Origin: Gemmatimonadota bacterium
GTDB lineage: Bacteria; Gemmatimonadota; Gemmatimonadetes; Palauibacterales; KS3-K002
Length of the DNA: 64,000 nucleotides
Reading direction: 5' to 3'
Assembly: GCA_020344015.1 (NCBI GenBank)
Contig: CP070812.1
Location: 4,738,978 to 4,802,977, forward strand
A program made the position numbers and the translations under genes. Positions 1 through 64,000 of this stretch are shown here, piece after piece. The stretch's first letter is position 1. Every line of letters starts with the position of its first letter. The notes beneath the pieces are model-generated. The model was given only the letters and a program-made list of their open reading frames with translations, had not been told where the DNA came from and made no database searches.

Positions 1-1
1 C

Positions 2-727
2 TTTCTCGACATCATGCTCTCGCTTGTGGAGCCCGGATACGTTACAGCTCTGCAGCGCTACCGGCAGGTTCTGGCCCAACGCAATGGCCTGCTCAGGGAC
101 GATGCCGGCCCGAGCGAGCTGCTGGCTTGGAATGCGGGGCTGGTGAACGAGGGCAGCCGCATCGCCGAGGCGCGAGCGCGTTGGGTGAGCGCCAGGGCGC
201 CGAGTTTCACCCGCTACTACGGCGCGATCTCGGGAGACCAGGAGGCGGGGATCGAGTATTCGCCGTCGATCCCGGCGCCGGCCGGCGCCGAATCGGCGCT
301 CGCCAGAGAGGCTTGGGCTGAGGCTTTTCACATGGAGGTCGAGCGGCTCGCCGCCAGAGAGAGGCGCCGCGGTGTGACCCTGGTCGGACCGCACCGCGAT
401 GATCTCCGTTTCTGGGTGAGTGGCGGCCCGGACGCCGTGGGCTTGAGGGGCTTCGGATCTGCGGGACAGCAGCGAAGTGCTGCGGTGGCGTTGAGGCTTG
501 TGGAGGCTGAGACGCTGCGAGCCGCGCACGGCAGGCGCCCCATCGTGATGCTGGACGACGTGTTTGCCGAGCTCGACCCGCTGCGGGCAGAGCGTGTGGC
601 GGAGCTGTTTACGGCGGAAGATTGGGGACAGGTTATCGTCACGTCACCGAAACCGAGCGAGTTCGCGTTCATGCGCGATAGCCTGACCGAGTATCGGGTC
701 CTGGACGGCACGGTGGTTCCAGTATGA
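2..727 (+). CDS. recF: RecF, DNA replication/repair protein (5'-truncated by window edge)
   Basis: This is the C-terminal two thirds of RecF, an SMC-like ATPase that loads RecA at gaps with RecO and RecR in the cytoplasm. The reading frame is open from base 2, so the true start lies upstream; the ATG at 14 is internal (FLDIML). Visible landmarks are the RecF segment GVTLVGPHRDDLRF, the ABC-type signature around GSAGQQRSAAVALRL, and the Walker B/D-loop stretch PIVMLDDVFAELD. The stop overlaps the next start in an ATGA arrangement, so it is translationally coupled to the DciA-like gene and then gyrB, the usual replication-locus order. Identification is secure; only the N-terminal Walker A part is missing. 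Confidence 0.95.
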   Translation, partial: FLDIMLSLVEPGYVTALQRYRQVLAQRNGLLRDDAGPSELLAWNAGLVNEGSRIAEARARWVSARAPSFTRYYGAISGDQEAGIEYSPSIPAPAGAESALAREAWAEAFHMEVERLAARERRRGVTLVGPHRDDLRFWVSGGPDAVGLRGFGSAGQQRSAAVALRLVEAETLRAAHGRRPIVMLDDVFAELDPLRAERVAELFTAEDWGQVIVTSPKPSEFAFMRDSLTEYRVLDGTVVPV

Positions 728-1038
728 GCGAAGAGCGTGGCGGATCGCCTCGCCCCGTGGGAGGGCTGGTCGAGGAACTGCTTCGCGCGCGCGGCCTGCT
801 GGACGGCGTGCAGCGTGCGTCGACGATCGACGACTGGGCCGAGCGAGTCGGTCCGCAGATCGCGCGGATCGCCACACCGGTGGGTTTCGACCGCGGCATA
901 CTGTTTGTGGAAGTGCGCTCGTCAGCCTGGCTGATGGAGCTCGAGATGCAAGAGCGGCGTATCCTCGAGCGGCTCAACCTGGGCCGCGGCCGGGCCGGCT
1001 TCAAGAAGATCGTCTTCAGGCTCGCCCAGGGCGGTTAG
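724..1038 (+). CDS. DUF721/DciA-family protein
   Basis: A 104-residue protein of the DUF721 (DciA) family, whose members help load the replicative helicase DnaB in bacteria lacking DnaC. The KH-like core is visible as DDWAERVGPQIARIATPVGF followed by a beta strand ILFVEVRSSAWLMELE and the helix ERRILERLN. It overlaps recF by four bases and lies 45 bp ahead of gyrB, the typical position of this family. The role in helicase loading is taken from family knowledge; nothing in the sequence proves it. Confidence 0.85.
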   Translation: MSEERGGSPRPVGGLVEELLRARGLLDGVQRASTIDDWAERVGPQIARIATPVGFDRGILFVEVRSSAWLMELEMQERRILERLNLGRGRAGFKKIVFRLAQGG

Positions 1039-1071
1039 CAGGCTGAGGACTGTGTAAGAGTCGAGGAGTAA

Positions 1072-3168
<2,097 letters not shown>

Positions 3169-3184
3169 TCTCCGGGAGAGTCAG

Positions 3185-4459
3185 TTGGCCAAGCTCCTCT
3201 TCCGCCGCTGGACTATTAGGCGTCTCCTACTTGCACTGGTCGTCCTCTACCTGGCGGGTGGATACGTTCTGCCCCGCGTCCACTGGATCCCCGCCGATCC
3301 TGCCATCGAAACGGATGTCTTAGGAGTGCCACCGCTCGCGCCTGCGGGCGTCCGGGCCGCCGGGGTGCTCGGCGTCCACACTCAGCGTTCCCACGACGCG
3401 GTGGGCAGCGAATCGGAGGTCGTTCGTGCGGCCCGCGATGCCGGTCTCGATTTCGTCATTCTCAGTGATCATCGCTCTGCCGACTCCCCGCAGGAGCTCT
3501 GGCGGGTCCAGACCCGCTACGAGGACGGTGTGCTGCTGGTGCGAGGGCAGGAGATATCGCTGGGCCGCGATGTCGGTCGTGTGCTCGTTTTTGGGATCGA
3601 CACGGTGGTGACCCGCTGGGAGAGCAGTCTGGATGAACTCGGTCGGCTGCTCGAGGCCCACGCGGCCACCGCTGTGGTAGCACACTCCCGGAGCCCGAGG
3701 ACGAGGGACAGCTGGCGCCCACGCGAGACGCCGGAGATAGCCGGCTGGGAGGTCTTTGACCTCGCCGACGTGGGTCGGGCCCGACTCAAGGACCCCTGGG
3801 TTGTCTATCACCTCCTGGCGTTGGCGGCGAGCGCACCGATTGGCCGGATGCACGAAAGCCTGCTTCGCCTCCATCGCGACGGCTTCGACCAGGCCGCTGT
3901 CGCTGCCTTCGATTCTCTCTACCCCTGGAATCGCTCCACGGCGTTGGGTGCCCTGGACGCCCACCCCAAGACGCGCGTCGCGGGTCGTCTGGTGCCCGAC
4001 TACGGGCCATTCTTCAAGAGTATCGTGAATCACATCGAGCTGGCGAGCCCGCTGCCACGTGACGCCGGTGTGGCGATGAACGCGCTGGCCGCTGGCCTGG
4101 AGGCCGGTGGTGCATTCATCTCCTTCGGGAATACGCAACTGGCACGTAACTTCTCACTTCAGCTTGTGGCCCCCGGTCGCGGTGCGGTCGGCATGGGTCG
4201 GGCCGTCGCCTGGGAGCGGCGCCAGTACTTGCGGGCGGGTTTTTGGGGGGGGCCGAGAGATCGGCTGATCTACCGGGTCGTGCGCGACGGGGAGCATCGC
4301 GCTTGGGTTTCCGGTGCCGAGCTGGCCTGGCCACTCGACGAGCCGGGCGTCTATCGCGTAGAGGTTTACCGGTACACCGTGCGGGTCGGCCCACTGACCT
4401 GGAACCTGCGTCCCTGGATATTCGCGAACCCGAATTGGGTCGTACGGAGGGATGAGTAG
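3185..4459 (+). CDS. Membrane-anchored PHP-domain protein
   Basis: A 424-residue protein with one N-terminal membrane anchor (residues 11-28) followed by a PHP-type metal-dependent phosphoesterase fold. The PHP signature appears as GVHTQRSHDAVGSESEV, then AARDAGLDFVILSDH, and later VVAHSRSP; the first HxH motif is degenerate (HTQRSH). The last 100 residues look like a small beta domain. A TTG start is used, 4 bases after GGGAGAG and 16 bases after the gyrB stop, so it may be co-transcribed with gyrB. PHP proteins hydrolyse phosphoesters; the substrate is not visible here. The gene converges on the potassium channel with only 6 bases between the stops. Confidence 0.75.
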   Translation: MAKLLFRRWTIRRLLLALVVLYLAGGYVLPRVHWIPADPAIETDVLGVPPLAPAGVRAAGVLGVHTQRSHDAVGSESEVVRAARDAGLDFVILSDHRSADSPQELWRVQTRYEDGVLLVRGQEISLGRDVGRVLVFGIDTVVTRWESSLDELGRLLEAHAATAVVAHSRSPRTRDSWRPRETPEIAGWEVFDLADVGRARLKDPWVVYHLLALAASAPIGRMHESLLRLHRDGFDQAAVAAFDSLYPWNRSTALGALDAHPKTRVAGRLVPDYGPFFKSIVNHIELASPLPRDAGVAMNALAAGLEAGGAFISFGNTQLARNFSLQLVAPGRGAVGMGRAVAWERRQYLRAGFWGGPRDRLIYRVVRDGEHRAWVSGAELAWPLDEPGVYRVEVYRYTVRVGPLTWNLRPWIFANPNWVVRRDE

Positions 4460-4465
4460 GCGAGC

Positions 4466-5617
4466 TCAGTCGCCGCCGTGGTCTGCTTCTGTACCTTCCT
4501 CTCCCAGTTCCATCTCTTTCCCGGCATACTCGCGTAGCTGCTGAATCTGCTCGGAGCTTCCCATGACGATCATTACATCGCCGGCCTCCAACCGTGTCTC
4601 CGGTCCGGGATTGTAGATCGGTGGCCCTTTCCCCCGTGCCCGCTGCAGCGAAAGGACGATGAGCCCGGTGCGTTGTGGGATCCTCAGCTCGGCCAGCGAT
4701 TGGCCGACGAAATGCGAGCCGCCCGGTATGGCGGCCTGCTCCAACCGCAGCTCGATGCCGGCTCCACTGATCGCACACTCCAGGAAGTCCACGACGTGGG
4801 GCCGCAACAACGAGAATGCCATGCGGACCCCGCCAGTCACGTTCGGTGAAACCACGCGCGCCGCGCCCGCCCGCCTGAGCTTCTCGAGTGATTCCTCGCT
4901 GTAGGCTCTGGCCACCATCGTGAGTTCGGGGTTCAAGTGCCGCGCCGTCATGCAGACCAGGATGTTTTCGGCGTCATCGGCCAGGCAGGCGGCCAGCCCT
5001 CTGGCTTTCCGTATCTGTGCCGCCTCTAACGTTTTTTCCAGCGTCGCGTCGCCCTCGATGAACAGGAGATCGGGTTGAGCGTCGCGAACCAGCGCGATCC
5101 GAGCCGGGTCCTGCTCGATGACAACGAATGGGTGCTTGGCGTCCAGCATTTCTGCCACCACGACCCGGCCCATGCGGCCGACGCCGCACACGATGTGGTG
5201 ATCCGATAGTGCCTCGATACCGCGCATTCTGCGACGCCTCCTCAGCACTCCTCCCAGGTCGAGCTCGACAATCAGTGCCGTCGTCAAAGCCCACCAAATG
5301 CCGAGCCCTGTGATCCCGAGGAAAATGAGTGCCATTGTGAAGTTTCGTCCCGCCGGCGACAGCGGGTAGAGTTCCATGAAGCCCACCGACGTCACCGTCG
5401 TCACCGCCATGTATAGCGAGTCGATCCAGCGCCAATCCTCTATGATCGTGTAGCCCAGCGAGCCGAGCAGGAAGACGATGACGAAGTAGAGTCCAGCCAG
5501 GGAGAAACGTCTCCAGAATGGACGAAGAGCCTCGGCCAGCGTGATGGGTGGCTGTTCTAGGTCGCTACCGCCCCAGCCGCCACGGCGCTGGCTCGACTGA
5601 GGTTTTCGACCGCTCAT
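4466..5617 (-). CDS. Two-TM potassium channel with TrkA-N/TrkA-C domains
   Basis: A 383-residue inner-membrane ion channel. Two membrane helices (about 37-55 and 93-113) flank a pore loop with the filter-like sequence TVTSVGF at about residues 74-80, then a TrkA-N (RCK) Rossmann domain starting HHIVCGVGRMGRVVVAEML that binds NAD or nucleotide, then a TrkA-C domain (about 280-365). The filter is TSVGF rather than the classical TVGYG, which is common in this prokaryotic subgroup but may alter selectivity. The C terminus is acidic. It is transcribed alone, convergent with the PHP gene, and its promoter must lie in 5618-6018. Confidence 0.88.
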   Translation of the reverse strand: MSGRKPQSSQRRGGWGGSDLEQPPITLAEALRPFWRRFSLAGLYFVIVFLLGSLGYTIIEDWRWIDSLYMAVTTVTSVGFMELYPLSPAGRNFTMALIFLGITGLGIWWALTTALIVELDLGGVLRRRRRMRGIEALSDHHIVCGVGRMGRVVVAEMLDAKHPFVVIEQDPARIALVRDAQPDLLFIEGDATLEKTLEAAQIRKARGLAACLADDAENILVCMTARHLNPELTMVARAYSEESLEKLRRAGAARVVSPNVTGGVRMAFSLLRPHVVDFLECAISGAGIELRLEQAAIPGGSHFVGQSLAELRIPQRTGLIVLSLQRARGKGPPIYNPGPETRLEAGDVMIVMGSSEQIQQLREYAGKEMELGEEGTEADHGGD

Positions 5618-6018
5618 CGCTTGCTCTTGCCCCTCCCCGGCACGCTTCTGGCCGCCATCCCTGACATTATGCCGGTTTCAGCTGTCTAATCGGATGGTGG
5701 CGAGTGTGATTCGTGCCTGATGTGCTGCATGAGCCTGGGGGTATATGTGGGCGTGACGCCAAGGGTTAGGGGCGCCCGGGCCCCAGTCTCTCGCATTCTA
5801 GCTGACCGGGGACGCGAGTGCAATCTCCCGGGGGAGCGGAACATGTCCCCACTAGCGGCGTTCTACATCTGTAGATTCGTTAGAGTGACGCGCGATGGAG
5901 GCAATCAGGCTGGGAAGAATGCGCCGGGCGCAAGGTCGCGTTGCGGGGACCCGATGCCTATTTTGCAGTTGTCGGCGGTTCCACGGCCGCCGCGATCTGA
6001 TGCGGTATGGAGGCACCT
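5618..6018. other. Divergent intergenic region (401 bp)
   Basis: This gap separates the minus-strand channel from the plus-strand gene at 6019 and must carry both promoters. I see no convincing -35/-10 pair on either strand and no gene: short open frames here lack ribosome sites and protein-like composition. Only the GGAGG site at 9009-type position immediately before the downstream start (bases 6009-6013) is clear. Confidence 0.5.
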
Positions 6019-9000
6019 ATGAGTATGAGCAGCAGGCGCCTGAGCTTTGTGGGCCTATTCGTGGCTGTAATCCTGGGGTTGGGGCCCTGGTCGGCGACGG
6101 CTAGCGCGCAGTATTTCGGGCGAAACAAGGTTCAGTACGAGAACTTCGACTTCAAAGTACTGAAGACCGAACACTTCGACATTCACTACTATCCGGAAGC
6201 CCGTGAAGCCGTCGAGCAGGCCGGCCGCATGGCCGAGCGCTGGTACGCTCGCCTCTCGCGGATGTTCAACCACGAACTGAGCGGTCGGCAGATCATCATC
6301 CTCTACGCCGATCACCCGGACTTCGAGCAGACGACGGCGCTGAGGGGCTCGATCGACGAGGCAACGGGTGGTGTGACGGAGGCTTTCAAGCGGCGCGTAG
6401 TGCTGCCGATGGCCGGCTCGCTGGCCGAGACAGACCACGTACTTGGGCACGAGTTGGTTCACGCGTTTCAGTTCGACATCACGGCGGGCGCTCGTGGCGC
6501 TGCTGGGGGCGGCTTCCCGGCCGCGCTGGCGATGCCGCTCTGGTTCATCGAGGGAATGGCAGAGTACCTCTCGCTGGGGCCGGTCTATCCCCATACCGCG
6601 ATGTGGATGCTGGACGCGGCGCGGCGTGACAAGCTGCCCTCGTTCAGGCAACTTGCCAGCCCCCAGTTCTTCCCCTACCGCTACGGCCACGCGCTTTGGG
6701 CATACGTCGGCGGCCGCTGGGGCGATCCGGCGATCGGTGAGATTCTGAAGGCGGCCGCGGTCTCCGGCAACGTGGCGCACGCCTTCGCAGTCGTTCTCGA
6801 TATCAATCCTAACGACCTGATCGCCGATTGGCGGCAGTCCATAATGGATGCCCACAGGGACCTGGTCGCCGGCACGGAGGGCCCCGAGGCATACGGGCGC
6901 CTCCTGATATCGCCGGAGAGCGGGAGCGGCTCACTGAACATCGGACCGGCGGTGAGCCCCGATGGCTCGCAGGTCGTCTTCTTGTCGGAGAAGAGCCGAT
7001 ACTCGATTGAGATGTACCGCGCTGACGTCGAGACGGGTGAGATAGAGAAGAAGATCCTCAAGACCGGGCTCGATCCGCACTACGAGAGCTTGCAGTTCAT
7101 CAACTCGGCTGGCGATTGGCATCCGGATGGCCGACACTTCGTGTTCGCCGGGGTTAGCAAAGGCAAGCCGATCATCACGGTCATCGATGCAGAGCGCGGC
7201 AGAAAGACCGCCGAATACAAGATCGAAGAAGTGGGGGAGATCTTCAATCCGTCCTGGTCACCCGACGGTAGGTACATCGTCTATGCGGCCTCGGAGGGTG
7301 GCCTGATGGACCTGTACATCCTGGATACCGAGACCGAGGAGAGGCGGCGCCTGACGGACGACCCCTACGCCGACTTGCAACCCGCCTGGTCGCCCAATGG
7401 TAAGTGGATCGCCTTCGTTACCGACCGCTTCACGACCGACCTGGCCAACCTGGATTGGGGCAACTACCGGCTGGCGGTTATCGACGTCGAGACGGGTGAG
7501 GTGGGGCCGGTCCCTGGTTTCTCAGGGGGCAAGAACATCAATCCGCAGTGGGCAGCGGACGGCTCGAGCCTCTTCTTCCTCTCCGACCAGAACGGGATCA
7601 CCAACATCTACAGGGCCAGCGTCGAGGACCAGCAGATCTACCAGGTCACCAACCTGACGACCGGGGTGAGCGGCATTACCGCGCTCAGCCCGGCGATGTC
7701 GATATCGACCGAATCGAACAAGATGGTGTTCAGCGCTTACCAGGGTGACCGCTATACCTTGTACGCCATCGATGACGAAAGCGTCCTCGAAGGCGGACCG
7801 GTGCGACCGCCGCTGGCCGAGATAGACCCCGCCGTGCTGCCGCCGGCGGACCGCCCGGTGGGCGATGTGATGGCGCTGGTCGACAACGCCTACCTAGGCC
7901 TGCCCCCTACCTCCGACGAGTTCGAGGATGCCAAGTACAAGGCGGGCCTTTCGCTTGACTATATCGCACCACCCAGCGTCGCGGTGGGTGCCGATCGCTT
8001 CGGGACATTCGTGGGCGGCGGTACCGCCCTGTTCTGGAGCGACATCCTGGGTGTTCACAACGTCGTGACTCTGTTGCAGGTCAACGGCAGCATCTCGGAT
8101 ATCGCCGCCTTGGGCGGCTACCAGAACCTTGGGTCACGCTGGAACTGGAGCCTCGTGGGCGCTCAAGAGCCGATAACCCAGCTGCAGTACTTCTTGCTAG
8201 GTGAAGGTGGGGTCGTCGTGAGTGAGAACCTTATTCGCTACCGACAGATCAGCCGCGAGATCTCTGGGGCCGTGGCCTATCCGCTGAACCGCGCACAACG
8301 TATCGAGTTCGGCGCTCGCTACCGGAACGTCCTGTACGACTGGGAGATTGAACAGACTACTTTTTCAGGAATGTCCAAGATCGACGTGCCTAAATGCTCG
8401 GATCCAACGGCGAGCCGGCCGCTGGGTCTCTGCGAGCCCGACGCCATCAATATCGGCGCAGCGACCGCAGCATTGGTCTACGACAACACCATCTTCGGTT
8501 ACACGGGCCCCGTTATCGGACAGCGCTACCGCCTGGAGGTGGCGCCGGTATTCGGAACACTCGACTACGTCGCCGCCCTCGTGGACTTTCGTAAGTACTT
8601 TCAGCCTGTGGCGCCTTACACGCTGGCGGGACGCGTCATGCACTTCGGACGATATGGCGGCGGCGGCGAGGACCGCAGAATGTTTCCGCTGTACGTAGGC
8701 TACCAGCAGCTCATCAGAGGATACGATTACTCGTCCTTCAGCATCAGCGAGTGCGGGGATCCCGTCGACGACAACTCGTTCGTAGGCGATTCCAGTTGCC
8801 CGGTGTTGAACCAGCTGTACGGCAGCCGCATGTTCGTGGCGAATCTCGAGCTGCGTACGCCGTTCCCGCAAGGGTTCGGCGTAAATGCCCCCAACTTCCT
8901 GCCGATCACGCTCGCCGCTTTCTTCGACGCTGGCGTGGCGTGGTGGTCCCAGGACGGGGCAATCAGTTTCGGCGGCGGTAACAAGGATCCCTGGAACATG

Positions 9001-9132
9001 GTTTCGAGCTACGGCTTGGCTGCGCGCATCAACCTCTTCGGCCTCATGCTGATGGAGATCGACTTCGTCCATCCGAACAACAGGCCGCAGAAGGGCTGGA
9101 TCTGGCAGTTCGGATTCTCGTCGGGCTTCTAG
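6019..9132 (+). CDS. Secreted gluzincin-like peptidase / PD40 propeller / outer-membrane barrel fusion
   Basis: A 1037-residue exported protein. The ATG at 6019 is chosen over the one at 6007 because GGAGG at 6009-6013 sits 5 bases upstream. A signal peptide (cleavage near ATASAQ) is followed by a peptidase-MA-like domain with the zinc motif HELVH in GHELVHAFQFD (about residue 145). Next come TolB/PD40 beta-propeller repeats (about 290-590) with motifs such as NPSWSPDGRYIVY. The C-terminal 430 residues are beta-rich and end in Phe (FGFSSGF), as BAM substrates do, resembling a BamA/surface-antigen barrel. It probably sits in the outer membrane. Substrate unknown; it could process or sense surface proteins. 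Confidence 0.82.
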   Translation: MSMSSRRLSFVGLFVAVILGLGPWSATASAQYFGRNKVQYENFDFKVLKTEHFDIHYYPEAREAVEQAGRMAERWYARLSRMFNHELSGRQIIILYADHPDFEQTTALRGSIDEATGGVTEAFKRRVVLPMAGSLAETDHVLGHELVHAFQFDITAGARGAAGGGFPAALAMPLWFIEGMAEYLSLGPVYPHTAMWMLDAARRDKLPSFRQLASPQFFPYRYGHALWAYVGGRWGDPAIGEILKAAAVSGNVAHAFAVVLDINPNDLIADWRQSIMDAHRDLVAGTEGPEAYGRLLISPESGSGSLNIGPAVSPDGSQVVFLSEKSRYSIEMYRADVETGEIEKKILKTGLDPHYESLQFINSAGDWHPDGRHFVFAGVSKGKPIITVIDAERGRKTAEYKIEEVGEIFNPSWSPDGRYIVYAASEGGLMDLYILDTETEERRRLTDDPYADLQPAWSPNGKWIAFVTDRFTTDLANLDWGNYRLAVIDVETGEVGPVPGFSGGKNINPQWAADGSSLFFLSDQNGITNIYRASVEDQQIYQVTNLTTGVSGITALSPAMSISTESNKMVFSAYQGDRYTLYAIDDESVLEGGPVRPPLAEIDPAVLPPADRPVGDVMALVDNAYLGLPPTSDEFEDAKYKAGLSLDYIAPPSVAVGADRFGTFVGGGTALFWSDILGVHNVVTLLQVNGSISDIAALGGYQNLGSRWNWSLVGAQEPITQLQYFLLGEGGVVVSENLIRYRQISREISGAVAYPLNRAQRIEFGARYRNVLYDWEIEQTTFSGMSKIDVPKCSDPTASRPLGLCEPDAINIGAATAALVYDNTIFGYTGPVIGQRYRLEVAPVFGTLDYVAALVDFRKYFQPVAPYTLAGRVMHFGRYGGGGEDRRMFPLYVGYQQLIRGYDYSSFSISECGDPVDDNSFVGDSSCPVLNQLYGSRMFVANLELRTPFPQGFGVNAPNFLPITLAAFFDAGVAWWSQDGAISFGGGNKDPWNMVSSYGLAARINLFGLMLMEIDFVHPNNRPQKGWIWQFGFSSGF

Positions 9133-9156
9133 GTCCAGAGCAGCACCCGTTAGGCA

Positions 9157-9196
9157 AACGCTCCTCGCCGCAGCGGCGGTGGGGAGCGTTCTTCTT
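9157..9196 (+). terminator. Rho-independent terminator
   Basis: AACGCTCC (9157-9164) pairs with GGAGCGTT (9183-9190), with additional inner pairing of GCCGC and GCGGC, and the stem is followed by CTTCTT. It lies 25 bases after the preceding stop and ends that single-gene transcript. Confidence 0.75.
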
Positions 9197-9236
9197 GGGC
9201 GACGTTTTGACCGCCTCGTGCATCTATACAAGTGGA

Positions 9237-9773
9237 ATGAGAGCTGAAATTCTGGCTGTGGCTAGCGCGGAGGTCGCACGCGCCCGCGCGGGTGACCTGG
9301 AGGCCCTGGAAGAGGTCTTCCGTGCCTACCAGGCGCCGGTCTACAACCTCGGGCGTCGCATCTGCGGGAACGAGGAGGATGCGGAGGATGTACTCCAGGA
9401 TACATTTCTGGAGGTCTGCCGCTCTATCGGCAGATTCAGGGGCGACGGGTCGCTCTGGAGTTGGGTTCGGCAGGTGGCGGTGAGCAAGGCGCTGATGCTG
9501 CTGCGCCGCGAGCGTCAGCGGACCGCCCGCTCCCTGGATGGGGATGGCAATCTGGCCGGGATGGTGGGGCGGGGGCCGCCCGAGCCGACGGTCCCGATAG
9601 ACCTGGAGGCGGCGCTGGGGCGTTTGGCGCCGGTGACACGAGCGGTGCTCTGGCTGCATGACGTCGAGGGCTACACCCACGAGGAGATCGGCGAGCTGAT
9701 GGGCAAGACGGCGAGTTTCTCGAAATCGCAGCTTTCGCGAGCCCACCGGCGATTGAGGGAGTGGCTGAAGTAA
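9237..9773 (+). CDS. ECF RNA polymerase sigma factor (module 1)
   Basis: A 178-residue sigma-70 family protein. Region 2 is seen at about residues 18-85 (EEVFRAYQAPVYNLGRRIC, then EDAEDVLQDTFLEV) and region 4 at about 125-178 (VLWLHDVEGYTHEEIGELMG). The ATG at 9237 gives a normal length. No good ribosome site precedes it, but TATACA at 9225-9230 lies 6 bases before the ATG, so the message could be leaderless. The stop overlaps the next start (TAATG), coupling it to its anti-sigma factor. With the PDZ gene it forms a three-gene module. Confidence 0.93.
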   Translation: MRAEILAVASAEVARARAGDLEALEEVFRAYQAPVYNLGRRICGNEEDAEDVLQDTFLEVCRSIGRFRGDGSLWSWVRQVAVSKALMLLRRERQRTARSLDGDGNLAGMVGRGPPEPTVPIDLEAALGRLAPVTRAVLWLHDVEGYTHEEIGELMGKTASFSKSQLSRAHRRLREWLK

Positions 9774-10384
9774 TGACGAACGAGCGTCACCTGGAGATGG
9801 ATGAACTTCTCGCCCTGCGGGACGGGGAGGAAAGCGCGTTCGCGCGGGCACATGTGGAGTCGTGCGAGGCGTGTCGCGGGGAGCTCGAGCGGCTGTACCG
9901 TGTGCGTTCCGAGCTGCGGGCGCTGCCTACGTTCGGGCCGCCGCGCGAGCTGTGGCCGCGCATTCGCAGGTACGTGTGGCGAAGGCGGGTGCGCCGGCGG
10001 CTGTCCTACGGGGCTGTCGGACTCGCCGCGGCGGCGGCTCTGGCAGGATTATTGATATTGCGTGGCCCGGCCGTCGAGCCGGCCGACGAATGGGTGGCCG
10101 AAGCGACCAGCGAAGATCTCGGCCCGATGATCAACCGGGCGCGTCAGCTGGAGACCGTGCTGCAGTACTACGCGCCGCAGAAGCGCGTCTACGACGCCCC
10201 CACGGCGCTGGCCACCTCGGCTCTCGAGGATCGGATATTCGTGCTCGACCAAATGCTGCTGGAAAGCCGGGCGGTGGGCGCCGACCGCGAGGTGCTACGC
10301 GGCCTGTGGGGTGAGCGGGTGCTTGCACTGGAGCAGCTGGTCACCCTTCAGGTCGTTCAGGAGGAGAAACGGGTCTGGCGATAA
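9773..10384 (+). CDS. Zinc-finger anti-sigma factor (module 1)
   Basis: A 203-residue membrane protein. The N-terminal zinc-binding anti-sigma signature is HVESCEAC (H-x3-C-x2-C), which grips the sigma factor of the preceding gene; a single membrane helix lies at about residues 81-98 (GAVGLAAAAALAGLLIL), and the rest is predicted periplasmic and helical. The start is placed at 9773 because the ATG overlaps the sigma stop as TAATG. By family knowledge it holds the ECF factor at the membrane until proteolysis or a redox/zinc signal frees it. Confidence 0.85.
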   Translation: MTNERHLEMDELLALRDGEESAFARAHVESCEACRGELERLYRVRSELRALPTFGPPRELWPRIRRYVWRRRVRRRLSYGAVGLAAAAALAGLLILRGPAVEPADEWVAEATSEDLGPMINRARQLETVLQYYAPQKRVYDAPTALATSALEDRIFVLDQMLLESRAVGADREVLRGLWGERVLALEQLVTLQVVQEEKRVWR

Positions 10385-10431
10385 TCGGATTCAAAAGCAG
10401 ATGTTGCGGGCAAGATGACGGAGGAGATTCC

Positions 10432-11406
10432 ATGAGGTGGGTACAGCTAGCACTTGCAGGCGCCTTGGTCCTGGCAGGCGTCGCCGGGCCCGTGAGGGCT
10501 CAGGAAGAAGAGGAAGGCAAGGAGGAATGCGTGTGCGAGTGGCGCGGCGTAGCGACGGCGCCGTTCTCCCGCATTCAGGTATGGCCGGGCGAGGGTGAGT
10601 GGCCCCAGGTCGCCTGGTTCAGCAGCCAACCGCGGCTGGGGGTGTGGATAAACACCGAGGCGAATCCAGAGACCGACCGCTACGGAGCGCTCATCGAACG
10701 GGTGGCTGACGGCAGTCCGGCGGAGAAGGCGGGCATTCAAGAAGGTGACATGGTCACGAGGTTGGCCGGGGTGAGCCTGCTCGAAGGTGACGAGACGTAC
10801 GACGAGGATGAGTCGGTGCCGGGGATGCGGCTGATCGAGCGGGCGCGTGAGCTCGAGATGGGCGATACGGTGGAAATCGAGTTGCGCCGTGATGGGGACA
10901 CGCAAACCGTTGAGCTGGTCGTCGGCGAGTTCGATTCACCGCTGGCGTACACCTATCGCTTCAGCCTGCCCGATAGCGGGTTCTCGTATCATTTCAGAAT
11001 GCCCGATTACGAGCGGATCTCCGGTCTGGTTGAACGGTTGCGTGAGATTCCCGAGATCCGTGTCCGGGGGCCAGAGTCGTTCGCGCTGGCCAACGGCACG
11101 ACGCTGCCCGGCCTCGAGCTCGTCGCCCTGGGCCCCGAGCTGGGCGAGTACTTCGACGCCGGTGAGGGTGTGCTCGTGATCAGCGTTCCCGAGGAGAGCG
11201 AGCTGGGGCTCGTAGCGGGCGACGTAATCCTGGAAATCGATGGCCGTGCGGTACGGGACCCGAGCCACGCGATGCGGGTCCTGCGATCGTACGAGCCCGA
11301 CGAAGAGGTCTCCTTCCGGATCATGCGCAGGAAACGTGAGACAGAGGTGACCGGCAAGATCTCGCAGCGAGGTCCTTACATCATCCGCGAGCGCGACGAG
11401 CGCTGA
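10432..11406 (+). CDS. Exported protein with two PDZ domains
   Basis: A 324-residue protein with a signal peptide (MRWVQLALAGALVLAG, cleavage near VRAQ). Two PDZ domains follow: residues ~65-165 (ERVADGSPAEKAGIQEGDMV) and ~225-320 (LGLVAGDVILEIDGRAV). There is no protease domain, so it probably acts as a periplasmic adaptor or sensor. It sits 47 bp after the anti-sigma factor with a GGAGGAG ribosome site and is followed by a strong terminator, so it closes module 1. By analogy with RseP/DegS-type control, it could present unfolded outer-membrane proteins to the anti-sigma factor; this is inference. Confidence 0.85.
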   Translation: MRWVQLALAGALVLAGVAGPVRAQEEEEGKEECVCEWRGVATAPFSRIQVWPGEGEWPQVAWFSSQPRLGVWINTEANPETDRYGALIERVADGSPAEKAGIQEGDMVTRLAGVSLLEGDETYDEDESVPGMRLIERARELEMGDTVEIELRRDGDTQTVELVVGEFDSPLAYTYRFSLPDSGFSYHFRMPDYERISGLVERLREIPEIRVRGPESFALANGTTLPGLELVALGPELGEYFDAGEGVLVISVPEESELGLVAGDVILEIDGRAVRDPSHAMRVLRSYEPDEEVSFRIMRRKRETEVTGKISQRGPYIIRERDER

Positions 11407-11438
11407 GTCGGATCAGAACTTCTGCGTCGCCTCAAAAC

Positions 11439-11477
11439 GCGGCGCCCGGTACCGGATGGTGCCGGGCGCCGTCTTTT
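11439..11477 (+). terminator. Strong Rho-independent terminator
   Basis: A 13-bp stem GGCGCCCGGTACC (11441-11453) / GGTGCCGGGCGCC (11458-11470), with one G-T pair and a GGAT loop, is followed by GTCTTTTT. It separates the two ECF modules. Confidence 0.9.
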
Positions 11478-11579
11478 TGCAGATTGCCGTAAACAGATCC
11501 CACGCCTATCGCGTATTCTGAGCAGAGGCCGGCAGGTAGCGAACCGCCCCGGCGCGACACGAACCGGCGGGAGCCGCAC

Positions 11580-12140
11580 GTGGAAGAACGGGAGCTTACT
11601 GCGCTAGCGGCAGCTTTTCAGAGGGGGGACGAGGATGCCTTCGAGCGGTTGGTGGAGGCCCTGACCCGACCTCTCATAGCCATGGCCTATCGCTACACCG
11701 GCGACTGGGAATGGGCCCGCGACTTGACGCAGGAGACCTGGGTGCGGGTACACGATAGGATCCGGCGCTACGACCCGGTCAGGTCGTTCCGGGCTTGGGT
11801 CTACACGGTCCACCGCAACGCCTGCCTCAGTCACCTGCGCCGGGCCTGGGTCAGGTACGAGACGATGCCGGGCGATGACGCGCTCGGGCGCGCCATCGAG
11901 CCTGCCGCCGATCCCCTAGCCGATCTCGAGCGCCGCGAGTTCCACCGGCGGCTGCTAATCGCGATGGGCACGCTGAGCGAGAGCCAGCGGCAGGTGTTCG
12001 CTCGGGTCTACCTGGAGGGTGTCGATCAAAAAGAGGTGGCACAGGCGCTTGGAATCAAACACACGACCTTGAGGGCGACCCTTCACTTCGCCCGCAAGCG
12101 TCTGGCCGCAGCTCTTAGAGAGATGGAGGAAACACCGTGA
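11580..12140 (+). CDS. ECF RNA polymerase sigma factor (module 2)
   Basis: A 186-residue sigma-70 family protein with region 2 (DAFERLVEALTRPLIAMAYR, then WARDLTQETWVRVHDRI) and region 4 (LSESQRQVFARVYLEGVDQK). The GTG start at 11580 follows a CGGGAG sequence. The gene overlaps the following anti-sigma gene by four bases (GTGA). It diverges clearly in sequence from the factor at 9237, so the two are not a recent duplication. TTGCCG at 11484 is a weak -35 candidate, but no good -10 accompanies it. Confidence 0.92.
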   Translation: MEERELTALAAAFQRGDEDAFERLVEALTRPLIAMAYRYTGDWEWARDLTQETWVRVHDRIRRYDPVRSFRAWVYTVHRNACLSHLRRAWVRYETMPGDDALGRAIEPAADPLADLERREFHRRLLIAMGTLSESQRQVFARVYLEGVDQKEVAQALGIKHTTLRATLHFARKRLAAALREMEETP

Positions 12141-12949
12141 CGAGGAACCCCGACTGCGAGGTCTTCCAGGATCAGTTGGACGCGCTGCAGGCCGGTGCGC
12201 TGCCGGAGGAGGGCATCGAACAGCTTCGGCTGCATGCCGCTTCCTGCGGGGATTGCGCGATGCTCCTCAGAGTGCACGAGCACCTGGCGGCGCCGGCACT
12301 CGGCGACCTGGAGGCCGCGGTGCCCGACGAGATGGTCGCTTCCGTCTGGCCGCGTGTGCGAGCCGAGATCGCGACCGGTGAATCGGTACGCCTGAGGGAG
12401 TCGAGGGGATGGCAGGGCTGGAGCTGGCTGGCTCCTGCTGTGGCGGCTGCGACCCTCCTCCTCTTCATCGGCAGCGGCCTCATGTATCAAGAGGTCCGGG
12501 AGCTTCGGCGACGCGAGACCGCTCTCGTACAGCAGGTCGCCGAGCAGGAGCGCTGGCTCGCCGAGCTGGACCTGCGGACATCCACGGACCCGGTGGCGCG
12601 GACCGCCGGGCTGGCGGGGCGGCCAACCTGGGAACGAGCGCTGGCACGCCGCAGGAGTGTGAGCGTTGCTGAGCTCGCCCGTATGCTGGGCAGCCTACCA
12701 GCGACCACCACGATCTTCGACGCCTCCGATACGGAGGCGCTGTACAGGAACCTACCCTCTTGGCTGGCGGCCGCTGTGGAGAACTTGGCGACGGAGGTGC
12801 CCACCGGCGACGGGCTACAGGCCGGTGAGTTAACACGACTGGTCGAGACTCTTGGGGTCGATTCCTCCAGGCGGATATCGACGACGCGCCTTCTCGCACT
12901 GGCAGGGGGATCCGCTCCCGGCTTTGACTTGTCCCCTGGGGCACTGTGA
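12137..12949 (+). CDS. Zinc-finger anti-sigma factor (module 2)
   Basis: A 270-residue membrane protein. The zinc anti-sigma motif is HAASCGDC at about residues 35-42; a membrane helix lies at about 95-112 (APAVAAATLLLFIGSGLMY), followed by a helical periplasmic part. The GTG start overlaps the sigma stop, which supports a sigma/anti-sigma pair. The periplasmic domain has no recognised fold. Confidence 0.83.
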   Translation: MTRNPDCEVFQDQLDALQAGALPEEGIEQLRLHAASCGDCAMLLRVHEHLAAPALGDLEAAVPDEMVASVWPRVRAEIATGESVRLRESRGWQGWSWLAPAVAAATLLLFIGSGLMYQEVRELRRRETALVQQVAEQERWLAELDLRTSTDPVARTAGLAGRPTWERALARRRSVSVAELARMLGSLPATTTIFDASDTEALYRNLPSWLAAAVENLATEVPTGDGLQAGELTRLVETLGVDSSRRISTTRLLALAGGSAPGFDLSPGAL

Positions 12950-12966
12950 ATAGAGAGGTGAAGGTC

Positions 12967-13968
12967 ATGAAGTCGGAAAAGAGACATCAGCGAGTTCAGA
13001 TTGCGGCCCTCAGCGTGACCCTACTCGGGCTGGGTGGCTGCGTCGAGTACACGATCGAGACCACCCTGAACGTCGATGGTAGCGGAATGCGGCGCGAGGA
13101 GATGATCGTCGACCAGAACGAGGAAGCCTGGGTCGACGTGACCTACGCCGAATTCGGTGAGCTCATGTCTGTCACCGACAATTACGGGTGGACACACCGC
13201 GAAGAGGTCCGCGATGGCGATACGGTGCATGTCTTCCAGCGCGAGAAGGCGCTGTCTGATTTCGCTTCTTGGCCCGATGTGAGCGGCGATGTACACATCG
13301 CGGGCGCTACTAGTGCGAACGCGCGCTCGAGCGTTGGGCGTGTCTCGCTGGGCGACGTCCATTTCCGCAATACGGTCAGAGTAGAGACCGGGCAGGTCGC
13401 CGAATATACATCGTTCACTTATCGCGAGACCTTCTACTGGGAAAGCCTCCTGGATGTCTTGGTCGAGTTCTTCGTACAGACCTTCGCCGACATGATGGAC
13501 GCAAGGTACGCCGACCTGACCTCAGCTGAACGGGGCGAGATCATCGGGCTCGTTAGAGGCGGACTATGGTCTGCTGTGGACCAGGGCATTCTCGACGCGG
13601 GCGACGAAGAGGAAAAACGGTTATACGCGGCCTTTATGGACCGCACGGCGCCACAAGCGGCGGAGATTGCGCGGCATAGCTATCCCGATGCGGACGAGGG
13701 GTCGTTCAGGGAGATACTGCAACGCTTGTACGACGACGATGAGCCGCTAGAGGTCTTCCTAGATGAGAAGCTGCCGGGTCTGTCGCTGGCGATCAACACA
13801 GCCATCGTCTTCCGGCTGAACATGCCGGGGCGGGTCACGAACTCGAATTCCCACGATCGCGACGGTGGCACCCTGGTCTGGGAGTTCGGTCCCGGCGATG
13901 CAGGGGCCGCCGCGGTCGAGATCTACGCCGAGTCGGTCGTTCGGAGCGATATGGGAGGATACCGCTAA
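12967..13968 (+). CDS. Lipoprotein of unknown function, ECF module 2
   Basis: A 333-residue lipoprotein. The ATG at 12967 is preferred to the GTG at 12946 because GAGGTGAAGG lies just upstream and gives a compact lipoprotein signal (LLGLGGC, Cys25). The mature part begins with beta strands (CVEYTIETTLNVDGSGMRRE) and continues into a helical segment with acidic patches. No enzyme motif is visible. It sits 17 bases after the anti-sigma gene, so it is probably part of, and controlled by, the same operon. Its stop overlaps the convergent hydroxylase gene by four bases. Confidence 0.75.
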   Translation: MKSEKRHQRVQIAALSVTLLGLGGCVEYTIETTLNVDGSGMRREEMIVDQNEEAWVDVTYAEFGELMSVTDNYGWTHREEVRDGDTVHVFQREKALSDFASWPDVSGDVHIAGATSANARSSVGRVSLGDVHFRNTVRVETGQVAEYTSFTYRETFYWESLLDVLVEFFVQTFADMMDARYADLTSAERGEIIGLVRGGLWSAVDQGILDAGDEEEKRLYAAFMDRTAPQAAEIARHSYPDADEGSFREILQRLYDDDEPLEVFLDEKLPGLSLAINTAIVFRLNMPGRVTNSNSHDRDGGTLVWEFGPGDAGAAAVEIYAESVVRSDMGGYR

Positions 13969-14966
13969 GCTGTGGCGCGCGGCTCGGCGAGGATGGCGTT
14001 GAACGAGCGTCGCACGTAGACGGGCACCATGGCGCGGCGCCACTCGATCTCGACTATGATGTTGTCCAGCGGGTTGCACTGACGGTAGGTCTGTCTGGCG
14101 ACCGCCTCGACAATATCGTCGGTCGGCTTCTTCCCGACCGCGATCTTGTCGAGCCCGCCGATGACGCGGGGCTTGGCACCCAGGGCGGCGACGATCAGCG
14201 AGATCGAATCCATCACACCACTGTCGTCCAGTTCCACCGCCAGCGCGATGCTGAGGAGGGGAAAGTCCACCGACTTCCGTTCGCGTACCTTCGTGTAGGT
14301 GGCGTGGAGCTTGGGCGACGGTAGCGGTATGCGCACCCGCGTCACCAACTCGTGCCGCTCCAGCCTCTTGTTCCACATCCCGTCGGCAGTGAAGAAGTCG
14401 CTGAGTTTGATCGATCGCTCGCCGTCGGCAGATGCGATGTCGACCGCTGCGTCCAGCGCCATGAGTATCGGCGGTGTGTCGGCGGAGTGTGCCGCTACGC
14501 ACTTCGTGCCACCTGCGACCACGTGGCACACGTCACCGTCTTTCTTCAGGCAGTAGCCAAGCGCCCGCCGCCAGAAATGCGTCTGATTGTAATAGGTGCA
14601 GCGCGTGTCGAGGCAGATGTTGCCGCCCAGCGTGCCCTGGTTGCGAATCATCGGATGGGCGACGAGGGACGCGGCGTGTGCGAGGGCGGGGAAGTGGTCG
14701 TTAACCAGTGGGTGGCTTGCCACCGCCGTCAGGCTTTCGGCCGCGCCGATCGCCAGTTCGCCGTCGCGCTCTTCGATGCCGTGGAGCTCGTCGATCCCCT
14801 TCAGCGCCACCAGATGCCCCGGCGCGAACAGTCCGTGCTTCATGTTGGGCACCAGGTCGGTGCCGCCGGCGATGGGCAGCACGTCGCCGGAGTGCTCCTT
14901 CAAGAGCTCGAGCGCCTCGTCGAGCCTTCGCGGCCGGTGGTATACGTAAGGGTGTAGCCTCAACAT
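13965..14966 (-). CDS. Molybdenum hydroxylase FAD/[4Fe-4S] subunit, 4-hydroxybenzoyl-CoA reductase beta-like
   Basis: A 333-residue FAD-binding medium subunit of the xanthine-dehydrogenase family. FAD contacts are visible in LPIAGGTDLVPNMKHG and RNQGTLGGNICLDTRC. A 40-residue loop carries Cys123, Cys139, Cys147 and Cys156; this cysteine set and spacing matches the extra [4Fe-4S] cluster typical of 4-hydroxybenzoyl-CoA reductase beta subunits and absent from ordinary xanthine dehydrogenases. It is the last gene of a small-large-medium operon (17941 to 13965) with 9 bases between it and the large subunit. It should pass electrons between the iron-sulfur subunit and an external donor. The exact substrate is uncertain. 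Confidence 0.88.
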   Translation of the reverse strand: MLRLHPYVYHRPRRLDEALELLKEHSGDVLPIAGGTDLVPNMKHGLFAPGHLVALKGIDELHGIEERDGELAIGAAESLTAVASHPLVNDHFPALAHAASLVAHPMIRNQGTLGGNICLDTRCTYYNQTHFWRRALGYCLKKDGDVCHVVAGGTKCVAAHSADTPPILMALDAAVDIASADGERSIKLSDFFTADGMWNKRLERHELVTRVRIPLPSPKLHATYTKVRERKSVDFPLLSIALAVELDDSGVMDSISLIVAALGAKPRVIGGLDKIAVGKKPTDDIVEAVARQTYRQCNPLDNIIVEIEWRRAMVPVYVRRSFNAILAEPRATA

Positions 14967-14975
14967 CGGTTTAGC

Positions 14976-17414
14976 CTAATCCCCTGCGGCCGGCAGCGGC
15001 GTCCGGCCCGACTCTCGCTTCCACGGCGCTAGCGCGCCCGCCTTCTCGCGGTCGGCTCGCAACTGCAGCGCCATCCAGACTCGCGGCGGTGTGAACGGCA
15101 GCCGATCGATGCGTACGCCGACGGCGTCGTAGATGGCGTTGGCGATCGCCGGGATCGAGGGGTGCAACGGTCCCTCGCCGGCTTCTTTCGCCCCGTACGG
15201 TCCTTCCGGGTCCACCGACTCGACGATCAACGATTCGAGCTCCGGCGTGTCGAGGCTGGTGGGGATCTTGTAGTCGAGCAGTGACGGGGCGTTGTGAAGG
15301 CCGGTCTCCTTGAAGATGTGCTGCTCCATCACCGCCTCGGCGAAGCCCATATAGGCCGAGCCCTCCATCTGGCCTTCGACCAGCACAGGGTTGAGCGCCC
15401 GGCCGCAGTCGTGGCCGATCCAGATCTTGCGCACGTCGACGAAGCCGGTATCCCGGTCGACCTCCACCTCTGCAACGTGAGCGGTGAAGGAGTAGGCGGG
15501 CGAAGAGCCGATCGTTCCGCCGCGGTAATCGCCGTGAATGTCCTTCGGGGTGTTGTAGGAGCCGGTAGCGCCCAGCGTGCCGAACTTCGCCTCCGCTAGG
15601 TTGAACGCCTCGCTGATCGGCATCTTGCGACCGGTGTCCTTCACGTCGAACGCCCAGCCGCCAGCCAGCGCCACCTGCTTCGGCTTGCAATCCCAGCCGT
15701 CGGCAACCGCCTGTTTCACCAGCTTTTTGATCTTGCCAGCCGCGTCGATGCAGGCGTTGCCGCACATGAGCGTGATGCGCGACGAGTAGGCTCCCAGGTC
15801 CACCGGTGTGAAGTCGGTGTCGGCCGCAAGGATGCGCACGTAGTCGAGTGGCACGCCCAACTCCTCGGACACGATGTAGGCGAGCATCGAGTCGGAGCCC
15901 TGCCCGATCTCGGAGGCGCCGCAGAAGACAGCCACGCGACCCGAGCGGTCGACCTGCAGTTGGACCGCCGACTGCGGCATCTCGTTGGGGTAGATCGGAT
16001 AGTTGGTGCCGGAGATATAGCACGACCCGGCGACGCCCACGCCGCGACCGTAGGGCAGCTGCCGATACTTGTCCTTCCAGTCGGAAGCGTGCTCTACCGC
16101 CCCCAGGCACTCGAGGAAACCGTTCGATCTGACCAGGAACTCGTTCACCGTCCGTGTGTCGGACCCGAGGAGGTTACGCCGTCTTAATTCGATCGGATCG
16201 ATGTCGAGCGCCTCGGCCAGCCTGTCGAGCTGGACCTCGATGGCGAAGCGAGGCTGGACCGAGCCGTGACCTCGTTTCGGCCCACTGCACGGCTTGTTCG
16301 TGTAGACCCGGGTTGAGTCGAATCGATACGACTCCATCGTGTAGGGCGCCGTGATCAGCTGGCCCGAGTAGTAGGTGGTGACTAGCCCAAACGACTCGTA
16401 TCCGCCGCCGTCGAGAATCGTGCTGGCGTCGACCGCCTGGATACGGCCGTTCTTGTCGGCGCCGGTCCGGTAGCGCATCAGCATCGGGTGGCGGCCGCGG
16501 TGCGCGTAGAAGACCTCCTCCCGGGTGTAGAGGATTTTCACCGGCCGACCGGTGATCATGGCGAGCTTCGCCACGCAAAACTCGAGGTCGAACGGCTCGG
16601 ACTTGCCGCCGAAAGCACCACCGATCGGCGGCTGGATGACCCGGACCTTGGCGACGTCCAGATCGAGCACGCGCGCCAGCTCGCGGTGCAGGTAATGGGG
16701 GACCTGGGTCGTCGACCAAACGGTGAGCTTGCCGGATGTGTCGAACCAGCCGATGGCGCAGTGCGGCTCGATGGCTGTATGCGTGGTGCCCTCGAAGTAG
16801 TACTCGGCTTCCGCGATGACCTCGGAGTCCTCGAGCAGTTTGTCCACCTCGCCGAACTCGAGCCGCACGTGCTTTGAGATGTTGCCGTTGGCGTCCGGCT
16901 TTTTCGGTTCGTGGATCGGCATCTCCGGATGCGCCAACGCTTCCTCGGCGTCGAGGAAATAGGGAAGCACCTCGTACTCGACCTCGATCAGGTCGAGGGC
17001 TTCATTCGCCGACTCCTCATCAACCGCGGCGACGGCTGCCACACCGTCGCCTACGTAACGTACCTTGTCGATGCACAGCGCGTATTCGTCCCGCGCCCAG
17101 GGCAGGATCCCATAGGTCTCCGGCACGTCGCTGCCCGTTACAATCGCGTGTACCCCGTCCAGCTCCAACGCCTTCGATACGTCGATCCCCAGAATGCGAG
17201 CGTGCGGGTGCGGGCTCCGCAGGATTTTGGCATGGAGCATCCCGGGCAGCGAGATATCGTCGGTGAAAATCGCCCGGCCGGAAGACTTGGCCAACCCATC
17301 GGTGCGGCGTAGCCGGCGTCCGATGACCTGGAACTCACGCTCCAGCGCCTCGTGCAGCTCCTCATCGCTCGCCGCACCAGCGATCTGCTTCTCGCGAAAG
17401 TCCTCGAGCTTCAC
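14976..17414 (-). CDS. Molybdenum hydroxylase large (molybdopterin) subunit
   Basis: An 812-residue catalytic subunit that binds the molybdopterin cofactor. The GTG at 17414 overlaps the small-subunit stop (GTGA) and gives VKLEDFREKQ as start; the longer open frame upstream is out-of-frame read-through of the small-subunit gene. Motifs are the first domain GRAIFTDDISLPGMLHAKIL, the cofactor loop PPIGGAFGGKSEP, the segment EIGQGSDSMLAYIVSEELG, GAYSSRITLMCGNA, and the active-site Glu region GAKEAGEGPLHPSIPAIANA. The latter resembles 4-hydroxybenzoyl-CoA reductase alpha subunits. No signal peptide is present, so it is cytoplasmic. Maturation factors are likely those at 26162-27902. Confidence 0.9.
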   Translation of the reverse strand: MKLEDFREKQIAGAASDEELHEALEREFQVIGRRLRRTDGLAKSSGRAIFTDDISLPGMLHAKILRSPHPHARILGIDVSKALELDGVHAIVTGSDVPETYGILPWARDEYALCIDKVRYVGDGVAAVAAVDEESANEALDLIEVEYEVLPYFLDAEEALAHPEMPIHEPKKPDANGNISKHVRLEFGEVDKLLEDSEVIAEAEYYFEGTTHTAIEPHCAIGWFDTSGKLTVWSTTQVPHYLHRELARVLDLDVAKVRVIQPPIGGAFGGKSEPFDLEFCVAKLAMITGRPVKILYTREEVFYAHRGRHPMLMRYRTGADKNGRIQAVDASTILDGGGYESFGLVTTYYSGQLITAPYTMESYRFDSTRVYTNKPCSGPKRGHGSVQPRFAIEVQLDRLAEALDIDPIELRRRNLLGSDTRTVNEFLVRSNGFLECLGAVEHASDWKDKYRQLPYGRGVGVAGSCYISGTNYPIYPNEMPQSAVQLQVDRSGRVAVFCGASEIGQGSDSMLAYIVSEELGVPLDYVRILAADTDFTPVDLGAYSSRITLMCGNACIDAAGKIKKLVKQAVADGWDCKPKQVALAGGWAFDVKDTGRKMPISEAFNLAEAKFGTLGATGSYNTPKDIHGDYRGGTIGSSPAYSFTAHVAEVEVDRDTGFVDVRKIWIGHDCGRALNPVLVEGQMEGSAYMGFAEAVMEQHIFKETGLHNAPSLLDYKIPTSLDTPELESLIVESVDPEGPYGAKEAGEGPLHPSIPAIANAIYDAVGVRIDRLPFTPPRVWMALQLRADREKAGALAPWKRESGRTPLPAAGD

Positions 17415-17941
17415 GAGCCCTTTAGCTCCGCCGGCATCCGTTCCTCGCGCAGCGCCGCCGCCGCGAGTTCGATCGCCTCGTAGATCTTCGTGTAACCCGT
17501 GCAGCGGCACAGGTTGCCCGCCAGTGCCTCCCTGATCTCCAGGCGCGTCGGGCTCCGGTTGGCTGCGAGCAGGGCCGCTGCGGACATGAGAATTCCCGAC
17601 GTGCAGAACCCGCACTGCGCGCCGCCCGTCAGGTCGAAGGCGTCCTGCAACGCGTGAGGGGCGTCGGGAGCGGCAAGACCTTCGATGGTCGTTACCTCTT
17701 TGCCGATCGCCTCCTGAACGGGAAGAATGCACGAAAGGGTGGGGACTCCGTCCAGCAGAACGGTGCAGGCGCCGCAGTCGCCCTTGTCACAGCCCTGCTT
17801 CGGACCGGTTAGCCCGAGCACGTAGCGCAGCGCCTCGAGCAGCGTGTAGTGGCTCGGGACGCCGAGGTCGTGAGTGTCTCCGTTGACTGTGAGTCTGATC
17901 GCCTCGATCAACAGCTCCCCCGGACGGTCGAGAGATGCCAT
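17411..17941 (-). CDS. Molybdenum hydroxylase [2Fe-2S] small subunit
   Basis: A 176-residue iron-sulfur subunit with two [2Fe-2S] clusters: a plant-ferredoxin-like set (GCDKGDCGAC then LSC) and a C-terminal set (CGFC then CRC in GNLCRCTGYTKI). It carries electrons between the molybdenum centre and the flavin subunit. The start is uncertain: ATG 17941 gives a normal length, while a TTG at 18007 would add 22 residues; neither has a clear ribosome site. It overlaps the large subunit by four bases. Confidence 0.88.
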   Translation of the reverse strand: MASLDRPGELLIEAIRLTVNGDTHDLGVPSHYTLLEALRYVLGLTGPKQGCDKGDCGACTVLLDGVPTLSCILPVQEAIGKEVTTIEGLAAPDAPHALQDAFDLTGGAQCGFCTSGILMSAAALLAANRSPTRLEIREALAGNLCRCTGYTKIYEAIELAAAALREERMPAELKGS

Positions 17942-18069
17942 GCGGCCGGGCGGTAATTGGCCTCGGGCGCACTGTGGGATCGTATCGGACACCGAGGTGG
18001 CAGTCAAGCGTGGACCGCCGCGTTGAGGTGCCGAGCCGGTACCGTAACGATATGAAAACGCTTGACTTA

Positions 18070-18091
18070 CCGCCCCTGGTTCCAGGGGCGG
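18070..18091. repeat. Perfect short inverted repeat
   Basis: CCGCCCCTGG and CCAGGGGCGG flank a 2-base TT loop, upstream of the hydroxylase operon and downstream of the SnoaL-like gene (both minus strand). There is no T-tract, so a classical terminator is not evident; an operator or attenuating hairpin is possible. Confidence 0.6.
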
Positions 18092-18155
18092 GCCGGCGTC
18101 GCCGAGGGCTACGCCGCTTGAAAGTCGCGCCCGGCCCTCTCGGGCAGCGGAGGGT

Positions 18156-18569
18156 TCACGACATGGGCTCCTCGGCGATGTCTAGCATGGTCCGCCAGGC
18201 GGCCAGCCACGCCCCCGCGTCTCGGTTGAAAACGAAAAGATCGCGGCCGCTGGACGAGTACCGCATGCCTTCACGTTCGTAGACCATCTGGAAGGTATAG
18301 CTCGCCACTGCCGTGTTGTCGTACACGTCGATTCGCAGATCCCGCTCTTCGTACTCATGCACGTGCGCGTTGTTGCAAAAGTCCTCGTAGCCGGCGATGA
18401 CCGCGCTGGCGCCGTCCACGCGACCGGCGAAACCTGGAAGAACCATCGCCATGTCGTTGTGGAGGTACCCGGCCATCTCCTGCGGCTTGCCCGTGAGCCA
18501 GCAGTCGTTGATCGACCGCAGGACTCGCGCGACCTCATCGCGGTCTCGCGGGTCGGATGCGTCGCTCAT
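18156..18569 (-). CDS. SnoaL/NTF2-like domain protein
   Basis: A 137-residue cytoplasmic protein with the NTF2-like cone fold: an N-terminal helix pair (RSINDCWLTGKPQEMAGYLH) then strands ending RDLFVFNRDAGAWLAAWRT. The pattern matches SnoaL-like/DUF4440 proteins, which are small hydrolases, isomerases or ligand binders. It lies 15 bases after the asparaginase gene with strong GGGGAGG sites, so it is likely in that operon. No catalytic residues can be assigned. Confidence 0.75.
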   Translation of the reverse strand: MSDASDPRDRDEVARVLRSINDCWLTGKPQEMAGYLHNDMAMVLPGFAGRVDGASAVIAGYEDFCNNAHVHEYEERDLRIDVYDNTAVASYTFQMVYEREGMRYSSSGRDLFVFNRDAGAWLAAWRTMLDIAEEPMS

Positions 18570-18584
18570 CTCCCCTCCCCGAGC

Positions 18585-19670
18585 CTATTCGGTCTGGAAC
18601 GCGATACTCCCCGAGTAGATGTTCAGGCCGGCCTCGTTCATGACGGACATGCGCGGTTGACGGCTGCCAGTCGTCGTGCAGCATCCGTACTCGCCGTCTT
18701 TGCTTATGGCGACGAACTTTTCGCCGGGCAGAAAGTCGAGGCCGACCGCCCGGTAGCGGCCGGCGATCATGTGGAGCGCGTCCTCGCACGCCTGCTGCGG
18801 TGTGCGGCCCTCCTTCATTCGCATCACGATGTAATATCCGGCGCACGATTTAATCACGTCTTCTCCGCGACCGGTCGCGCCTGCTGCGCCGACGTCGTTG
18901 TCGACATAGAGGCCGGCGCCGATGATCGGCGAATCCCCTATGCGGCCCGGTATCTTGTAGCTGAGGCCGCTGGTGCTCGTGATACCGGCGACGTCGCCCG
19001 CCGCGTCTACAGCCAGCACGTTGACGGTTCCGTAGGTGTAAGCCAGCTGCTCGTCCAGCGAGGCGCCCTGCTCCTCGCGCCCCTTCAGGTGGTCGGGCGG
19101 ACCCCAGTCGTCGCGATCGCTATGAGCCTCGCGCCACATGAGCCACCGCTCCCGCGCTTTCTCGGTGAGCAGGTTCTCCTCCTCGAAGCCCCAGGACTTG
19201 GCGAACTCCAAGGCGCCCGGGCCCACCAGCATCACGTGGTCGGTGCGCTCCATGACCAGCCGCGCCACCGACGACGGGTACATGATGTTCTCGAGCGAGG
19301 CCACCGACCCGGCGCTATACGTCTTGCCGTCCATAATCGAGGCGTCCAGCTGAACGACGCCCCGCTCGTTGGGCAGCCCACCGTAGCCCACGCTGGTGTC
19401 CTCGGGGTCTTGCTCGATGTAGTTCGTTGCTTTTTCGACCGCGTCGAGAGCCGACCCTCCTGCCGAGAGGATCTCCCAGCCTAGCTCCATCGCCTTCTGG
19501 CCGGTCTCGTTCGTCTTGCTGGTGATGATGATCGGCGTGCCGGCCTGACGTGCCCTACGCGAGGCGGATCCACCGCTCGCGAACGGGTTCAGCCGCTGCC
19601 ACAACAAAGCGCCGGCACCCGCCAGGAAACTCTGCTGGAAGAAAAGTCGACGTGTGATTCCGCTGGGCAT
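18585..19670 (-). CDS. Tat-exported N4-(beta-N-acetylglucosaminyl)-L-asparaginase / isoaspartyl peptidase
   Basis: A 361-residue Ntn-hydrolase. The ATG at 19670 has GGGGAGG upstream and starts a twin-arginine signal (TRRLFFQQSFLAGAGALL). The precursor has the family N-terminal half (GWEILSAGGSALDAVEKATN) and the autocleavage site before the catalytic Thr in YGTVNVLAVD, then GRIGDSPIIGAGLYVDN. By family it cleaves the sugar-asparagine bond of glycoproteins or isoaspartyl bonds after autoproteolysis into alpha and beta chains; the export signal places it in the periplasm. Substrate preference cannot be told from the sequence. Confidence 0.9.
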   Translation of the reverse strand: MPSGITRRLFFQQSFLAGAGALLWQRLNPFASGGSASRRARQAGTPIIITSKTNETGQKAMELGWEILSAGGSALDAVEKATNYIEQDPEDTSVGYGGLPNERGVVQLDASIMDGKTYSAGSVASLENIMYPSSVARLVMERTDHVMLVGPGALEFAKSWGFEEENLLTEKARERWLMWREAHSDRDDWGPPDHLKGREEQGASLDEQLAYTYGTVNVLAVDAAGDVAGITSTSGLSYKIPGRIGDSPIIGAGLYVDNDVGAAGATGRGEDVIKSCAGYYIVMRMKEGRTPQQACEDALHMIAGRYRAVGLDFLPGEKFVAISKDGEYGCCTTTGSRQPRMSVMNEAGLNIYSGSIAFQTE

Positions 19671-19832
19671 CCGAGGCCTCCCCTCTCTGTGGGTACGTCC
19701 GGCGCTCCCGAGCGCCGGACAGCGCCTGTGCAATCCCATGACTTTGGAGAAGAACGGGCCGCCGCGAAAGACCCTCCTGGAGGCTGGCCTGTGGTCCGCT
19801 GTGAGGTCGCGGAATGTGCCGCGTCTGGCAGG

Positions 19833-20258
19833 TCAGCGGGCGATGAAGAGCAGCCAGAAGAGAATCTCGCTCGGTGTGGCGGACCCCTTCTCGCGCTGCA
19901 ACCGTCCCTCGATATCGGCTATGATGCCGTCTAGCGTGGTGCCTTCCAGGTGGACACCCGAGCAGCTCGTGCAGCGGCTGAACCGGTGGCCATCCCATTC
20001 GTACGGCTCCAGTGACGGTACCCGGCAGCGCGGACACGCTAGGGAGGTGTCGGGCCCACCGGGCACCGTGCGCGGCTGTCCGAGCATCACCTTACCGAGG
20101 CCCGGTGTCTTATCGGCAACGTAGGTGGTGAGCTCGGTCCGATCGAACCACAAGTCGCCGCAGGCAGGGCAGCGGTCGATCTCTATGGCGCGGTGCCACT
20201 CGGGCCGCATCGGCTCTTTGCAGCTCGGGCACGGCAGCTGAGAGGTGTCCTTGGTCAT
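19833..20258 (-). CDS. Protein with two TFIIB-like zinc ribbons
   Basis: A 141-residue protein with two zf-TFIIB-type zinc ribbons. The first uses CPSC and CPAC and the family signature GDLWFDRTEL; the second uses CPRC and CTSC with GVHLEGTTLDGI. Such proteins are short, common and mostly uncharacterised. It starts 3 bases after the SnoaL-like gene's stop, so they are co-transcribed. The 162-base gap to the asparaginase gene holds no recognisable feature. Confidence 0.8.
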   Translation of the reverse strand: MTKDTSQLPCPSCKEPMRPEWHRAIEIDRCPACGDLWFDRTELTTYVADKTPGLGKVMLGQPRTVPGGPDTSLACPRCRVPSLEPYEWDGHRFSRCTSCSGVHLEGTTLDGIIADIEGRLQREKGSATPSEILFWLLFIAR

Positions 20259-20261
20259 AGG

Positions 20262-20681
20262 TCAATCCGAAGTTCCAAGCCTCCGCATCACGGCTCGGAT
20301 AGGCTCGAGGTCCGCCCAGACGCGCCACTCGGCCACTCGGTTATCCCGCACGACCGCTTTCCAAGCTGCAGGTGTCTCCCAGTGGTTCACGGGTTCTAGC
20401 TCACCGTCCACCGTGTAGGTCCCCGAGGCGATCCCCAGCAGCACGACGGCGTCTCCCGAGCTGATCGTCTCCTCCACATCGATCCGATAGTCCGGGACCA
20501 TCGCGTAATAACTGCGCCAGCTCTCCCGCATCGACTCGCGATCGCTCACCGTCACCGTCCCATCGGAGTCGATGAAGCGATGGTCCTCGGTCATCAGCTC
20601 ACAGAGTAGGCCCACGTCCCGCCGATTGATGCGGTCGACGAACTCCAGTGCTATGTCTATTGCTACCACGCAGCTAATCAC
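20262..20681 (-). CDS. SnoaL-like/NTF2-fold protein
   Basis: A 139-residue NTF2-like protein: helix ALEFVDRINRRDVGLLCELM, then strands including HRFIDSDGTVTVSD and MVPDYRIDVEETISSGDAVV, the typical SnoaL_2/ketosteroid-isomerase-like layout. A GTG start overlaps the upstream lipoprotein gene by 8 bases. The paired NTF2 genes suggest a heteromer or duplication, although sequence similarity between them is low. The function is unknown. Confidence 0.78.
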   Translation of the reverse strand: MISCVVAIDIALEFVDRINRRDVGLLCELMTEDHRFIDSDGTVTVSDRESMRESWRSYYAMVPDYRIDVEETISSGDAVVLLGIASGTYTVDGELEPVNHWETPAAWKAVVRDNRVAEWRVWADLEPIRAVMRRLGTSD

Positions 20682-21177
20682 TCTCGGGCGGCGGAAAGTG
20701 CCCCAACTGGGTCAGCATCGTGAGGTTGTCCCACTCGACCCACCACTCGGCGATCATTCCAGCTTCCAGCCGGATTATCACCAAGAACTTGCCGTCCACG
20801 TCCTTGCCGGACGGCGGGAACGGTCCCATGGGGCCGTCCTGTCTGCCGGTGAAGGTCGCCAGCACCGCGACCATATCCCCCTCGGCGACGAGGAGATCGA
20901 TCGTCTGCCAGGGGTTGGCAAACGATGCCATGTACTCCTCGTAGAAGGCGATGAAATCTTCACGGCTCCGTACCTGAACATCGGGCGTTGCCTGGCAGTG
21001 CCGCACCGCGTTCGGAGCCACGAGCTCCCTTATAGTTTCGATGTCGCCTTCGTTCTGGGCCTCGACGAAACGGCGCACGACCTCCTTGTTCACCTCCAAC
21101 TGGGCATCGGAGGACGGGCCGCAGCCGACCATTATCCCCAGCAGGGTGACCACTAGACCTCGATGTTGCTGTCGCAT
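20674..21177 (-). CDS. SnoaL-like (ester-cyclase type) lipoprotein
   Basis: A 167-residue protein with a short signal ending in a lipobox-like VGC (Cys19). The mature part has the ester-cyclase/SnoaL pattern: VVRRFVEAQNEGDIETIREL, a central His/Gln-rich loop, and IRLEAGMIAEWWVEWDNLTM. It may bind or turn over a small hydrophobic ligand in the cell envelope. It heads the two-gene NTF2 pair; a signal sequence on this fold is uncommon. Confidence 0.78.
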   Translation of the reverse strand: MRQQHRGLVVTLLGIMVGCGPSSDAQLEVNKEVVRRFVEAQNEGDIETIRELVAPNAVRHCQATPDVQVRSREDFIAFYEEYMASFANPWQTIDLLVAEGDMVAVLATFTGRQDGPMGPFPPSGKDVDGKFLVIIRLEAGMIAEWWVEWDNLTMLTQLGHFPPPESD

Positions 21178-21232
21178 CTGATTAGCCTCCCGTTTTCTGC
21201 CGAGTTAGTCGCTCTGTGATTCCGCTACGTTG

Positions 21233-22066
21233 TCAAAGGCCAAGCATCTCTTTCACGGCGAGCTTCAGATGCGTGGAAGTCGACGGATGGAGCCACTTGG
21301 GCGGACCGTAGTCGTCGAGTCCGAAGACCCGGACGCGACTAGTGAGCCCCGGATGTTCTGCATCCAGATCAGCCAGCAGCCCAGTCACCAGCTCCCGAAG
21401 CCGTGCTTCCGACCTTCTGCTGTAGATCAGGAATTTCGTGTCGCTATCGGCCAAATAGCTCATGAAGAGCCTGAGCCTCGGCCGCGGTAGGTCCTCGAAA
21501 TCCTGTCTGAAGCCAGAGTAGTGGATGATGACAAGGTCTGGTTCGAAGCTTGAGATCTCCTCGTCACGATGCCAGTTGGCGCCTATCGCTTCCTTCTGTC
21601 GACGGATCGGGAGATCGAGGAGGATGTCGCTGATGACGTCTGCATTCGTCCCGTTTGCAGCGAGCACCTCCTCGTCGTACACCCGGGTTGAGTGGGGCGA
21701 GTCCATTATGATGACAAGCGGGAGCGACTCGTCGTCGGCTGATAGCGCCTGGCCCCCCGCTGGCTCGGCGTCGGGGCTCAGCATCGAGAGCACCGCGCCC
21801 GTTACAACGAGCAGCAGGGCGATCATTAGCAGTTCGGGACCGCTGACTCGCTGACGCCCTTTCTCCCCGTGGTACCATGCGAGGATCAGCGTCACGAACA
21901 GGCCGCAGACTGCGATGAGGACGGCGATCTGCCCGATCAGGGCTGGCCAGGCGAATTGCCCGGCAACTATGTCGATCGCCTCGAGGAGCGCCCACGCCGC
22001 CGCAAGATAGGCGACAGCCCACTGAAAGAGCTTGCGGTCTCGCAGCTGCTGCAAGCTGAGGTCCAT
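21233..22066 (-). CDS. Membrane protein: Gemmatimonadota-type 3-TM module plus unknown alpha/beta domain
   Basis: A 277-residue inner-membrane protein. The N terminus (LQQLRDRKLFQWAVAYLAAA) and three membrane helices (about 13-32, 42-63, 78-96) match the module that in many bacteria precedes TPR or cyclase domains. Here it is instead joined to a ~170-residue soluble alpha/beta domain: strands LPLVIIMDS, DLVIIHYSG, KFLIYSRR and VRVFGLDDYGPP. This looks like a Rossmann- or SGNH-like fold but has no recognised motif; SPHSTRVYDEEV and WLHPSTSTH are its most distinctive pieces. Lone gene, 56 bp upstream of the SnoaL lipoprotein. Function unknown. Confidence 0.72.
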   Translation of the reverse strand: MDLSLQQLRDRKLFQWAVAYLAAAWALLEAIDIVAGQFAWPALIGQIAVLIAVCGLFVTLILAWYHGEKGRQRVSGPELLMIALLLVVTGAVLSMLSPDAEPAGGQALSADDESLPLVIIMDSPHSTRVYDEEVLAANGTNADVISDILLDLPIRRQKEAIGANWHRDEEISSFEPDLVIIHYSGFRQDFEDLPRPRLRLFMSYLADSDTKFLIYSRRSEARLRELVTGLLADLDAEHPGLTSRVRVFGLDDYGPPKWLHPSTSTHLKLAVKEMLGL

Positions 22067-22210
22067 GATCTCGCCACCCTGGTTCAGCCACCTAAGGGAC
22101 CGGCGTTAGACGTCAGCCACGGCTCGCTACAAGCTTGAGTAACGGCCGAGTTTCTTGGCGTGGGTAACCCGGGCGGCGTGCGGGGGTGCTGCGAAGGACG
22201 CAGCCTGACA

Positions 22211-22239
22211 AGAAAAGGGGCCGTCCACCGCCCGGCCCC
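22211..22239 (-). terminator. Rho-independent terminator for the M24 peptidase gene
   Basis: Read on the minus strand, CGGCCCC closes a stem with GGGGCCG (plus positions 22217-22223 and 22233-22239), and is followed by TTTTCTTGT. It lies about 110 bp after the peptidase stop. The rest of 22067-22349 shows nothing recognisable. Confidence 0.75.
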
Positions 22240-22349
22240 ACACGGCACGCAAAATAGCGGCGCGAGCGCTGGACAGCCACCGGCGAGCTGGCCGGCCGTC
22301 GCTCACACTAGCTCAAGACGTGTCTGCGTCGCAGGTAGCTCCTGCCGCC

Positions 22350-23717
22350 CTAGCGAACGAGGTGGAAGTGCTCCTGGCGGCTCAGCACCCAGTGCCGCGC
22401 GCCGTCGGCATCGATGTACGCATCCTCTTCCAGCGCCATGCGCACCCGCTCGCCGTCCCATTCCGCTACCGGCGAGGTGGCCTGTAGCTCGATGGAGTAC
22501 CAGGTGTTCGGCCGTAGCGGTACGTCGCCGCGGCCGGGCACCCCCTCCTGGCGGTCCCAGAGCCCGATCAGCGGGCCGGCGCCGTGACCGTGGTCGCCGA
22601 CGGGATGGCTGTAGACGGTGCCGTCGATGCCAGCGTCGCGCATCCGAGCCAGTGCCCTTCGCAGCACCTCGTTACCCGTGCGGCCCGGTTGCATCTCCTC
22701 CGTCACGATGTCCTGGAGCTGGTTGCCGGCGGCCAGGGCTTGCTTGAGCCCCTCCGGCGCATCGGTTTCGCCGGGGCGCAGCACGTAGCCCATGTGCTGG
22801 GTGTCGGTATTGAGTCCCAGCGCGGTGACGCCGAAATCGCAGTGTAGGACATCGCCGTGCATGATCACTGGGTTAGAAGATTCAACGCCGCCACGGCGCT
22901 GGACTTCCACCGAGGCGTGGAACCAGGTGTCGAGCCCCAGGTCGTTGAGTCGCTGGCGCATCCACCATCTCACGTCTTCGGTGCGTGTGATACCGGGCGT
23001 GATGACTTCGTTCGAGAAGGCCGTGGCGATGATCTCGTGTGCGATCTTCGTCATCTCGATGAAGGTCGGCAGCATCTCGGGCAGACGCTCGGAGATGTAG
23101 TCGAGGGCCAGTCGCTCGCGACGTACCACACGATCCCGGTACGGTTCCGGTATCGCGGCGCTCATCTGCTCCCACTCGCCGACGCTCAGGCCGTCGGAGA
23201 AGGCGAAGGTGTGCGAGGTGTTGACCGCTATTGTCTGGGGGTCGCACCCTTCGACGATGGGCGGCAGCAGGTTCCACTGGTCGGGCCCGAAGGGCTCGGC
23301 CCGGCGCTCCTGCCCGCCGGCGGCGCCCGTCGCGGCGTCGGGATCGCGGACGACACGGTAGAGACCACCCTGCGAGTTACCGCCGATGGCGATGCGCTCG
23401 ACGCCCTCCTCGGGTCCGCGATCGCAGAAGACGTAGATGGTACGGCGGCGCGCGGCCAGGGTGGTGGGCGACACGAGGCCGACGAAGACGGGATCCTCGT
23501 TGTACTCCCGCATCGGGATGATCCACATATCCACACCGTGCTCCCGCATCAGGCGCGGCAGCACACGCTCGAGGCGTAGCTGCAGCCAACCCTGCTGGAT
23601 CGCCGTCTGCGCGCGCAGCGTGCCGAGCGGGCGCTCCTGGGCCCGAGCGGGGGTAGCGGGGGTTACGAGTGTGGCTGCGACGGATAGTGCGGTGACGGCC
23701 AATAGCGTGCGTTTCAT
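22350..23717 (-). CDS. Secreted M24 metallopeptidase (Xaa-Pro aminopeptidase family)
   Basis: A 455-residue pita-bread peptidase with a signal peptide (MKRTLLAVTALSVAATLV, cleavage near ARAQ). The ATG at 23717 has GGGAGAG 7 bases upstream. All five expected metal ligands can be placed: Asp in LHCDFGV, Asp in NTDTQH, His in SHPVGDHGHG, Glu in YSIELQA and Glu in LEEDAYI. It should bind two divalent metals and cut N-terminal dipeptides, probably with proline at P1', in the periplasm. Single-gene transcript, divergent from the FprA gene. Confidence 0.88.
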   Translation of the reverse strand: MKRTLLAVTALSVAATLVTPATPARAQERPLGTLRAQTAIQQGWLQLRLERVLPRLMREHGVDMWIIPMREYNEDPVFVGLVSPTTLAARRRTIYVFCDRGPEEGVERIAIGGNSQGGLYRVVRDPDAATGAAGGQERRAEPFGPDQWNLLPPIVEGCDPQTIAVNTSHTFAFSDGLSVGEWEQMSAAIPEPYRDRVVRRERLALDYISERLPEMLPTFIEMTKIAHEIIATAFSNEVITPGITRTEDVRWWMRQRLNDLGLDTWFHASVEVQRRGGVESSNPVIMHGDVLHCDFGVTALGLNTDTQHMGYVLRPGETDAPEGLKQALAAGNQLQDIVTEEMQPGRTGNEVLRRALARMRDAGIDGTVYSHPVGDHGHGAGPLIGLWDRQEGVPGRGDVPLRPNTWYSIELQATSPVAEWDGERVRMALEEDAYIDADGARHWVLSRQEHFHLVR

Positions 23718-23830
23718 GGGCTCGCGCTCTCCCTTTGTGAGGTCAGGTCTGCAAGCTAGCCGTCGCGCCACGGCCTCGACAACCCATCTGAGCGTCGGCC
23801 GGGCCACGGGTCGCCGGGCCCGCCGACCTT

Positions 23831-23845
23831 ACCTATGATATAGGT
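23831..23845. promoter_or_regulatory. Perfect dyad in divergent promoter region
   Basis: ACCTAT-GAT-ATAGGT is a perfect 6-3-6 palindrome placed between the divergent M24 peptidase and FprA genes. TATGAT (23834-23839) inside it resembles a -10 box reading toward the FprA gene, although no -35 is visible. It may be an operator. Short palindromes arise by chance, so confidence is limited. Confidence 0.4.
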
Positions 23846-23906
23846 GTTATCCCAAGGCCAGCGGGCCCAAAAAGCCGAGAAATGCCAAGGAAAGGGACGG
23901 GAACGC

Positions 23907-25310
23907 ATGACGCGACCGGGTAGCGATGCCCAGCCGCTCAGGGTAGCGATCGTCGGGTCCGGCCCCGCCGGATTCTACACCGCTGAGAAACTGCTCAAAC
24001 AGAAGAACACCGTGGTTCAGGTCGACATGTTCGACCGGCTACCTACACCGTTCGGGCTCGTGCGGTTCGGCGTGGCGCCGGACCACGAGAAGATCAAGAA
24101 CGTCACCCGCGTATACGCGAAGACGGCGGAGCATCCCGCCTTCCGCTTCTTCGGCAACGTCGACATCGGCAAGCATGTCACGCTGACCGAGTTGAAGCGG
24201 CACTTCCATCAGATCTGTTACACGACCGGTGCACAGACCGACCGGCGGATGAGCATTCCCGGTGAGGACCTGGAACGAAGTCATCCGGCGACCGAATTCG
24301 TCGCCTGGTACAACGGTCATCCCGAGTACCGGGACTATGAGTTCGATCTTTCGGTGGAGCGCGCGGCGGTCGTTGGTGTCGGCAACGTAGCCGTCGACGT
24401 GGCGCGCATCCTTTGTCGCACGCCCGAAGAGTTGGCGACCACCGACATCGCCGACTACGCGGCGGAGGCGCTCGCGCAGAGCAATATCAAGGAGGTCTAC
24501 ATCCTGGGCCGTCGCGGACCCGTGCAGGCCAAGTTCACGAACCCGGAGGTCAAAGAACTCGGTGAGATGGAGGGCGCCGATATCGCGGTGCTGGCCGAAG
24601 AGGTCGAGCTCGACACGCTGAGTCGCAAAGAACTGGCGGAGAGCGAGGACAAAACCACGGCCAAGAAGGTCGAGATCCTGCAGAGCTTCGTCGATCGACC
24701 GGCTACGACCAAACCGAAGAAGTTGACGCTCAGGTTCCTGGTCTCGCCGGTCGAGCTCTACGGCGACGAGAGCGGCCGCGTGGCGGGCGTGAAGCTGGTG
24801 AAGAACGAGCTCTACGCCAGCGACGATGGATCGCTGCGCCCCAGGGCGACCGCCGAATACGAGGAGATGCCCGTCGACATCGTCTTTCGCTCGGTCGGCT
24901 ACCTGGGCGTGCCGCTGGCTGATATACCCTTCCACGATCGCTGGGGTATCGTCCCCAATCAGAAGGGGCGTGTCATCGCTCCGGAGACGGACGAACCGAT
25001 GACCGGTCTATACGTCGCCGGCTGGATCAAGCGCGGTCCGTCAGGGGTCATCGGCACCAATAAGCCGTGTGCCGCCGAGACGGTCGAATGCATGCTGGAA
25101 GACCTGAGCGCCGGTGCGCTTCTGAGTCCGGAGGCCCCTGACCTGGCGTCGGCGGAGGAGTCGGTGCGCCGAGGCCAGCCGGACTTCTTCTCCTGGTCCG
25201 ATTGGAAGCGTATCCAGGAGCTGGAGGATGCGAGGGGTGAAGAGCAAGGTCGGCCGCGGGTGAAATTCACCACGGTCGAAGAGATGCTGGCGGCTCTAGG
25301 CCGCCGATAG
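23907..25310 (+). CDS. fprA: FprA-type ferredoxin/adrenodoxin-NADP+ reductase
   Basis: A 467-residue flavoprotein of the adrenodoxin-reductase-like FprA group. FAD is bound by VAIVGSGPAGFYTAEKLL and NADP(H) by AAVVGVGNVAVDVARIL; the C-terminal signature GLYVAGWIKRGPSGVIGTNK is typical of the family. It exchanges electrons between NADPH and a ferredoxin in the cytoplasm. The ATG at 23907 is used, after a purine-rich stretch. The next gene starts 15 bases downstream, and the molybdenum-enzyme factors follow, so it may supply reduced ferredoxin to the hydroxylase encoded at 13965-17941; that link is inference. Confidence 0.92.
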   Translation: MTRPGSDAQPLRVAIVGSGPAGFYTAEKLLKQKNTVVQVDMFDRLPTPFGLVRFGVAPDHEKIKNVTRVYAKTAEHPAFRFFGNVDIGKHVTLTELKRHFHQICYTTGAQTDRRMSIPGEDLERSHPATEFVAWYNGHPEYRDYEFDLSVERAAVVGVGNVAVDVARILCRTPEELATTDIADYAAEALAQSNIKEVYILGRRGPVQAKFTNPEVKELGEMEGADIAVLAEEVELDTLSRKELAESEDKTTAKKVEILQSFVDRPATTKPKKLTLRFLVSPVELYGDESGRVAGVKLVKNELYASDDGSLRPRATAEYEEMPVDIVFRSVGYLGVPLADIPFHDRWGIVPNQKGRVIAPETDEPMTGLYVAGWIKRGPSGVIGTNKPCAAETVECMLEDLSAGALLSPEAPDLASAEESVRRGQPDFFSWSDWKRIQELEDARGEEQGRPRVKFTTVEEMLAALGRR

Positions 25311-25325
25311 CGGGAGGTCTTAAGC

Positions 25326-26165
25326 ATGGGTGCCTTCACTTCGATTACCGCAGCGGTCCGCACAAGGACCGGACGCAAGAGCGGGACCTCGGCGTTTGCC
25401 CGGCTGATGATCATCCAGCACGGCCGCGCCCTTCTCGATCGGGAGATGAAGTCGGCCGAGACGGTCGGCAGCCTGAGACGCAAGGAGTGCCTCTACTACT
25501 TCGAGGCTCTGCCGCCGGAGGCGGCGGAGAATCTCACCGACGAGCTGATCGGACCGGACGATCTCCAGGTCCGGCTCGGCTTCGACGAGATCGGCTCTTG
25601 GGAGCCGGAGCTGGCGCTGGTCTGGGCCCGGTCGCGGGGGAAAGGTACGATCCCGCTGGCTTTGGACATGGGATTGACTGGCACGCTCAGCGGCGATGAG
25701 CGCGTCGGCGTCCCTTCGATTGACGTTCGGCGCGTTGCTGTCGGGGCGGGCGACACGCTCATCCGGCGTTTGCTGCTGGTCGTGGTCACCTACGATGCGC
25801 CCTATGCGGGGACCGACGATCCGATCTGGGTGCGAGTCAGGACGGCTGCCGGAGTGGCGGCGCATCATGTCGTCACCGACACGCCGCAGACCGACTTGGA
25901 GATCGACACGGCCAACATCTACGAGTTGCCGGTGGAAGTACCGTTCACGAAGGACGATCTGGCGCACAGCGATAACGGCGAGATCCGCTTGGGGATCCAC
26001 GGGAGCGACAAGTGGGTTCCGAAACGGGTGCTCTTGTTCGGCCTCGACGACGCGTCGGGCGCGCCACGCAGCGTGGTCTCGCTGGTCCGGCTCTCCGACC
26101 CGGGGCCACTGAGCGCCGATCCGACGGAAGGCGTGCCATCGATCGTGTTGGCCCTCGACCAATGA
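25326..26165 (+). CDS. Hypothetical protein in the molybdenum-factor operon
   Basis: A 279-residue protein that I do not recognise. The start follows GGGAGG. Residues 1-110 are mixed helical; residues ~120-260 are beta-rich (VGAGDTLIRRLLLVVVTYDA, DPIWVRVRTAAGV, GEIRLGIHGSDKWVPKRVLL) and recall a PLAT/LH2-type sandwich, although I cannot confirm it. No cysteine pair, signal peptide or membrane helix is seen. It overlaps the MocA-like gene by four bases (ATGA), so the products are probably needed together. Confidence 0.7.
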   Translation: MGAFTSITAAVRTRTGRKSGTSAFARLMIIQHGRALLDREMKSAETVGSLRRKECLYYFEALPPEAAENLTDELIGPDDLQVRLGFDEIGSWEPELALVWARSRGKGTIPLALDMGLTGTLSGDERVGVPSIDVRRVAVGAGDTLIRRLLLVVVTYDAPYAGTDDPIWVRVRTAAGVAAHHVVTDTPQTDLEIDTANIYELPVEVPFTKDDLAHSDNGEIRLGIHGSDKWVPKRVLLFGLDDASGAPRSVVSLVRLSDPGPLSADPTEGVPSIVLALDQ

Positions 26166-26746
26166 TCGCCGGAATCGTGCTCGCCGGCGGCCGGTCGCAA
26201 CGCATGGGCCGGCGCAAGGCAACGCTGAAGGTCGGGGATGAGATCTTCCTGGAGCGTGCCGTGCGTGTGCTTCGGGAGGGCGGTTGCGGGGACATCGTTG
26301 TCGTGCTGGGTGTCGACGAGCCGGAGCTCACGAGCCTCACTGCAAGTTCTGGGGTCCGCGCGACCAAAAGCGGCGGCGGCCCCGAACAGATCGACTCGCT
26401 GCGCGCCGGGCTTCGTGCGCTGCCCGCGACGGTGGAGGCAGCGGTCGTGATCCCCGTCGATCACCCGCTGATCGAGCCGAGCACCGTGACGACCATCATC
26501 GAGACGTTCGAGGCCTGCCGCGCACCGGTGGTGCGTGTGTCGCACGGAGGCCGGCGCGGCCACCCGGTGTTATTCGCTGCGAACGTGTTCGATGAGCTGT
26601 TGAGCTCAGAACTTCCTCAGGGAGCCCGTACCGTCATACGGGCGCACGACGGCGACCTGGTCGAGGTCGATGTGGATGATCCCGGCGTCCTGATCGACAT
26701 CAACAGGCCAGCGGATTACGAGGAGCACGTGGGAGAGCTCGATTGA
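26162..26746 (+). CDS. mocA: Molybdenum cofactor nucleotidyltransferase (MocA/MobA-like)
   Basis: A 194-residue NTP-transferase. The start loop GIVLAGGRSQRMGRRKATL is the signature of MocA/MobA enzymes, which attach CMP or GMP to molybdopterin; PVDHPLIEPSTV holds the metal-binding Asp and RRGHPVLF is the conserved C-terminal motif that favours the MocA (cytidylyl) type. The ATG overlaps the previous stop. It stands directly upstream of xdhC-type genes, as in many molybdenum-hydroxylase clusters. Confidence 0.88.
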   Translation: MIAGIVLAGGRSQRMGRRKATLKVGDEIFLERAVRVLREGGCGDIVVVLGVDEPELTSLTASSGVRATKSGGGPEQIDSLRAGLRALPATVEAAVVIPVDHPLIEPSTVTTIIETFEACRAPVVRVSHGGRRGHPVLFAANVFDELLSSELPQGARTVIRAHDGDLVEVDVDDPGVLIDINRPADYEEHVGELD

Positions 26747-27576
26747 GCGAAGGAGAGGTTACCGCGGCGTCAGCCGCGAGATGGGCACTGGAGGCGCACG
26801 AGGGCAGTGAGCCCGTAGCGCTGGTGACCGTGGTGAAAGCGCCGAGTGAAAGGGCCGTCGGCCGGCGGCTCGTGGTGACGGAGTCGGCGCTGCACGGGAC
26901 GCTGGGTGGCCCGGAGCTCGACGGGCTGGCCGCGGCACATGCCCGAGAGTCGCTGGCGGCGCGCGAGGGCGGTGTCGTGGAGATCGAGTGGTCGGATGGC
27001 GTCTGGGACATCTACATCGAAACGCAGTACCCGATCCCCGAGCTGCATATCGTTGGCGCCGGCCACATCGCGCGGCCGCTTTGCCGGCTCGCCGCGACCC
27101 TAGGTTTTCGCGTGACGATCAGCGATGACCGCCCCGAGTTCGCCAGCCGGGAGTGGTTCCCCGAGGCGGAGCGGATCAGAGTCGTCGACTTCGACCAGGC
27201 GTTCGAAGGGGTCGCGATCGGGCCTGAGAGCTATGTCGTGCTGGTGACTCGCGGGCACAAGTATGACTACGATTGCATCCTGCAGCTGCTGAGGATGGAG
27301 GCCCAGCCCGCCTACCTGGGTATGATCGGCAGCCGGCGACGCGTGCGGGCAACATTCGAGGCGTTGGTGCGTGATGGGATTGAACCCAGTCGGCTGTCAG
27401 AGGTCCACGCGCCGATCGGGCTCGATATCGGCGCCGAGACGCCGGAAGAGATCGCCCTTGCCATCGCGGCCGAGATCGTGGCGACGCGGAGGGGTGGCGG
27501 CGGTGCAAGGCTGAGCGACGAAGAGCGCGTGCTGGACCGCGTGGCGCGCGCGCGTGGGTCGGAAGGGGGTCGGTGA
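26743..27576 (+). CDS. xdhC: XdhC-family maturation protein with Rossmann domain
   Basis: A 277-residue protein. Residues 1-95 are a degenerate XdhC/CoxI domain (GRRLVVTESALHGTLGGPEL), lacking the Cys motif, and residues ~100-260 are the XdhC Rossmann domain (LHIVGAGHIARPLCRLAATL, then MIGSRRRV and IGLDIGAETPEEIALAIAAE). XdhC proteins bind molybdenum cofactor, help its sulfuration and insert it into the hydroxylase. It overlaps its neighbours on both sides by four bases. The missing motif is supplied by the next gene. Confidence 0.88.
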   Translation: MSEGEVTAASAARWALEAHEGSEPVALVTVVKAPSERAVGRRLVVTESALHGTLGGPELDGLAAAHARESLAAREGGVVEIEWSDGVWDIYIETQYPIPELHIVGAGHIARPLCRLAATLGFRVTISDDRPEFASREWFPEAERIRVVDFDQAFEGVAIGPESYVVLVTRGHKYDYDCILQLLRMEAQPAYLGMIGSRRRVRATFEALVRDGIEPSRLSEVHAPIGLDIGAETPEEIALAIAAEIVATRRGGGGARLSDEERVLDRVARARGSEGGR

Positions 27577-27902
27577 GATTGGAGGACCGCGAAATCTACG
27601 TTGCCATCGCCCAAGCGGCTGAGGTCGGTCAACGGATGGCACTTGCCACTGTTGTGCGTGTCAGAGGATCGACGCCCAGAGGAGCGGGTAGCAAAATGCT
27701 CATCGCGGCGGGCGGCGAGCAGATCGGCACGATCGGCGGCGGTTGCGGCGAAGCGGAAGTACTGATGGCGGCCGAGGACGTCATCGAGACCGGCCTTCCC
27801 AGGCTCATTCGCGTCGAGCTAACCGACGACTACCTCTCCTTTAGTCCCGCTGTCTGCGGCGGCGTGATGGAGATCTTCCTCGAGCCGCTGACCAGCGATT
27901 AG
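27573..27902 (+). CDS. Stand-alone XdhC/CoxI N-terminal domain
   Basis: A 109-residue protein that consists only of the XdhC_CoxI domain: LATVVRVRGSTPRGAGSKML, the intact cofactor motif GTIGGGCGEAEV, and CGGVMEIFLEP at the end. It complements the preceding protein, whose own copy of this domain is degenerate. Start is GTG, overlapping by four bases. The gene converges on the aldo/keto reductase with a four-base overlap of the stops. Confidence 0.85.
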   Translation: MRLEDREIYVAIAQAAEVGQRMALATVVRVRGSTPRGAGSKMLIAAGGEQIGTIGGGCGEAEVLMAAEDVIETGLPRLIRVELTDDYLSFSPAVCGGVMEIFLEPLTSD

Positions 27903-28852
27903 GCCTCCGTCACCCGGTCGATCGCTGCAACCAGATCCTCGCTCAACTCGACACCGGCAGCTGCGGCGTTGCCCTCTACATGCTCGATCTTGGTGGCGCC
28001 GACGATGGCCGATGTAACCTCTGGACGTCGCAAGCACCAGGCGAGTGCCAGCTGCGGCAGCGTCAAGCCAGCCTCCTCCGCCAGCCCCTTCAAACGCCGG
28101 ACGGCCTCCAGTCCCTGCTCGCTGAACCACGGCCCCATGAACGTCCTGCCGATCTGATCGGCGGCACGTGAATCGGGTGGTACGTCATCGATCGAAGTGT
28201 ACTTGCCGGACAGCAGCCCGCGGGCCAGCGGCGAGTAAACGATCAGTCCGAGTCCTTCGCGGGCACAGGTGTCCAGGACACCGTTCGTTTCGATCTCGCG
28301 TTGAAAGATATGGTACTGGGGTTGGTTCGAGATCAGGCGTCGGAGCCCCAACTCCCGGCCCAGCTTCACGGCGTCGTGGATGTTCTCCGCCGACCACAGA
28401 CTGACGCCGCCATACAGCACCTTCCCCTGCGCTATAAGGTCATCAATCGCCTGCAACGTCTCGTCGAGCGGTGTCTCCTCGTCGTATCGATGGCACTGGA
28501 AGAGGTCGAGGTAGTCGGTGCCCAGTCGCCGTAGGCTCATGTGCACCTGCTCGCAGATGTGCTTACGTGAGAGGCCACGGTCGTTGGGCCCGGGCCCGAC
28601 GGGGAAATAGGCTTTGGTGGCGAGCACAAACTCGTGCCGCGGCAGCGGTTTCAGTGCCTTTCCCAACACTTCCTCGCCGCGGCCCATGGCATAGACGTTC
28701 GCTGTGTCGAAGAGGTTGATGCCGAGCTCGAAGGCGAGCTGCACGCACTCGAGCGCGACTCGCTCGTCCATCTTGTGACCGAAGGTGAGCCAGCTGCCGA
28801 GCGAGATCGTGCTGACCTTGATGCCGGAATTGCCCAGGCTGCGATACTTCAT
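27899..28852 (-). CDS. Aldo/keto reductase (potassium-channel-beta-like)
   Basis: A 317-residue NADP-dependent oxidoreductase with a TIM-barrel. The catalytic Asp and Tyr lie in LFDTANVYAMGRGEEVLG, the Lys in EFVLATKAYF and the His in LFQCHRYDEETP; QPQYHIFQREIE and SAIVGATKIEHVEGN mark the AKR6/Kv-beta-like subgroup. It reduces aldehydes or ketones; the substrate is unknown. It is 44 bp downstream of the GyrA gene on the same strand. Confidence 0.9.
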   Translation of the reverse strand: MKYRSLGNSGIKVSTISLGSWLTFGHKMDERVALECVQLAFELGINLFDTANVYAMGRGEEVLGKALKPLPRHEFVLATKAYFPVGPGPNDRGLSRKHICEQVHMSLRRLGTDYLDLFQCHRYDEETPLDETLQAIDDLIAQGKVLYGGVSLWSAENIHDAVKLGRELGLRRLISNQPQYHIFQREIETNGVLDTCAREGLGLIVYSPLARGLLSGKYTSIDDVPPDSRAADQIGRTFMGPWFSEQGLEAVRRLKGLAEEAGLTLPQLALAWCLRRPEVTSAIVGATKIEHVEGNAAAAGVELSEDLVAAIDRVTEA

Positions 28853-28896
28853 CGAGTCCTTTCCTGCCGGTATCCAGATCCGAAGTGTTCCGGACG

Positions 28897-31362
28897 CTAA
28901 ATGTGCAGGCTCATCTGGGTATCGCCAGCCCGTCGCGCCTGGCGGCGGATCGGTGAGCGGGCGACAGCGGTGAGCTTGCGGCCGCGCAGCGGCAGCACGA
29001 CGGGCTTCTTGGGCCGGCCGCCGTTTCCGACCCCCGGTACGTCGATCGCTACAGCTTCGCCCGACTGGGTAACGCCGACGGCCCCCTCATCGTGCATCAG
29101 GTCGAGGAGACCGACTAACTCGCCGGCGTTGAGGCGCGGCGGCAACAGATGGACGCCTCTGCCGCCGCGCGACTGAGCGCGCAGGTCGTCGACGTCCATC
29201 ACCTTGGCATAGCCCTCCGCCGTTACCCCGAGCAGTGTCGCGTCGCGGCGCGGAGCGACGAACGCGGTGACCCGGTCGCCGCGGGCTAGTGCGATGCCTT
29301 TCACACCGCTGGCGGACCGTCCCATCGGTCGGACCTCAGACTCATCGAAGCGGATCACCTGGCCCTTGAGAGTGGCGACGATGATTTGGCTCTGGCCGTC
29401 CGTGATCCGAACATCGACGATCTCGTCTCCCTTCTCGACGCCCGCCGCGATGATGCCGCCGCTGCGGATGTTCTTGTACTCGGAGAGCGCCGTCTTCTTG
29501 ACGCGACCCTTGCGGGTAACGGTCACTACGTAGCGGTCGCTGGTAAAGTCACGGACGGTATACACTGCGACCGGATCCTCGTCCAGGTCCAGCAGATCGC
29601 GCACTCGGTTCCCGCGCGACGAGCGCGTACCCTGCGGCAGGTCGTCGACCCGCGTCGCGAATACCTCGCCGTCTGCGGTGAAGCCGAGCAGCTGGTCGTC
29701 CGACTTAGCCCGCCAGGAGCGGGTGACAAAATCGTCGCGCCCCTGCTCGAGGCTCTCTAGCGCTGCGAGGCCGCCGTCGTCCTTGGCATTGCGTGCTGCG
29801 AGCGCCTTCAGGTATCCGTAGTGGGTCAGGAAGAGGTGCATCTCCTGCGCGGCGTCGCCAGTGGGCAGCGGGAAGCGCCCTTCGCCCGAGAGGAGCTCTG
29901 TTCGCCGGGCATCGCCGTAACGCTCGGCGATGACGCCGAGCTCGCGACGAACCAGGTCACGCTGTCGTTTCTCGTCCGCGAGGATCGCCTTCAGTGTCTT
30001 GATCCGGCGCGAAACCTGGTCGAGCTCCTCCTTGAGCGCCCGCGTCTCCAGGTTGGTAAGGCGGCTCAGTCGCATCGCCAGAATCGCCGTCGCCTGCTTA
30101 GCGCTGATCTTGAGCGTCGAGCGCAAGTTCTTCGATGCCGTTTCCGGCGTCCGGCTGGACTTGATGATCTTCACCACCTCGTCAATCCGGTCGAGCGCGA
30201 CCAGCAACCCCTCAAGGATGTGCGCCCGCTCTTCCGCCTTTGCCAGGTTGAAGTGCGTGCGCCGCACGATCACCGCCAACCGGTGGGCGATCCAGACCTC
30301 CAGCGCCTCTTTCAAATTGAGCTGCCGCGGAACGCCGTCGACCAGAGCCAGCATGATGACGCCGAAGGTGTACTGTAGCTGCGTCTTGAGGAACAGCTTC
30401 TCGAGTATCTTGCGCGGGTTGGCATCGCGCTTGAGCTCGAGCACGATTCGCACTCCGTCGCGGTCGCTCTCATCGCGCAGGTCCGTGAGCCCGACCAGCT
30501 TCCCGGTGCGAACCAGTTGCACGATGGCCTCGATCACCCGCTGCTTGCTCACCTGGTAGGGAAGCTCGCTGATCACCAGCGATGGCTTGCCGTAGGCGCC
30601 CGGCTCCACGTGGGCGCGAGCCCGCATCACGATGCGGCCGCGGCCGGTGCGGTAGGCCTCCTCTATGCCCGCGCCACCCCAGATGTACGCGCCGGTCGGG
30701 AAATCGGGGCCAGCGACGATCTCCAGCAGCTTGTTCATCGACGTGTTCGGTCGAGCCAGGAGCTGCTCCGCCGCCGCCGCCATCTCCCGCAGGTTGTGCG
30801 GCGGCACCTTCGTCGCCATGCCGACCGCGATTCCGTCGCTGCCGTTGACCAACAGTTGAGGGTAAGCCGCGGGTAGTACTTCGGGTTCCTGCAGTCGGCC
30901 GTCGAAGTTCGGCTTGAAGTCGACGGTGTCCTTGTCGATATCCCGCAAGAGGTCGGTGGCGAGGCGAGCGAGCCGCGCCTCGGTATAACGGTAGGCGGCG
31001 GCGGGGTCGCCGTCGATCGATCCGAAGTTGCCCTGGCCGTCGACCAGCGGGCAGCGCATCGAGAAGGGCTGCGCCATGCGCACCAGTGTGTCGTAGACGG
31101 CGACGTCGCCGTGGGGATGATACTTGCCCAGAACGTCGCCGACCACGGTAGCGGCTTTCTTGTGGGGCCGCTCGGGGGCGAGCCCCAGCTCGTTCATCGC
31201 GTACAGAATACGCCGTTGGGCAGGCTTCAGACCGTCGCGCGCGTCAGGGAGTGCGCGTTGCACGATGACGCTCATCGAATAGTCGATGAACGACTCGCGT
31301 AATTCTTCTTCTAGGAAGCGCTCGACTATGCGCTCGCGGCGCGGATTCTCGACCTTGACCAC
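28897..31362 (-). CDS. gyrA: Type II topoisomerase A subunit (GyrA family, no canonical GyrA box)
   Basis: An 821-residue breakage-reunion subunit. The catalytic Tyr126 lies in RYTEARL; the winged-helix region is [17 protein letters not shown]. Val87 occupies the position of E. coli Ser83, the main quinolone-resistance site. A six-bladed C-terminal domain starts at about 500. The seven-residue GyrA box expected at the start of that domain is not present ([16 protein letters not shown] occupies the site), but QSRGGRG occurs at residues 730-736 in a late blade. It could be a gyrase subunit with altered wrapping or a topoisomerase IV A subunit; partner GyrB is at 1084-3168. Start and family are secure, subtype less so. 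Confidence 0.88.
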
Positions 31363-31672
31363 GACCCCACTCCTCTTCCACCTCGAAGGTCGGCGCGAAG
31401 ATACCCCGAAATGACTATAATCAACTTAAGCGCCGAATCCTTCCCTCTCAAGTTCCTCGTTCTTGCTCGTAATCGTAATCGTGCTCGCACTCCCGCTCGT
31501 AATCGTTGTCGTAATTGTCAACCCAATCACCGCCCGGCGCGCGGTCGACTACGACAAGGATTACGATCAGGATCACGATTACGAGCACGAGCAAGAGGAG
31601 GGGGAACTAAAATTCGGTTGGTTGCAGGGTTGGGGGTGGGCGAGTATTAGATTACATGTCGTTGCCAGTCGA
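31363..31672. other. Intergenic region containing the dyad repeat
   Basis: Between the start of gyrA (minus) and the phosphoribosyltransferase gene (plus). TATAAT at 31416-31421 is a perfect -10 hexamer on the plus strand, without a matching -35; overlapping TATAGT faces gyrA. The remainder is the repeat at 31433-31617. I see no other gene. Confidence 0.5.
31433..31617. repeat. Imperfect palindrome of degenerate CGTAAT/GCTCGT hexamers
   Basis: The left arm contains CTTGCTCGTAATCGTAATCG, with units of CTCGTAATCGT type; the right arm has the reverse-complement words (TTACGATCAGGATCACGATT, then ACGAGCACGAGCAAGAG). CCGAAT at 31433 and ATTCGG at 31612 close the outer ends. The arms meet near 31525. 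It lies between gyrA and the phosphoribosyltransferase. The open frame across it (DYDKDYDQDHDYEHEQEE) is simply translated repeat and not a real protein extension. Confidence 0.85.
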
Positions 31673-32239
31673 TTGTCTTTAGCGCACGGGAGGTGGATTA
31701 TCGTCGACCAGCCGATTCTGCCCGAGGTTCCCGAGGACGGGACGTTCGAGCTCTCCTGGGAGCTGTTCGGTGAGCTTTGCCGTGCGCTCGCGCTGCGCGT
31801 AGCACACGACTACGATCCGGAGGTCGTGGTGGGGATCGCCGCGGCGGGGGTTATTCCGGGAGCGGTGATCGCAGCGATGCTGGAGAGGGAGTTCTTCGCC
31901 ATCAAGATCGCGCGGCTCGAGAACGAGACGGGGCGACGTGGCCGCCCGCAGATCCTCTCGGCGGCGCCGCCGCAGCTGGCGGGCCGCCGGGTGCTTCTGG
32001 TCGACGAGATCTGCGAGAGCGGGGATACCCTGCGCCTGGCGCTCGCCGCGGTACGCGATGTGGGACCGGCCGATGTCCGCACCGCGACGTCACTGATCCA
32101 TGTCGGTGGCTACGAGCCGGACTTCTACGCGCTGGCGGCCGAGGGAACGGTGGTCTTTCCTTGGGATCGGGAGGTGTTGGACAAAGAGAGCGGGCGCTTG
32201 GTGGTGAATCCTCAATATGAGGAGTTGAACGGGCAGTAG
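31673..32239 (+). CDS. Phosphoribosyltransferase-domain protein
   Basis: A protein of about 188 residues with a PRTase fold. The PRPP-binding loop is VLLVDEICESGDTLRLAL and the N-terminal part shows PEVVVGIAAAGVIPGAVIAA. Family members act on hypoxanthine/xanthine or are regulators; substrate is not visible. The start is uncertain: there is no in-frame ATG or GTG between the repeat and the conserved region, so a TTG at 31673 is chosen; a GGGAGG at 31688 would suit an ATT at 31697. It is followed directly by the 144-bp palindrome. Confidence 0.75.
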   Translation: MSLAHGRWIIVDQPILPEVPEDGTFELSWELFGELCRALALRVAHDYDPEVVVGIAAAGVIPGAVIAAMLEREFFAIKIARLENETGRRGRPQILSAAPPQLAGRRVLLVDEICESGDTLRLALAAVRDVGPADVRTATSLIHVGGYEPDFYALAAEGTVVFPWDREVLDKESGRLVVNPQYEELNGQ

Positions 32240-32240
32240 T

Positions 32241-32384
32241 GAAGTCGTTTGGGAATTCTCGATTTCCGAGCATGGGACCAGTGCAACAGGGGAGGTTGGG
32301 AAGTGTAGAAGCGGTTCTATACCTCCCTACCTCCCCTGTTCAATTGTTCCCTTGCTCAGAATCCGAGAGTTCCCGAACGACTTC
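32241..32384. repeat. 144-bp near-perfect palindrome between convergent genes
   Basis: Two 72-base arms (32241-32312 and 32313-32384) meet without a loop; 58 of 72 positions pair. The arms run from GAAGTCGTTTGGGAATTCTC outward-in to GGAGGTTGGGAAG. It fills the gap between the phosphoribosyltransferase stop (32239) and the rho stop (32398, opposite strand). It could form a giant cruciform/hairpin and act as a bidirectional terminator; no T-tract is needed on either side for that. No transposase or target duplication is seen. Confidence 0.9.
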
Positions 32385-32397
32385 GGGAATGGACATT

Positions 32398-33669
32398 CTA
32401 TCCTTCTTGCATTGAATTGAGGAACTCTTCGTTGTTCTCCGTCCGCTTCATCCTCTGAATCAGGAACTCGATCGACTCGGCGGGCGGCATGTCGGCCAGG
32501 AAGTTGCGGATCAGGTACATGCGGTTGAGCTCCTTTTCCGGCAGCAGGAGCTCCTCGCGGCGCGTGCCCGAGCGATTGATGTCGATGGCGGGGAAGATCC
32601 GCTTGTCGGCAATATGGCGATCGAGCACGATCTCCATGTTACCGGTCCCCTTAAACTCTTCGAAGATGACCTCGTCCATCCGGGAGCCGGTCTCGATGAG
32701 GGCTGTGGCGATGATCGTAAGGCTACCGCCTTCCTCGAGGTTACGCGCCGAGCCGAAGAAGCGTTTCGGTTTGTGGAGCGCGTTGGCGTCGACGCCGCCC
32801 GAGAGGATCTTGCCCGAATGGGGCACGACGACGTTGTAGGCGCGGGCCAGCCGCGTGATCGAGTCGAGCAGGATCACCACGTCCCGCTTGTGCTCGACCA
32901 GTCGCTTCGCCTTCTCGATCACCATCTCGGCCACTTGCGTGTGGCGGTCGGCGGGCTCGTCGAAAGTCGACGAGATCACTTCCGCGTCGACGTGTTCCTC
33001 CATGTCGGTGACCTCTTCGGGCCGCTCGTCGATCAGCAGCACGATGAGATGGATGTCGGGCGCGTTCTCGGTAATCGCGTTGGCGATCTTCTGGAGCAGG
33101 ATCGTCTTACCGGCCTTGGGCGGCGACGTGATGAGTCCTCTCTGACCCTTACCGGTGGGCGTGATGAGGTCGATTACCCGGTTCGCGATGTCGCCGTTCT
33201 CGCGCTCCAGCCTGATGCGCGCTTCGGGATAGCGCGGCCGCAAATTGTCGAAGCTGATTCGGTGCTTCGATTTCTCCGGGTCCTCGCCGTTAACCTCCTC
33301 GACCTTCAGCAGGGCCAGGTAGCGCTCGCCTTCCTTGGGTGGCCGGACCTGGCCGAGTACCGTGTCCCCGGTCCGCAGATCGAATCTCTTGATCTGCGAC
33401 GGTGACACGTATATGTCATCCGGCCCGTATAGGTAGTTCCAGTCCTGACTCCGTAGGAAGCCGTAGCCCTCCGGCAGGATCTCCAGGACGCCTTCCGCCC
33501 TGAGGATCACGTCGGAATCGAGCAGGTTCTGTTCGATTCGGAAGATCAGGTCTTGCTTGCGGAGGGAAGAGTAGTTCTGGATGTTCAACTCTTCCGCCAT
33601 CTCGTGGAGGTCAGCGACTGATTTCGCTTTCAACTCCGCGATATCGAGGGACGTGGGGGCAGTACTCAT
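32398..33669 (-). CDS. rho: Transcription termination factor Rho
   Basis: A 423-residue hexameric RNA helicase. The N-terminal SAP-like Rho-N domain ([20 protein letters not shown]) is followed by the cold-shock RNA-binding domain ([17 protein letters not shown]) and the ATPase with Walker [16 protein letters not shown], Walker [17 protein letters not shown] and the Q/R loops ([21 protein letters not shown]). No insertion of the actinobacterial type is present. ATG start; ribosome site weak (AGAAGAAAC). The gene ends against the 144-bp palindrome. Confidence 0.97.
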
Positions 33670-33790
33670 TTGTTTCTTCTGTGGTTGGCTGCATGCTTGG
33701 CCGGGGGAGCTGCGAAGACTGGGTCGTGCGCAAACTTGATTGGCGCGCCGGCGACGCGTACGGCCAGCAGCGATATGTTGTTAGATTACT

Positions 33791-33819
33791 TTGCGTTACG
33801 CTTTCGGTATTGCTCTTAT
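33791..33819 (+). promoter_or_regulatory. Possible promoter of the M50 protease gene
   Basis: TTGCGT (33791-33796), 17 bases, then TCTTAT (33814-33819), within the divergent gap between rho and the M50 gene. Two of six -10 positions are weak, so this is only a candidate. Confidence 0.3.
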
Positions 33820-33855
33820 TGGGTGCAGTAAGAAATCGCGGCGGACTTCTGGCTG

Positions 33856-35022
33856 GTGACACCGGATTCTAATAGTCAGCAAACGTACGGTCAAGGGTCG
33901 GCGGACTACCAGGCGATCTTCGCCTTCTGCCGGGTCGAGACCGTTCGCGCCGGCCGGCTAGTGACGGGTCGGCTGCTACCGGGGCTGACGCCCAAGTCGG
34001 CGGAAGTGAAAGAGGTTCTGGCGGGCTGGCCCGGGTCGGTGGGCGTGCGCGAGGACCCACTGGGTTGGGAGCTTTTTCTGTTCGAGCCCGCGGCGCGGCG
34101 CGAGCGCTGGTGGCTGCACATCCTGCTGCTGGGGGCGACGGTGTTCAGCACAGTGGTGGCCGGCAGTCTGTTGATGGGGCACTGGCCCATCGGGTTTCAG
34201 CCGCTGCCGCTGTTCGGCGGTTGGTGGGTGCCGGTCCCGGTAGTCGTCTATGCGGGTGCTCTGGTTCCGGGGTTGCCCTTCGGCCTGGCGCTGGTCGGGA
34301 TCCTGGCGGTACACGAGGCCGGGCACTATTACGCGGCGCGTCATCATCGGATCTCTGTGTCGCCGCCCTATTTCATTCCGTTCCCGCCCTACCTGTCGGT
34401 GATCGGAACGCTGGGTGCCTTCATCCGGCTGCGGTCGCCTGTGCTCAGCCGCTCGACGCTTCTCGATGTGGCAGTCGCGGGCCCGCTGCTCAGCTTCCTG
34501 GTCTCGCTGCCGCTGGTCTGGTGGGGGCTCGCCCACAGCCGGGTCATCGAGGTGCTCCACGCGCCGACGACATACCTGGTACGCTTCGCCGGCGACCGCT
34601 TCTGGTTGGGCGGTTCACTGGCCATGTCGTGGCTCACGCGTCTAGTACTCGACCTGCCCGGGGTGGGGCACGTTGTGGAGATGCACCCGATCGCGTTCGC
34701 CGGATGGCTTGGCCTGTTCGTCACGGCTCTAAACCTGCTTCCGATATCGCAGCTGGACGGTGGGCACCTGCTGTACGCGCTGCTCGGGTCCCGGCAGCGG
34801 GTGGCGGCCTGGGCGTTTTTCTTGGCGCTGATCCCGCTGGGGTTCCTCTGGGCCGGCTGGTGGCTGTGGGCGGTCCTGGTGGCCGGGGTCGGCCGGGGTC
34901 GGATCCGGCACCCTCCGCTATTCAGCTCGGAACAGGCGCCAGGCGCTGTGCGCGTCGCCGTCGGACTGGCGGCGGCCCTGGTCTTCGTGCTCTGTTTCGT
35001 GCCGGTGCCGTTCCGGCTCTAG
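33856..35022 (+). CDS. Site-2-protease-type M50 membrane metalloprotease
   Basis: A 388-residue membrane protease. Zinc ligands are His153 and His157 with catalytic Glu154 in VHEAGHYYAARHH, plus Asp301 in SQLDGGH. At least six membrane segments are visible; an N-terminal cytoplasmic domain of about 85 residues resembles that of plant EGY-type S2P homologues (FAFCRVETVR...), followed by PYFIPFPPYLSVIGTLGAFI, the loop typical of that group. It would cut transmembrane substrates such as anti-sigma factors. GTG start. Direct targets are not shown, although two anti-sigma factors are encoded in this window. Confidence 0.9.
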   Translation: MTPDSNSQQTYGQGSADYQAIFAFCRVETVRAGRLVTGRLLPGLTPKSAEVKEVLAGWPGSVGVREDPLGWELFLFEPAARRERWWLHILLLGATVFSTVVAGSLLMGHWPIGFQPLPLFGGWWVPVPVVVYAGALVPGLPFGLALVGILAVHEAGHYYAARHHRISVSPPYFIPFPPYLSVIGTLGAFIRLRSPVLSRSTLLDVAVAGPLLSFLVSLPLVWWGLAHSRVIEVLHAPTTYLVRFAGDRFWLGGSLAMSWLTRLVLDLPGVGHVVEMHPIAFAGWLGLFVTALNLLPISQLDGGHLLYALLGSRQRVAAWAFFLALIPLGFLWAGWWLWAVLVAGVGRGRIRHPPLFSSEQAPGAVRVAVGLAAALVFVLCFVPVPFRL

Positions 35023-35041
35023 CTGGTTGGGGGGAGGCGCC

Positions 35042-35128
35042 TTGACGCTCATGACGTATTGGAAGAGATTGTTCTTCCTTCTCGAGACGCTTTTCGGACG
35101 CTTCCACTCGGCCCAGTGGGGGGATTGA
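35042..35128 (+). CDS. Possible 28-residue peptide
   Basis: A short open frame with GGGGAGG four bases before a TTG start (35042), or an ATG at 35051. It reads MTYWKRLFFLLETLFGRFHS in its core, an amphipathic, aromatic-rich stretch that could sit at the membrane. It fills the gap between the M50 gene and the gene at 35136 with short spacings, as in an operon. There is no homology evidence; it may be chance. Confidence 0.35.
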   Translation: MTLMTYWKRLFFLLETLFGRFHSAQWGD

Positions 35129-35135
35129 GCCTGCA

Positions 35136-35522
35136 ATGGCCCGGCACAACCGCGAAGGAGAAGGCACAGACCAGCACGGTGCCAGATACACGATAAGCTA
35201 CCAACCGGACTGGCTACGTCAGATCAAGATCTCACGGACGCTCTCGGGGAGTAATCGCCAGTCTACGAAGACGCTATTCCGCAACCCGGCCACCTGCGCC
35301 GAGCGGTCGCCCGGCGACCGGGTACGGACCCGGGTCAAGTCGGCGGACGGCAAGCTCGATTTCGAGATTACGGTTGCGGACAAGTCGCGGCGTGTGGATC
35401 AGATCGTGGTCACGTCCAGGGCGGCGGACGGCAAGGGAGAGATCACGTTCATCATCGACGGCTCTCTCCCGGGTCCGGGCGACCTCGGTAAGGCGCGGCG
35501 GCGCCGGCGCCGCGGTCGCTAA
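35136..35522 (+). CDS. Hypothetical protein
   Basis: A 128-residue cytoplasmic protein that I do not recognise. The central part contains two beta-rich stretches (ARYTISYQPDWLRQIKISR and DGKLDFEITVADKSRR) and the C terminus is strongly basic (KARRRRRRGR), which may contact nucleic acid or lipid heads. It is downstream of the M50 protease and overlaps the convergent MlaD gene by four bases. Confidence 0.55.
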   Translation: MARHNREGEGTDQHGARYTISYQPDWLRQIKISRTLSGSNRQSTKTLFRNPATCAERSPGDRVRTRVKSADGKLDFEITVADKSRRVDQIVVTSRAADGKGEITFIIDGSLPGPGDLGKARRRRRRGR

Positions 35523-36484
35523 GGTCGGCCGCCGCCGCTGCTCCCTCCCAAGGCCGCGAAATCGGCCCTCAGCTCAGCCAGAAGCGCACGCGTTCGCTCC
35601 AGCTCGAGCGCCAGCGCCTCGTCGTGGAGCAGGCGGCCGAGCGAGCCGCGGCCCGATTCCACCCGCTCCAGAATCCGCGCCACGTGCTCGCCGATTCCGG
35701 CCAGGCGGGCGGCGAAGGACGTGTCGCTGGCGAAACCGCCGGCGGTCCCGCTTCTCTCAGCCCAGGACCGGCTCAGCTGTTGGATCCGGGGCCCGATCCG
35801 CTGCAGCGCCATCCGCACGTCTTCGTCGGACAGCAGGTCGGCGAGACCGCCGGCCGCGCTGCCGATCGTGTCGAGCGTGGCGGACGCCTCGGACAGGTTG
35901 GCGAGCAGCTCACGCAGTTCGCTGGGTCGACGCGCCAGGCGCGGCAGGGTGCCGTCGCCGTGGCGAACTTGGTCCGTCAGCCGCTCCCAGCGGTCGGTCA
36001 CGGGTGGCAGCGAGTCGTAGAGGTCCTCCAGTCGCATCGTCAGGTAGGACGGGTCGAGCTCCGCCGCTGTGGGCAGCTCGTCCCCGTCCTGCAGTGGTGG
36101 CGCCGGTTCCGCCGCCGGCAGGATGTTGACGACCACCTCTCCCAGCATGCTTGCCGTAGTCACCTGAACCACCGCGCCCTCGGTGATGAAGGGCTGCGCA
36201 CCGGCCTCTATGTTCAGCTCGACGATCAGGCGTTGCAGCGCATCGCTGCGGGGCGGCTCGAAGCGCAGATCGCTGACGTGCCCGACCGGCTGGCCCGCGA
36301 GCCAGACGGGCGCATGGACGCGCAGTGCCTGGGTGGTAAGCGTGTAGAAGCGAAGGGTGTAGCCGCCCTCAACGGCGCTGCGGACGTCGTCGATGAAGAA
36401 GACTAGGAGTGACGCGCCCGTGACCACCAGGGTCACCAAGACCCCGATGCGTAGTTGGGACCAGCGCACTCCAGAGGCTGTCAT
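35519..36484 (-). CDS. MCE/MlaD-family lipid-transport protein
   Basis: A 321-residue protein with one membrane helix (about 12-30) and the MCE (MlaD) domain (36-120): YTLRFYTLTTQALRVHAPVW, then VTTASMLGEVVVNILPAAE. The remainder is a long helical region rich in Leu, Arg and Glu that may form a needle or coiled coil. MlaD proteins hold lipids in the periplasm for transport between membranes. No MlaE or MlaF gene is adjacent, so partners must be elsewhere. Divergent from the NUDIX gene. Confidence 0.85.
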   Translation of the reverse strand: MTASGVRWSQLRIGVLVTLVVTGASLLVFFIDDVRSAVEGGYTLRFYTLTTQALRVHAPVWLAGQPVGHVSDLRFEPPRSDALQRLIVELNIEAGAQPFITEGAVVQVTTASMLGEVVVNILPAAEPAPPLQDGDELPTAAELDPSYLTMRLEDLYDSLPPVTDRWERLTDQVRHGDGTLPRLARRPSELRELLANLSEASATLDTIGSAAGGLADLLSDEDVRMALQRIGPRIQQLSRSWAERSGTAGGFASDTSFAARLAGIGEHVARILERVESGRGSLGRLLHDEALALELERTRALLAELRADFAALGGSSGGGRP

Positions 36485-36629
36485 CCCAGCCGCCTCCCGG
36501 GCGGCGTTGCCGTGGCTGTCCGCCTCGTCTTAGCTTCCCGGCACATGTGGCATTGTCAGATTGGCAACGCAAGGCGATCCGACCCCCGTCGGCCACCCCG
36601 GCTCTGCTGAAGATAACAACGGAGCTCCA

Positions 36630-37121
36630 ATGGCAGCACCCCAGGTCGCTAAGATCGAGCAGAGCGCCGGTGGCGTAATCTACAGGTGGCGATCCGACGA
36701 GGCGCTCGAGGTTCTGCTCATCAAGGATGGTTATGGTAACTGGGGTTGGCCCAAGGGACATGTCGAGACCGGCGAAACCCTCGAGGAGGCGGCGCTGCGC
36801 GAATGCAGCGAAGAAACGGGGCTGGGCCGGCTGCGGATCGGTGAATGGGTAGGGACGACCGACTGGTACTTCCGGGCTGGCGCCACGCTGATCCACAAGT
36901 TTTGCGACTACTTCCTGGTGGAAGCCGATCCGGCGGAATTGGCTTTGCCCCAGCAGGCTGAAGGGCTCCAAGCCTGCCGCTGGCTGCCGGCGGCGGACGC
37001 AGGGGCGCTACTCACCTACACGAACGCGCGCCACGTCCTCGCCAGCGCGCAGCAGCGGCTGGCCCACGCCACGAGGGCGGGTCGTGAAGCGCCCGCGCAG
37101 GGACGGGCGCACGGTAAGTGA
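36630..37121 (+). CDS. NUDIX hydrolase
   Basis: A 163-residue NUDIX enzyme. The complete NUDIX box is [20 protein letters not shown] followed by TGL, at about residues 45-67, with the preceding GNWGWPK strand. Family members cleave nucleoside diphosphates linked to other groups; this one resembles Ap4A/diadenosine-type hydrolases, substrate uncertain. The start at 36630 is chosen because GGAG lies 6 bases upstream; the TTG at 36561 lacks a ribosome site. Followed 24 bases later by the epimerase gene. Confidence 0.85.
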
Positions 37122-37145
37122 AGGGGAGCCAAGGGGCCGGGGGCG

Positions 37146-38063
37146 ATGAGCGATAAGGTTGGTACAAAGCTAACGGTGTTTCTCACCGGCGGGACGGGCT
37201 TCGTGGGTGGCCACGTCACCAGGCGTCTGGCGGAGCATGGTCACCAGCTGCGTGCGCTGGTTCGCAACCCGGCCGCGGCCAGCAGCTTGACCGAGTTAGG
37301 TGCCGAGCTGTTCGAGGGTGATGTGACCAGGGACGGGGAGCTCGATAAGGCGATAGCGGGTTGCGACGTCGTCGTCCACCTGGTCGGCATCATTCGGGAG
37401 CGGCCCCCGGGGCAGACCTTCGAGAACGTCCACACCCGGGGCACCCAGCGACTGGTAGAGGCAGCGCAGCGGGCGGACGCCCAGAAGTTCATCCAGATGA
37501 GTGCCTTGGGCGCCAAGACTGACGGTACCGCGTACCAGCGCACGAAATCCGAGGCTGAGGAAATCGTCCGCCGGTCGGGCATCGCTTACGTGATCCTCCG
37601 CCCGTCAGTGATCGTGGGCCCCGACGGGGAGTTCATGCGGCTGCTCGTGCGACTGGTTCGCGGGCTCCCGGTAATACCCGTTATCGGCGACGGCCGCTAC
37701 CGGCTCCAACCGGTAGACGTTACGGATCTGGCGGAGGCGTTCGCTCAGGCGGTGGGGCGCTCCGACCTGAAGGACGTGAGCTTCGACATCGGTGGACCTC
37801 ACAAGCTCACGTACAATCGCCTCCTCGAGATCATCTGCGAGGAACTCGGGCTACGGCGCCGACTGATCCATGTATCGGCGCGTTTGGTGCGGCCGCTGGT
37901 CGATCTGGCCTCGAATTGGCGACTGCCCACCCCCGTCAGTCCCGACGAGCTGACCATGATGTTCGAGGAGAGCATCATCCCCGGGGAGGGCAATGTGCTG
38001 CGAGAGGTCTTCGGGCTCGAGCCGACGCCGTTTCGCTCTGTCCTCCAACGGTTGGCCGGGTGA
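37146..38063 (+). CDS. NAD(P)-binding epimerase/NDUFA9-like protein
   Basis: A 305-residue Rossmann-fold protein of the atypical short-chain dehydrogenase group. The cofactor loop is VFLTGGTGFVGGHVTRRL; YQRTKSEAEEIVR carries the Tyr-x3-Lys pair and the motif SGIAYVILRPSVIVGPDGEF is typical of the complex-I-NDUFA9-like subgroup. It probably reduces or binds a quinone- or nucleotide-linked substrate. It lies in an apparent operon with the NUDIX and phosphatidyltransferase genes. Confidence 0.82.
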   Translation: MSDKVGTKLTVFLTGGTGFVGGHVTRRLAEHGHQLRALVRNPAAASSLTELGAELFEGDVTRDGELDKAIAGCDVVVHLVGIIRERPPGQTFENVHTRGTQRLVEAAQRADAQKFIQMSALGAKTDGTAYQRTKSEAEEIVRRSGIAYVILRPSVIVGPDGEFMRLLVRLVRGLPVIPVIGDGRYRLQPVDVTDLAEAFAQAVGRSDLKDVSFDIGGPHKLTYNRLLEIICEELGLRRRLIHVSARLVRPLVDLASNWRLPTPVSPDELTMMFEESIIPGEGNVLREVFGLEPTPFRSVLQRLAG

Positions 38064-38143
38064 TGTCGCCGGAGGACCTCGCGATCGGCATAGCGGTCGG
38101 GTATAGTACCCGGCGCCCATAGCAGGGAGGTAGGAACCGAAAG

Positions 38144-38686
38144 ATGGGGGGGACTGTCGAAAGGCCCACGCTTGCGAGTGTGCCGAACTTGATCTCGGCG
38201 CTGCGCCTGCCCATCGCTGCCGCTTTCGTCGTGGTGGACGGGTTGCTGTGGCGCGGCGTCCTGCTGTTCCTCGGCGCCCTCAGTGACGCGCTGGATGGCT
38301 GGCTCGCCCGCCGCCTGGGCGTGGAGAGCAAAGCGGGCGCTATCCTGGACCCGGCCTTCGACAAGCTGTTCGTACTCATCACCCTGGCGGCATTCCTCCC
38401 GGGGCCCTATCTAGGGTGGCGGGAATACCTGATTCTCGTTTCACGCGATCTGTATGTCGGCACAGGGTGGCTGGTGGCAAAGGCGATGGGTATCAACGTT
38501 CCCGGCCAGGTCCGGCCCGCCGGCAAGCTGGTGACCGCCCTACAGGTGGTGACGCTCTTCGTGCTGCTCCTGGCGCCCGAGCGCAACGCGGTGTTCATAG
38601 TAGCGGTCGGCGCGGCGTCGGCTATCGCGATCGTCGACTACACGTTCGCCGGGCTGGCCGCACTACGACGGTCGAGAGCGGCCTGA
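38144..38686 (+). CDS. CDP-alcohol phosphatidyltransferase
   Basis: A 180-residue membrane enzyme of phospholipid synthesis. The CDP-alcohol signature D-x2-DG-x2-AR-x8-G-x3-D-x3-D is complete at SDALDGWLARRLGVESKAG followed by AILDPAFDK. Most members of this size make phosphatidylglycerophosphate (PgsA-type) or related lipids; the exact alcohol acceptor is not certain. A strong GGGAGGTAGG site precedes the start. Five membrane helices are predicted. Confidence 0.87.
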   Translation: MGGTVERPTLASVPNLISALRLPIAAAFVVVDGLLWRGVLLFLGALSDALDGWLARRLGVESKAGAILDPAFDKLFVLITLAAFLPGPYLGWREYLILVSRDLYVGTGWLVAKAMGINVPGQVRPAGKLVTALQVVTLFVLLLAPERNAVFIVAVGAASAIAIVDYTFAGLAALRRSRAA

Positions 38687-38723
38687 GATTCAGAGGCCGC
38701 CCGTTTCAGCGAAGGGAGAGACA

Positions 38724-39452
38724 ATGTACAGGAGACCCGGAGCCGGAATCGCCGCTCTGGTTCTGATCGCCGCGGCGGCGACGGGCTGTCAGCAGGATGC
38801 ATCCGAGCAGCCGCTGGACGTGGTGGCGGTCGATAGCGTGCTCTCCGAGCTCGGCGGTACGCTCACCGCCAGCCTCGAGCGGGGACAGCGGTGGCGGATG
38901 ATCAGCTCCATCGGCGTCGGACTGCCGCCCAACGATTTCCGGCCCGAGGACCTGCCCGAGCCGGGCTCCCGAGGCGCTGGCCTGCTGCAGGTCTACTGCA
39001 TCCAGTGCCACTGGCTGCCCACGCCGCAGATGCACAGCGCGGCCGAGTGGCCCATACTGGTGAAGCGCAACCTCTTACGCATGGAGCAGCTCAAAGATAG
39101 GCTCGGCGGCCCGCTGACCACCGGCCTCATCGGCGAGGTCGTGATGGCCGGCTACGAGAGCGTCGAGATCCCCTCTCAGGCGGACACCGACACTATCATC
39201 GCTTATCTGCAGCTTTACGCGCTGCCCACGCCCGAGCCCGGCGAGCTGAGCGCTGGCCCGGGAAGGGAGCTGTTCCAGCAAAAATGCTCCGTCTGTCACG
39301 AGCTACCGGCGCCCAGCGCCCATACCGCGACCGGTTGGGATCGGGTCGTCGGTCAGATGCAGGCCTACATGGCGCTGTTCGACGTCACGCCGCTCAGCGA
39401 CCGGGAACTGGACGCCATAACCGGTTATCTCAGGGAACGCGGCGCGCGGTAG
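38724..39452 (+). CDS. Dihaem cytochrome c lipoprotein
   Basis: A 242-residue lipoprotein (lipobox ATGC, Cys22). Two CxxCH haem sites are seen: CIQCH (92-96) and CSVCH (188-192), each within a small cytochrome c-like domain; Met residues nearby (PQMH, VGQMQAYM) are candidate axial ligands. It would transfer electrons in the periplasm at the membrane surface. GGGAGAG supports the start. Not adjacent to an oxidase gene. Confidence 0.85.
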   Translation: MYRRPGAGIAALVLIAAAATGCQQDASEQPLDVVAVDSVLSELGGTLTASLERGQRWRMISSIGVGLPPNDFRPEDLPEPGSRGAGLLQVYCIQCHWLPTPQMHSAAEWPILVKRNLLRMEQLKDRLGGPLTTGLIGEVVMAGYESVEIPSQADTDTIIAYLQLYALPTPEPGELSAGPGRELFQQKCSVCHELPAPSAHTATGWDRVVGQMQAYMALFDVTPLSDRELDAITGYLRERGAR

Positions 39453-39460
39453 GGACTGAG

Positions 39461-39510
39461 GGATTCGGGGGTTCGGGGACCACTCCCTAGCTCCCCGAAT
39501 CCCCGAATCT
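39461..39510. repeat. Hairpin of GGATTCGGGG repeats, possible terminator
   Basis: GGATTCGGGGGTTCGGGGA (39461-39479) pairs with TCCCCGAATCCCCGAATCT (39492-39510) at 17 of 19 positions, with a 12-base loop. Each arm itself repeats the ATTCGGGG word twice. It starts 9 bases after the cytochrome stop and has no T-tract. It may block transcription toward csoR. The remainder of 39511-39671 shows nothing recognisable. Confidence 0.75.
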
Positions 39511-39671
39511 CTTCATCCCAACGATTCCTCCCCCTGGCGCTGCCCCGAAGAGCATCCCGATCACGAGCCGTTCCGCCCCCGACCATCGCCGCTCCGTGAC
39601 CAGCTGTTCGCAGCTGGCTCGCAAGGGCTGCTCAGACGACCTCAACAACGACAGTGGTGGAAAGGGAGGGG

Positions 39672-39712
39672 TTGACGGCGGGCAGGGCTCAATATACTAT
39701 ACTCTAGTATAG
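39672..39712 (+). promoter_or_regulatory. csoR promoter with overlapping operator
   Basis: A -35 TTGACG (39672-39677), 17 bases, and TACTAT (39695-39700) make a good promoter. The perfect palindrome CTATACT-CT-AGTATAG (39697-39712) overlaps the -10. A CsoR-type repressor bound there would exclude RNA polymerase. The AGGAGG ribosome site lies at 39716-39721. Confidence 0.82.
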
Positions 39713-39725
39713 CATAGGAGGCCCC

Positions 39726-40025
39726 ATGTCGAAGCCCGCACACGCGATGGGCATCGCAGACAACACCAAGCGCGACATACTCAAGCGCCTCGCCCGGGCG
39801 CGCGGCCAGGTGGAAGGGATCCAGCGCATGGTCGAGGAGGAGCGGTACTGTCCCGACATACTCCAGCAGTTCGCGGCGGTGCACTCGGCGCTCAACGGGG
39901 CGGAGAAGCTGCTGTTGACCAATCACCTGGAGGGCTGCGTGACGCATGCCATCCAGCTGGGCGGCGAGCCAGCGGAGCAGGTAAGGGAGGAGATCGTGGA
40001 CCTGCTGTACCGCTACGTCCGTTAG
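39726..40025 (+). CDS. csoR: CsoR-family metal-sensing repressor
   Basis: A 99-residue all-helical DUF156 protein. The copper-binding Cys-His-Cys set is present as Cys42 (RYCPDI), His67 and Cys71 (NHLEGCVTHA), spaced exactly as in the copper-responsive CsoR rather than in the formaldehyde FrmR or persulfide CstR types. It should repress its own promoter and the linked spy-like and copA genes until Cu(I) binds. Head gene of the copper module. Confidence 0.92.
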   Translation: MSKPAHAMGIADNTKRDILKRLARARGQVEGIQRMVEEERYCPDILQQFAAVHSALNGAEKLLLTNHLEGCVTHAIQLGGEPAEQVREEIVDLLYRYVR

Positions 40026-40139
40026 GAGGGGTAGTGCTGAAGTTGGACGCTGGCTGGTCGGAGCGCTAACGTTCGGGGGTCGGTAGGTGTCAGTGTATAC
40101 GAGTGGCGTAGACACGGACCACCGAACGGAGCGTGGATC

Positions 40140-40769
40140 ATGAAGAAGATACTGGGAACCGCGACCTTCCTGACGTTGTCGGCTTTACTGGCCGTTTCGG
40201 GGACGGCGCTGGGACAGGAAGAGGACACGACTCGGACCCGCGGGATGCGTGCCCGACGCGGCGTGCACTCGGGGATGATGGGTCAGCGGATGGGACAGCG
40301 TGGCGTTGACCGGGCCGGCTGGGGCAGGGCCGGTCATGTGGGGCCGCACATGCTGCTCGGCTTCAAGGAGGAGCTGGAGCTCACCGATCAGCAGGTCGAA
40401 CAGCTCGAGCAGTTGGGCGAGGGCCATCGGGCGCTGATGCAGGCGCAGATGGAGCGGTTGCAGGAGCACCGCGAGGCGGTGCGACAGGCGCGTGCCGAGA
40501 GCGACTATGACGCGCTCGAGCGGCTGATCGAAGAGGGCGCGGAGCTCCAGGCCGGAGTAGCCCGAGGTCTGTTGAACGTCGAGCGAGAAACTCTCGACGT
40601 CCTGACGGATGGGCAGCGCGAGAAGTACACGGCCTGGCGCGAGGGCATCGAGATATTCCGCCGTCATCAGAGGGACCGTTGGCGGCAGGATCGTGAAAGC
40701 GGGATGAGGGGGCGTGGAATGCGGCAGCGGCAAAGGGTGCCGCAGCCGCCACCGCCTCCGGGCTCGTAG
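40140..40769 (+). CDS. Periplasmic Spy/CpxP-like protein
   Basis: A 209-residue exported protein with signal peptide (MKKILGTATFLTLSALLAVS, cleavage near ALGQ). The mature chain is an amphipathic helical LTxxQ-type domain (ELTDQQVEQLEQLGEGHRAL, LNVERETLDVLTDGQREKYT) framed by Met/Arg/Gly-rich tails, including HSGMMGQRMGQR, and ending in prolines. The Met-rich stretch could bind Cu(I). Family members are periplasmic chaperones or heavy-metal resistance proteins. It sits between csoR and copA. Confidence 0.82.
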   Translation: MKKILGTATFLTLSALLAVSGTALGQEEDTTRTRGMRARRGVHSGMMGQRMGQRGVDRAGWGRAGHVGPHMLLGFKEELELTDQQVEQLEQLGEGHRALMQAQMERLQEHREAVRQARAESDYDALERLIEEGAELQAGVARGLLNVERETLDVLTDGQREKYTAWREGIEIFRRHQRDRWRQDRESGMRGRGMRQRQRVPQPPPPPGS

Positions 40770-40803
40770 CGCCACCGGCGTAAGCCGATACCCCCCTCAG
40801 ACC

Positions 40804-40850
40804 CGGGCGTGGGGGCTCCCTTTCGGAGCCCTCGCGCCCGCGATCTTTTT
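40804..40850 (+). terminator. Rho-independent terminator or attenuator before copA
   Basis: CGGGCGTGGGGGCTCC pairs with GGAGCCCTCGCGCCCG at 14 of 16 positions, loop CTTTC, followed by CGATCTTTTT. It lies between the Spy-like gene and copA, so copA is either read through or has its own promoter. Confidence 0.85.
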
Positions 40851-40888
40851 CCGAAACCAAGGACCGAAACGGAAGCTTGTGGTGACCG

Positions 40889-43225
40889 ATGAGCAAAGCT
40901 GACGATGGAGCTCAAGCGGTAGCGTCGCAGGAGAAAGCGCAGCCGCAAAGGATCGTGCTCGATATCGAGGGGATGCACTGTGCCTCCTGCGCGCAGTCGG
41001 TCGAGAAGGCGCTCGCCCAACTGGAGGGCGTGAGCTCCGCGGCGGTGAATATCGCGACCCACAAGGCGACGGTGGAGCACGCGCCCGATCACGCTCGGGT
41101 CGATGACCTGCGGCGTGCCGTGGAGGGAGCCGGGTTCGGCGTAGCGGCGGTGGAGCGGCCCGGCGCCGAGCGGCGCCTGGCCCGGGAACGCGAACGACTG
41201 CAGGAGGATCAGCGCAAGGTCGATCGCGCGCGCTCGCTCATGGTATGGGCTTGGGCGCTCACAGCACCGATCATCGCCTGGATGATCCCCCACATGTTCT
41301 TCGGGGTGATGTGGCCGTCGGCCCTCGCCTTCGACCTGGGGATGATCGTCCTAGCCGCGCCTGTGCTCTTCGTCTGGGGGTGGGAGACCGTGCGCGGCGG
41401 CTATCGCAGCCTGCTCAATCGCGCGCCGACGATGGATACGCTCATCGCCATCGGCTCGACGGTCGCGTTCGCCACCGGCTTCGTTGCTGTCGCTTACGAT
41501 CTGGGCTACGCGCCCAAGCTGCTCAACTACGCGGGCGTGGGTGCGATGATCATGGCGATCCATCTCACCGGCCGCTGGGTGGAGACCAAGGCCAGGGGCC
41601 GCACCTCGGCGGCCATCCAGAAGCTGCTCTCACTGGAGGCGAAGACGGCGCGTGTCGAGCGCGGCGGTACGGAGGTTGAGGTGCCGATAGAGGAAGTCGA
41701 TGTCGGCGACGTCCTCGTGGTCCGACCCGGCGAGAAGATCCCCACCGACGGCGAGGTGATCGGCGGCTACAGTTCGGTGGACGAGTCGCTCGCTACGGGC
41801 GAATCGATGCCGGTGGAGAAGAAAGAGGGCGATAAGGTCATCGGTGCGACCATCAACAAGGAGGGGATGCTTCGTATCCGCGCTACCGGCGTCGGGGAAG
41901 GAACCTTCCTCGCCCACGTGATCCGCATGGTGGAGGAGGCGCAGGGCACCAAGGTGCCAATCCAGGAATTCGCCGATCGGGTGACCGCCGTCTTTGTACC
42001 GACGGTCCTAGCGGTTGCGAGCGCGACGTTCATCGCCTGGCTGCTCTTCCCCGGCTTCTTCCGTGGAATCGCCGAGTGGGCTTCGGCGTTTCTGCCGTGG
42101 GTCGATCCGAGTCTGGGGAGCGTGTCGCTGGCCATCTTCGCCGCGGTCGCCGTACTGGTGATCGCCTGTCCGTGCGCGCTGGGGCTCGCCACGCCCACAG
42201 CGTTGATGGTGGGCACCGGTATGGGTGCCGAGAACGGCGTTCTGGTTCGCAGCGGCGCCGCCATCCAGGTGCTGAAAGAGATCGACACCATCGTGCTCGA
42301 CAAGACCGGTACGATCACGCGGGGCGAGCCGGGGGTCACCGACGTGGTGGCGGCGCCGGGCTGGCGCGAGGCTGAGACGCTGCGCTACGCGGCGAGCGCC
42401 GAGTCGGGCTCCGAGCATCCCATCGGCGCGGCCATCGTCGCCGAGGCAGTGTCGCGTCAATTGACGGTGATCGAGGGGGCGGGCTTTGAGGCGCTGGTCG
42501 GACGTGGCGTCCGAGCGCGAATCGATGGCCAGCCCGTTCTCGTCGGCAACGCGCGTCTGATGGAAGAAGAGGGCGTCGCGGTCGGCGAGCTCGTGGATGA
42601 ACTGTCGCGTCTTGAGAGCGAGGCGAAGACCGCCATGTTTGTCGCCGTCGCCGGCCGGCCAGCAGGAGTCATCGCGGTTGCCGACACGATCAAGGACGAC
42701 TCGCAAGGGGCGGTCGCCCAGCTCAAGCGCTACGGCCTCGAGATCGTGATGCTGACCGGCGACAACGAGCGAACGGCGAACACCATCGCTCAGGCGGCGG
42801 GAGTCGATCGCGTCATCGCCGAAGTGCTCCCCGACCAGAAGGTGAACGAGTTGAAGCGGCTGCAGGAGGAGGGCCGCTCGGTCGCCATGGTGGGCGATGG
42901 CATCAACGATGCGCCGGCGCTCAAGCAGGCCGACGTGGGGATCGCCATCGGAACCGGCACCGACATCGCCATCGAGGCGGCGGACGTCACGCTGGTGCAG
43001 GGCGATCTCTCGGCGGTGGTGCGGGCGATCCGTCTGTCGCATGCCACGTTCCGCAAGATCCGCCAGAATCTCTTCTGGGCTTACTTCTACAACGTGATCG
43101 CCATCCCGGTAGCGATCCTCGGGTTTTTGCACCCCGCCATCGCCGAGGCCGCCATGGCGCTGAGCTCGATCAACGTCGTGACGAATGCCAACCGGCTGCG
43201 CCGAGTCGACATCCGGAAGGAATGA
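40889..43225 (+). CDS. copA: Cu(I)-exporting P1B-type ATPase
   Basis: A 778-residue inner-membrane pump. One N-terminal HMA domain has the metal site GMHCASC (Cys31, Cys34). The membrane metal site is CPC at 427-429 ([13 protein letters not shown]), diagnostic of Cu(I) transport; TGES phosphatase loop, phosphorylated Asp471 in [10 protein letters not shown], the HP motif in SEHPIGAAI and [12 protein letters not shown] hinge are all present. Eight membrane helices are expected. It would export copper to the periplasm, where the Spy-like protein may act. Ribosome site is weak. Confidence 0.97.
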
Positions 43226-43257
43226 GGGTGCCGTCTTGCTATGACGCCCCGCAGCCG

Positions 43258-43279
43258 TCAACAACCGTCAGGTTGTTGA
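43258..43279 (+). terminator. Hairpin after copA
   Basis: TCAACAACC pairs perfectly with GGTTGTTGA around a GTCA loop. It lies 32 bases after the copA stop. No T-tract follows, so it may be a weak or factor-dependent terminator. Confidence 0.5.
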
Positions 43280-43313
43280 GCGCCCCCTGACCAAGCCGCT
43301 TACCAGTTCCCGA

Positions 43314-43356
43314 TTGACATTGAAAGGTGCACATAATACTGTGTAGCACAGTATTA
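43314..43356 (+). promoter_or_regulatory. Toxin-antitoxin promoter with perfect operator
   Basis: TTGACA (43314-43319), 17 bases, then TACTGT (43337-43342) form a promoter. It overlaps TAATACTGTG-TAG-CACAGTATTA (43334-43356), a perfect 10-bp inverted repeat. The antitoxin at 43376 begins 20 bases downstream and probably binds here with the toxin to autorepress. Confidence 0.85.
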
Positions 43357-43375
43357 CGTGCTGATTGCGGATTCT

Positions 43376-43609
43376 ATGAAGACCAACATCACACTTAGAC
43401 TAGACGCGGACCTGATCAGGGAGGCCAAGGTTTTGGCGGCGCAGCGCGGATCATCGGTGAGTCGTATGCTGGCGGAGCAGCTCGAGGAGTTGGTCCGGCG
43501 CGAGAAGGACTACGAGGCTGCCAAGCGTAGGGCGTTGGCCCGGCTGGAGAGCGGATTCGACCTGGGTTGGGAGCCTGCTGGCTCGCGGGACGAATTGCAT
43601 GAGCGCTAA
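43376..43609 (+). CDS. vapB: Ribbon-helix-helix antitoxin (VapB-like)
   Basis: A 77-residue protein with an N-terminal ribbon-helix-helix DNA-binding unit (MKTNITLRLDADLIREAKVL, then RGSSVSRMLAEQLEEL) and an acidic/Trp-containing tail that would embrace the toxin (ARLESGFDLGWEP). The ATG at 43376 is chosen; the GTG at 43358 lies against the operator. It overlaps the toxin gene by 11 bases. Confidence 0.88.
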   Translation: MKTNITLRLDADLIREAKVLAAQRGSSVSRMLAEQLEELVRREKDYEAAKRRALARLESGFDLGWEPAGSRDELHER

Positions 43610-44024
43610 GGCGTTTGTCGATACGAACATCCTGGTCTATGCCCACGATCCTGCTTCCGGCGCCAAGCACGATCGGGCGAAGGCGCTCGTGTCGCGCTTG
43701 TGGGAACAGCGATCGGGCGTGGTCAGTACCCAGGTGCTTCAGGAGCTGTACGTCAATCTTTGCAAAGTGGCAAAGAAGCCGATCCCCCAGGCCGAGGCGA
43801 AGCGGATGTTGGCGGATTACCTGACGTGGGAGTTGGTCGTGAACGACGGCGAGTCGGTTCTCGAGGCGCTCGAGTTGGAGGAGCGATACCTGATTTCCTT
43901 CTGGGATGCGCTGATCGTGCAGGCGGCCAACGCTGCAGGTGTGGAGAATCTGTATTCGGAAGACTTCAACCACGGTCAGATGTACGGTAGCGTCATGGCG
44001 GTGAACCCGTTTGCGGAGTCGTAA
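43599..44024 (+). CDS. vapC: PIN-domain ribonuclease toxin (VapC-like)
   Basis: A 141-residue PIN-domain endoribonuclease. The acidic metal site is Asp8 (FVDTNILVYA), Glu49 (LQELYVN), Asp103 (FWDALIVQAA) and Glu121/Asp122 (YSEDFNHGQ), all expected for activity. It would cut tRNA or rRNA when its antitoxin is lost. Coupled to the antitoxin gene. An inactivating change is not seen, so the module looks functional. Confidence 0.92.
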   Translation: MSAKAFVDTNILVYAHDPASGAKHDRAKALVSRLWEQRSGVVSTQVLQELYVNLCKVAKKPIPQAEAKRMLADYLTWELVVNDGESVLEALELEERYLISFWDALIVQAANAAGVENLYSEDFNHGQMYGSVMAVNPFAES

Positions 44025-44196
44025 GTGGACATCGTCAGCCGGCAGCCACTACCCGAAGACTACATCGACGATAGCTGAACGCTCCGCGGCACCGACCACC
44101 CGGACGTTGACAGGCCGGATCCTTGCCTCATCTTCTGACGGCGTTTCCACGATAATCCGGCCCGCTACCACTGGGGCGCTATCACTGGAGGTACGT

Positions 44197-45735
44197 ATGA
44201 GCCGGTCCGCGCGATTCGGACGGCTGGTTGTCTTTTCGCTGCTGCTGGGTGGTTTCCTCACGGCAGACGCCCAGGGTCAAGAGCCCAGGTACTCGACCGG
44301 GGGAACCTGCGACTTTAGCAGCCTGCCCGGGGTCGTCTGGCAAGGGACCGACCGGCACATCTCTCTCCAGCGGCTCGCCTCCTACGTGGCGCCCGTCTAT
44401 TGGTTCTCTCCCGACGAGCCGCTGCTGAACCAAGCGGAGGGGGACTCGATCCGCATACCCGAGGCGATGCCGTTCCAGACGGCGCCGGATCGGCCTGTGG
44501 TCTATTACCAGTTCGATGACTTGCTGGTCGACGAGACGTTGGAGGAAGGCGCCTTCGTCCGGGACTCGGCGGACCTCGGCAGCTCGGTGGTCGATCTCGG
44601 GGCGCTGGCCGCTTTCCATCTCAACTTCTTGGCCTACTTCAGCTCCGAGGTAGGTCTGGGCGCGCACGAGCACGACCTGGAAGCGGCCGAATTCAAGACT
44701 GTGGTGCTGCGCTCCGACGGTGAGTGGGTTCGTGAGAACACCGACGCGCAGTGCGACGAGCAGACCTACATGGTGGCGGTAACCCGGGTCAGCGCCAAGG
44801 CACACGGCATTATCTGGTTCTGGAATGTCATCGACACGGATGACGAGACCCGGTTTCCCATGCACTTGCTGGTCGAGGAGGGGAAACACGGATTGGCCAC
44901 CGACAAGAACAGTGACGGCTACTTCACGCCGGGCTACGACGTGAGCCGCCACATCAACGACGCTTGGGGCGTGCGCGACAACATGCGTTCGGGACAGCTG
45001 GTTAGCGGCGGCTACCAAGCTTGGATGACCAAGGTGCGGCGACCCGAGCAGCGGGTCTATCCGCCGTTGCCCGAAGACAGCCCGGGGCGGGCGCGACTGG
45101 AGCAGCGTGGCTACTACGACCCCGATGTTTCGTACATCGAGTACGAGCTGCGGCCACTGCCGCCGGCCGAGCTGGGGGCCTATGACAAGGGCCTCTACCA
45201 CTTCATGGAGGCGAAGGAGGTTCCAGGCTGGCCTGAGGTCAACACAGGCGAGTCGCTGCAGGACGTGCTAGACTGGGTGGACGAGGGCTCGGTGGTCAAG
45301 TCGCTGGCCATCTCGCTTATGAACGACGGCGACTGGGGCTTCTCCTTCGTATTCCCCTTCTTCATCGTCAAGAACCTCGAGACCAAGATCAGCGGTGGGT
45401 TCCTCGTCTGGCGAATGTACCTGAAGGACATCGAGCTGCGAGACTTCGGCGCGATGTTGATGTACGCGCCGTCGGCGTCGCGCTGGTTCGATACTTACTT
45501 CGCGCTCGGGTACGAATGGTACGAAGAGGGGGCAAGAGGCGCCCCCTCGGAGAAGTTGGATGATTTCGTGCTCGAGACTGGATTCAAATTCCGGGTCCAG
45601 CTCGGCACTTCGCCGCTCAAGTTCCTTACTTTCTTCACCGACTTCTGGGGGTTGCGCGCCGGAATCAAGAACTACGGCTTCACCGACATCGATCGGCTGA
45701 CCTACGTGTTCGAGTTCGGTGCTGGTGCCTGGTAA
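44197..45735 (+). CDS. Hypothetical exported protein (Vps62/DUF946-like?)
   Basis: A 512-residue exported protein. The ATG at 44197 has GGAGG 5 bases upstream and begins a signal peptide (FGRLVVFSLLLGGFLTADAQ). The central part holds features recalling Vps62-type proteins: APVYWFSPDEP, GAHEHDLEAAEFKTVV, LVEEGKHGLATDKNSDGYF. DKNSDGYFTPGYD resembles a calcium loop. The C-terminal 150 residues alternate like a beta-barrel (FSFVFPFFIVKNLETKISGG and FKFRVQLGTSPLKFLTFFTD) and end in Trp. Family placement is weak. Confidence 0.65.
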   Translation: MSRSARFGRLVVFSLLLGGFLTADAQGQEPRYSTGGTCDFSSLPGVVWQGTDRHISLQRLASYVAPVYWFSPDEPLLNQAEGDSIRIPEAMPFQTAPDRPVVYYQFDDLLVDETLEEGAFVRDSADLGSSVVDLGALAAFHLNFLAYFSSEVGLGAHEHDLEAAEFKTVVLRSDGEWVRENTDAQCDEQTYMVAVTRVSAKAHGIIWFWNVIDTDDETRFPMHLLVEEGKHGLATDKNSDGYFTPGYDVSRHINDAWGVRDNMRSGQLVSGGYQAWMTKVRRPEQRVYPPLPEDSPGRARLEQRGYYDPDVSYIEYELRPLPPAELGAYDKGLYHFMEAKEVPGWPEVNTGESLQDVLDWVDEGSVVKSLAISLMNDGDWGFSFVFPFFIVKNLETKISGGFLVWRMYLKDIELRDFGAMLMYAPSASRWFDTYFALGYEWYEEGARGAPSEKLDDFVLETGFKFRVQLGTSPLKFLTFFTDFWGLRAGIKNYGFTDIDRLTYVFEFGAGAW

Positions 45736-45862
45736 CTAGATAGCTGAAGCAGCTCTGAGCGAATGCAGGTTTCAGTTCCCTGTTGGCACGCCCTCAGTTC
45801 TTCGACGCGCAACACGGAGGATGACGATCCGTGAGCGCCCTGTCGTTCCATGGAGGTGGGTA

Positions 45863-47272
45863 ATGCGCAAACCACTGTCGACATGCGCTGGCGGAGCCGC
45901 GAATCGCTTCTCTGACTTGCTGATCGGTGCGACGTTCGCTACGGCGCTTCTGTTAGTCGCCCCCGGCGAGTCCACCGGGCAGGATGCGCACTACTGGACG
46001 CTGCATTATGGTCCGCGGTCGTCGCTGCTCGGTGGCGCGGTGATCGGCAGCGTCGACGACGTCAGCGGCACCTACTACAACCCGGGCGCACTGGTCCTGG
46101 CGGAGGATCTCGCCTTCGCTGTGAGCGCCGACGTGTTCGAGTTCTCGGTCGTCACCCTGGACGATGGCGGCGGTGAGGGAGTGGATCTGGGCACGGCCCG
46201 CTCCGGGCTGCGGCCGTCGTTGATCGCCGGCACCATCAAGGAGGGTCTCTTCGGATCCGGCATCCTAGCCTATTCCGCCCTCACCCGCACACGTGGCGAG
46301 CAGGATCTCCAGGGTCTGGTCGTTCTGTCCGGGACGGACATCCCGCCCGAAGACAACCTTGATCACTTCGCGGCGCTGGCGCGGTTCGAGGGGCGCTTTA
46401 ATGAATTCTGGGGAGGGCTTACCTACTCCCACCGCTTCGGCTCGCACTTTGGCCTGGGGGTGACCTGGTATGGGGCACTGCGGAGCCAGCGGCGACGATC
46501 GGAGACCGTATCGCAGGGCGTAGGCACCGACGGATCGGGCACTGCGATCCTCGACATACGCGGGGGCAAGTACTCCAGCCTGCGGACGCTTTTCAAGTTC
46601 GGGGCGTTCGCTGCGGTTGGCCCGCTGACGGGTGGCCTGACGGTGACCACACCGGGCATCCACATCACGGGGAGCGGCCAGCTGGGGTTCGACACCGGGA
46701 CGTTCGCATCGGATACAGCCGCGCTCGCCGTCACCGTCCAGACCGATCTGCCGGCGGAGTTCAAGTCGCCGCTCTCGGTGGGATTCGGAGTGGGCTGGCG
46801 AATTGGAAGCACCCGTTTGCACGCCAGCGGCGAGTGGTACGACGCCATCGAACCTTACGTCGTGATGCAGGGAGAGGATTTCGTCGCGCAGGAACCGCCG
46901 GAGGTGATCGAAGTCGACGCCGTGCAGACGCTGGACGAGGTGTTCAATTGGGGCGTCGGGCTCGAGCATACGTTCTCGCCCAGGCTGACGGGCTACCTGT
47001 CGTATTACCTGGATGCGACGGGGCTCACCGACGAGGTCGACGCGGCTGACGCGGCTCTGTCGACGACGCCCCTGGATCTCAACACCGTCACCCTCGGCAC
47101 GGACTTCGCGGTCAGTTCCGCTCGCCTCACGCTGGGAGTCGGATACGGCTGGGGCAGCAAGGTGGACCAGGCGCTCACCGATCTGCTTCGTCAAGAGGAC
47201 CCGGATTTCGAGGCGAGGTTCGTATACCGCAGCTTCCGCTTCCTGTTCGGTTTCGAGATTGGCGTGGACTAA
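45863..47272 (+). CDS. FadL-like outer-membrane protein
   Basis: A 469-residue outer-membrane beta-barrel. The ATG at 45863 follows GGAGGTGGG; a signal peptide ends near STGQ. The FadL-type N-terminal hatch pattern is seen (GGAVIGSVDDVSGTYYNPGA), followed by repeated amphipathic strands (GGLTYSHRFGSHFGLGVTWY, FNWGVGLEHTFSPRLTGYLS). Family members import hydrophobic compounds across the outer membrane. It is 14 bases upstream of the AI-2E gene. Confidence 0.78.
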   Translation: MRKPLSTCAGGAANRFSDLLIGATFATALLLVAPGESTGQDAHYWTLHYGPRSSLLGGAVIGSVDDVSGTYYNPGALVLAEDLAFAVSADVFEFSVVTLDDGGGEGVDLGTARSGLRPSLIAGTIKEGLFGSGILAYSALTRTRGEQDLQGLVVLSGTDIPPEDNLDHFAALARFEGRFNEFWGGLTYSHRFGSHFGLGVTWYGALRSQRRRSETVSQGVGTDGSGTAILDIRGGKYSSLRTLFKFGAFAAVGPLTGGLTVTTPGIHITGSGQLGFDTGTFASDTAALAVTVQTDLPAEFKSPLSVGFGVGWRIGSTRLHASGEWYDAIEPYVVMQGEDFVAQEPPEVIEVDAVQTLDEVFNWGVGLEHTFSPRLTGYLSYYLDATGLTDEVDAADAALSTTPLDLNTVTLGTDFAVSSARLTLGVGYGWGSKVDQALTDLLRQEDPDFEARFVYRSFRFLFGFEIGVD

Positions 47273-47286
47273 GAAAGGACGATACC

Positions 47287-48393
47287 GTGGCTGATTCGCA
47301 CGCGACCCTGGAAGACACGCAGTTCGTTAGAAGGGCCGTCGAGGCGGCTATTCGCATCGGCGTTCTGGCCTTGCTGGCGGCGTGGTCGTTCATGATTATG
47401 CGGCCGTTCATAATGCCGATCATGTGGGGCGTCATCATCGCCGTCGCCGTCTTCCCGGCGTACGGCTACCTGACTGCAAAGCTGGGCGGGCGTCGCCGAC
47501 TGACGGCGTCGTTACTAACGGTCCTCGCCCTGGCGCTTCTACTCGTCCCATCCGTGAGTTTCTTCGGGGGCACCTTCGACGCGGTGAGGTCCGTGGCGGA
47601 GCAGATGGATGCGGGTACGTTGGCCGTGCCACCGCCACCGGAGGGTGTGAGCACTTGGCCGCTGATCGGTGAAGATGTGCACGGCATCTGGAGTCAGGCG
47701 TCGACCAACCTGGAAGCCACTCTCCAGCGATACGAGCCACAGGTCCGGGCCTTCGGTCGCTGGCTTCTATCTTCCGTGGCCGGGCTGGGGATGAGCGTGG
47801 TTCAGTTCGTGATCTCGATCATCATCGCCGGCGTGTTCCTGGCGACGGCGGATAGCAGCAAGGACGCAGCCGTTCGGGTCGCGACTCGCTTCGCGGGTGA
47901 TAGGGGGCCAGCGCTCACGACCATGACGGAGAAGACGATCCGCAGCGTAGCCATCGGCGTGGTAGGCATCGCGCTCATCCAGTCGGCCATGGGGGGCATC
48001 GGGATGGCGGCGGCCGGCGTGCCGGCGGCGGGGCTATGGGCTCTGCTGATCCTGATCCTCGCCGTCATCCAGCTTCCGCCGTTCTTGGTCCTCGCCCCGG
48101 TCGCCGTCTACGTGTTCGCGAGCGCCAGCACGGTGATAGCCGTCCTGTTCTTGATCTGGGCCATCATCGTCAGCGGTAGCGATACGTTCCTGAAACCGCT
48201 GTTCCTGGGGCGGGGTGTCGACGTCCCGATGCTGGTCGTTCTGCTCGGCGCCATCGGCGGAATGATGCTGTCGGGCATCATCGGGCTCTTCCTGGGCGCC
48301 GTGATCCTGGCCATCGCCTACCAGCTGTTCATCGCATGGCTGGACGACGCTCCTCCGGGCGCCGCCGAGGCGGCCGAAGCGACTAGCGGCTAG
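47287..48393 (+). CDS. AI-2E family transporter (UPF0118/PerM)
   Basis: A 368-residue inner-membrane protein with about eight membrane segments in the AI-2E exporter/PerM layout: two N-terminal helices, a periplasmic helical domain (about 75-165), then the C-terminal bundle including GVPAAGLWALLILILAVIQL and the family signature FLKPLFLGRGVDVPMLVVLL. Homologues export autoinducer-2 or act as sodium/proton antiporters; which applies is unknown. GTG start, short spacing to the upstream barrel gene. Confidence 0.9.
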   Translation: MADSHATLEDTQFVRRAVEAAIRIGVLALLAAWSFMIMRPFIMPIMWGVIIAVAVFPAYGYLTAKLGGRRRLTASLLTVLALALLLVPSVSFFGGTFDAVRSVAEQMDAGTLAVPPPPEGVSTWPLIGEDVHGIWSQASTNLEATLQRYEPQVRAFGRWLLSSVAGLGMSVVQFVISIIIAGVFLATADSSKDAAVRVATRFAGDRGPALTTMTEKTIRSVAIGVVGIALIQSAMGGIGMAAAGVPAAGLWALLILILAVIQLPPFLVLAPVAVYVFASASTVIAVLFLIWAIIVSGSDTFLKPLFLGRGVDVPMLVVLLGAIGGMMLSGIIGLFLGAVILAIAYQLFIAWLDDAPPGAAEAAEATSG

Positions 48394-48471
48394 GACAACT
48401 GGCGCCTACTGCCGGCGACGACCATACTGTCCGCACGACCGTCGGAACACTGCGAGGATAGGAGGCCCGCG

Positions 48472-49401
48472 ATGCGTAGGCCGGTGCTGGTGTTTTCCCT
48501 GATCACGCTGTCGGCGACCCAGCTACTAGCTCAGGAACCCAGCCGGGTCCTCAACGGCTACAGGTTTGTCCCGTCGAGGTTCGTGCCTCACCCCTTCGCC
48601 GTCAGCTACTTCGCCACGAGCACGGGCGGTGGGGTCGCGTTCGATTTGAAGACCCCGTTCGTAGACCTTAGTGGTGATACCCTGGGGACCCTGACTGGCG
48701 ATGTCGCTTTCATGTCCCTCGCCTTCCAGTATCAACAGAGGTTCGGTAAATGGTTCGCCGCGCGGTTCGGGTTCACCGGTAGCGGACGTCTGGGGATCGA
48801 CGAACAGTCGGTCCTGGCTCAGGGAGTGACGGGCTCTTTTCTCTGGAATCTCGGAGCGACCGCGAGGATCTTCCAGAGCGAGAAAGTGCTCGTGTCGGGA
48901 GCGGTGGATTTGGGACGCACGGATCTGGTCGGCCTGGACCCCTTCAATTTTGCGCAGAAGATCGTGGATGAGGGGCTCGGCGCGGAAGACAATAACTTGG
49001 TGGGGACCGCGGAGGCGATCAGCGCGGTAGCCAGCGCGAGCGTCGGTTGGGCTCCGGCGCCGTGGATCGGCGTCACGGGGGTTCTGGACGTAGGCTACGG
49101 GGACGTGACCGAGTCATCACCCGAGACCGTGATCGGCGGCGGCGGAACGGTGGGCATCGATCTCGCGAATCTGGGAGCGGTCCCTATCGGCTTCTTGCTT
49201 GCTGCCGAGACGGATGCCTTCCAGCAAGGTGGGGCCGATCTCGCCGCTCGGTCTTGGACTTACGGCTTCGGCGTTTTCTACACCGGCTGGGACGATTTCT
49301 CCATCGGCCTCGAGACTTCGATGGCGTTGTTCGACAGACGGGATTCCGAGGAAGACTTCGAGGCATTCATCGCCACGTTCAATCTGCGTTACTGGCCTTA
49401 G
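48472..49401 (+). CDS. Putative outer-membrane barrel, unknown
   Basis: A 309-residue exported protein: signal peptide ([20 protein letters not shown]) and alternating strands ([40 protein letters not shown]). It ends in NLRYWP, without a terminal Phe. AGGAGG precedes the start; the arsenite pump gene follows 14 bases after the stop. I do not recognise a family. It may serve the arsenic module or the upstream permease. Confidence 0.65.
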
Positions 49402-49415
49402 GAGGAGGTGGGGCG

Positions 49416-50513
49416 ATGATGGCGGTGGGCAGTCCTTCGGTCGCGCGGCGACTCTCGTTTCTCGACCGCTACCTGACGGTCTGGATCTTCGCTGCTATGG
49501 CCTTCGGGGTCGCGATCGGCTACCTGTGGCCCGAGCCGGTCGAGGCGATCAACAGGGCGACCCAGATCGGCACAACCTCGATCCCCATCGCCATCGGGCT
49601 CATCCTCATGATGTACCCGCCGCTGGCCAAGGTCCGCTACGAGAAGTTCTGGGTGGTTCTGCGGCACAAGCGCATCCTGGCGCTGTCGTTGTTCCAGAAC
49701 TGGGTGATCGGGCCGCTGGTCATGTTCCTGCTGGCGGTGCTGCTGCTGCGAGATCTTCCGGGCTATGCGGTGGGCCTCATCCTGGTAGGCCTGGCGCGCT
49801 GCATCGCCATGGTGCTGGTGTGGAACGATCTGGCCGAGGGCGATCACGACCTGGCCGCGGGGCTCGTGGCGGCCAACGCCGTCTTCCAGGTGCTGTTTTA
49901 CGGCTTCTACGCCTGGGTCTTCATCACGCTGCTGCCACCGCTGTTCGGGTTTCAGGGAGCGGAGATGCACGTGAGTGTGGGCGAGATCGCGCGCACGGTC
50001 TTCATCTACCTGGGGATCCCGTTCTTGGCTGGCCTCATCACGCGCTTCGTGCTGTTGAAGCTGAAAGGTAGAGAGTGGTACGAGCGCGTGTTCATCCCAC
50101 GCATCAGCCCGATCACTCTTGCGGCGTTGCTGTTCACGGTCGTGGTGATGTTCTCCCTCAAAGGCGAGCTGATCGTGCAGCTTCCGTATGACGTGGTCCG
50201 GATCGCGATCCCGTTGACGATCTACTTCGTCGCGATGTTCGTCATCACCTTCTTCGCCGCGCGGCTGCTGCGTGGCGAGTACCCGGAGACGACGACCGTC
50301 GCGCTTACTGCTGCCAGCAACGACTTCGAGCTGGCCATAGCGGTAGCCATCGCCGTGTTCGGCATCGCGTCGCAGCCGGCTTTCGCCACGGTGATCGGTC
50401 CGCTGGTCGAGGTGCCCGTGATGATCGGACTCGTCCAGGTCTCGCTGTGGGCTAAGCGCCGCTTCTTCGACGAGCCGGTGGCTGCGGCTGCTGCGGTCGG
50501 GGGAGGGGAGTAG
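49416..50513 (+). CDS. acr3: ACR3-type arsenite efflux permease
   Basis: A 365-residue inner-membrane carrier with about ten helices. The signature region [19 protein letters not shown] contains the conserved Cys of the As(III) path, and [20 protein letters not shown] the second conserved motif. It exports arsenite with the proton gradient. The ATG follows GGAGGAGGTGGGG. It is followed 6 bases later by the arsenate reductase gene. Confidence 0.93.
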
Positions 50514-50519
50514 CCGGGG

Positions 50520-51230
50520 ATGGCACTTCGCCTTGAGCTGCTGGTCACGCCCGACTGTCGCCACGCCGAAGCGGCGGAGCAGCTCGTACGGAGCACAATC
50601 GCTCGCATGGCACCCGATGCCGAGATCATCATTACCGTCGTCCACAACTCTGCGGAAGCGGAAGAACTCACTTTCCCCGGCTCGCCGACCGTGCGGCTGA
50701 ACGAAGAGGACCTGGACGGGCCCGATGTTGGGCCGCCCGCCTACGCCTGTCGCAGGTACGAGAGCGGCGAGGGCGTCCCGCCCGGGTGGTTGCTCGAGGC
50801 GCGCATCCTCCGGGCGCTGACGCCGCAGCACATGCTCTTCCTCTGCGTCGCGAACTCGGCGCGCAGCCAGATGGCCGAGGGGATCGCCCGAAGCCTGGCC
50901 CCCGACTCGGTTCGGATCTCATCCGCCGGTTCGGAGCCATCGCGGGTGAACCCGTACGCGATTAAGGCGCTCGAGGAGATCGGGATCGACGCGTCGGGCC
51001 AGCGCTCCAAGGGGGTGGATGAGATCCGCCGCACCGAGGGGCCGCCGGTGGACGCCGTAATTACGCTGTGCGCCGAGGAGGTGTGCCCCGTCTGGTTGGG
51101 CGACGCCCACCGCGTCCACTGGCCGCTCCCCGACCCGGCGGCCGCCACGGGCAGCGATGAGGAGATCCTGGCGTCTTTTCGGGGCGTCCGCGACGAGCTG
51201 AGCCGGCGGCTGACCGCGCTGTTCCGATAA
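50520..51230 (+). CDS. arsC: Thioredoxin-like domain fused to LMW-PTPase-type arsenate reductase
   Basis: A 236-residue two-domain protein. Residues 1-100 resemble the thioredoxin-fold protein often found near metal-resistance genes ([48 protein letters not shown]). Residues 104-236 are low-molecular-weight phosphatase-type ArsC: P-loop Cys109 in [17 protein letters not shown], redox Cys184 and Cys189 in [11 protein letters not shown], and Asp in LPDPAAA. The Cys-Cys spacing is two residues shorter than in the plasmid-type enzyme. Arsenate is reduced and exported by ACR3. The fusion could provide its own reductant. Confidence 0.88.
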
Positions 51231-51278
51231 CCGAATTCTAAGCCAGTTAGGACGTTAGAGCCCTCGTGCAAACCGGGC

Positions 51279-51326
51279 TTGACGGGGAGTGGGGAAGTGT
51301 CGATACTGGTAACCAGATGGTTACCA
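51279..51326 (+). promoter_or_regulatory. ArsR promoter and operator, probably leaderless
   Basis: TTGACG (51279-51284), 17 bases, GATACT (51302-51307). The perfect palindrome TGGTAACC-AGAT-GGTTACCA (51307-51326) starts at the end of the -10 and contains the ATG (51317). Transcription starting at a normal distance would begin at or next to the ATG, giving a leaderless message. The encoded ArsR protein probably binds the palindrome. Confidence 0.85.
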
Positions 51327-51691
51327 ATATCAGCAAACTCGATCTCACGTTCGGCGCGCTCGCCGACCCGATCCGCCGCGCGATACTGGCCCGCCTGGCA
51401 CGGGGTGAAGCGACGGTGGGAGAGCTGGCCCGGCCCTTCGACGTCTCGCGACCTGCGATCTCGAAGCACTTGCGGGTGCTGGAGCGGGCGGGGTTGGTGC
51501 AGCGGACGCGGGACGGGCGGGTCAGCCGCTGCGAGCTGGACGCGGGGCCGATGCGAGACGCGGCCGATTGGATCGAGCGGTACCGGGAGTATTGGGAAGA
51601 GCAACTGGATTCGTTGGCCCGCTACCTCGAGGAGGGTTCGGCGGGCGGAGAACAAGAGGCCCCAACCAGAAGGAAGGAGAACGATTCATGA
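51317..51691 (+). CDS. ArsR-family repressor (SRPBCC-associated type)
   Basis: A 124-residue winged-helix repressor (TFGALADPIRRAILARLARG, RPFDVSRPAISKHLRVLERA, with the wing GLVQRTRDGRVSRCEL). The arsenic-type Cys pair is absent, and this subgroup is usually paired with an SRPBCC protein, as here: the following gene starts inside the stop (ATGA). The product likely senses an effector other than arsenite. The ATG lies within the operator. Confidence 0.92.
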   Translation: MVTNISKLDLTFGALADPIRRAILARLARGEATVGELARPFDVSRPAISKHLRVLERAGLVQRTRDGRVSRCELDAGPMRDAADWIERYREYWEEQLDSLARYLEEGSAGGEQEAPTRRKENDS

Positions 51692-52122
51692 GCACGGGAA
51701 CCGGAACATCACTGCGAGTGTCACGCGTGATCAAGGCGAGCCCGGAGGAGGTCTTCGCTGCGTGGACCCAACCCGAGCACTTGAAGCGCTGGTCGTGTCC
51801 CGAGGGGATGGAGGTCGGCGATGCTCAGGTAGACCTGACTGTGGGAGGCCGCTACCTGATTCGCATGGAGTCGCCGCAAGGGAAGGTGCACACGGCGGTG
51901 GGCGTCTATAGGGAAATCGAGCGACCGAGTCGCCTCGTATACACCTGGGACTGGGAGGAGGAGTCGATCGGCGAGACGATCGTGACGGTGGAGTTCAACG
52001 ATCTCGACGGGTCGACCGAGGTAGTGCTGACCCACGAGCTTTTCCCGAACGCCGAGGCCAAAGTCGGTCACGAGGAGGGTTGGACGAGCTGCCTGGGTCG
52101 TCTGGAGAAACTCTTGGCCTAA
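51688..52122 (+). CDS. SRPBCC/AHSA1-family protein
   Basis: A 144-residue START-like protein of the AHSA1 (activator of Hsp90 ATPase homologue) group. Motifs: VSRVIKASPEEVFAAWTQPE, HLKRWSCPEGMEVG, WDWEEESIGETIVTVEFND, and GWTSCLGRLEKLL at the end. It is thought to bind a small hydrophobic ligand. It overlaps arsR and ends three bases before the convergent barrel gene. A 30-bp piece of it recurs at 52952. Confidence 0.9.
   Translation: MSTGTGTSLRVSRVIKASPEEVFAAWTQPEHLKRWSCPEGMEVGDAQVDLTVGGRYLIRMESPQGKVHTAVGVYREIERPSRLVYTWDWEEESIGETIVTVEFNDLDGSTEVVLTHELFPNAEAKVGHEEGWTSCLGRLEKLLA
51942..51971 (+). repeat. 30-bp direct repeat, copy 1 (within the SRPBCC gene)
   Basis: Codes for TWDWEEESIG. Identical to 52952-52981 except for one base (C/T). 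Confidence 0.9.
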
Positions 52123-52125
52123 AGG

Positions 52126-52803
52126 CTAGTCGAAGCTGAGACTGAGGCCGAAGGCGATGGGAAAAGTCCAGGTGCGGGAATTCAGAAGCTGATCGGGATT
52201 CGGCAGCGCATCGAGTGCCAGATCGTCGGCGCGGTTGAGGTAGACGAAGTGACGTGCGCTCAGGAAAGCCCGGACGTTTTCGGTCGGACGGAATTCGATC
52301 GTTAGGCCGCCTAGCGCTGAGAGGTAAAACTCGGAGACGCGGTAACGGCCGGCGACTGGCAGTTGACCGAGATCGTGGGAGCGGAGCTGCGTGGCTCCTA
52401 ACCCGAAATCTGCGAAAAAGCTAAGCGGTGACTGGGGCACAAGTGGCAGCTCGAGCTTGAGCTCGGTGCTCTCGTGAGACAACCTCAGGCCCGCCGCCGG
52501 CTGCTCCTCGTAGCGTTGGACGTCGCTGATCGCGAGGATGAACGTGACGAGCTCCGCCGCCGAACGCTCGAGGCCGCTCGTCCTGTCTGCGATGCCGCTT
52601 GAGACCTCGAGCGGTGCGTCCCGGAGCTGCGCCTCGCTATAGCTGCCGAAGGTCACCTTCGTCTGCAGGACAGTGAGCCCCACAGGCGGGGCATCCTGCC
52701 CCGCAGCTACCGAGTGACTCAGGCAGAGGATCGCCGTCACCAGCCACGCTGTGCAGCGGTAGGTTCGGGCGAGCCGAGTTGAGTAATTCTTTGCCTGAGT
52801 CAC
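52126..52803 (-). CDS. Putative outer-membrane beta-barrel protein
   Basis: A 225-residue exported protein. The GTG at 52803 is chosen since it follows GTGAGGCAG and starts a signal peptide (LARTYRCTAWLVTAILCLSH, cleavage near VAAGQ). The mature part alternates like a small barrel (STELKLELPLVPQSPLSFFA, YLSALGGLTIEFRPTENVRA) and ends FGLSLSFD. The longer frame to 52935 has no ribosome site. I do not recognise a family; convergent with the SRPBCC gene. Confidence 0.68.
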   Translation of the reverse strand: MTQAKNYSTRLARTYRCTAWLVTAILCLSHSVAAGQDAPPVGLTVLQTKVTFGSYSEAQLRDAPLEVSSGIADRTSGLERSAAELVTFILAISDVQRYEEQPAAGLRLSHESTELKLELPLVPQSPLSFFADFGLGATQLRSHDLGQLPVAGRYRVSEFYLSALGGLTIEFRPTENVRAFLSARHFVYLNRADDLALDALPNPDQLLNSRTWTFPIAFGLSLSFD

Positions 52804-52951
52804 TGCAAAATCTGCCTCACATCGGTGGTTTTTGGCACGTCGCGTCGCTCTATTCCAGGAATACGAGCCGGCCAGACGGCCAGATAGTGCAATTTCGCTG
52901 CTGATTGTCGCAACAGTTATGCCGGTGTGTAACAATCTTGAAACGGAATCG

Positions 52952-52981
52952 CACCTGGGATTGGGAGGAGGAGTCGATCGG
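52952..52981 (+). repeat. 30-bp direct repeat, copy 2 (SRPBCC gene remnant)
   Basis: CACCTGGGATTGGGAGGAGG then AGTCGATCGG; 29 of 30 bases match 51942-51971. No further homology to the SRPBCC gene extends on either side. Confidence 0.9.
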
Positions 52982-53038
52982 TGCAGGTAGGGCAGGTGTT
53001 TTCAAGGACGTCACTGAGAATAAGGGCTTGCGGGATAC

Positions 53039-53067
53039 TTGACGTGTGTGCATTGGGAGCGAATACT
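53039..53067 (+). promoter_or_regulatory. Promoter of the barrel gene at 53280
   Basis: TTGACG (53039-53044), 17 bases, AATACT (53062-53067). It resembles the csoR and arsR promoters in this window. A 5' leader of about 205 bases would follow, with AGGAGGG just before the gene. Confidence 0.5.
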
Positions 53068-53279
53068 GCTAGTGGTCCAACCCTGTCCCATACGGCTAAT
53101 AGCTAGGATCCTGGGGTGCTCGTTCCATGTGGTGGTTTCGATTTCGGCCGCGGATCTTAGAGCCAATCGGACTCTAGCCAGGGTCGCGGCCGGTCTTTTC
53201 TGTCCGAACGCCGACGTTCGCATCCGGTGCGAAGTGTCGGAACGAGGTCTCTCAATCCCCTTTCCAGGAGGGTCGAGTC

Positions 53280-53948
53280 ATGAAGAGGTCCAGTTCCTTA
53301 TTACTCGTAGCGCTTCTCGTGGCGCTCGTTACCACACCCGGGCTGGCTCAGAACTTGAGCGCGGGGCCGACGGTGGGTATCGGCTTTGCGAACTGGGGTG
53401 GAGATGTCGAGGGCACGGACTCGAGATTCGGCCTGGGCATTGGCGGCTCCTTCGGATTCCAGCTGCACGATTACTTCAGACTCGCGGTGGACGGTGTGTA
53501 CGTGCAGAAGGGCATTTCTGAGGAAGAAGACGGGTTCTCCATCAAGACGAAACTCAGTTACTTGGAGTTCATGTTCCCCGCAACACTGACAATACCGGTT
53601 GCGGACAGCCCGATCACCCCGCGCATCTACTTGGGACCGGCGCTCGCCATCGAGACGGGCTGCAAATTCAGTGCTGAGGAGGGCGGAGCTGAGGTCGACG
53701 TAGGCTGCGATGAGATCTTCGAGATTAGCGAGGGGCAAGCGCCCGACTTTGATACCAAGAACCTCGACATAGGTCTCTTCTTCGGTGGCGGTGTTGACGT
53801 TGCGGTCGGCAGCGGGGCGATTAGTGTTGATATCCGTTACAACATTGGCCTGACAAACATTAATGACGTCGAGGGCGCGGAGGACGTATCCATCAAAAAC
53901 AGGAACCTCCAGATCGTGACTGGATACAGGTTCTTCTTCGGTGGCTGA
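53280..53948 (+). CDS. Small outer-membrane beta-barrel (OMP_b-brl-like)
   Basis: A 222-residue protein with a signal peptide (MKRSSSLLLVALLVALVTTP, cleavage near GLAQ) and an eight- or ten-strand barrel (GLGIGGSFGFQLHDYFRLAV, FMFPATLTIPVADSPITPRI). A disulfide may link the two Cys in TGCKFSAEEGGAEVDVGC. The C terminus GYRFFFGG suits barrel assembly. Function unknown. AGGAGGG supports the start; a hairpin follows the stop. Confidence 0.85.
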   Translation: MKRSSSLLLVALLVALVTTPGLAQNLSAGPTVGIGFANWGGDVEGTDSRFGLGIGGSFGFQLHDYFRLAVDGVYVQKGISEEEDGFSIKTKLSYLEFMFPATLTIPVADSPITPRIYLGPALAIETGCKFSAEEGGAEVDVGCDEIFEISEGQAPDFDTKNLDIGLFFGGGVDVAVGSGAISVDIRYNIGLTNINDVEGAEDVSIKNRNLQIVTGYRFFFGG

Positions 53949-53968
53949 TTCCGTACTCCGCGTATAAC

Positions 53969-53993
53969 GCGGGCCGGCTTTACGCCGGCCCGC
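53969..53993 (+). terminator. Hairpin terminator
   Basis: GCGGGCCGGC-TTTAC-GCCGGCCCGC, a perfect 10-bp stem 20 bases after the barrel stop, followed by AGCGTTT. The T-tract is short. The remaining 158 bases before the M14 gene hold nothing else I can name apart from its AAGGAG site. Confidence 0.68.
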
Positions 53994-54151
53994 AGCGTTT
54001 CTGGTGAGTGAGGGGACCGGCGCACCAGATCGCTTGCTAGCCGCCGAACACCAACGCGAATCGACAGGGGCGTCGCACCTGTCATCGCAGTGCGCGGACC
54101 CACATCTTTAGCCCGGCGCTCTATCCACCCGCCTCTCAAGGAGTTCAGCGA

Positions 54152-55885
54152 ATGCCTACCAGGGCCGTAAGACGAGGTCTCATCAGTTGTATCAGCTGGT
54201 GCTTTGTGATTCGTCCTTTGCTGATGGGGCCTCTGTTGGCTCAGCTAGAGAAGCCGCGCGATCCAGACTGGAACACCTATCACACGAGCGAGCGGGCTTA
54301 CGCCCTCCTCGAAGGTTGGGCGAGGGAGTTCCCAGGATTGACCAAACTTTACTCGATCGGTGAGACGCTGGCGGGTACGCCGCTTCTGGTCTTGGAGATC
54401 ACCAACAAGGAGACGGGCGAAGCCGGTGAGAAGCCGGGCTACTACTACGACGGCAATATTCACTCGGGCGAGCTGACCGCTGCCGAGGTGGCGCTGCATT
54501 TTGCGTGGTACCTGCTATCCAACTACGGGGAAGATACCCGGGTGACGCGCCTCCTGGACACGAGAACTTTGTACGTTCGTCCCAAGTTCAATCCGGATGG
54601 CGCTGACATCGCGCTCACCACAGAGCAGAACTTGCGTAGCACGCCGCGTCCCTACGACGAGGACGGCGATGGCGCCCTCGACGAAGATCCGGGCAACGAC
54701 CTGGACGGCGATGGCAGTATCACGCAGATGCGGGTGCCGAGCGCGACCGGTCTCTGGAAGGTGAGCGCGGCGGACCGGCGCGTCATGGTGCGACGCGGCG
54801 ACGGCGAGGTGGGGGGTGAGTTTTACGCGCTCTACTCGGAGGGTGTCGATGACGACGGTGACGGCCTGTTCAACGAGGATGGAGTCGGCGGCATCGACAT
54901 GAACCGTAACTTCCCGCGGAACTGGGGGTTGGAATTCGAACAGCGAGGTGCGGGGCCGTTCCCGCTATCGGAGCCTGAGACCCGGGCGACCATCGAGTTC
55001 TTCAGTTCCCATGGTAACATCACCGGTGTCTTCCACGGCCATACGTCCGGTGGGTTCCTCTTTCGTCTCCCGTCCACAACGTCGTGGGACGACTTCAGCC
55101 TCTCCGACCAGAATCTCATCCTCGAGATGTCCCGAAAGTACGAGACCACCACGGGTCAACGGGCAATCCCGAGCTACAGCAACCCGCGGGTCCATCGCTA
55201 CGGTACCCTAATCTCCTGGTCGTACTGGGACTTCGGGGTCGTGGGGTTCGTACCGGAGTTTTGGGGCGGCTTCGGTCGCGACTACGACAGCGACGGCGAA
55301 ATCTCGCAAGCGGAGCGGCACCGCTGGAACGAGGAAGAGCTCTCCGGTGAAGGCTTCGCCGATTGGGCGCCCTACAGCCACCCGCAGCTCGGTCGGGTCG
55401 AGATCGGCGGCTGGCGCTCCAAATTCACCAGGCAGAATCCACCGCCGCATCTGTTGCGAGGCGAACTCGAGTTGTACGTGCCGTGGATGATGTGGCTGGC
55501 CGAGATCAGTCCGCGGATCGTCCTCAGGGATGTCGAGGCTACACGCTTGGGCTCGGGACTGTTCAGAATCACGGGAGTCGTCGAGAACGAAGGGTACCTG
55601 CCGACGAACATTACTCAGCGCGCGCTGGACGCGGAGGTCGCGGTGCCGGTCCGAGTCGTTTTGGAGTTGACTGATGCGGAACTGGTGAGCGGTTCACCGC
55701 GAACCGAGCTCGGTCACCTCTTGGGGAGCCGCGATGCTCAGCGTCAGACGGGGACCGCCGGCGCGCGCCGGACGATCGAATACGTCGTCCGCGTCACAGG
55801 GAGCGACCCGCGCGTCACCATCACTGCAAGGTCCGAGAAGGGTGGGACCGTGCGGCGTGAGGTTCCGCTTGGCGGCGGGGGTTGA
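54152..55885 (+). CDS. Exported M14 zinc carboxypeptidase with calcium-loop inserts
   Basis: A 577-residue metallocarboxypeptidase. A signal sequence (residues ~10-31) is followed by the M14 fold: zinc ligands His104 and Glu107 in DGNIHSGELTAAEV, RPKFNPDGADI, the substrate motif IDMNRNFPRNWG and the third ligand near GVFHGHTSGGF. Acidic repeats DEDGDGALDED, DLDGDGSITQ, DDDGDGLFNEDG and DYDSDGEISQAE look like dockerin/EF-type calcium loops. The last 130 residues form a beta domain. It trims C-terminal residues outside the cytoplasm; the substrate is unknown but it neighbours the capBC genes. Confidence 0.88.
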   Translation: MPTRAVRRGLISCISWCFVIRPLLMGPLLAQLEKPRDPDWNTYHTSERAYALLEGWAREFPGLTKLYSIGETLAGTPLLVLEITNKETGEAGEKPGYYYDGNIHSGELTAAEVALHFAWYLLSNYGEDTRVTRLLDTRTLYVRPKFNPDGADIALTTEQNLRSTPRPYDEDGDGALDEDPGNDLDGDGSITQMRVPSATGLWKVSAADRRVMVRRGDGEVGGEFYALYSEGVDDDGDGLFNEDGVGGIDMNRNFPRNWGLEFEQRGAGPFPLSEPETRATIEFFSSHGNITGVFHGHTSGGFLFRLPSTTSWDDFSLSDQNLILEMSRKYETTTGQRAIPSYSNPRVHRYGTLISWSYWDFGVVGFVPEFWGGFGRDYDSDGEISQAERHRWNEEELSGEGFADWAPYSHPQLGRVEIGGWRSKFTRQNPPPHLLRGELELYVPWMMWLAEISPRIVLRDVEATRLGSGLFRITGVVENEGYLPTNITQRALDAEVAVPVRVVLELTDAELVSGSPRTELGHLLGSRDAQRQTGTAGARRTIEYVVRVTGSDPRVTITARSEKGGTVRREVPLGGGG

Positions 55886-55896
55886 GGGCGTCTTGC

Positions 55897-56067
55897 ACAT
55901 TCGACAACGGACAATCGACTACCGAGTTCGGGCATCTCTTCGGCTAGGGACGCCCGACTCACGACGGTCGGCTATCGGGTGGAGGCGAACGTCGTGCATC
56001 GAGCGTCGGGCGTTGGTAGTCGTGAAACAACTTGGAAGTCGGCAGTCGGCTGTAGGCTGTTGAATGT
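55897..56067. repeat. 171-bp nested imperfect palindrome covering the capB start
   Basis: Outer arms of 33 bases (55897-55929 and 56035-56067, 25 pairs match) enclose ACGCCCGAC/GTCGGGCGT (55950-55958 / 56005-56013, perfect) and ACGACG/CGTCGT (55961-55966 / 55990-55995). All three share nearly the same centre (about 55980). The right arm includes the capB ATG at 56064, which has no ribosome site of its own, so the fold could control translation. Confidence 0.8.
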
Positions 56068-57266
56068 CGAATCCGGTTCCCATGTCTCTGGTCCTATTGC
56101 TCACGCTAGTCGCGATCGGCGCAGTCTTCCTGATCCTCGAGCGCTTTCGTCTCGATCATCATCGCAAGGCTATTCCGCTGACGATCACCGTCACCGGGAC
56201 CCGGGGTAAGACGACCGTGACGCGGCTGCTCGCCTCGGTGCTGCGCGAGAGCGGAGAGCGAGTTCTTGCCAAGACCACTGGGTCGGAGCCGGTTCTGATA
56301 CTGCCGGACGGTACGGAGCGGAAGATTCGGCGGCGCGGGCGCCCGTCGATCATCGAGCAGAAGCATGTCGTGCGTCTGGCTGCGCAGCTGGGCGTGGATG
56401 CGGCGGTCGTCGAGGTCATGAGCATCCACCCGGAGAACCACGTGGTGGAAGCCCGGCAGCTTTTGAAGCCCGACTTGGTCCTCGCCACCAACTTTCGGGT
56501 CGACCACAGCGCGGCGCTGGGTGAGACGCGGGAGGCGGTCGCTGCTGCCCTCGCTCTCGACGTCCCGCGGGGCGCCCGCGCCTTCGTCCCGCAGCGCGAG
56601 TGCCTTCCGGCGTTCCGCGCCGCGGTGCGAGATGGTGGGGGGCAACTGGTCGAGGTGCCGCCGGCTGCCGCGTCGCCGGCGGTGGGAGGATTCGGCGAGA
56701 ACCAGGATCTGGTCTATGCGGCGGCCCGGTCACTGGGCATCGATGATCAGGCAATTCAGGAAGGCATTGATCGGGCCCGTAGCGACATCGGGGCGCTGGG
56801 GATCTGGCGGTATCAGCCGGGAGATGTCGGGGCCCCGTGTTTCCTGGTGAACGCGTTTGCGGCCAACGATCCCGAATCCACCGCCCTCATCCATGAAGAG
56901 GTGATGGCGGCGTTGGACGTAGGCCCGGAACGCTGCGTCGGTCTCCTGAGCCTGCGGCCGGATCGGGGTGACCGGACGCTTCAGTGGGCCAAAGCGCTGC
57001 GCGAAGGCTTCCTCGATCGATTCGACCGCGTCCATGTAATGGGGCTGCACGCGCCGGCCCTAGCCTGGCGACTTGGGCGCTTCGACGAGGCGGTGCGGGT
57101 CAAGGTGCTCCGCGGGACGCGGCCGGCGGAGATTACGAAGACGGCGGCCTCGGGAATCGGGGAGGCCGGCGGTGCCGTGTTCGGGTTCGGGAACATCGGC
57201 GGGGTAGGGGAGGCGCTGGTAGCGCATTGGCGCGAGACGGGAGAGCCCTGGGAGGTCGAGGGCTGA
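56064..57266 (+). CDS. capB: CapB/PgsB-like poly-gamma-glutamate ligase
   Basis: A 400-residue membrane-linked Mur-ligase relative. After an N-terminal membrane helix (8-25) comes the ATP P-loop TVTGTRGKTTVTRLLASV (residues 45-51 core), then VVEVMSIHPENHVVEARQLL, LVLATNFRVDHSAALGET and FLVNAFAANDPESTALI, the typical CapB order. By family it polymerises glutamate through gamma-carboxyl bonds with CapC. No ribosome site is seen; the start overlaps a large palindrome. The stop overlaps capC (TGATG). Confidence 0.93.
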   Translation: MSNPVPMSLVLLLTLVAIGAVFLILERFRLDHHRKAIPLTITVTGTRGKTTVTRLLASVLRESGERVLAKTTGSEPVLILPDGTERKIRRRGRPSIIEQKHVVRLAAQLGVDAAVVEVMSIHPENHVVEARQLLKPDLVLATNFRVDHSAALGETREAVAAALALDVPRGARAFVPQRECLPAFRAAVRDGGGQLVEVPPAAASPAVGGFGENQDLVYAAARSLGIDDQAIQEGIDRARSDIGALGIWRYQPGDVGAPCFLVNAFAANDPESTALIHEEVMAALDVGPERCVGLLSLRPDRGDRTLQWAKALREGFLDRFDRVHVMGLHAPALAWRLGRFDEAVRVKVLRGTRPAEITKTAASGIGEAGGAVFGFGNIGGVGEALVAHWRETGEPWEVEG

Positions 57267-57700
57267 TGGGATTCGAGATTCCGTTCATCGGGCTGCTCAT
57301 CTCGTTGGCCTTCACCGCGCTCACCGGCATCTACCCCGGTGGGATCATCGTACCGAGCTACCTTGTCCTCTTCATGAACGAGCCGGCACGCATCGCCGGT
57401 ACCCTGATCGCGGCTCTCCTGACGATGGCTGTCTACAGACTCTCCTGCCGCTGGCTCATCTTGTTCGGAAGACGTCGATTCGTCTTTCTCATCCTGGTCG
57501 GCGGTATACTGGCATTCCTCTGGCGCGAGCTCTTCCCCGCCATCTTTCCTGTCTCGCTCGAGTTCAGGGTGATCGGCTGGGTGGTCCCGGGACTGATTGC
57601 GAGTCATCTCGAGCGTCAGGGTGTCGTGGTCACGACGGCGGCGCTGGTCACCGTTACGGTGCTGACCGGCTGGATAGGGCTCGTGCTGAATCTGTTGTGA
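57266..57700 (+). CDS. capC: CapC/PgsC-like membrane subunit
   Basis: A 144-residue protein with about four to five membrane helices. The CapC signature TALTGIYPGGIIVPSYLVLF follows the start; VVTTAALVTVTVLTGWIGLV closes it. It forms the membrane part of the polyglutamate synthase with CapB. The ATG overlaps the capB stop. Confidence 0.92.
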   Translation: MGFEIPFIGLLISLAFTALTGIYPGGIIVPSYLVLFMNEPARIAGTLIAALLTMAVYRLSCRWLILFGRRRFVFLILVGGILAFLWRELFPAIFPVSLEFRVIGWVVPGLIASHLERQGVVVTTAALVTVTVLTGWIGLVLNLL

Positions 57701-57707
57701 GGAATCC

Positions 57708-58796
57708 GTGAGACCCGTCCAGCTCATCGATCGCCGATTGAAGTACCGCATCGTCGCGGCGGGGATCGTCAGCCTGCTCGCCTGGTTCCTGTTACAGGCG
57801 ACATCGCAGCGGCCGTCGCTCCCGTGGTCGGAGGAGATGCTCGATGCATCGCAGCGCACGGAGCGAGCCGTCGCGGCGGTGGCGCGCTACCACGTGGCCG
57901 CCGGGACTCCGATCGACGGATCGCTGGACCCCAACCGTACCGGTCTCGTTGGACCGGAATACTCCCCGCTATACACGACGCTGGGCCAGCTGGAGGCGAA
58001 GCGGACGACGACGAATCCTGATGTGGCTGGCCTCGTCGTGCATCTCCTTCGCGGGGCCGGCGTCTCCGCGGGCGACACCATCGCCGTTGGCTGTTCCGCA
58101 TCCTTCCCCGCTCTGATGATCGCGACGGTGACGGCAGCCGAAGCGATGGGTGTTCGTCCGGTGACGATTCTCTCGCTGGGGGCGTCGGCGTACGGAGCCA
58201 CCCGCCCGGAGCTCAACCTGCTCGATATCTATGCGCTGCTGTTGAGCGAAGGCGTTGTGGCCACCGCTCCGGTAGCGGTCTCCTTGGGCGGCGCGGGAGA
58301 TGTGGGCGCGGACTTCGACCCCGCATTCCGCGAGAGGCTGTTGCAGCAGATCGAGATGAGCGACGTCCCCTTGATCTACGAACCCGACCTCCGCGCGAAC
58401 GTGGCCCGACGCATGGCGATCTATCTCGGCGGGCCCGAGGGCCGAGTGACGGCCTTTGTGAACATTGGTGGCGCCGATGCGAACCTCGGTACGAGCCAGC
58501 TGGTGCTCGGGGCCGAGCCGGGCCTTAACACGGAACTCGCTTTGCCGCCGCTGGCGCAGCGTGGTGTGCTGTTCGAGATGGCCGCGCGTGGGGTCCCGGT
58601 GATCCACCTGCTCAACATCCGGGGTCTGGCGCTGCGCTATGGCCTTCCCTGGGACCCCATCCCGCTACCCGCGCCCGGCACCAGCCGGCTGCAGGATGAT
58701 GGGGGGGCGCGGGATCTTCGTTTCTGGCTGATCACCGCTTCGTATTTCGCGAGCCTCGGTCTGATCGCCGTCATCGGCAGGCGCCGGCTCATCTGA
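57708..58796 (+). CDS. pgsW: Poly-gamma-glutamate system protein PgsW
   Basis: A 362-residue protein with one membrane helix near each end (14-31 and 341-357). The intervening domain contains GDTIAVGCSASFPALMIATV, LSLGASAYGATRPELNLLDI and FVNIGGADANLGTSQL, typical of the poly-gamma-glutamate system protein family that accompanies capBC in genomes lacking a Bacillus-type operon. Its activity is not known. GAGGAATCC precedes the GTG start, 7 bases after capC. Confidence 0.88.
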   Translation: MRPVQLIDRRLKYRIVAAGIVSLLAWFLLQATSQRPSLPWSEEMLDASQRTERAVAAVARYHVAAGTPIDGSLDPNRTGLVGPEYSPLYTTLGQLEAKRTTTNPDVAGLVVHLLRGAGVSAGDTIAVGCSASFPALMIATVTAAEAMGVRPVTILSLGASAYGATRPELNLLDIYALLLSEGVVATAPVAVSLGGAGDVGADFDPAFRERLLQQIEMSDVPLIYEPDLRANVARRMAIYLGGPEGRVTAFVNIGGADANLGTSQLVLGAEPGLNTELALPPLAQRGVLFEMAARGVPVIHLLNIRGLALRYGLPWDPIPLPAPGTSRLQDDGGARDLRFWLITASYFASLGLIAVIGRRRLI

Positions 58797-58871
58797 TTGC
58801 AGCACCCCGCAGCATAGGCTAAGATTCGCGACATAGCCCCAACGGCTGGACACCTTGCGGAGGCACGGACA

Positions 58872-59486
58872 ATGAAGCGTTGCGGTCGGTTGGCTGTTGG
58901 GATGGCATCTCTCGCCTGTATGGCCTTGGCGGACGCCGGGGCACTCAGCGCACAGGAAGCGCCGGTGACGGCCGAGCTGCCGGTGCTCCTGACTTCCTGC
59001 GGCCAGAGCCCCGGCCCGGGCCGCGTGCGGTTCTTCCTGAGCAGGCTCGATCTCGAGCACGAGTTCCTCGAGCAGGCCACCGCCCAGGACCTCATCGACA
59101 GAGCCGAAGCGGGAACGCCGTTCGAAACGGTCATCATCGTGACCGGCGCGAGCTTGAAGGGGATGGGCGCGGCTGGCGTCTCCATCCAGGACGAGTTGGA
59201 GCGGACCGCGGCTCTGATCGAAGAGGCCAGGCGCCGGGAGCTCATGCTTATCTGCGCCCACGTCGAGGGCATGGCCCGGCGCGCCCAGGGCGCGGCGCCG
59301 GGCGACAACTCCGACGAGCTGTCGATCGATGCGGTCTGTCCCGCCTCGGACCTGATGATCGTCCGCCAGGACGGAAACGAGGACCGACGCTTCAGCGTCA
59401 TCTCGGAGAGCCAGAGCATCCCGCTCATTCTGTTCGAGAAGAACATGGAGCTGGGCGACGTCCTGACGAGCGTGTTCGCCAGGTAG
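58872..59486 (+). CDS. Exported protein of unknown function
   Basis: A 204-residue protein: signal peptide (MASLACMALADAGALSAQ) and an alpha/beta domain with TAELPVLLTSCGQSPGPGRV, TPFETVIIVTGASLKGMGAA and SIPLILFEKNMELGDVL. It looks like a single Rossmann-like unit and may belong to a DUF associated with such clusters (DUF6305 comes to mind, not verified). GGAGG supports the ATG. Its position between pgsW and the permease suggests an extracytoplasmic binding component. Confidence 0.7.
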   Translation: MKRCGRLAVGMASLACMALADAGALSAQEAPVTAELPVLLTSCGQSPGPGRVRFFLSRLDLEHEFLEQATAQDLIDRAEAGTPFETVIIVTGASLKGMGAAGVSIQDELERTAALIEEARRRELMLICAHVEGMARRAQGAAPGDNSDELSIDAVCPASDLMIVRQDGNEDRRFSVISESQSIPLILFEKNMELGDVLTSVFAR

Positions 59487-59504
59487 AGCTCGGCGCCAGT
59501 CGCG

Positions 59505-59753
59505 ATGACACGTCGAGCGGAGACTGTGGAGTCGGCGGCGGAATCCTGCGAGCGGACGTTGGACCGCGAAGGGAGGGTGCGGCCGAGCCCCGGAGCGGAC
59601 ATTCGGAGCGCCGTTGCCAATCCCAAGTCGTGGCCCGACCCGCGCGACATGAAGCGAGGGGCTCCGGCCGCTCCCGACCACCACCGCGACATGAAGCGAG
59701 GGCCCATCGGCGCGACCGACCCTCACCCCGATAACGAGGACCGCGAGCGGTGA
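59505..59753 (+). CDS. Doubtful 82-residue open frame
   Basis: An open frame ending in GTGA overlap with the permease start. It is rich in Pro, Arg and Asp and contains the element RDMKRG twice (59645 and 59688; the DNA word CGACATGAAGCGAGGG is repeated). There is no ribosome site or homology evidence. Either a small basic protein or a chance frame in a 263-base gap. Confidence 0.25.
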   Translation: MTRRAETVESAAESCERTLDREGRVRPSPGADIRSAVANPKSWPDPRDMKRGAPAAPDHHRDMKRGPIGATDPHPDNEDRER

Positions 59754-61042
59754 GCATGACCGCGTACGCGGGGCTCGTCCTCGCCGTCATGGTCGTCGTC
59801 TACATCGCGGCCAAGCTCTTCAAGCTCTCGACCGAGCTGGCGATGTTCGCGGCGGCGCTCGGTGGAGCGCTGGCCGGCGGCTTCGGCCTGCCTGCACGGC
59901 ACATCGCCGAAGGGGCGATGACCTACCTCGACATCAACCTCATCTTCATCACCGCCACCCTGTTCATGAACATTCTCAAAGAAGCGGGTGGCATCGCGTT
60001 CGTCGTTCGCCGCATCATCGGTCGATTCCACCGCAGTCGGGCCCTGCTGTTCGTGCTGCTGACCGTGCTGCTGCTCGTGCCGGGCGCGCTGACCGGCGCA
60101 GGCAGCGTGACCGTGCTGATCACCGGCGGTTTGGTGGCGATCGTCTTGCAGACGATGGGGATCTCTAGGGTGCGGACCGTCGCCATCGTGTTCATCATCG
60201 CCGGGCTCAGCGCCGCGGCCCCGCCGGTGAGCCTGTGGGCTATGCTCACCGCCGCCGGCGTCAACATGCCGTACATCGGCTTCTTCATGCCGCTACTGGT
60301 GCCCTGCGTGGTGGCGGCGCTGTTCACGATCTTCTTCCTCGGCCGGCGGAGCGGGGAGATCGATCTCGAGAAAGCGCTCCAGGAGCTACCGGCGCCTCCG
60401 CAGGGGATGAGTTGGCTGCGCGTCGCTTTCCCGTTTGTGGTATTCGTGCTGTTGATCGTGATCGGTCGGGTCTGGCCGCACGACACGCCGGTGGTCGGAC
60501 TGCCGCTCATGTTCCTCTGCGCGGCGGCAGCCTCGTACGCGCTCTCACCGATCCGTTTGGATTTCCTGCGGATCTCGCGCGAGACGATCGAACAGCTGCT
60601 GCCCTTGATCGGCACGCTCACCTGCGTGGGAGTCCTGGTCCAGATCATGACGCTCACCGGCGTGAGGGGCCTCTTGGCCGTGACCACGGTCACTTTGTCG
60701 GTGACCCTGGTGTTTGCCACGCTGTTCATCGTGCTTCCGGTCTCGGAGGCCGTCCTGATGTGGGGTGCGGCGCCGGTGATCGGCGTCCCCCTCGTTCTGC
60801 TTTTCAACACGATGGGCCTCAACCCGATCGTGGCGTTGGCGGGAATGAGCGTCATCTGGCCCTTGGGCGACGCGCTGCCCCCGACGGCGATCATCGGACG
60901 GTTGACCGTGGATGTGGTGGGGTACAAAGACGCTTATACGAGATTCTTGAAGAGCTGTATCGTCCCGGCCGTGTTCATCATGATCATCGGGACGCTGATG
61001 GTGATCTTCTCGAGCGAACTCTCGTTCCTGACCGGGCTGTAA
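59750..61042 (+). CDS. DctM/TRAP-type large permease
   Basis: A 430-residue inner-membrane protein with about 11-12 helices, ion-transporter superfamily. Glycine-rich re-entrant loops GALTGAGSVTVLITGGLV and GMSVIWPLGDALPPTAI mark the TRAP large-subunit-like fold. The usual DctQ small subunit and DctP binding protein are absent. GAGGA lies 9 bases before the GTG start. It may carry a dicarboxylate or N-acyl amino acid; the upstream exported protein and downstream small protein could be unusual partners. Confidence 0.8.
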   Translation: MSMTAYAGLVLAVMVVVYIAAKLFKLSTELAMFAAALGGALAGGFGLPARHIAEGAMTYLDINLIFITATLFMNILKEAGGIAFVVRRIIGRFHRSRALLFVLLTVLLLVPGALTGAGSVTVLITGGLVAIVLQTMGISRVRTVAIVFIIAGLSAAAPPVSLWAMLTAAGVNMPYIGFFMPLLVPCVVAALFTIFFLGRRSGEIDLEKALQELPAPPQGMSWLRVAFPFVVFVLLIVIGRVWPHDTPVVGLPLMFLCAAAASYALSPIRLDFLRISRETIEQLLPLIGTLTCVGVLVQIMTLTGVRGLLAVTTVTLSVTLVFATLFIVLPVSEAVLMWGAAPVIGVPLVLLFNTMGLNPIVALAGMSVIWPLGDALPPTAIIGRLTVDVVGYKDAYTRFLKSCIVPAVFIMIIGTLMVIFSSELSFLTGL

Positions 61043-61054
61043 GGTAGGAGAGTC

Positions 61055-61219
61055 ATGGCTATTCTGCAGACGCTTATCACGGTGCTCTACTACGGATTGA
61101 TCGCCTATGTGGCCGTGATCTTGATTTGGAACTTCAGCAAGACGCGGAAGTGGGAGCAGGAGGTACTCTACATCATCGTCCTCATCCCATTCCTACTGCG
61201 TCTGTTCAGGTTGAAGTGA
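61055..61219 (+). CDS. 54-residue membrane protein
   Basis: A small gene: ATG after AGGTAGGAG, one long membrane helix (LYYGLIAYVAVILIWNF), a basic loop (SKTRKWEQE) and a second hydrophobic stretch (VLYIIVLIPFLLRLF). It fits tightly between the permease (12 bases) and the next gene (1 base), so it is probably real and co-translated. It may be a small subunit of the permease or a counterpart of the tiny CapE/PgsE proteins of polyglutamate systems; both are inference. Confidence 0.78.
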   Translation: MAILQTLITVLYYGLIAYVAVILIWNFSKTRKWEQEVLYIIVLIPFLLRLFRLK

Positions 61220-61220
61220 C

Positions 61221-62417
61221 GTGACGGTCGCGGGAAACGGCTCCGAGAATCGCGGCGGCGGCGCGCCCCTGGTCCGTAAGCTCGTGCTCGGCGCCCTGGG
61301 GGTGCTGCTCCTCGTCACCTCCGGCCTCAGCTTCTACCGACACCGGCACCTGGAGGAGCCGGTGGTTCTGAGCGACGGTGTGACTGAGGTGAAGAAGCTG
61401 AGCGATTACTTCGACGGCATCCGCGGCACGGTGAACGACTGCAACGTCTACTTTTTCGAGGGCGCCGAGCCGGGCGCCACCATGTTCGTCATGGGTGGTA
61501 CGCACCCGGAGGAGCCGGCGGCGCGCCTGGCCGCCTGGCTCATCGCCGAGAACGCCGTGATGGAGCAAGGGCGGCTGATCGTCGTGCTGAGCGGGAACCG
61601 CAGCGCTACCACTGTCACGCGCCTGGGCGGGGCCTATCCCCCGGATTTTGCGATCCCCACCGATTGGGGGGCGCAGACCTTCCGGCTGGGTGACCGCTGG
61701 TCGAACCCGCTGGATCAGTGGCCCGATCCCGAGGTCTACATCCATTACCCCAGCCGGCAGTACCTGGCCTACGTGGATGCCCGCAACCTTAACCGGACGT
61801 GGCCCGGCAGGCCCGACGGCACGCTCACCGAGCGAACGACCTATGCTTTGCTGGAGCTCATCCGCCGGGAGAACGTGGACATCTTCATCGATCTCCACGA
61901 GGCGGAGCTACAGTATCCGGTGATCAGTACAATAGTCACTCACGAGCGAGGAGAAGAACTCGCCATTTTCGTCTCGATGATGTTGAGCGATGAAGAGTTC
62001 AACATCGGCACGGAGTATTCGCCGAAGAACCTGCACGGTCTCTCGCATCGCGAGGTCGGCGATGCGTCGCAGGCGATCTCGCTCTTGTTCGAGGCGCCCG
62101 AACCTTTCCTCGATGCCACGCGCGGCCGCACGACCCGTGAACAGCTGCTGACCGGCATCGACGAGTTCGTGATGAAAGCAGGCGAGCATGGGCTCCTGTT
62201 CGAGCATATAGATGAGAGCGGTTGGCCGATCGACGTCAGGGTAGGGCGTCATACCTCTACTGTGCTGCAAACCATGGAGGCGTGGACAGAGCTATACCCC
62301 GACCGGCCCTTGAGTTGCCGGGGCGTTCCGCGTTACGCTGAAGTGATCGCGGAAGGTCTCGGACACTGGTTGCACGATCCGTCCGAAGCTGCACCCGGGC
62401 GGCTAGTGACCGAATAG
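61221..62417 (+). CDS. Succinylglutamate desuccinylase/aspartoacylase-family hydrolase
   Basis: A 398-residue zinc hydrolase with an N-terminal membrane anchor (20-38) facing the periplasm. The zinc site is His95 and Glu98 in MGGTHPEEPAARLAAW; DARNLNRTWPG provides the substrate Arg/Asn and FIDLHEAELQYPVIS the third metal ligand and catalytic region. By family it removes an acyl group from N-acyl-glutamate or N-acyl-aspartate. GTG start 1 base after the small membrane protein. Confidence 0.87.
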   Translation: MTVAGNGSENRGGGAPLVRKLVLGALGVLLLVTSGLSFYRHRHLEEPVVLSDGVTEVKKLSDYFDGIRGTVNDCNVYFFEGAEPGATMFVMGGTHPEEPAARLAAWLIAENAVMEQGRLIVVLSGNRSATTVTRLGGAYPPDFAIPTDWGAQTFRLGDRWSNPLDQWPDPEVYIHYPSRQYLAYVDARNLNRTWPGRPDGTLTERTTYALLELIRRENVDIFIDLHEAELQYPVISTIVTHERGEELAIFVSMMLSDEEFNIGTEYSPKNLHGLSHREVGDASQAISLLFEAPEPFLDATRGRTTREQLLTGIDEFVMKAGEHGLLFEHIDESGWPIDVRVGRHTSTVLQTMEAWTELYPDRPLSCRGVPRYAEVIAEGLGHWLHDPSEAAPGRLVTE

Positions 62418-62441
62418 TCATAGCAAGGAAGGAGCGATCCC

Positions 62442-64000
62442 GTGAAACGAGCTACCTTGAGGAGCTACTGGATCCTCGGATTCGTCGTCGCCGTCGCCGT
62501 CGGCGCGAACACCGCCGCGGCGCAGTCGTTGGACGCGCTGCCGATCGGCGCCCAGTGCAGCGATTCGCCGGAGGATCCCGGCTGCGGGTGCAATCCCGAA
62601 TTCCAGGATTGCGGCTGTACCAGCATCCAGGTGGGGAAGCGCGCGTCCACCGATGGCTCGGTGATGACCGCTCATAGTTGCGACGGCAACTACCGCACCT
62701 GGCTGCAGATCGAGCCCCGCAGAGTGAATCCGCCGGGAACCCGAAGGCCGATCTACTGGGGCCTCCTGCATACCGAGACGCCCGACGACATGCGCAGGGT
62801 TCGGCTCAAGGGAGAGATCCCCGACGTGCCGGAGACCTACCGCTACTTCAACGTCGCCTACCCGGCGATGAACGAGAAGGGACTGTCGATCGGTGAAACG
62901 ACGATCGGCGGTCGGTCCGACCTGCGGAACGACGAGGGGCTATTCCTGATCGAGAACCTCCAGGCGATCGCGCTCGAGCGGACCACCAACGCCCGCGACG
63001 CGATCCAGCTGGTCGGCGAACTCGTGAAGGAGTACGGCTACGGCGACTATGGGGAGTGCCTGACCTTCGCCGACTCGAAGGAGGTCTGGCACTTCGAGAT
63101 CATGGGCGCCGGGCCCATCGAGATCGGCGCCGTCTGGGCGGCGGTCCGGATCCCCGACGACCACGTCGGGGTCTCGGCCAACATCCCGCGAATCAGCACC
63201 CTCGACCTCGACGACTCGGACAACTACATGGCCAGCGAGAACGTCCACTCAGTGGCCGAGGAGATGGGCTGGTGGGATCCGGATAGCGGCGAGGAGTTCA
63301 AGTGGTGGAAGGCGTACGGTAGAACCGATCGGGAGGGGAACCCGGCACCGCCCTTCTCGACCCGCGAGTTCTACATCCTCAGCACGCTCGCCCCTTCGTT
63401 GAACCTCACCATGGACATGGAGGAGCTGCCCTTCTCGGTAAAGCCCGACGAGAAGGTCTCGGTCCAGGATGTCATGCGGTACTACCGCGAGACCTACGAG
63501 GGCAGCGAGCTCGACCCGACCCGTAACCTCATGGTGCCCTACCGTCCGCGCCGCGGTGAGAGTCGTCCCGACCAACCCGAGATGGTCAAGAGCCCGATCG
63601 TCAACAACTGGTCGATCAGCGACATGGCGGAGCTCTTGAATTCGATTCAGCCGGGCATCGTGCAGCCGGTTCGCACCATCGCCGTCGCCCGCTGCTCCTA
63701 CTCGCAGATCATCCAGAACCGCGATTGGCTGCCGCCGGAGATCGGGACCATCGCGTGGTTCTCGTTCGACAACCCGGGCCAGAGTCCGCGGATTCCCATC
63801 TGGGCCGGCGTGACCGAGCTGCCCGAGGCATTCAAGATCGGCTGCCAGAAGTCGTACCGAACCGACTCCGCCTGCTGGTGGTACCGGCGGGCCAACCGGC
63901 TGGCGATGATCAAGTGGGGCTGGGCCCGGCAGTACCTGGAAGCCGCCGTCCAGGACTACGAGATCCAGGCCTTCGATGAGGTGCCGCTCATCGAGGGGCG
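62442..64000 (+). CDS. Secreted C69-family dipeptidase (3'-truncated by window edge)
   Basis: At least 519 residues and open to the window end. A GTG start after AAGGAAGGAG begins a signal peptide (ILGFVVAVAVGANTAAAQ). A Cys-rich propeptide (GCGCNPEFQDCGC) ends at Cys59 in CTSIQVGKRASTDGSVMTAH, the expected autocatalytic N-terminal nucleophile of PepD-type Ntn hydrolases. GLSIGETTIGGRSDL and FADSKEVWHFEIMGAGP are further family motifs. It would split dipeptides outside the cytoplasm and may recycle glutamyl peptides from the cluster. Confidence 0.9.
   Translation, partial: MKRATLRSYWILGFVVAVAVGANTAAAQSLDALPIGAQCSDSPEDPGCGCNPEFQDCGCTSIQVGKRASTDGSVMTAHSCDGNYRTWLQIEPRRVNPPGTRRPIYWGLLHTETPDDMRRVRLKGEIPDVPETYRYFNVAYPAMNEKGLSIGETTIGGRSDLRNDEGLFLIENLQAIALERTTNARDAIQLVGELVKEYGYGDYGECLTFADSKEVWHFEIMGAGPIEIGAVWAAVRIPDDHVGVSANIPRISTLDLDDSDNYMASENVHSVAEEMGWWDPDSGEEFKWWKAYGRTDREGNPAPPFSTREFYILSTLAPSLNLTMDMEELPFSVKPDEKVSVQDVMRYYRETYEGSELDPTRNLMVPYRPRRGESRPDQPEMVKSPIVNNWSISDMAELLNSIQPGIVQPVRTIAVARCSYSQIIQNRDWLPPEIGTIAWFSFDNPGQSPRIPIWAGVTELPEAFKIGCQKSYRTDSACWWYRRANRLAMIKWGWARQYLEAAVQDYEIQAFDEVPLIEG

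What the first reader, a model, noticed from the sequence alone, without database searches (positions are those of the whole stretch)
56064..64000. capBC-pgsW cluster combined with permease, small membrane protein, deacylase and dipeptidase
capB, capC and pgsW are unmistakable, but capA/PgsA (export) and a CapD/PgdS-type hydrolase are missing. The genes that follow on the same strand with tight spacing are a signal-bearing unknown protein, an orphan DctM-like permease, a 54-residue membrane protein, an AstE/aspartoacylase-like zinc hydrolase and a C69 dipeptidase; an M14 carboxypeptidase precedes them. A coherent reading is a pathway that makes a glutamyl polymer or gamma-glutamyl peptide, moves it or its products with a non-canonical TRAP-like carrier, and degrades it outside the cell. 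That combination is, to my knowledge, undescribed.
Basis: partly seen in the sequence, partly recalled or inferred. Interest (0 to 1): 0.85.

Follow-up and report, generated by a model that had tools for sequence, protein, structure and literature searches.

The report
Glutamyl-polymer genes linked to transporter cassette
Genes that normally make a chain of glutamate units are tied, in bacteria of many phyla, to a fixed and apparently undescribed set of genes for an unclassified membrane carrier, two accessory proteins and outside-the-membrane cutting enzymes, which points to one system that builds, cuts and probably takes back glutamyl material.

Summary
The window holds PgsB, PgsC, PgsW, DUF6305, an unclassified DctM/DcuC-like permease, a 54-aa two-helix protein, an AstE-like zinc hydrolase and a C69 hydrolase on one strand. 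The block is collinear in all four phylum genomes with PgsW over the family cut-off; the upstream M14 gene is not part of it there. DUF6305-permease-54aa-AstE is a rigid cassette in at least nine phyla: 76 of 82 permeases have all three partners close by. In 926 genomes of four phyla, PgsW occurs in 88, the permease in 85, both in 77. A secreted Ntn hydrolase joins the cassette: C69 in one permease lineage, gamma-glutamyltransferase (GGT) in the other. A cultured bacterium, Cetobacterium somerae, carries ggt-DUF6305-permease-47aa-AstE-pgsBCW in one run. Best reading: PgsBCW makes and exports gamma-glutamyl chains, envelope hydrolases cut them, and a three-part secondary carrier moves a small product, probably glutamate, inward. 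That it is one functional system is strongly supported; substrate, direction and carrier architecture are inferred. I found no earlier description in the held library. New variant of a known kind.

The parts
56064..57266 (+). pgsB/capB, Mur-ligase-type amide ligase, 400 aa, one N-terminal membrane helix
   Evidence: TIGR04012 228.8 bits over cut-off 222.7; conserved GTRGK motif
57266..57700 (+). pgsC/capC, 144 aa membrane protein; overlaps the pgsB stop by 1 nt
   Evidence: TIGR04011 114.1 over 96.45; PF14102 113.9 over 27
57708..58796 (+). pgsW, 362 aa; membrane helix at each end, domain between them probably outside
   Evidence: TIGR04332 309.4 over 100; AF2 pLDDT 85.8, no confident PDB fold match
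58872..59486 (+). DUF6305 protein, 204 aa, signal sequence, small alpha/beta fold
   Evidence: PF19823 142.8 over 25; AF2 pLDDT 88.4; invariant or nearly invariant T41, G44, Q45, S94, K96, G97, G99, E108, R111, G133, D171, F174 over 86 divergent copies
59750..61042 (+). unclassified permease of the DctM/DcuC/CitMHS kind, 430 aa
   Evidence: sub-threshold DctM/CitMHS/DcuC matches; no PDB sequence relative; most conserved protein of the set
61055..61219 (+). 54-aa protein with two membrane helices, next to the permease in every cassette class
   Evidence: in no Pfam, NCBIfam or PHROG family above cut-off
61221..62417 (+). AstE/aspartoacylase-like zinc hydrolase, 398 aa, N-terminal anchor, probably faces outside
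   Evidence: PF24827 26.1 over 25; invariant H95-x-x-E98, H226, RNxNR 188-192, E291; PDB relatives are AstE/DoeB-type deacylases
62442..64000 (+). C69 (Ntn) hydrolase with signal sequence; continues to about 64154
   Evidence: PF03577 199.9 over 23; full ORF 570 aa in L007 7420-9132

Best explanation
The block is one functional system of two modules. Module 1, PgsB-PgsC-PgsW: PgsB uses ATP to join glutamate (probably into gamma-linked chains), PgsC is its membrane partner, and PgsW, anchored in the membrane with its domain outside, takes the place that PgsA/CapA has in Bacillus. Module 2, DUF6305-permease-54aa-AstE plus an Ntn hydrolase (C69 here, GGT in a sister lineage): the hydrolases outside the inner membrane cut gamma-glutamyl or N-acyl-amino-acid amide bonds; DUF6305 binds or delivers the freed small product; the permease, with the 54-aa protein as its small membrane subunit, carries it across the inner membrane as a secondary transporter. 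Net effect: glutamate is laid down outside as gamma-glutamyl material and recovered, or gamma-glutamyl/N-acyl compounds are processed and their dicarboxylic part taken up. SHOWN: gene families, collinearity, cassette rigidity, genome-level co-occurrence, the hydrolase swap that follows permease lineage. INFERRED: gamma-glutamyl product, exported topology of the hydrolases, three-part carrier, substrate (glutamate or similar dicarboxylate) and inward direction.
For: Eight-gene block collinear in all 4 phylum genomes with PgsW over cut-off, about 50-90% identity. DUF6305 scan: 43 loci from at least nine phyla; PgsW next to the cassette in 26, elsewhere in the genome in 13 of the other 17. Co-occurrence: Synergistota PgsW 58, permease 58, both 53 of 151; Acidobacteriota 13, 14, 13 of 199; Gemmatimonadota 4, 5, 4 of 249; Bacteroidota 13, 8, 7 of 327. 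76 of 82 permeases have DUF6305, 54aa and AstE on the same strand within 6.5 kb. Hydrolase: C69 at 39, GGT at 24; the GGT label needs 2 changes on the permease tree against 21.0 in shuffles. GGT confirmed by PF01019, 563 and 526 bits; placed between AstE and PgsB in most Synergistota loci of that type. Cetobacterium somerae plasmid p1 carries ggt-DUF6305-permease-47aa-AstE-pgsB-pgsC-pgsW. Secreted GGT removes single units from gamma-PGA in B. subtilis, and CapD is GGT-family (PMC4497714); Fusobacterium nucleatum makes polyglutamate (Candela 2009 cited in PMC3815933).
Against: No product was measured anywhere in this set. One genome (G323) has five cassettes but only two PgsW loci, with different hydrolases, which a single-polymer recycling system would not need. 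C69 and the M28/M14/M24 peptidases near some cassettes also fit general peptide use. One cassette carries a malonate decarboxylase subunit (L151), so substrates may differ between cassettes. In Francisella, whose CapA is annotated as a PgsW-type protein, capB and capC were not needed for capsule (PMC4688374). DUF6305 is small for a solute-binding protein and has no fold match that shows a function.
Confidence: 0.45

Rival explanations
1. Scavenging: the cassette is an uptake route for peptides, gamma-glutamyl peptides or N-acyl amino acids from the environment; the secreted hydrolases free an amino or dicarboxylic acid that the carrier imports. PgsBCW makes a gamma-glutamyl product with a separate but life-style-linked use (glutamate sink, counter-ion, surface layer).
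For: Several cassettes with different hydrolases per genome; M28, M14 and M24 exopeptidases beside some cassettes; malonate decarboxylase subunit in one; carrier similarity to dicarboxylate carriers.
Against: Does not explain why PgsBCW is so often in the same run of genes, or why a second PgsW closes some cassettes (L112, L131-L133), or why cassettes are almost never in genomes without PgsW (77 of 85 have it).
Confidence: 0.3
2. Bacterial gamma-glutamyl cycle: PgsBC makes short gamma-glutamyl chains or conjugates, not a polymer; the Ntn hydrolase moves or removes gamma-glutamyl groups outside and the carrier imports the products.
For: GGT is a transferase as well as a hydrolase (general knowledge); one PgsBCW can serve several cassettes; no PgsA/CapA in the block.
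Against: PgsB and PgsC pass the curated cut-offs for poly-gamma-glutamate synthesis; no conjugate is known; PGA can be made without pgsA in recombinant B. subtilis (title of PMC6029982; paper not read).
Confidence: 0.15
3. Ordinary PGA capsule operon in which the permease or PgsW exports the polymer and the hydrolases only trim or anchor it (CapD-like).
For: GGT-family CapD anchors PGA in B. anthracis (PMC4497714).
Against: Permeases of this kind carry small molecules (general knowledge of the families); many cassettes in multi-cassette genomes lie away from PgsBCW.
Confidence: 0.07
4. Unrelated neighbours read as one block by chance.
For: 263-nt gap before the permease in this genome.
Against: All conservation and co-occurrence results above.
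Confidence: 0.02

Closest known systems
Bacillus PgsBCA(E)/CapBCADE poly-gamma-glutamate systems
   Same: PgsB and PgsC over the curated cut-offs; GGT-family hydrolase (CapD) beside the synthase, as in the sister lineage here
   Different: PgsW in place of PgsA; C69 in this window; fixed DUF6305-permease-54aa-AstE cassette, which Bacillus is not known to have (DUF6305 and PgsW absent from all 14 control genomes, B. subtilis among them)
Francisella capBCA locus
   Same: third protein annotated 'poly-gamma-glutamate system protein', i.e. PgsW-type (PMC5362203)
   Different: described as a three-gene locus, not a capsule gene set (PMC4688374); cassette not reported; Francisella genomes were not searched here
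TRAP and tripartite tricarboxylate (TTT) transporters
   Same: one exported soluble protein, one small membrane protein and one large DctM-like membrane protein encoded together
   Different: the soluble and small proteins match no DctP/DctQ/TctC/TctB family; permease below the family cut-offs; extra linked hydrolases
AstE/AspA/DoeB zinc deacylases
   Same: conserved zinc ligands and carboxylate-binding motif
   Different: only about 25-30 bits to solved members, membrane anchor, always beside the permease

Membership tests
PgsBCA-type poly-gamma-glutamate synthase | PgsB and PgsC | tested here: met
   TIGR04012 and TIGR04011 over cut-off
PgsBCA-type poly-gamma-glutamate synthase | PgsA/CapA (PF09587) in the operon | tested here: not met
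   no PF09587 in the block; four copies elsewhere in the genome; five of 21 cassette genomes have no match
PgsBCA-type poly-gamma-glutamate synthase | makes poly-gamma-glutamate | not testable with these tools
   needs chemistry
PgsBCA-type poly-gamma-glutamate synthase | PgsE/CapE small protein | tested here: inconclusive
   no family match; the 54-aa protein goes with the permease also in cassettes far from PgsBC, so it is unlikely to be PgsE
TIGR04332 poly-gamma-glutamate system protein (PgsW) | score over 100 bits | tested here: met
   309.4 bits
TRAP transporter | DctM large subunit over the family cut-off | tested here: not met
   window protein: no DctM match up to E 1; 21 of 35 relatives match weakly, best 5.1e-7
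TRAP transporter | DctP binding protein and DctQ small subunit | tested here: not met
   DUF6305 and the 54-aa protein match neither
AstE/aspartoacylase family | family cut-off and HxxE...H zinc site | tested here: met
   PF24827 26.1 over 25; H95, E98, H226 invariant in 31 rows
AstE/aspartoacylase family | cuts an N-acyl amino acid | not testable with these tools
   needs an assay
Peptidase family C69 | family cut-off | tested here: met
   PF03577 199.9 over 23; NCBI C69 dipeptidase equivalog not reached with the window's 519 residues, 187.6 vs 250
Gamma-PGA hydrolases GGT/CapD, PgdS, PghP | such a hydrolase in the block | tested here: not met
   none by Pfam in the window's block; GGT present in the sister-lineage cassettes

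The most novel reading that the evidence does not exclude
DUF6305, the permease and the two-helix protein form a new kind of three-part secondary carrier, unrelated in its soluble and small subunits to TRAP and TTT, which works in series with linked secreted amide hydrolases of the C69 or GGT kind and depends on a PgsBCW gamma-glutamyl ligase: a bacterial gamma-glutamyl cycle spread over many phyla.
Probability: 0.2. Interest if true: 0.88.

Novelty: new variant of a known kind. Interest (0 to 1): 0.72.

Why it matters
It gives a coherent candidate function to DUF6305, to the orphan permease and to an unannotated 54-aa protein, and a genomic partner set to PgsW, none with a role described in the held library. 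It offers a testable context for PgsBC genes outside Bacillus, where the product is often unknown, and names a cultured organism in which to test it. If the three-part carrier reading holds, it would be a further solution to the problem that TRAP and TTT carriers solve.

Tried and rejected
M14 carboxypeptidase as part of the system: not beside the block in the three relatives, though M14 genes lie farther off in some Bacteroidota and Aminicenantes loci. DUF6305 as a cysteine enzyme: C43 is lost in divergent copies (read in L151). DUF6305 and PgsW as relatives: profile comparison probability 0.4%. Fold identification of PgsW and DUF6305: no convincing PDB match. PDB sequence search for permease, PgsW and DUF6305: nothing usable. 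A terminator splitting the block: none found at 58796-59750. DUF6305 as a partner of PgsW only: it goes with the permease also where PgsW is far away. Literature on PgsW or DUF6305: nothing relevant in the held library. PgsW on other plasmids: only the Cetobacterium record.
Full report
THE OBSERVATION. The window is bases 4738978-4802977 of a 4.8 Mb single-contig genome. Eight genes on the + strand follow closely: pgsB, pgsC, pgsW, a DUF6305 gene, a permease, a 54-aa membrane protein, an AstE-like zinc hydrolase and a C69 hydrolase that runs about 154 bases past the window end. The first three pass NCBI's curated cut-offs. Gaps are -1, 7, 75, 263, 12, 1 and 24 nt. Downstream, the next large ORF, with lytic-transglycosylase-like sequence, is on the other strand (my reading, not family-tested).

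CONSERVATION IN THE PHYLUM. PgsW occurs over its cut-off in only 4 of 249 genomes drawn from the phylum, the window's own included. In all four the eight genes are collinear, at about 50-90% identity, while the upstream M14 gene is not there in the three relatives. The permease occurs in 5 of the 249, four of them the same genomes. Named records whose loci correspond to the three relatives are titled Gemmatimonadota, Longimicrobiales and Gemmatimonadales.

A CASSETTE ACROSS PHYLA. One scan of GTDB species genomes with the DUF6305 alignment gave 43 loci whose titles name Gemmatimonadota, Bacteroidota, Acidobacteriota, Aminicenantes, Latescibacterota, KSB1, NC10, Deferribacteres, Bacillota/Halanaerobiales and Synergistaceae. 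With Fusobacteriota that is at least nine phyla, the exact number depending on the taxonomy used. DUF6305, permease, 54aa and AstE lie together in nearly all that are long enough. PgsW is next to them in 26; of the other 17 genomes, 13 have PgsW elsewhere. All but a few of these genomes are MAGs, so absences are weak evidence. These loci were found by DUF6305, so they do not by themselves measure how often the cassette is linked.

UNBIASED CO-OCCURRENCE. PgsW (TIGR04332) and the permease profile were searched independently in evenly drawn genomes. Synergistota 151: 58, 58, both 53. Acidobacteriota 199: 13, 14, both 13. Gemmatimonadota 249: 4, 5, both 4. Bacteroidota 327: 13, 8, both 7. Fisher p-values are 8e-29, 2e-19, 3e-8 and 2e-10. 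They ignore shared ancestry and include the centre genomes, so they are indicative; but PgsW and permease also lie within 10 kb in 40 of 76 Synergistota PgsW places and in all seven shared Bacteroidota genomes. The dependence is unequal: 77 of 85 permease genomes have PgsW, and 77 of 88 PgsW genomes have the permease, six of the exceptions being Bacteroidota with PgsW but no permease at the limit used.

CASSETTE RIGIDITY AND HYDROLASE SWAP. Of 82 permease genes in the loci read, 76 have DUF6305, 54aa and AstE on the same strand within 6.5 kb; the exceptions lie at contig or fragment ends, have a distant DUF6305, or have a 54-aa gene too short or divergent for the search (L111 and L112 overlap, so one gene is counted twice). 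An Ntn hydrolase is present in 63: C69 in 39, GGT in 24. On a permease tree the GGT label needs 2 changes against 21.0 in shuffled labels, so the hydrolase follows the permease lineage (a quick tree with some very long branches, so only the broad split should be trusted). In most Synergistota loci of the GGT type the order is DUF6305-permease-54aa-AstE-GGT-PgsB-PgsC-PgsW. GGT was confirmed with PF01019 in two of them. One genome has five cassettes and two PgsW loci (L151-L157).

A CULTURED EXAMPLE. Cetobacterium somerae plasmid p1 (NZ_CP143320.1) carries a kinase-like and response-regulator pair, ggt, DUF6305, 'TRAP transporter large permease subunit', a 47-aa hypothetical protein, 'succinylglutamate desuccinylase', pgsB, pgsC and pgsW in one direction with short gaps. 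My own profiles recognise every cassette and Pgs part.

WHAT THE PROTEINS SUGGEST. The permease reaches no family cut-off; its weak matches are DctM, CitMHS and DcuC, all carriers of di- or tricarboxylates, which makes glutamate or a similar acid a fair guess. The AstE-like protein keeps the zinc site and the carboxylate-binding motif. DUF6305 keeps T41, Q45, S94, K96, E108, R111 and D171 over 86 divergent copies, a set that would suit binding of a small charged ligand (inference). PgsW has a helix at each end and a well-predicted domain without a convincing fold relative. Exported positions are inferred from N-terminal helices and signal sequences.

MECHANISM. The GGT swap is the best clue to chemistry: B. 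subtilis GGT is secreted and removes single units from gamma-PGA, and CapD is of the same family (PMC4497714). I therefore think most likely that PgsBCW makes and exports gamma-glutamyl chains, the hydrolases cut them outside, and the DUF6305/permease/54aa set takes the product up. Against a pure recycling view stand the genomes with several cassettes, the exopeptidases beside some of them and one cassette with a malonate decarboxylase subunit; these favour a broader scavenging role for the cassette. The two are not separable by sequence.

COMPARISON WITH WHAT IS KNOWN. PgsBC is known from Bacillus; PgsW has only an annotation name. Francisella CapA carries the same annotation (PMC5362203), and there capB and capC were found not to be involved in capsule (PMC4688374). 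Fusobacterium nucleatum is reported to make polyglutamate (Candela 2009 cited in PMC3815933); whether it has the cassette was not testable here. The set works like a three-part carrier but is not a TRAP member by the tests made. Full-text searches found no description of the combination; subscription journals are mostly outside that library.

VERDICT. One conserved system, strongly supported (about 0.93 as a linked functional unit). The mechanism above has about 0.45. New variant of a known kind.

Noticed in passing
window 59638-59721: Two tandem 42-nt copies (76% alike) in the DUF6305-permease gap, which is much longer here than in relatives; probably a lineage-specific expansion.
   Followed up: partly
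window 51942-51971 and 52952-52981: A 30-nt sequence repeated at 97% identity 1010 bases apart, the first copy inside a gene that looks like an AHSA1-type protein.
   Followed up: no
L112 8174-9157; L131 3665-4633; L132 9101-10063; L133 12843-13841: A PgsW copy closes one class of cassette after C69, in two of the loci in addition to a PgsW next to PgsBC.
   Followed up: partly
L151 7603-9330: Malonate decarboxylase alpha subunit (PF16957, 911 bits) lies between DUF6305 and the permease in one cassette; hints that some cassettes handle malonate or N-malonyl compounds.
   Followed up: partly
L111 1429-3406, L117 14190-16289, L160 4635-6607, L162 7505-9407: Histidine kinase (PF02518/PF00512 in three, annotation in L162) with a response-regulator-like gene beside GGT-type cassettes, a possible shared regulator.
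   Followed up: partly
L042, L045, L048, L049, L050: Aminicenantes-type loci also carry H+-pyrophosphatase, M28, M24 and M14 genes around the cassette in a conserved arrangement.
   Followed up: partly
window 54152-55885: M14 carboxypeptidase with signal sequence upstream of pgsB; not conserved beside the block in the three relatives.
   Followed up: yes
L042 12848-13456 and five similar loci: About 200-aa unclassified protein with N-terminal membrane helices just upstream of the permease in Aminicenantes-type loci.
   Followed up: no
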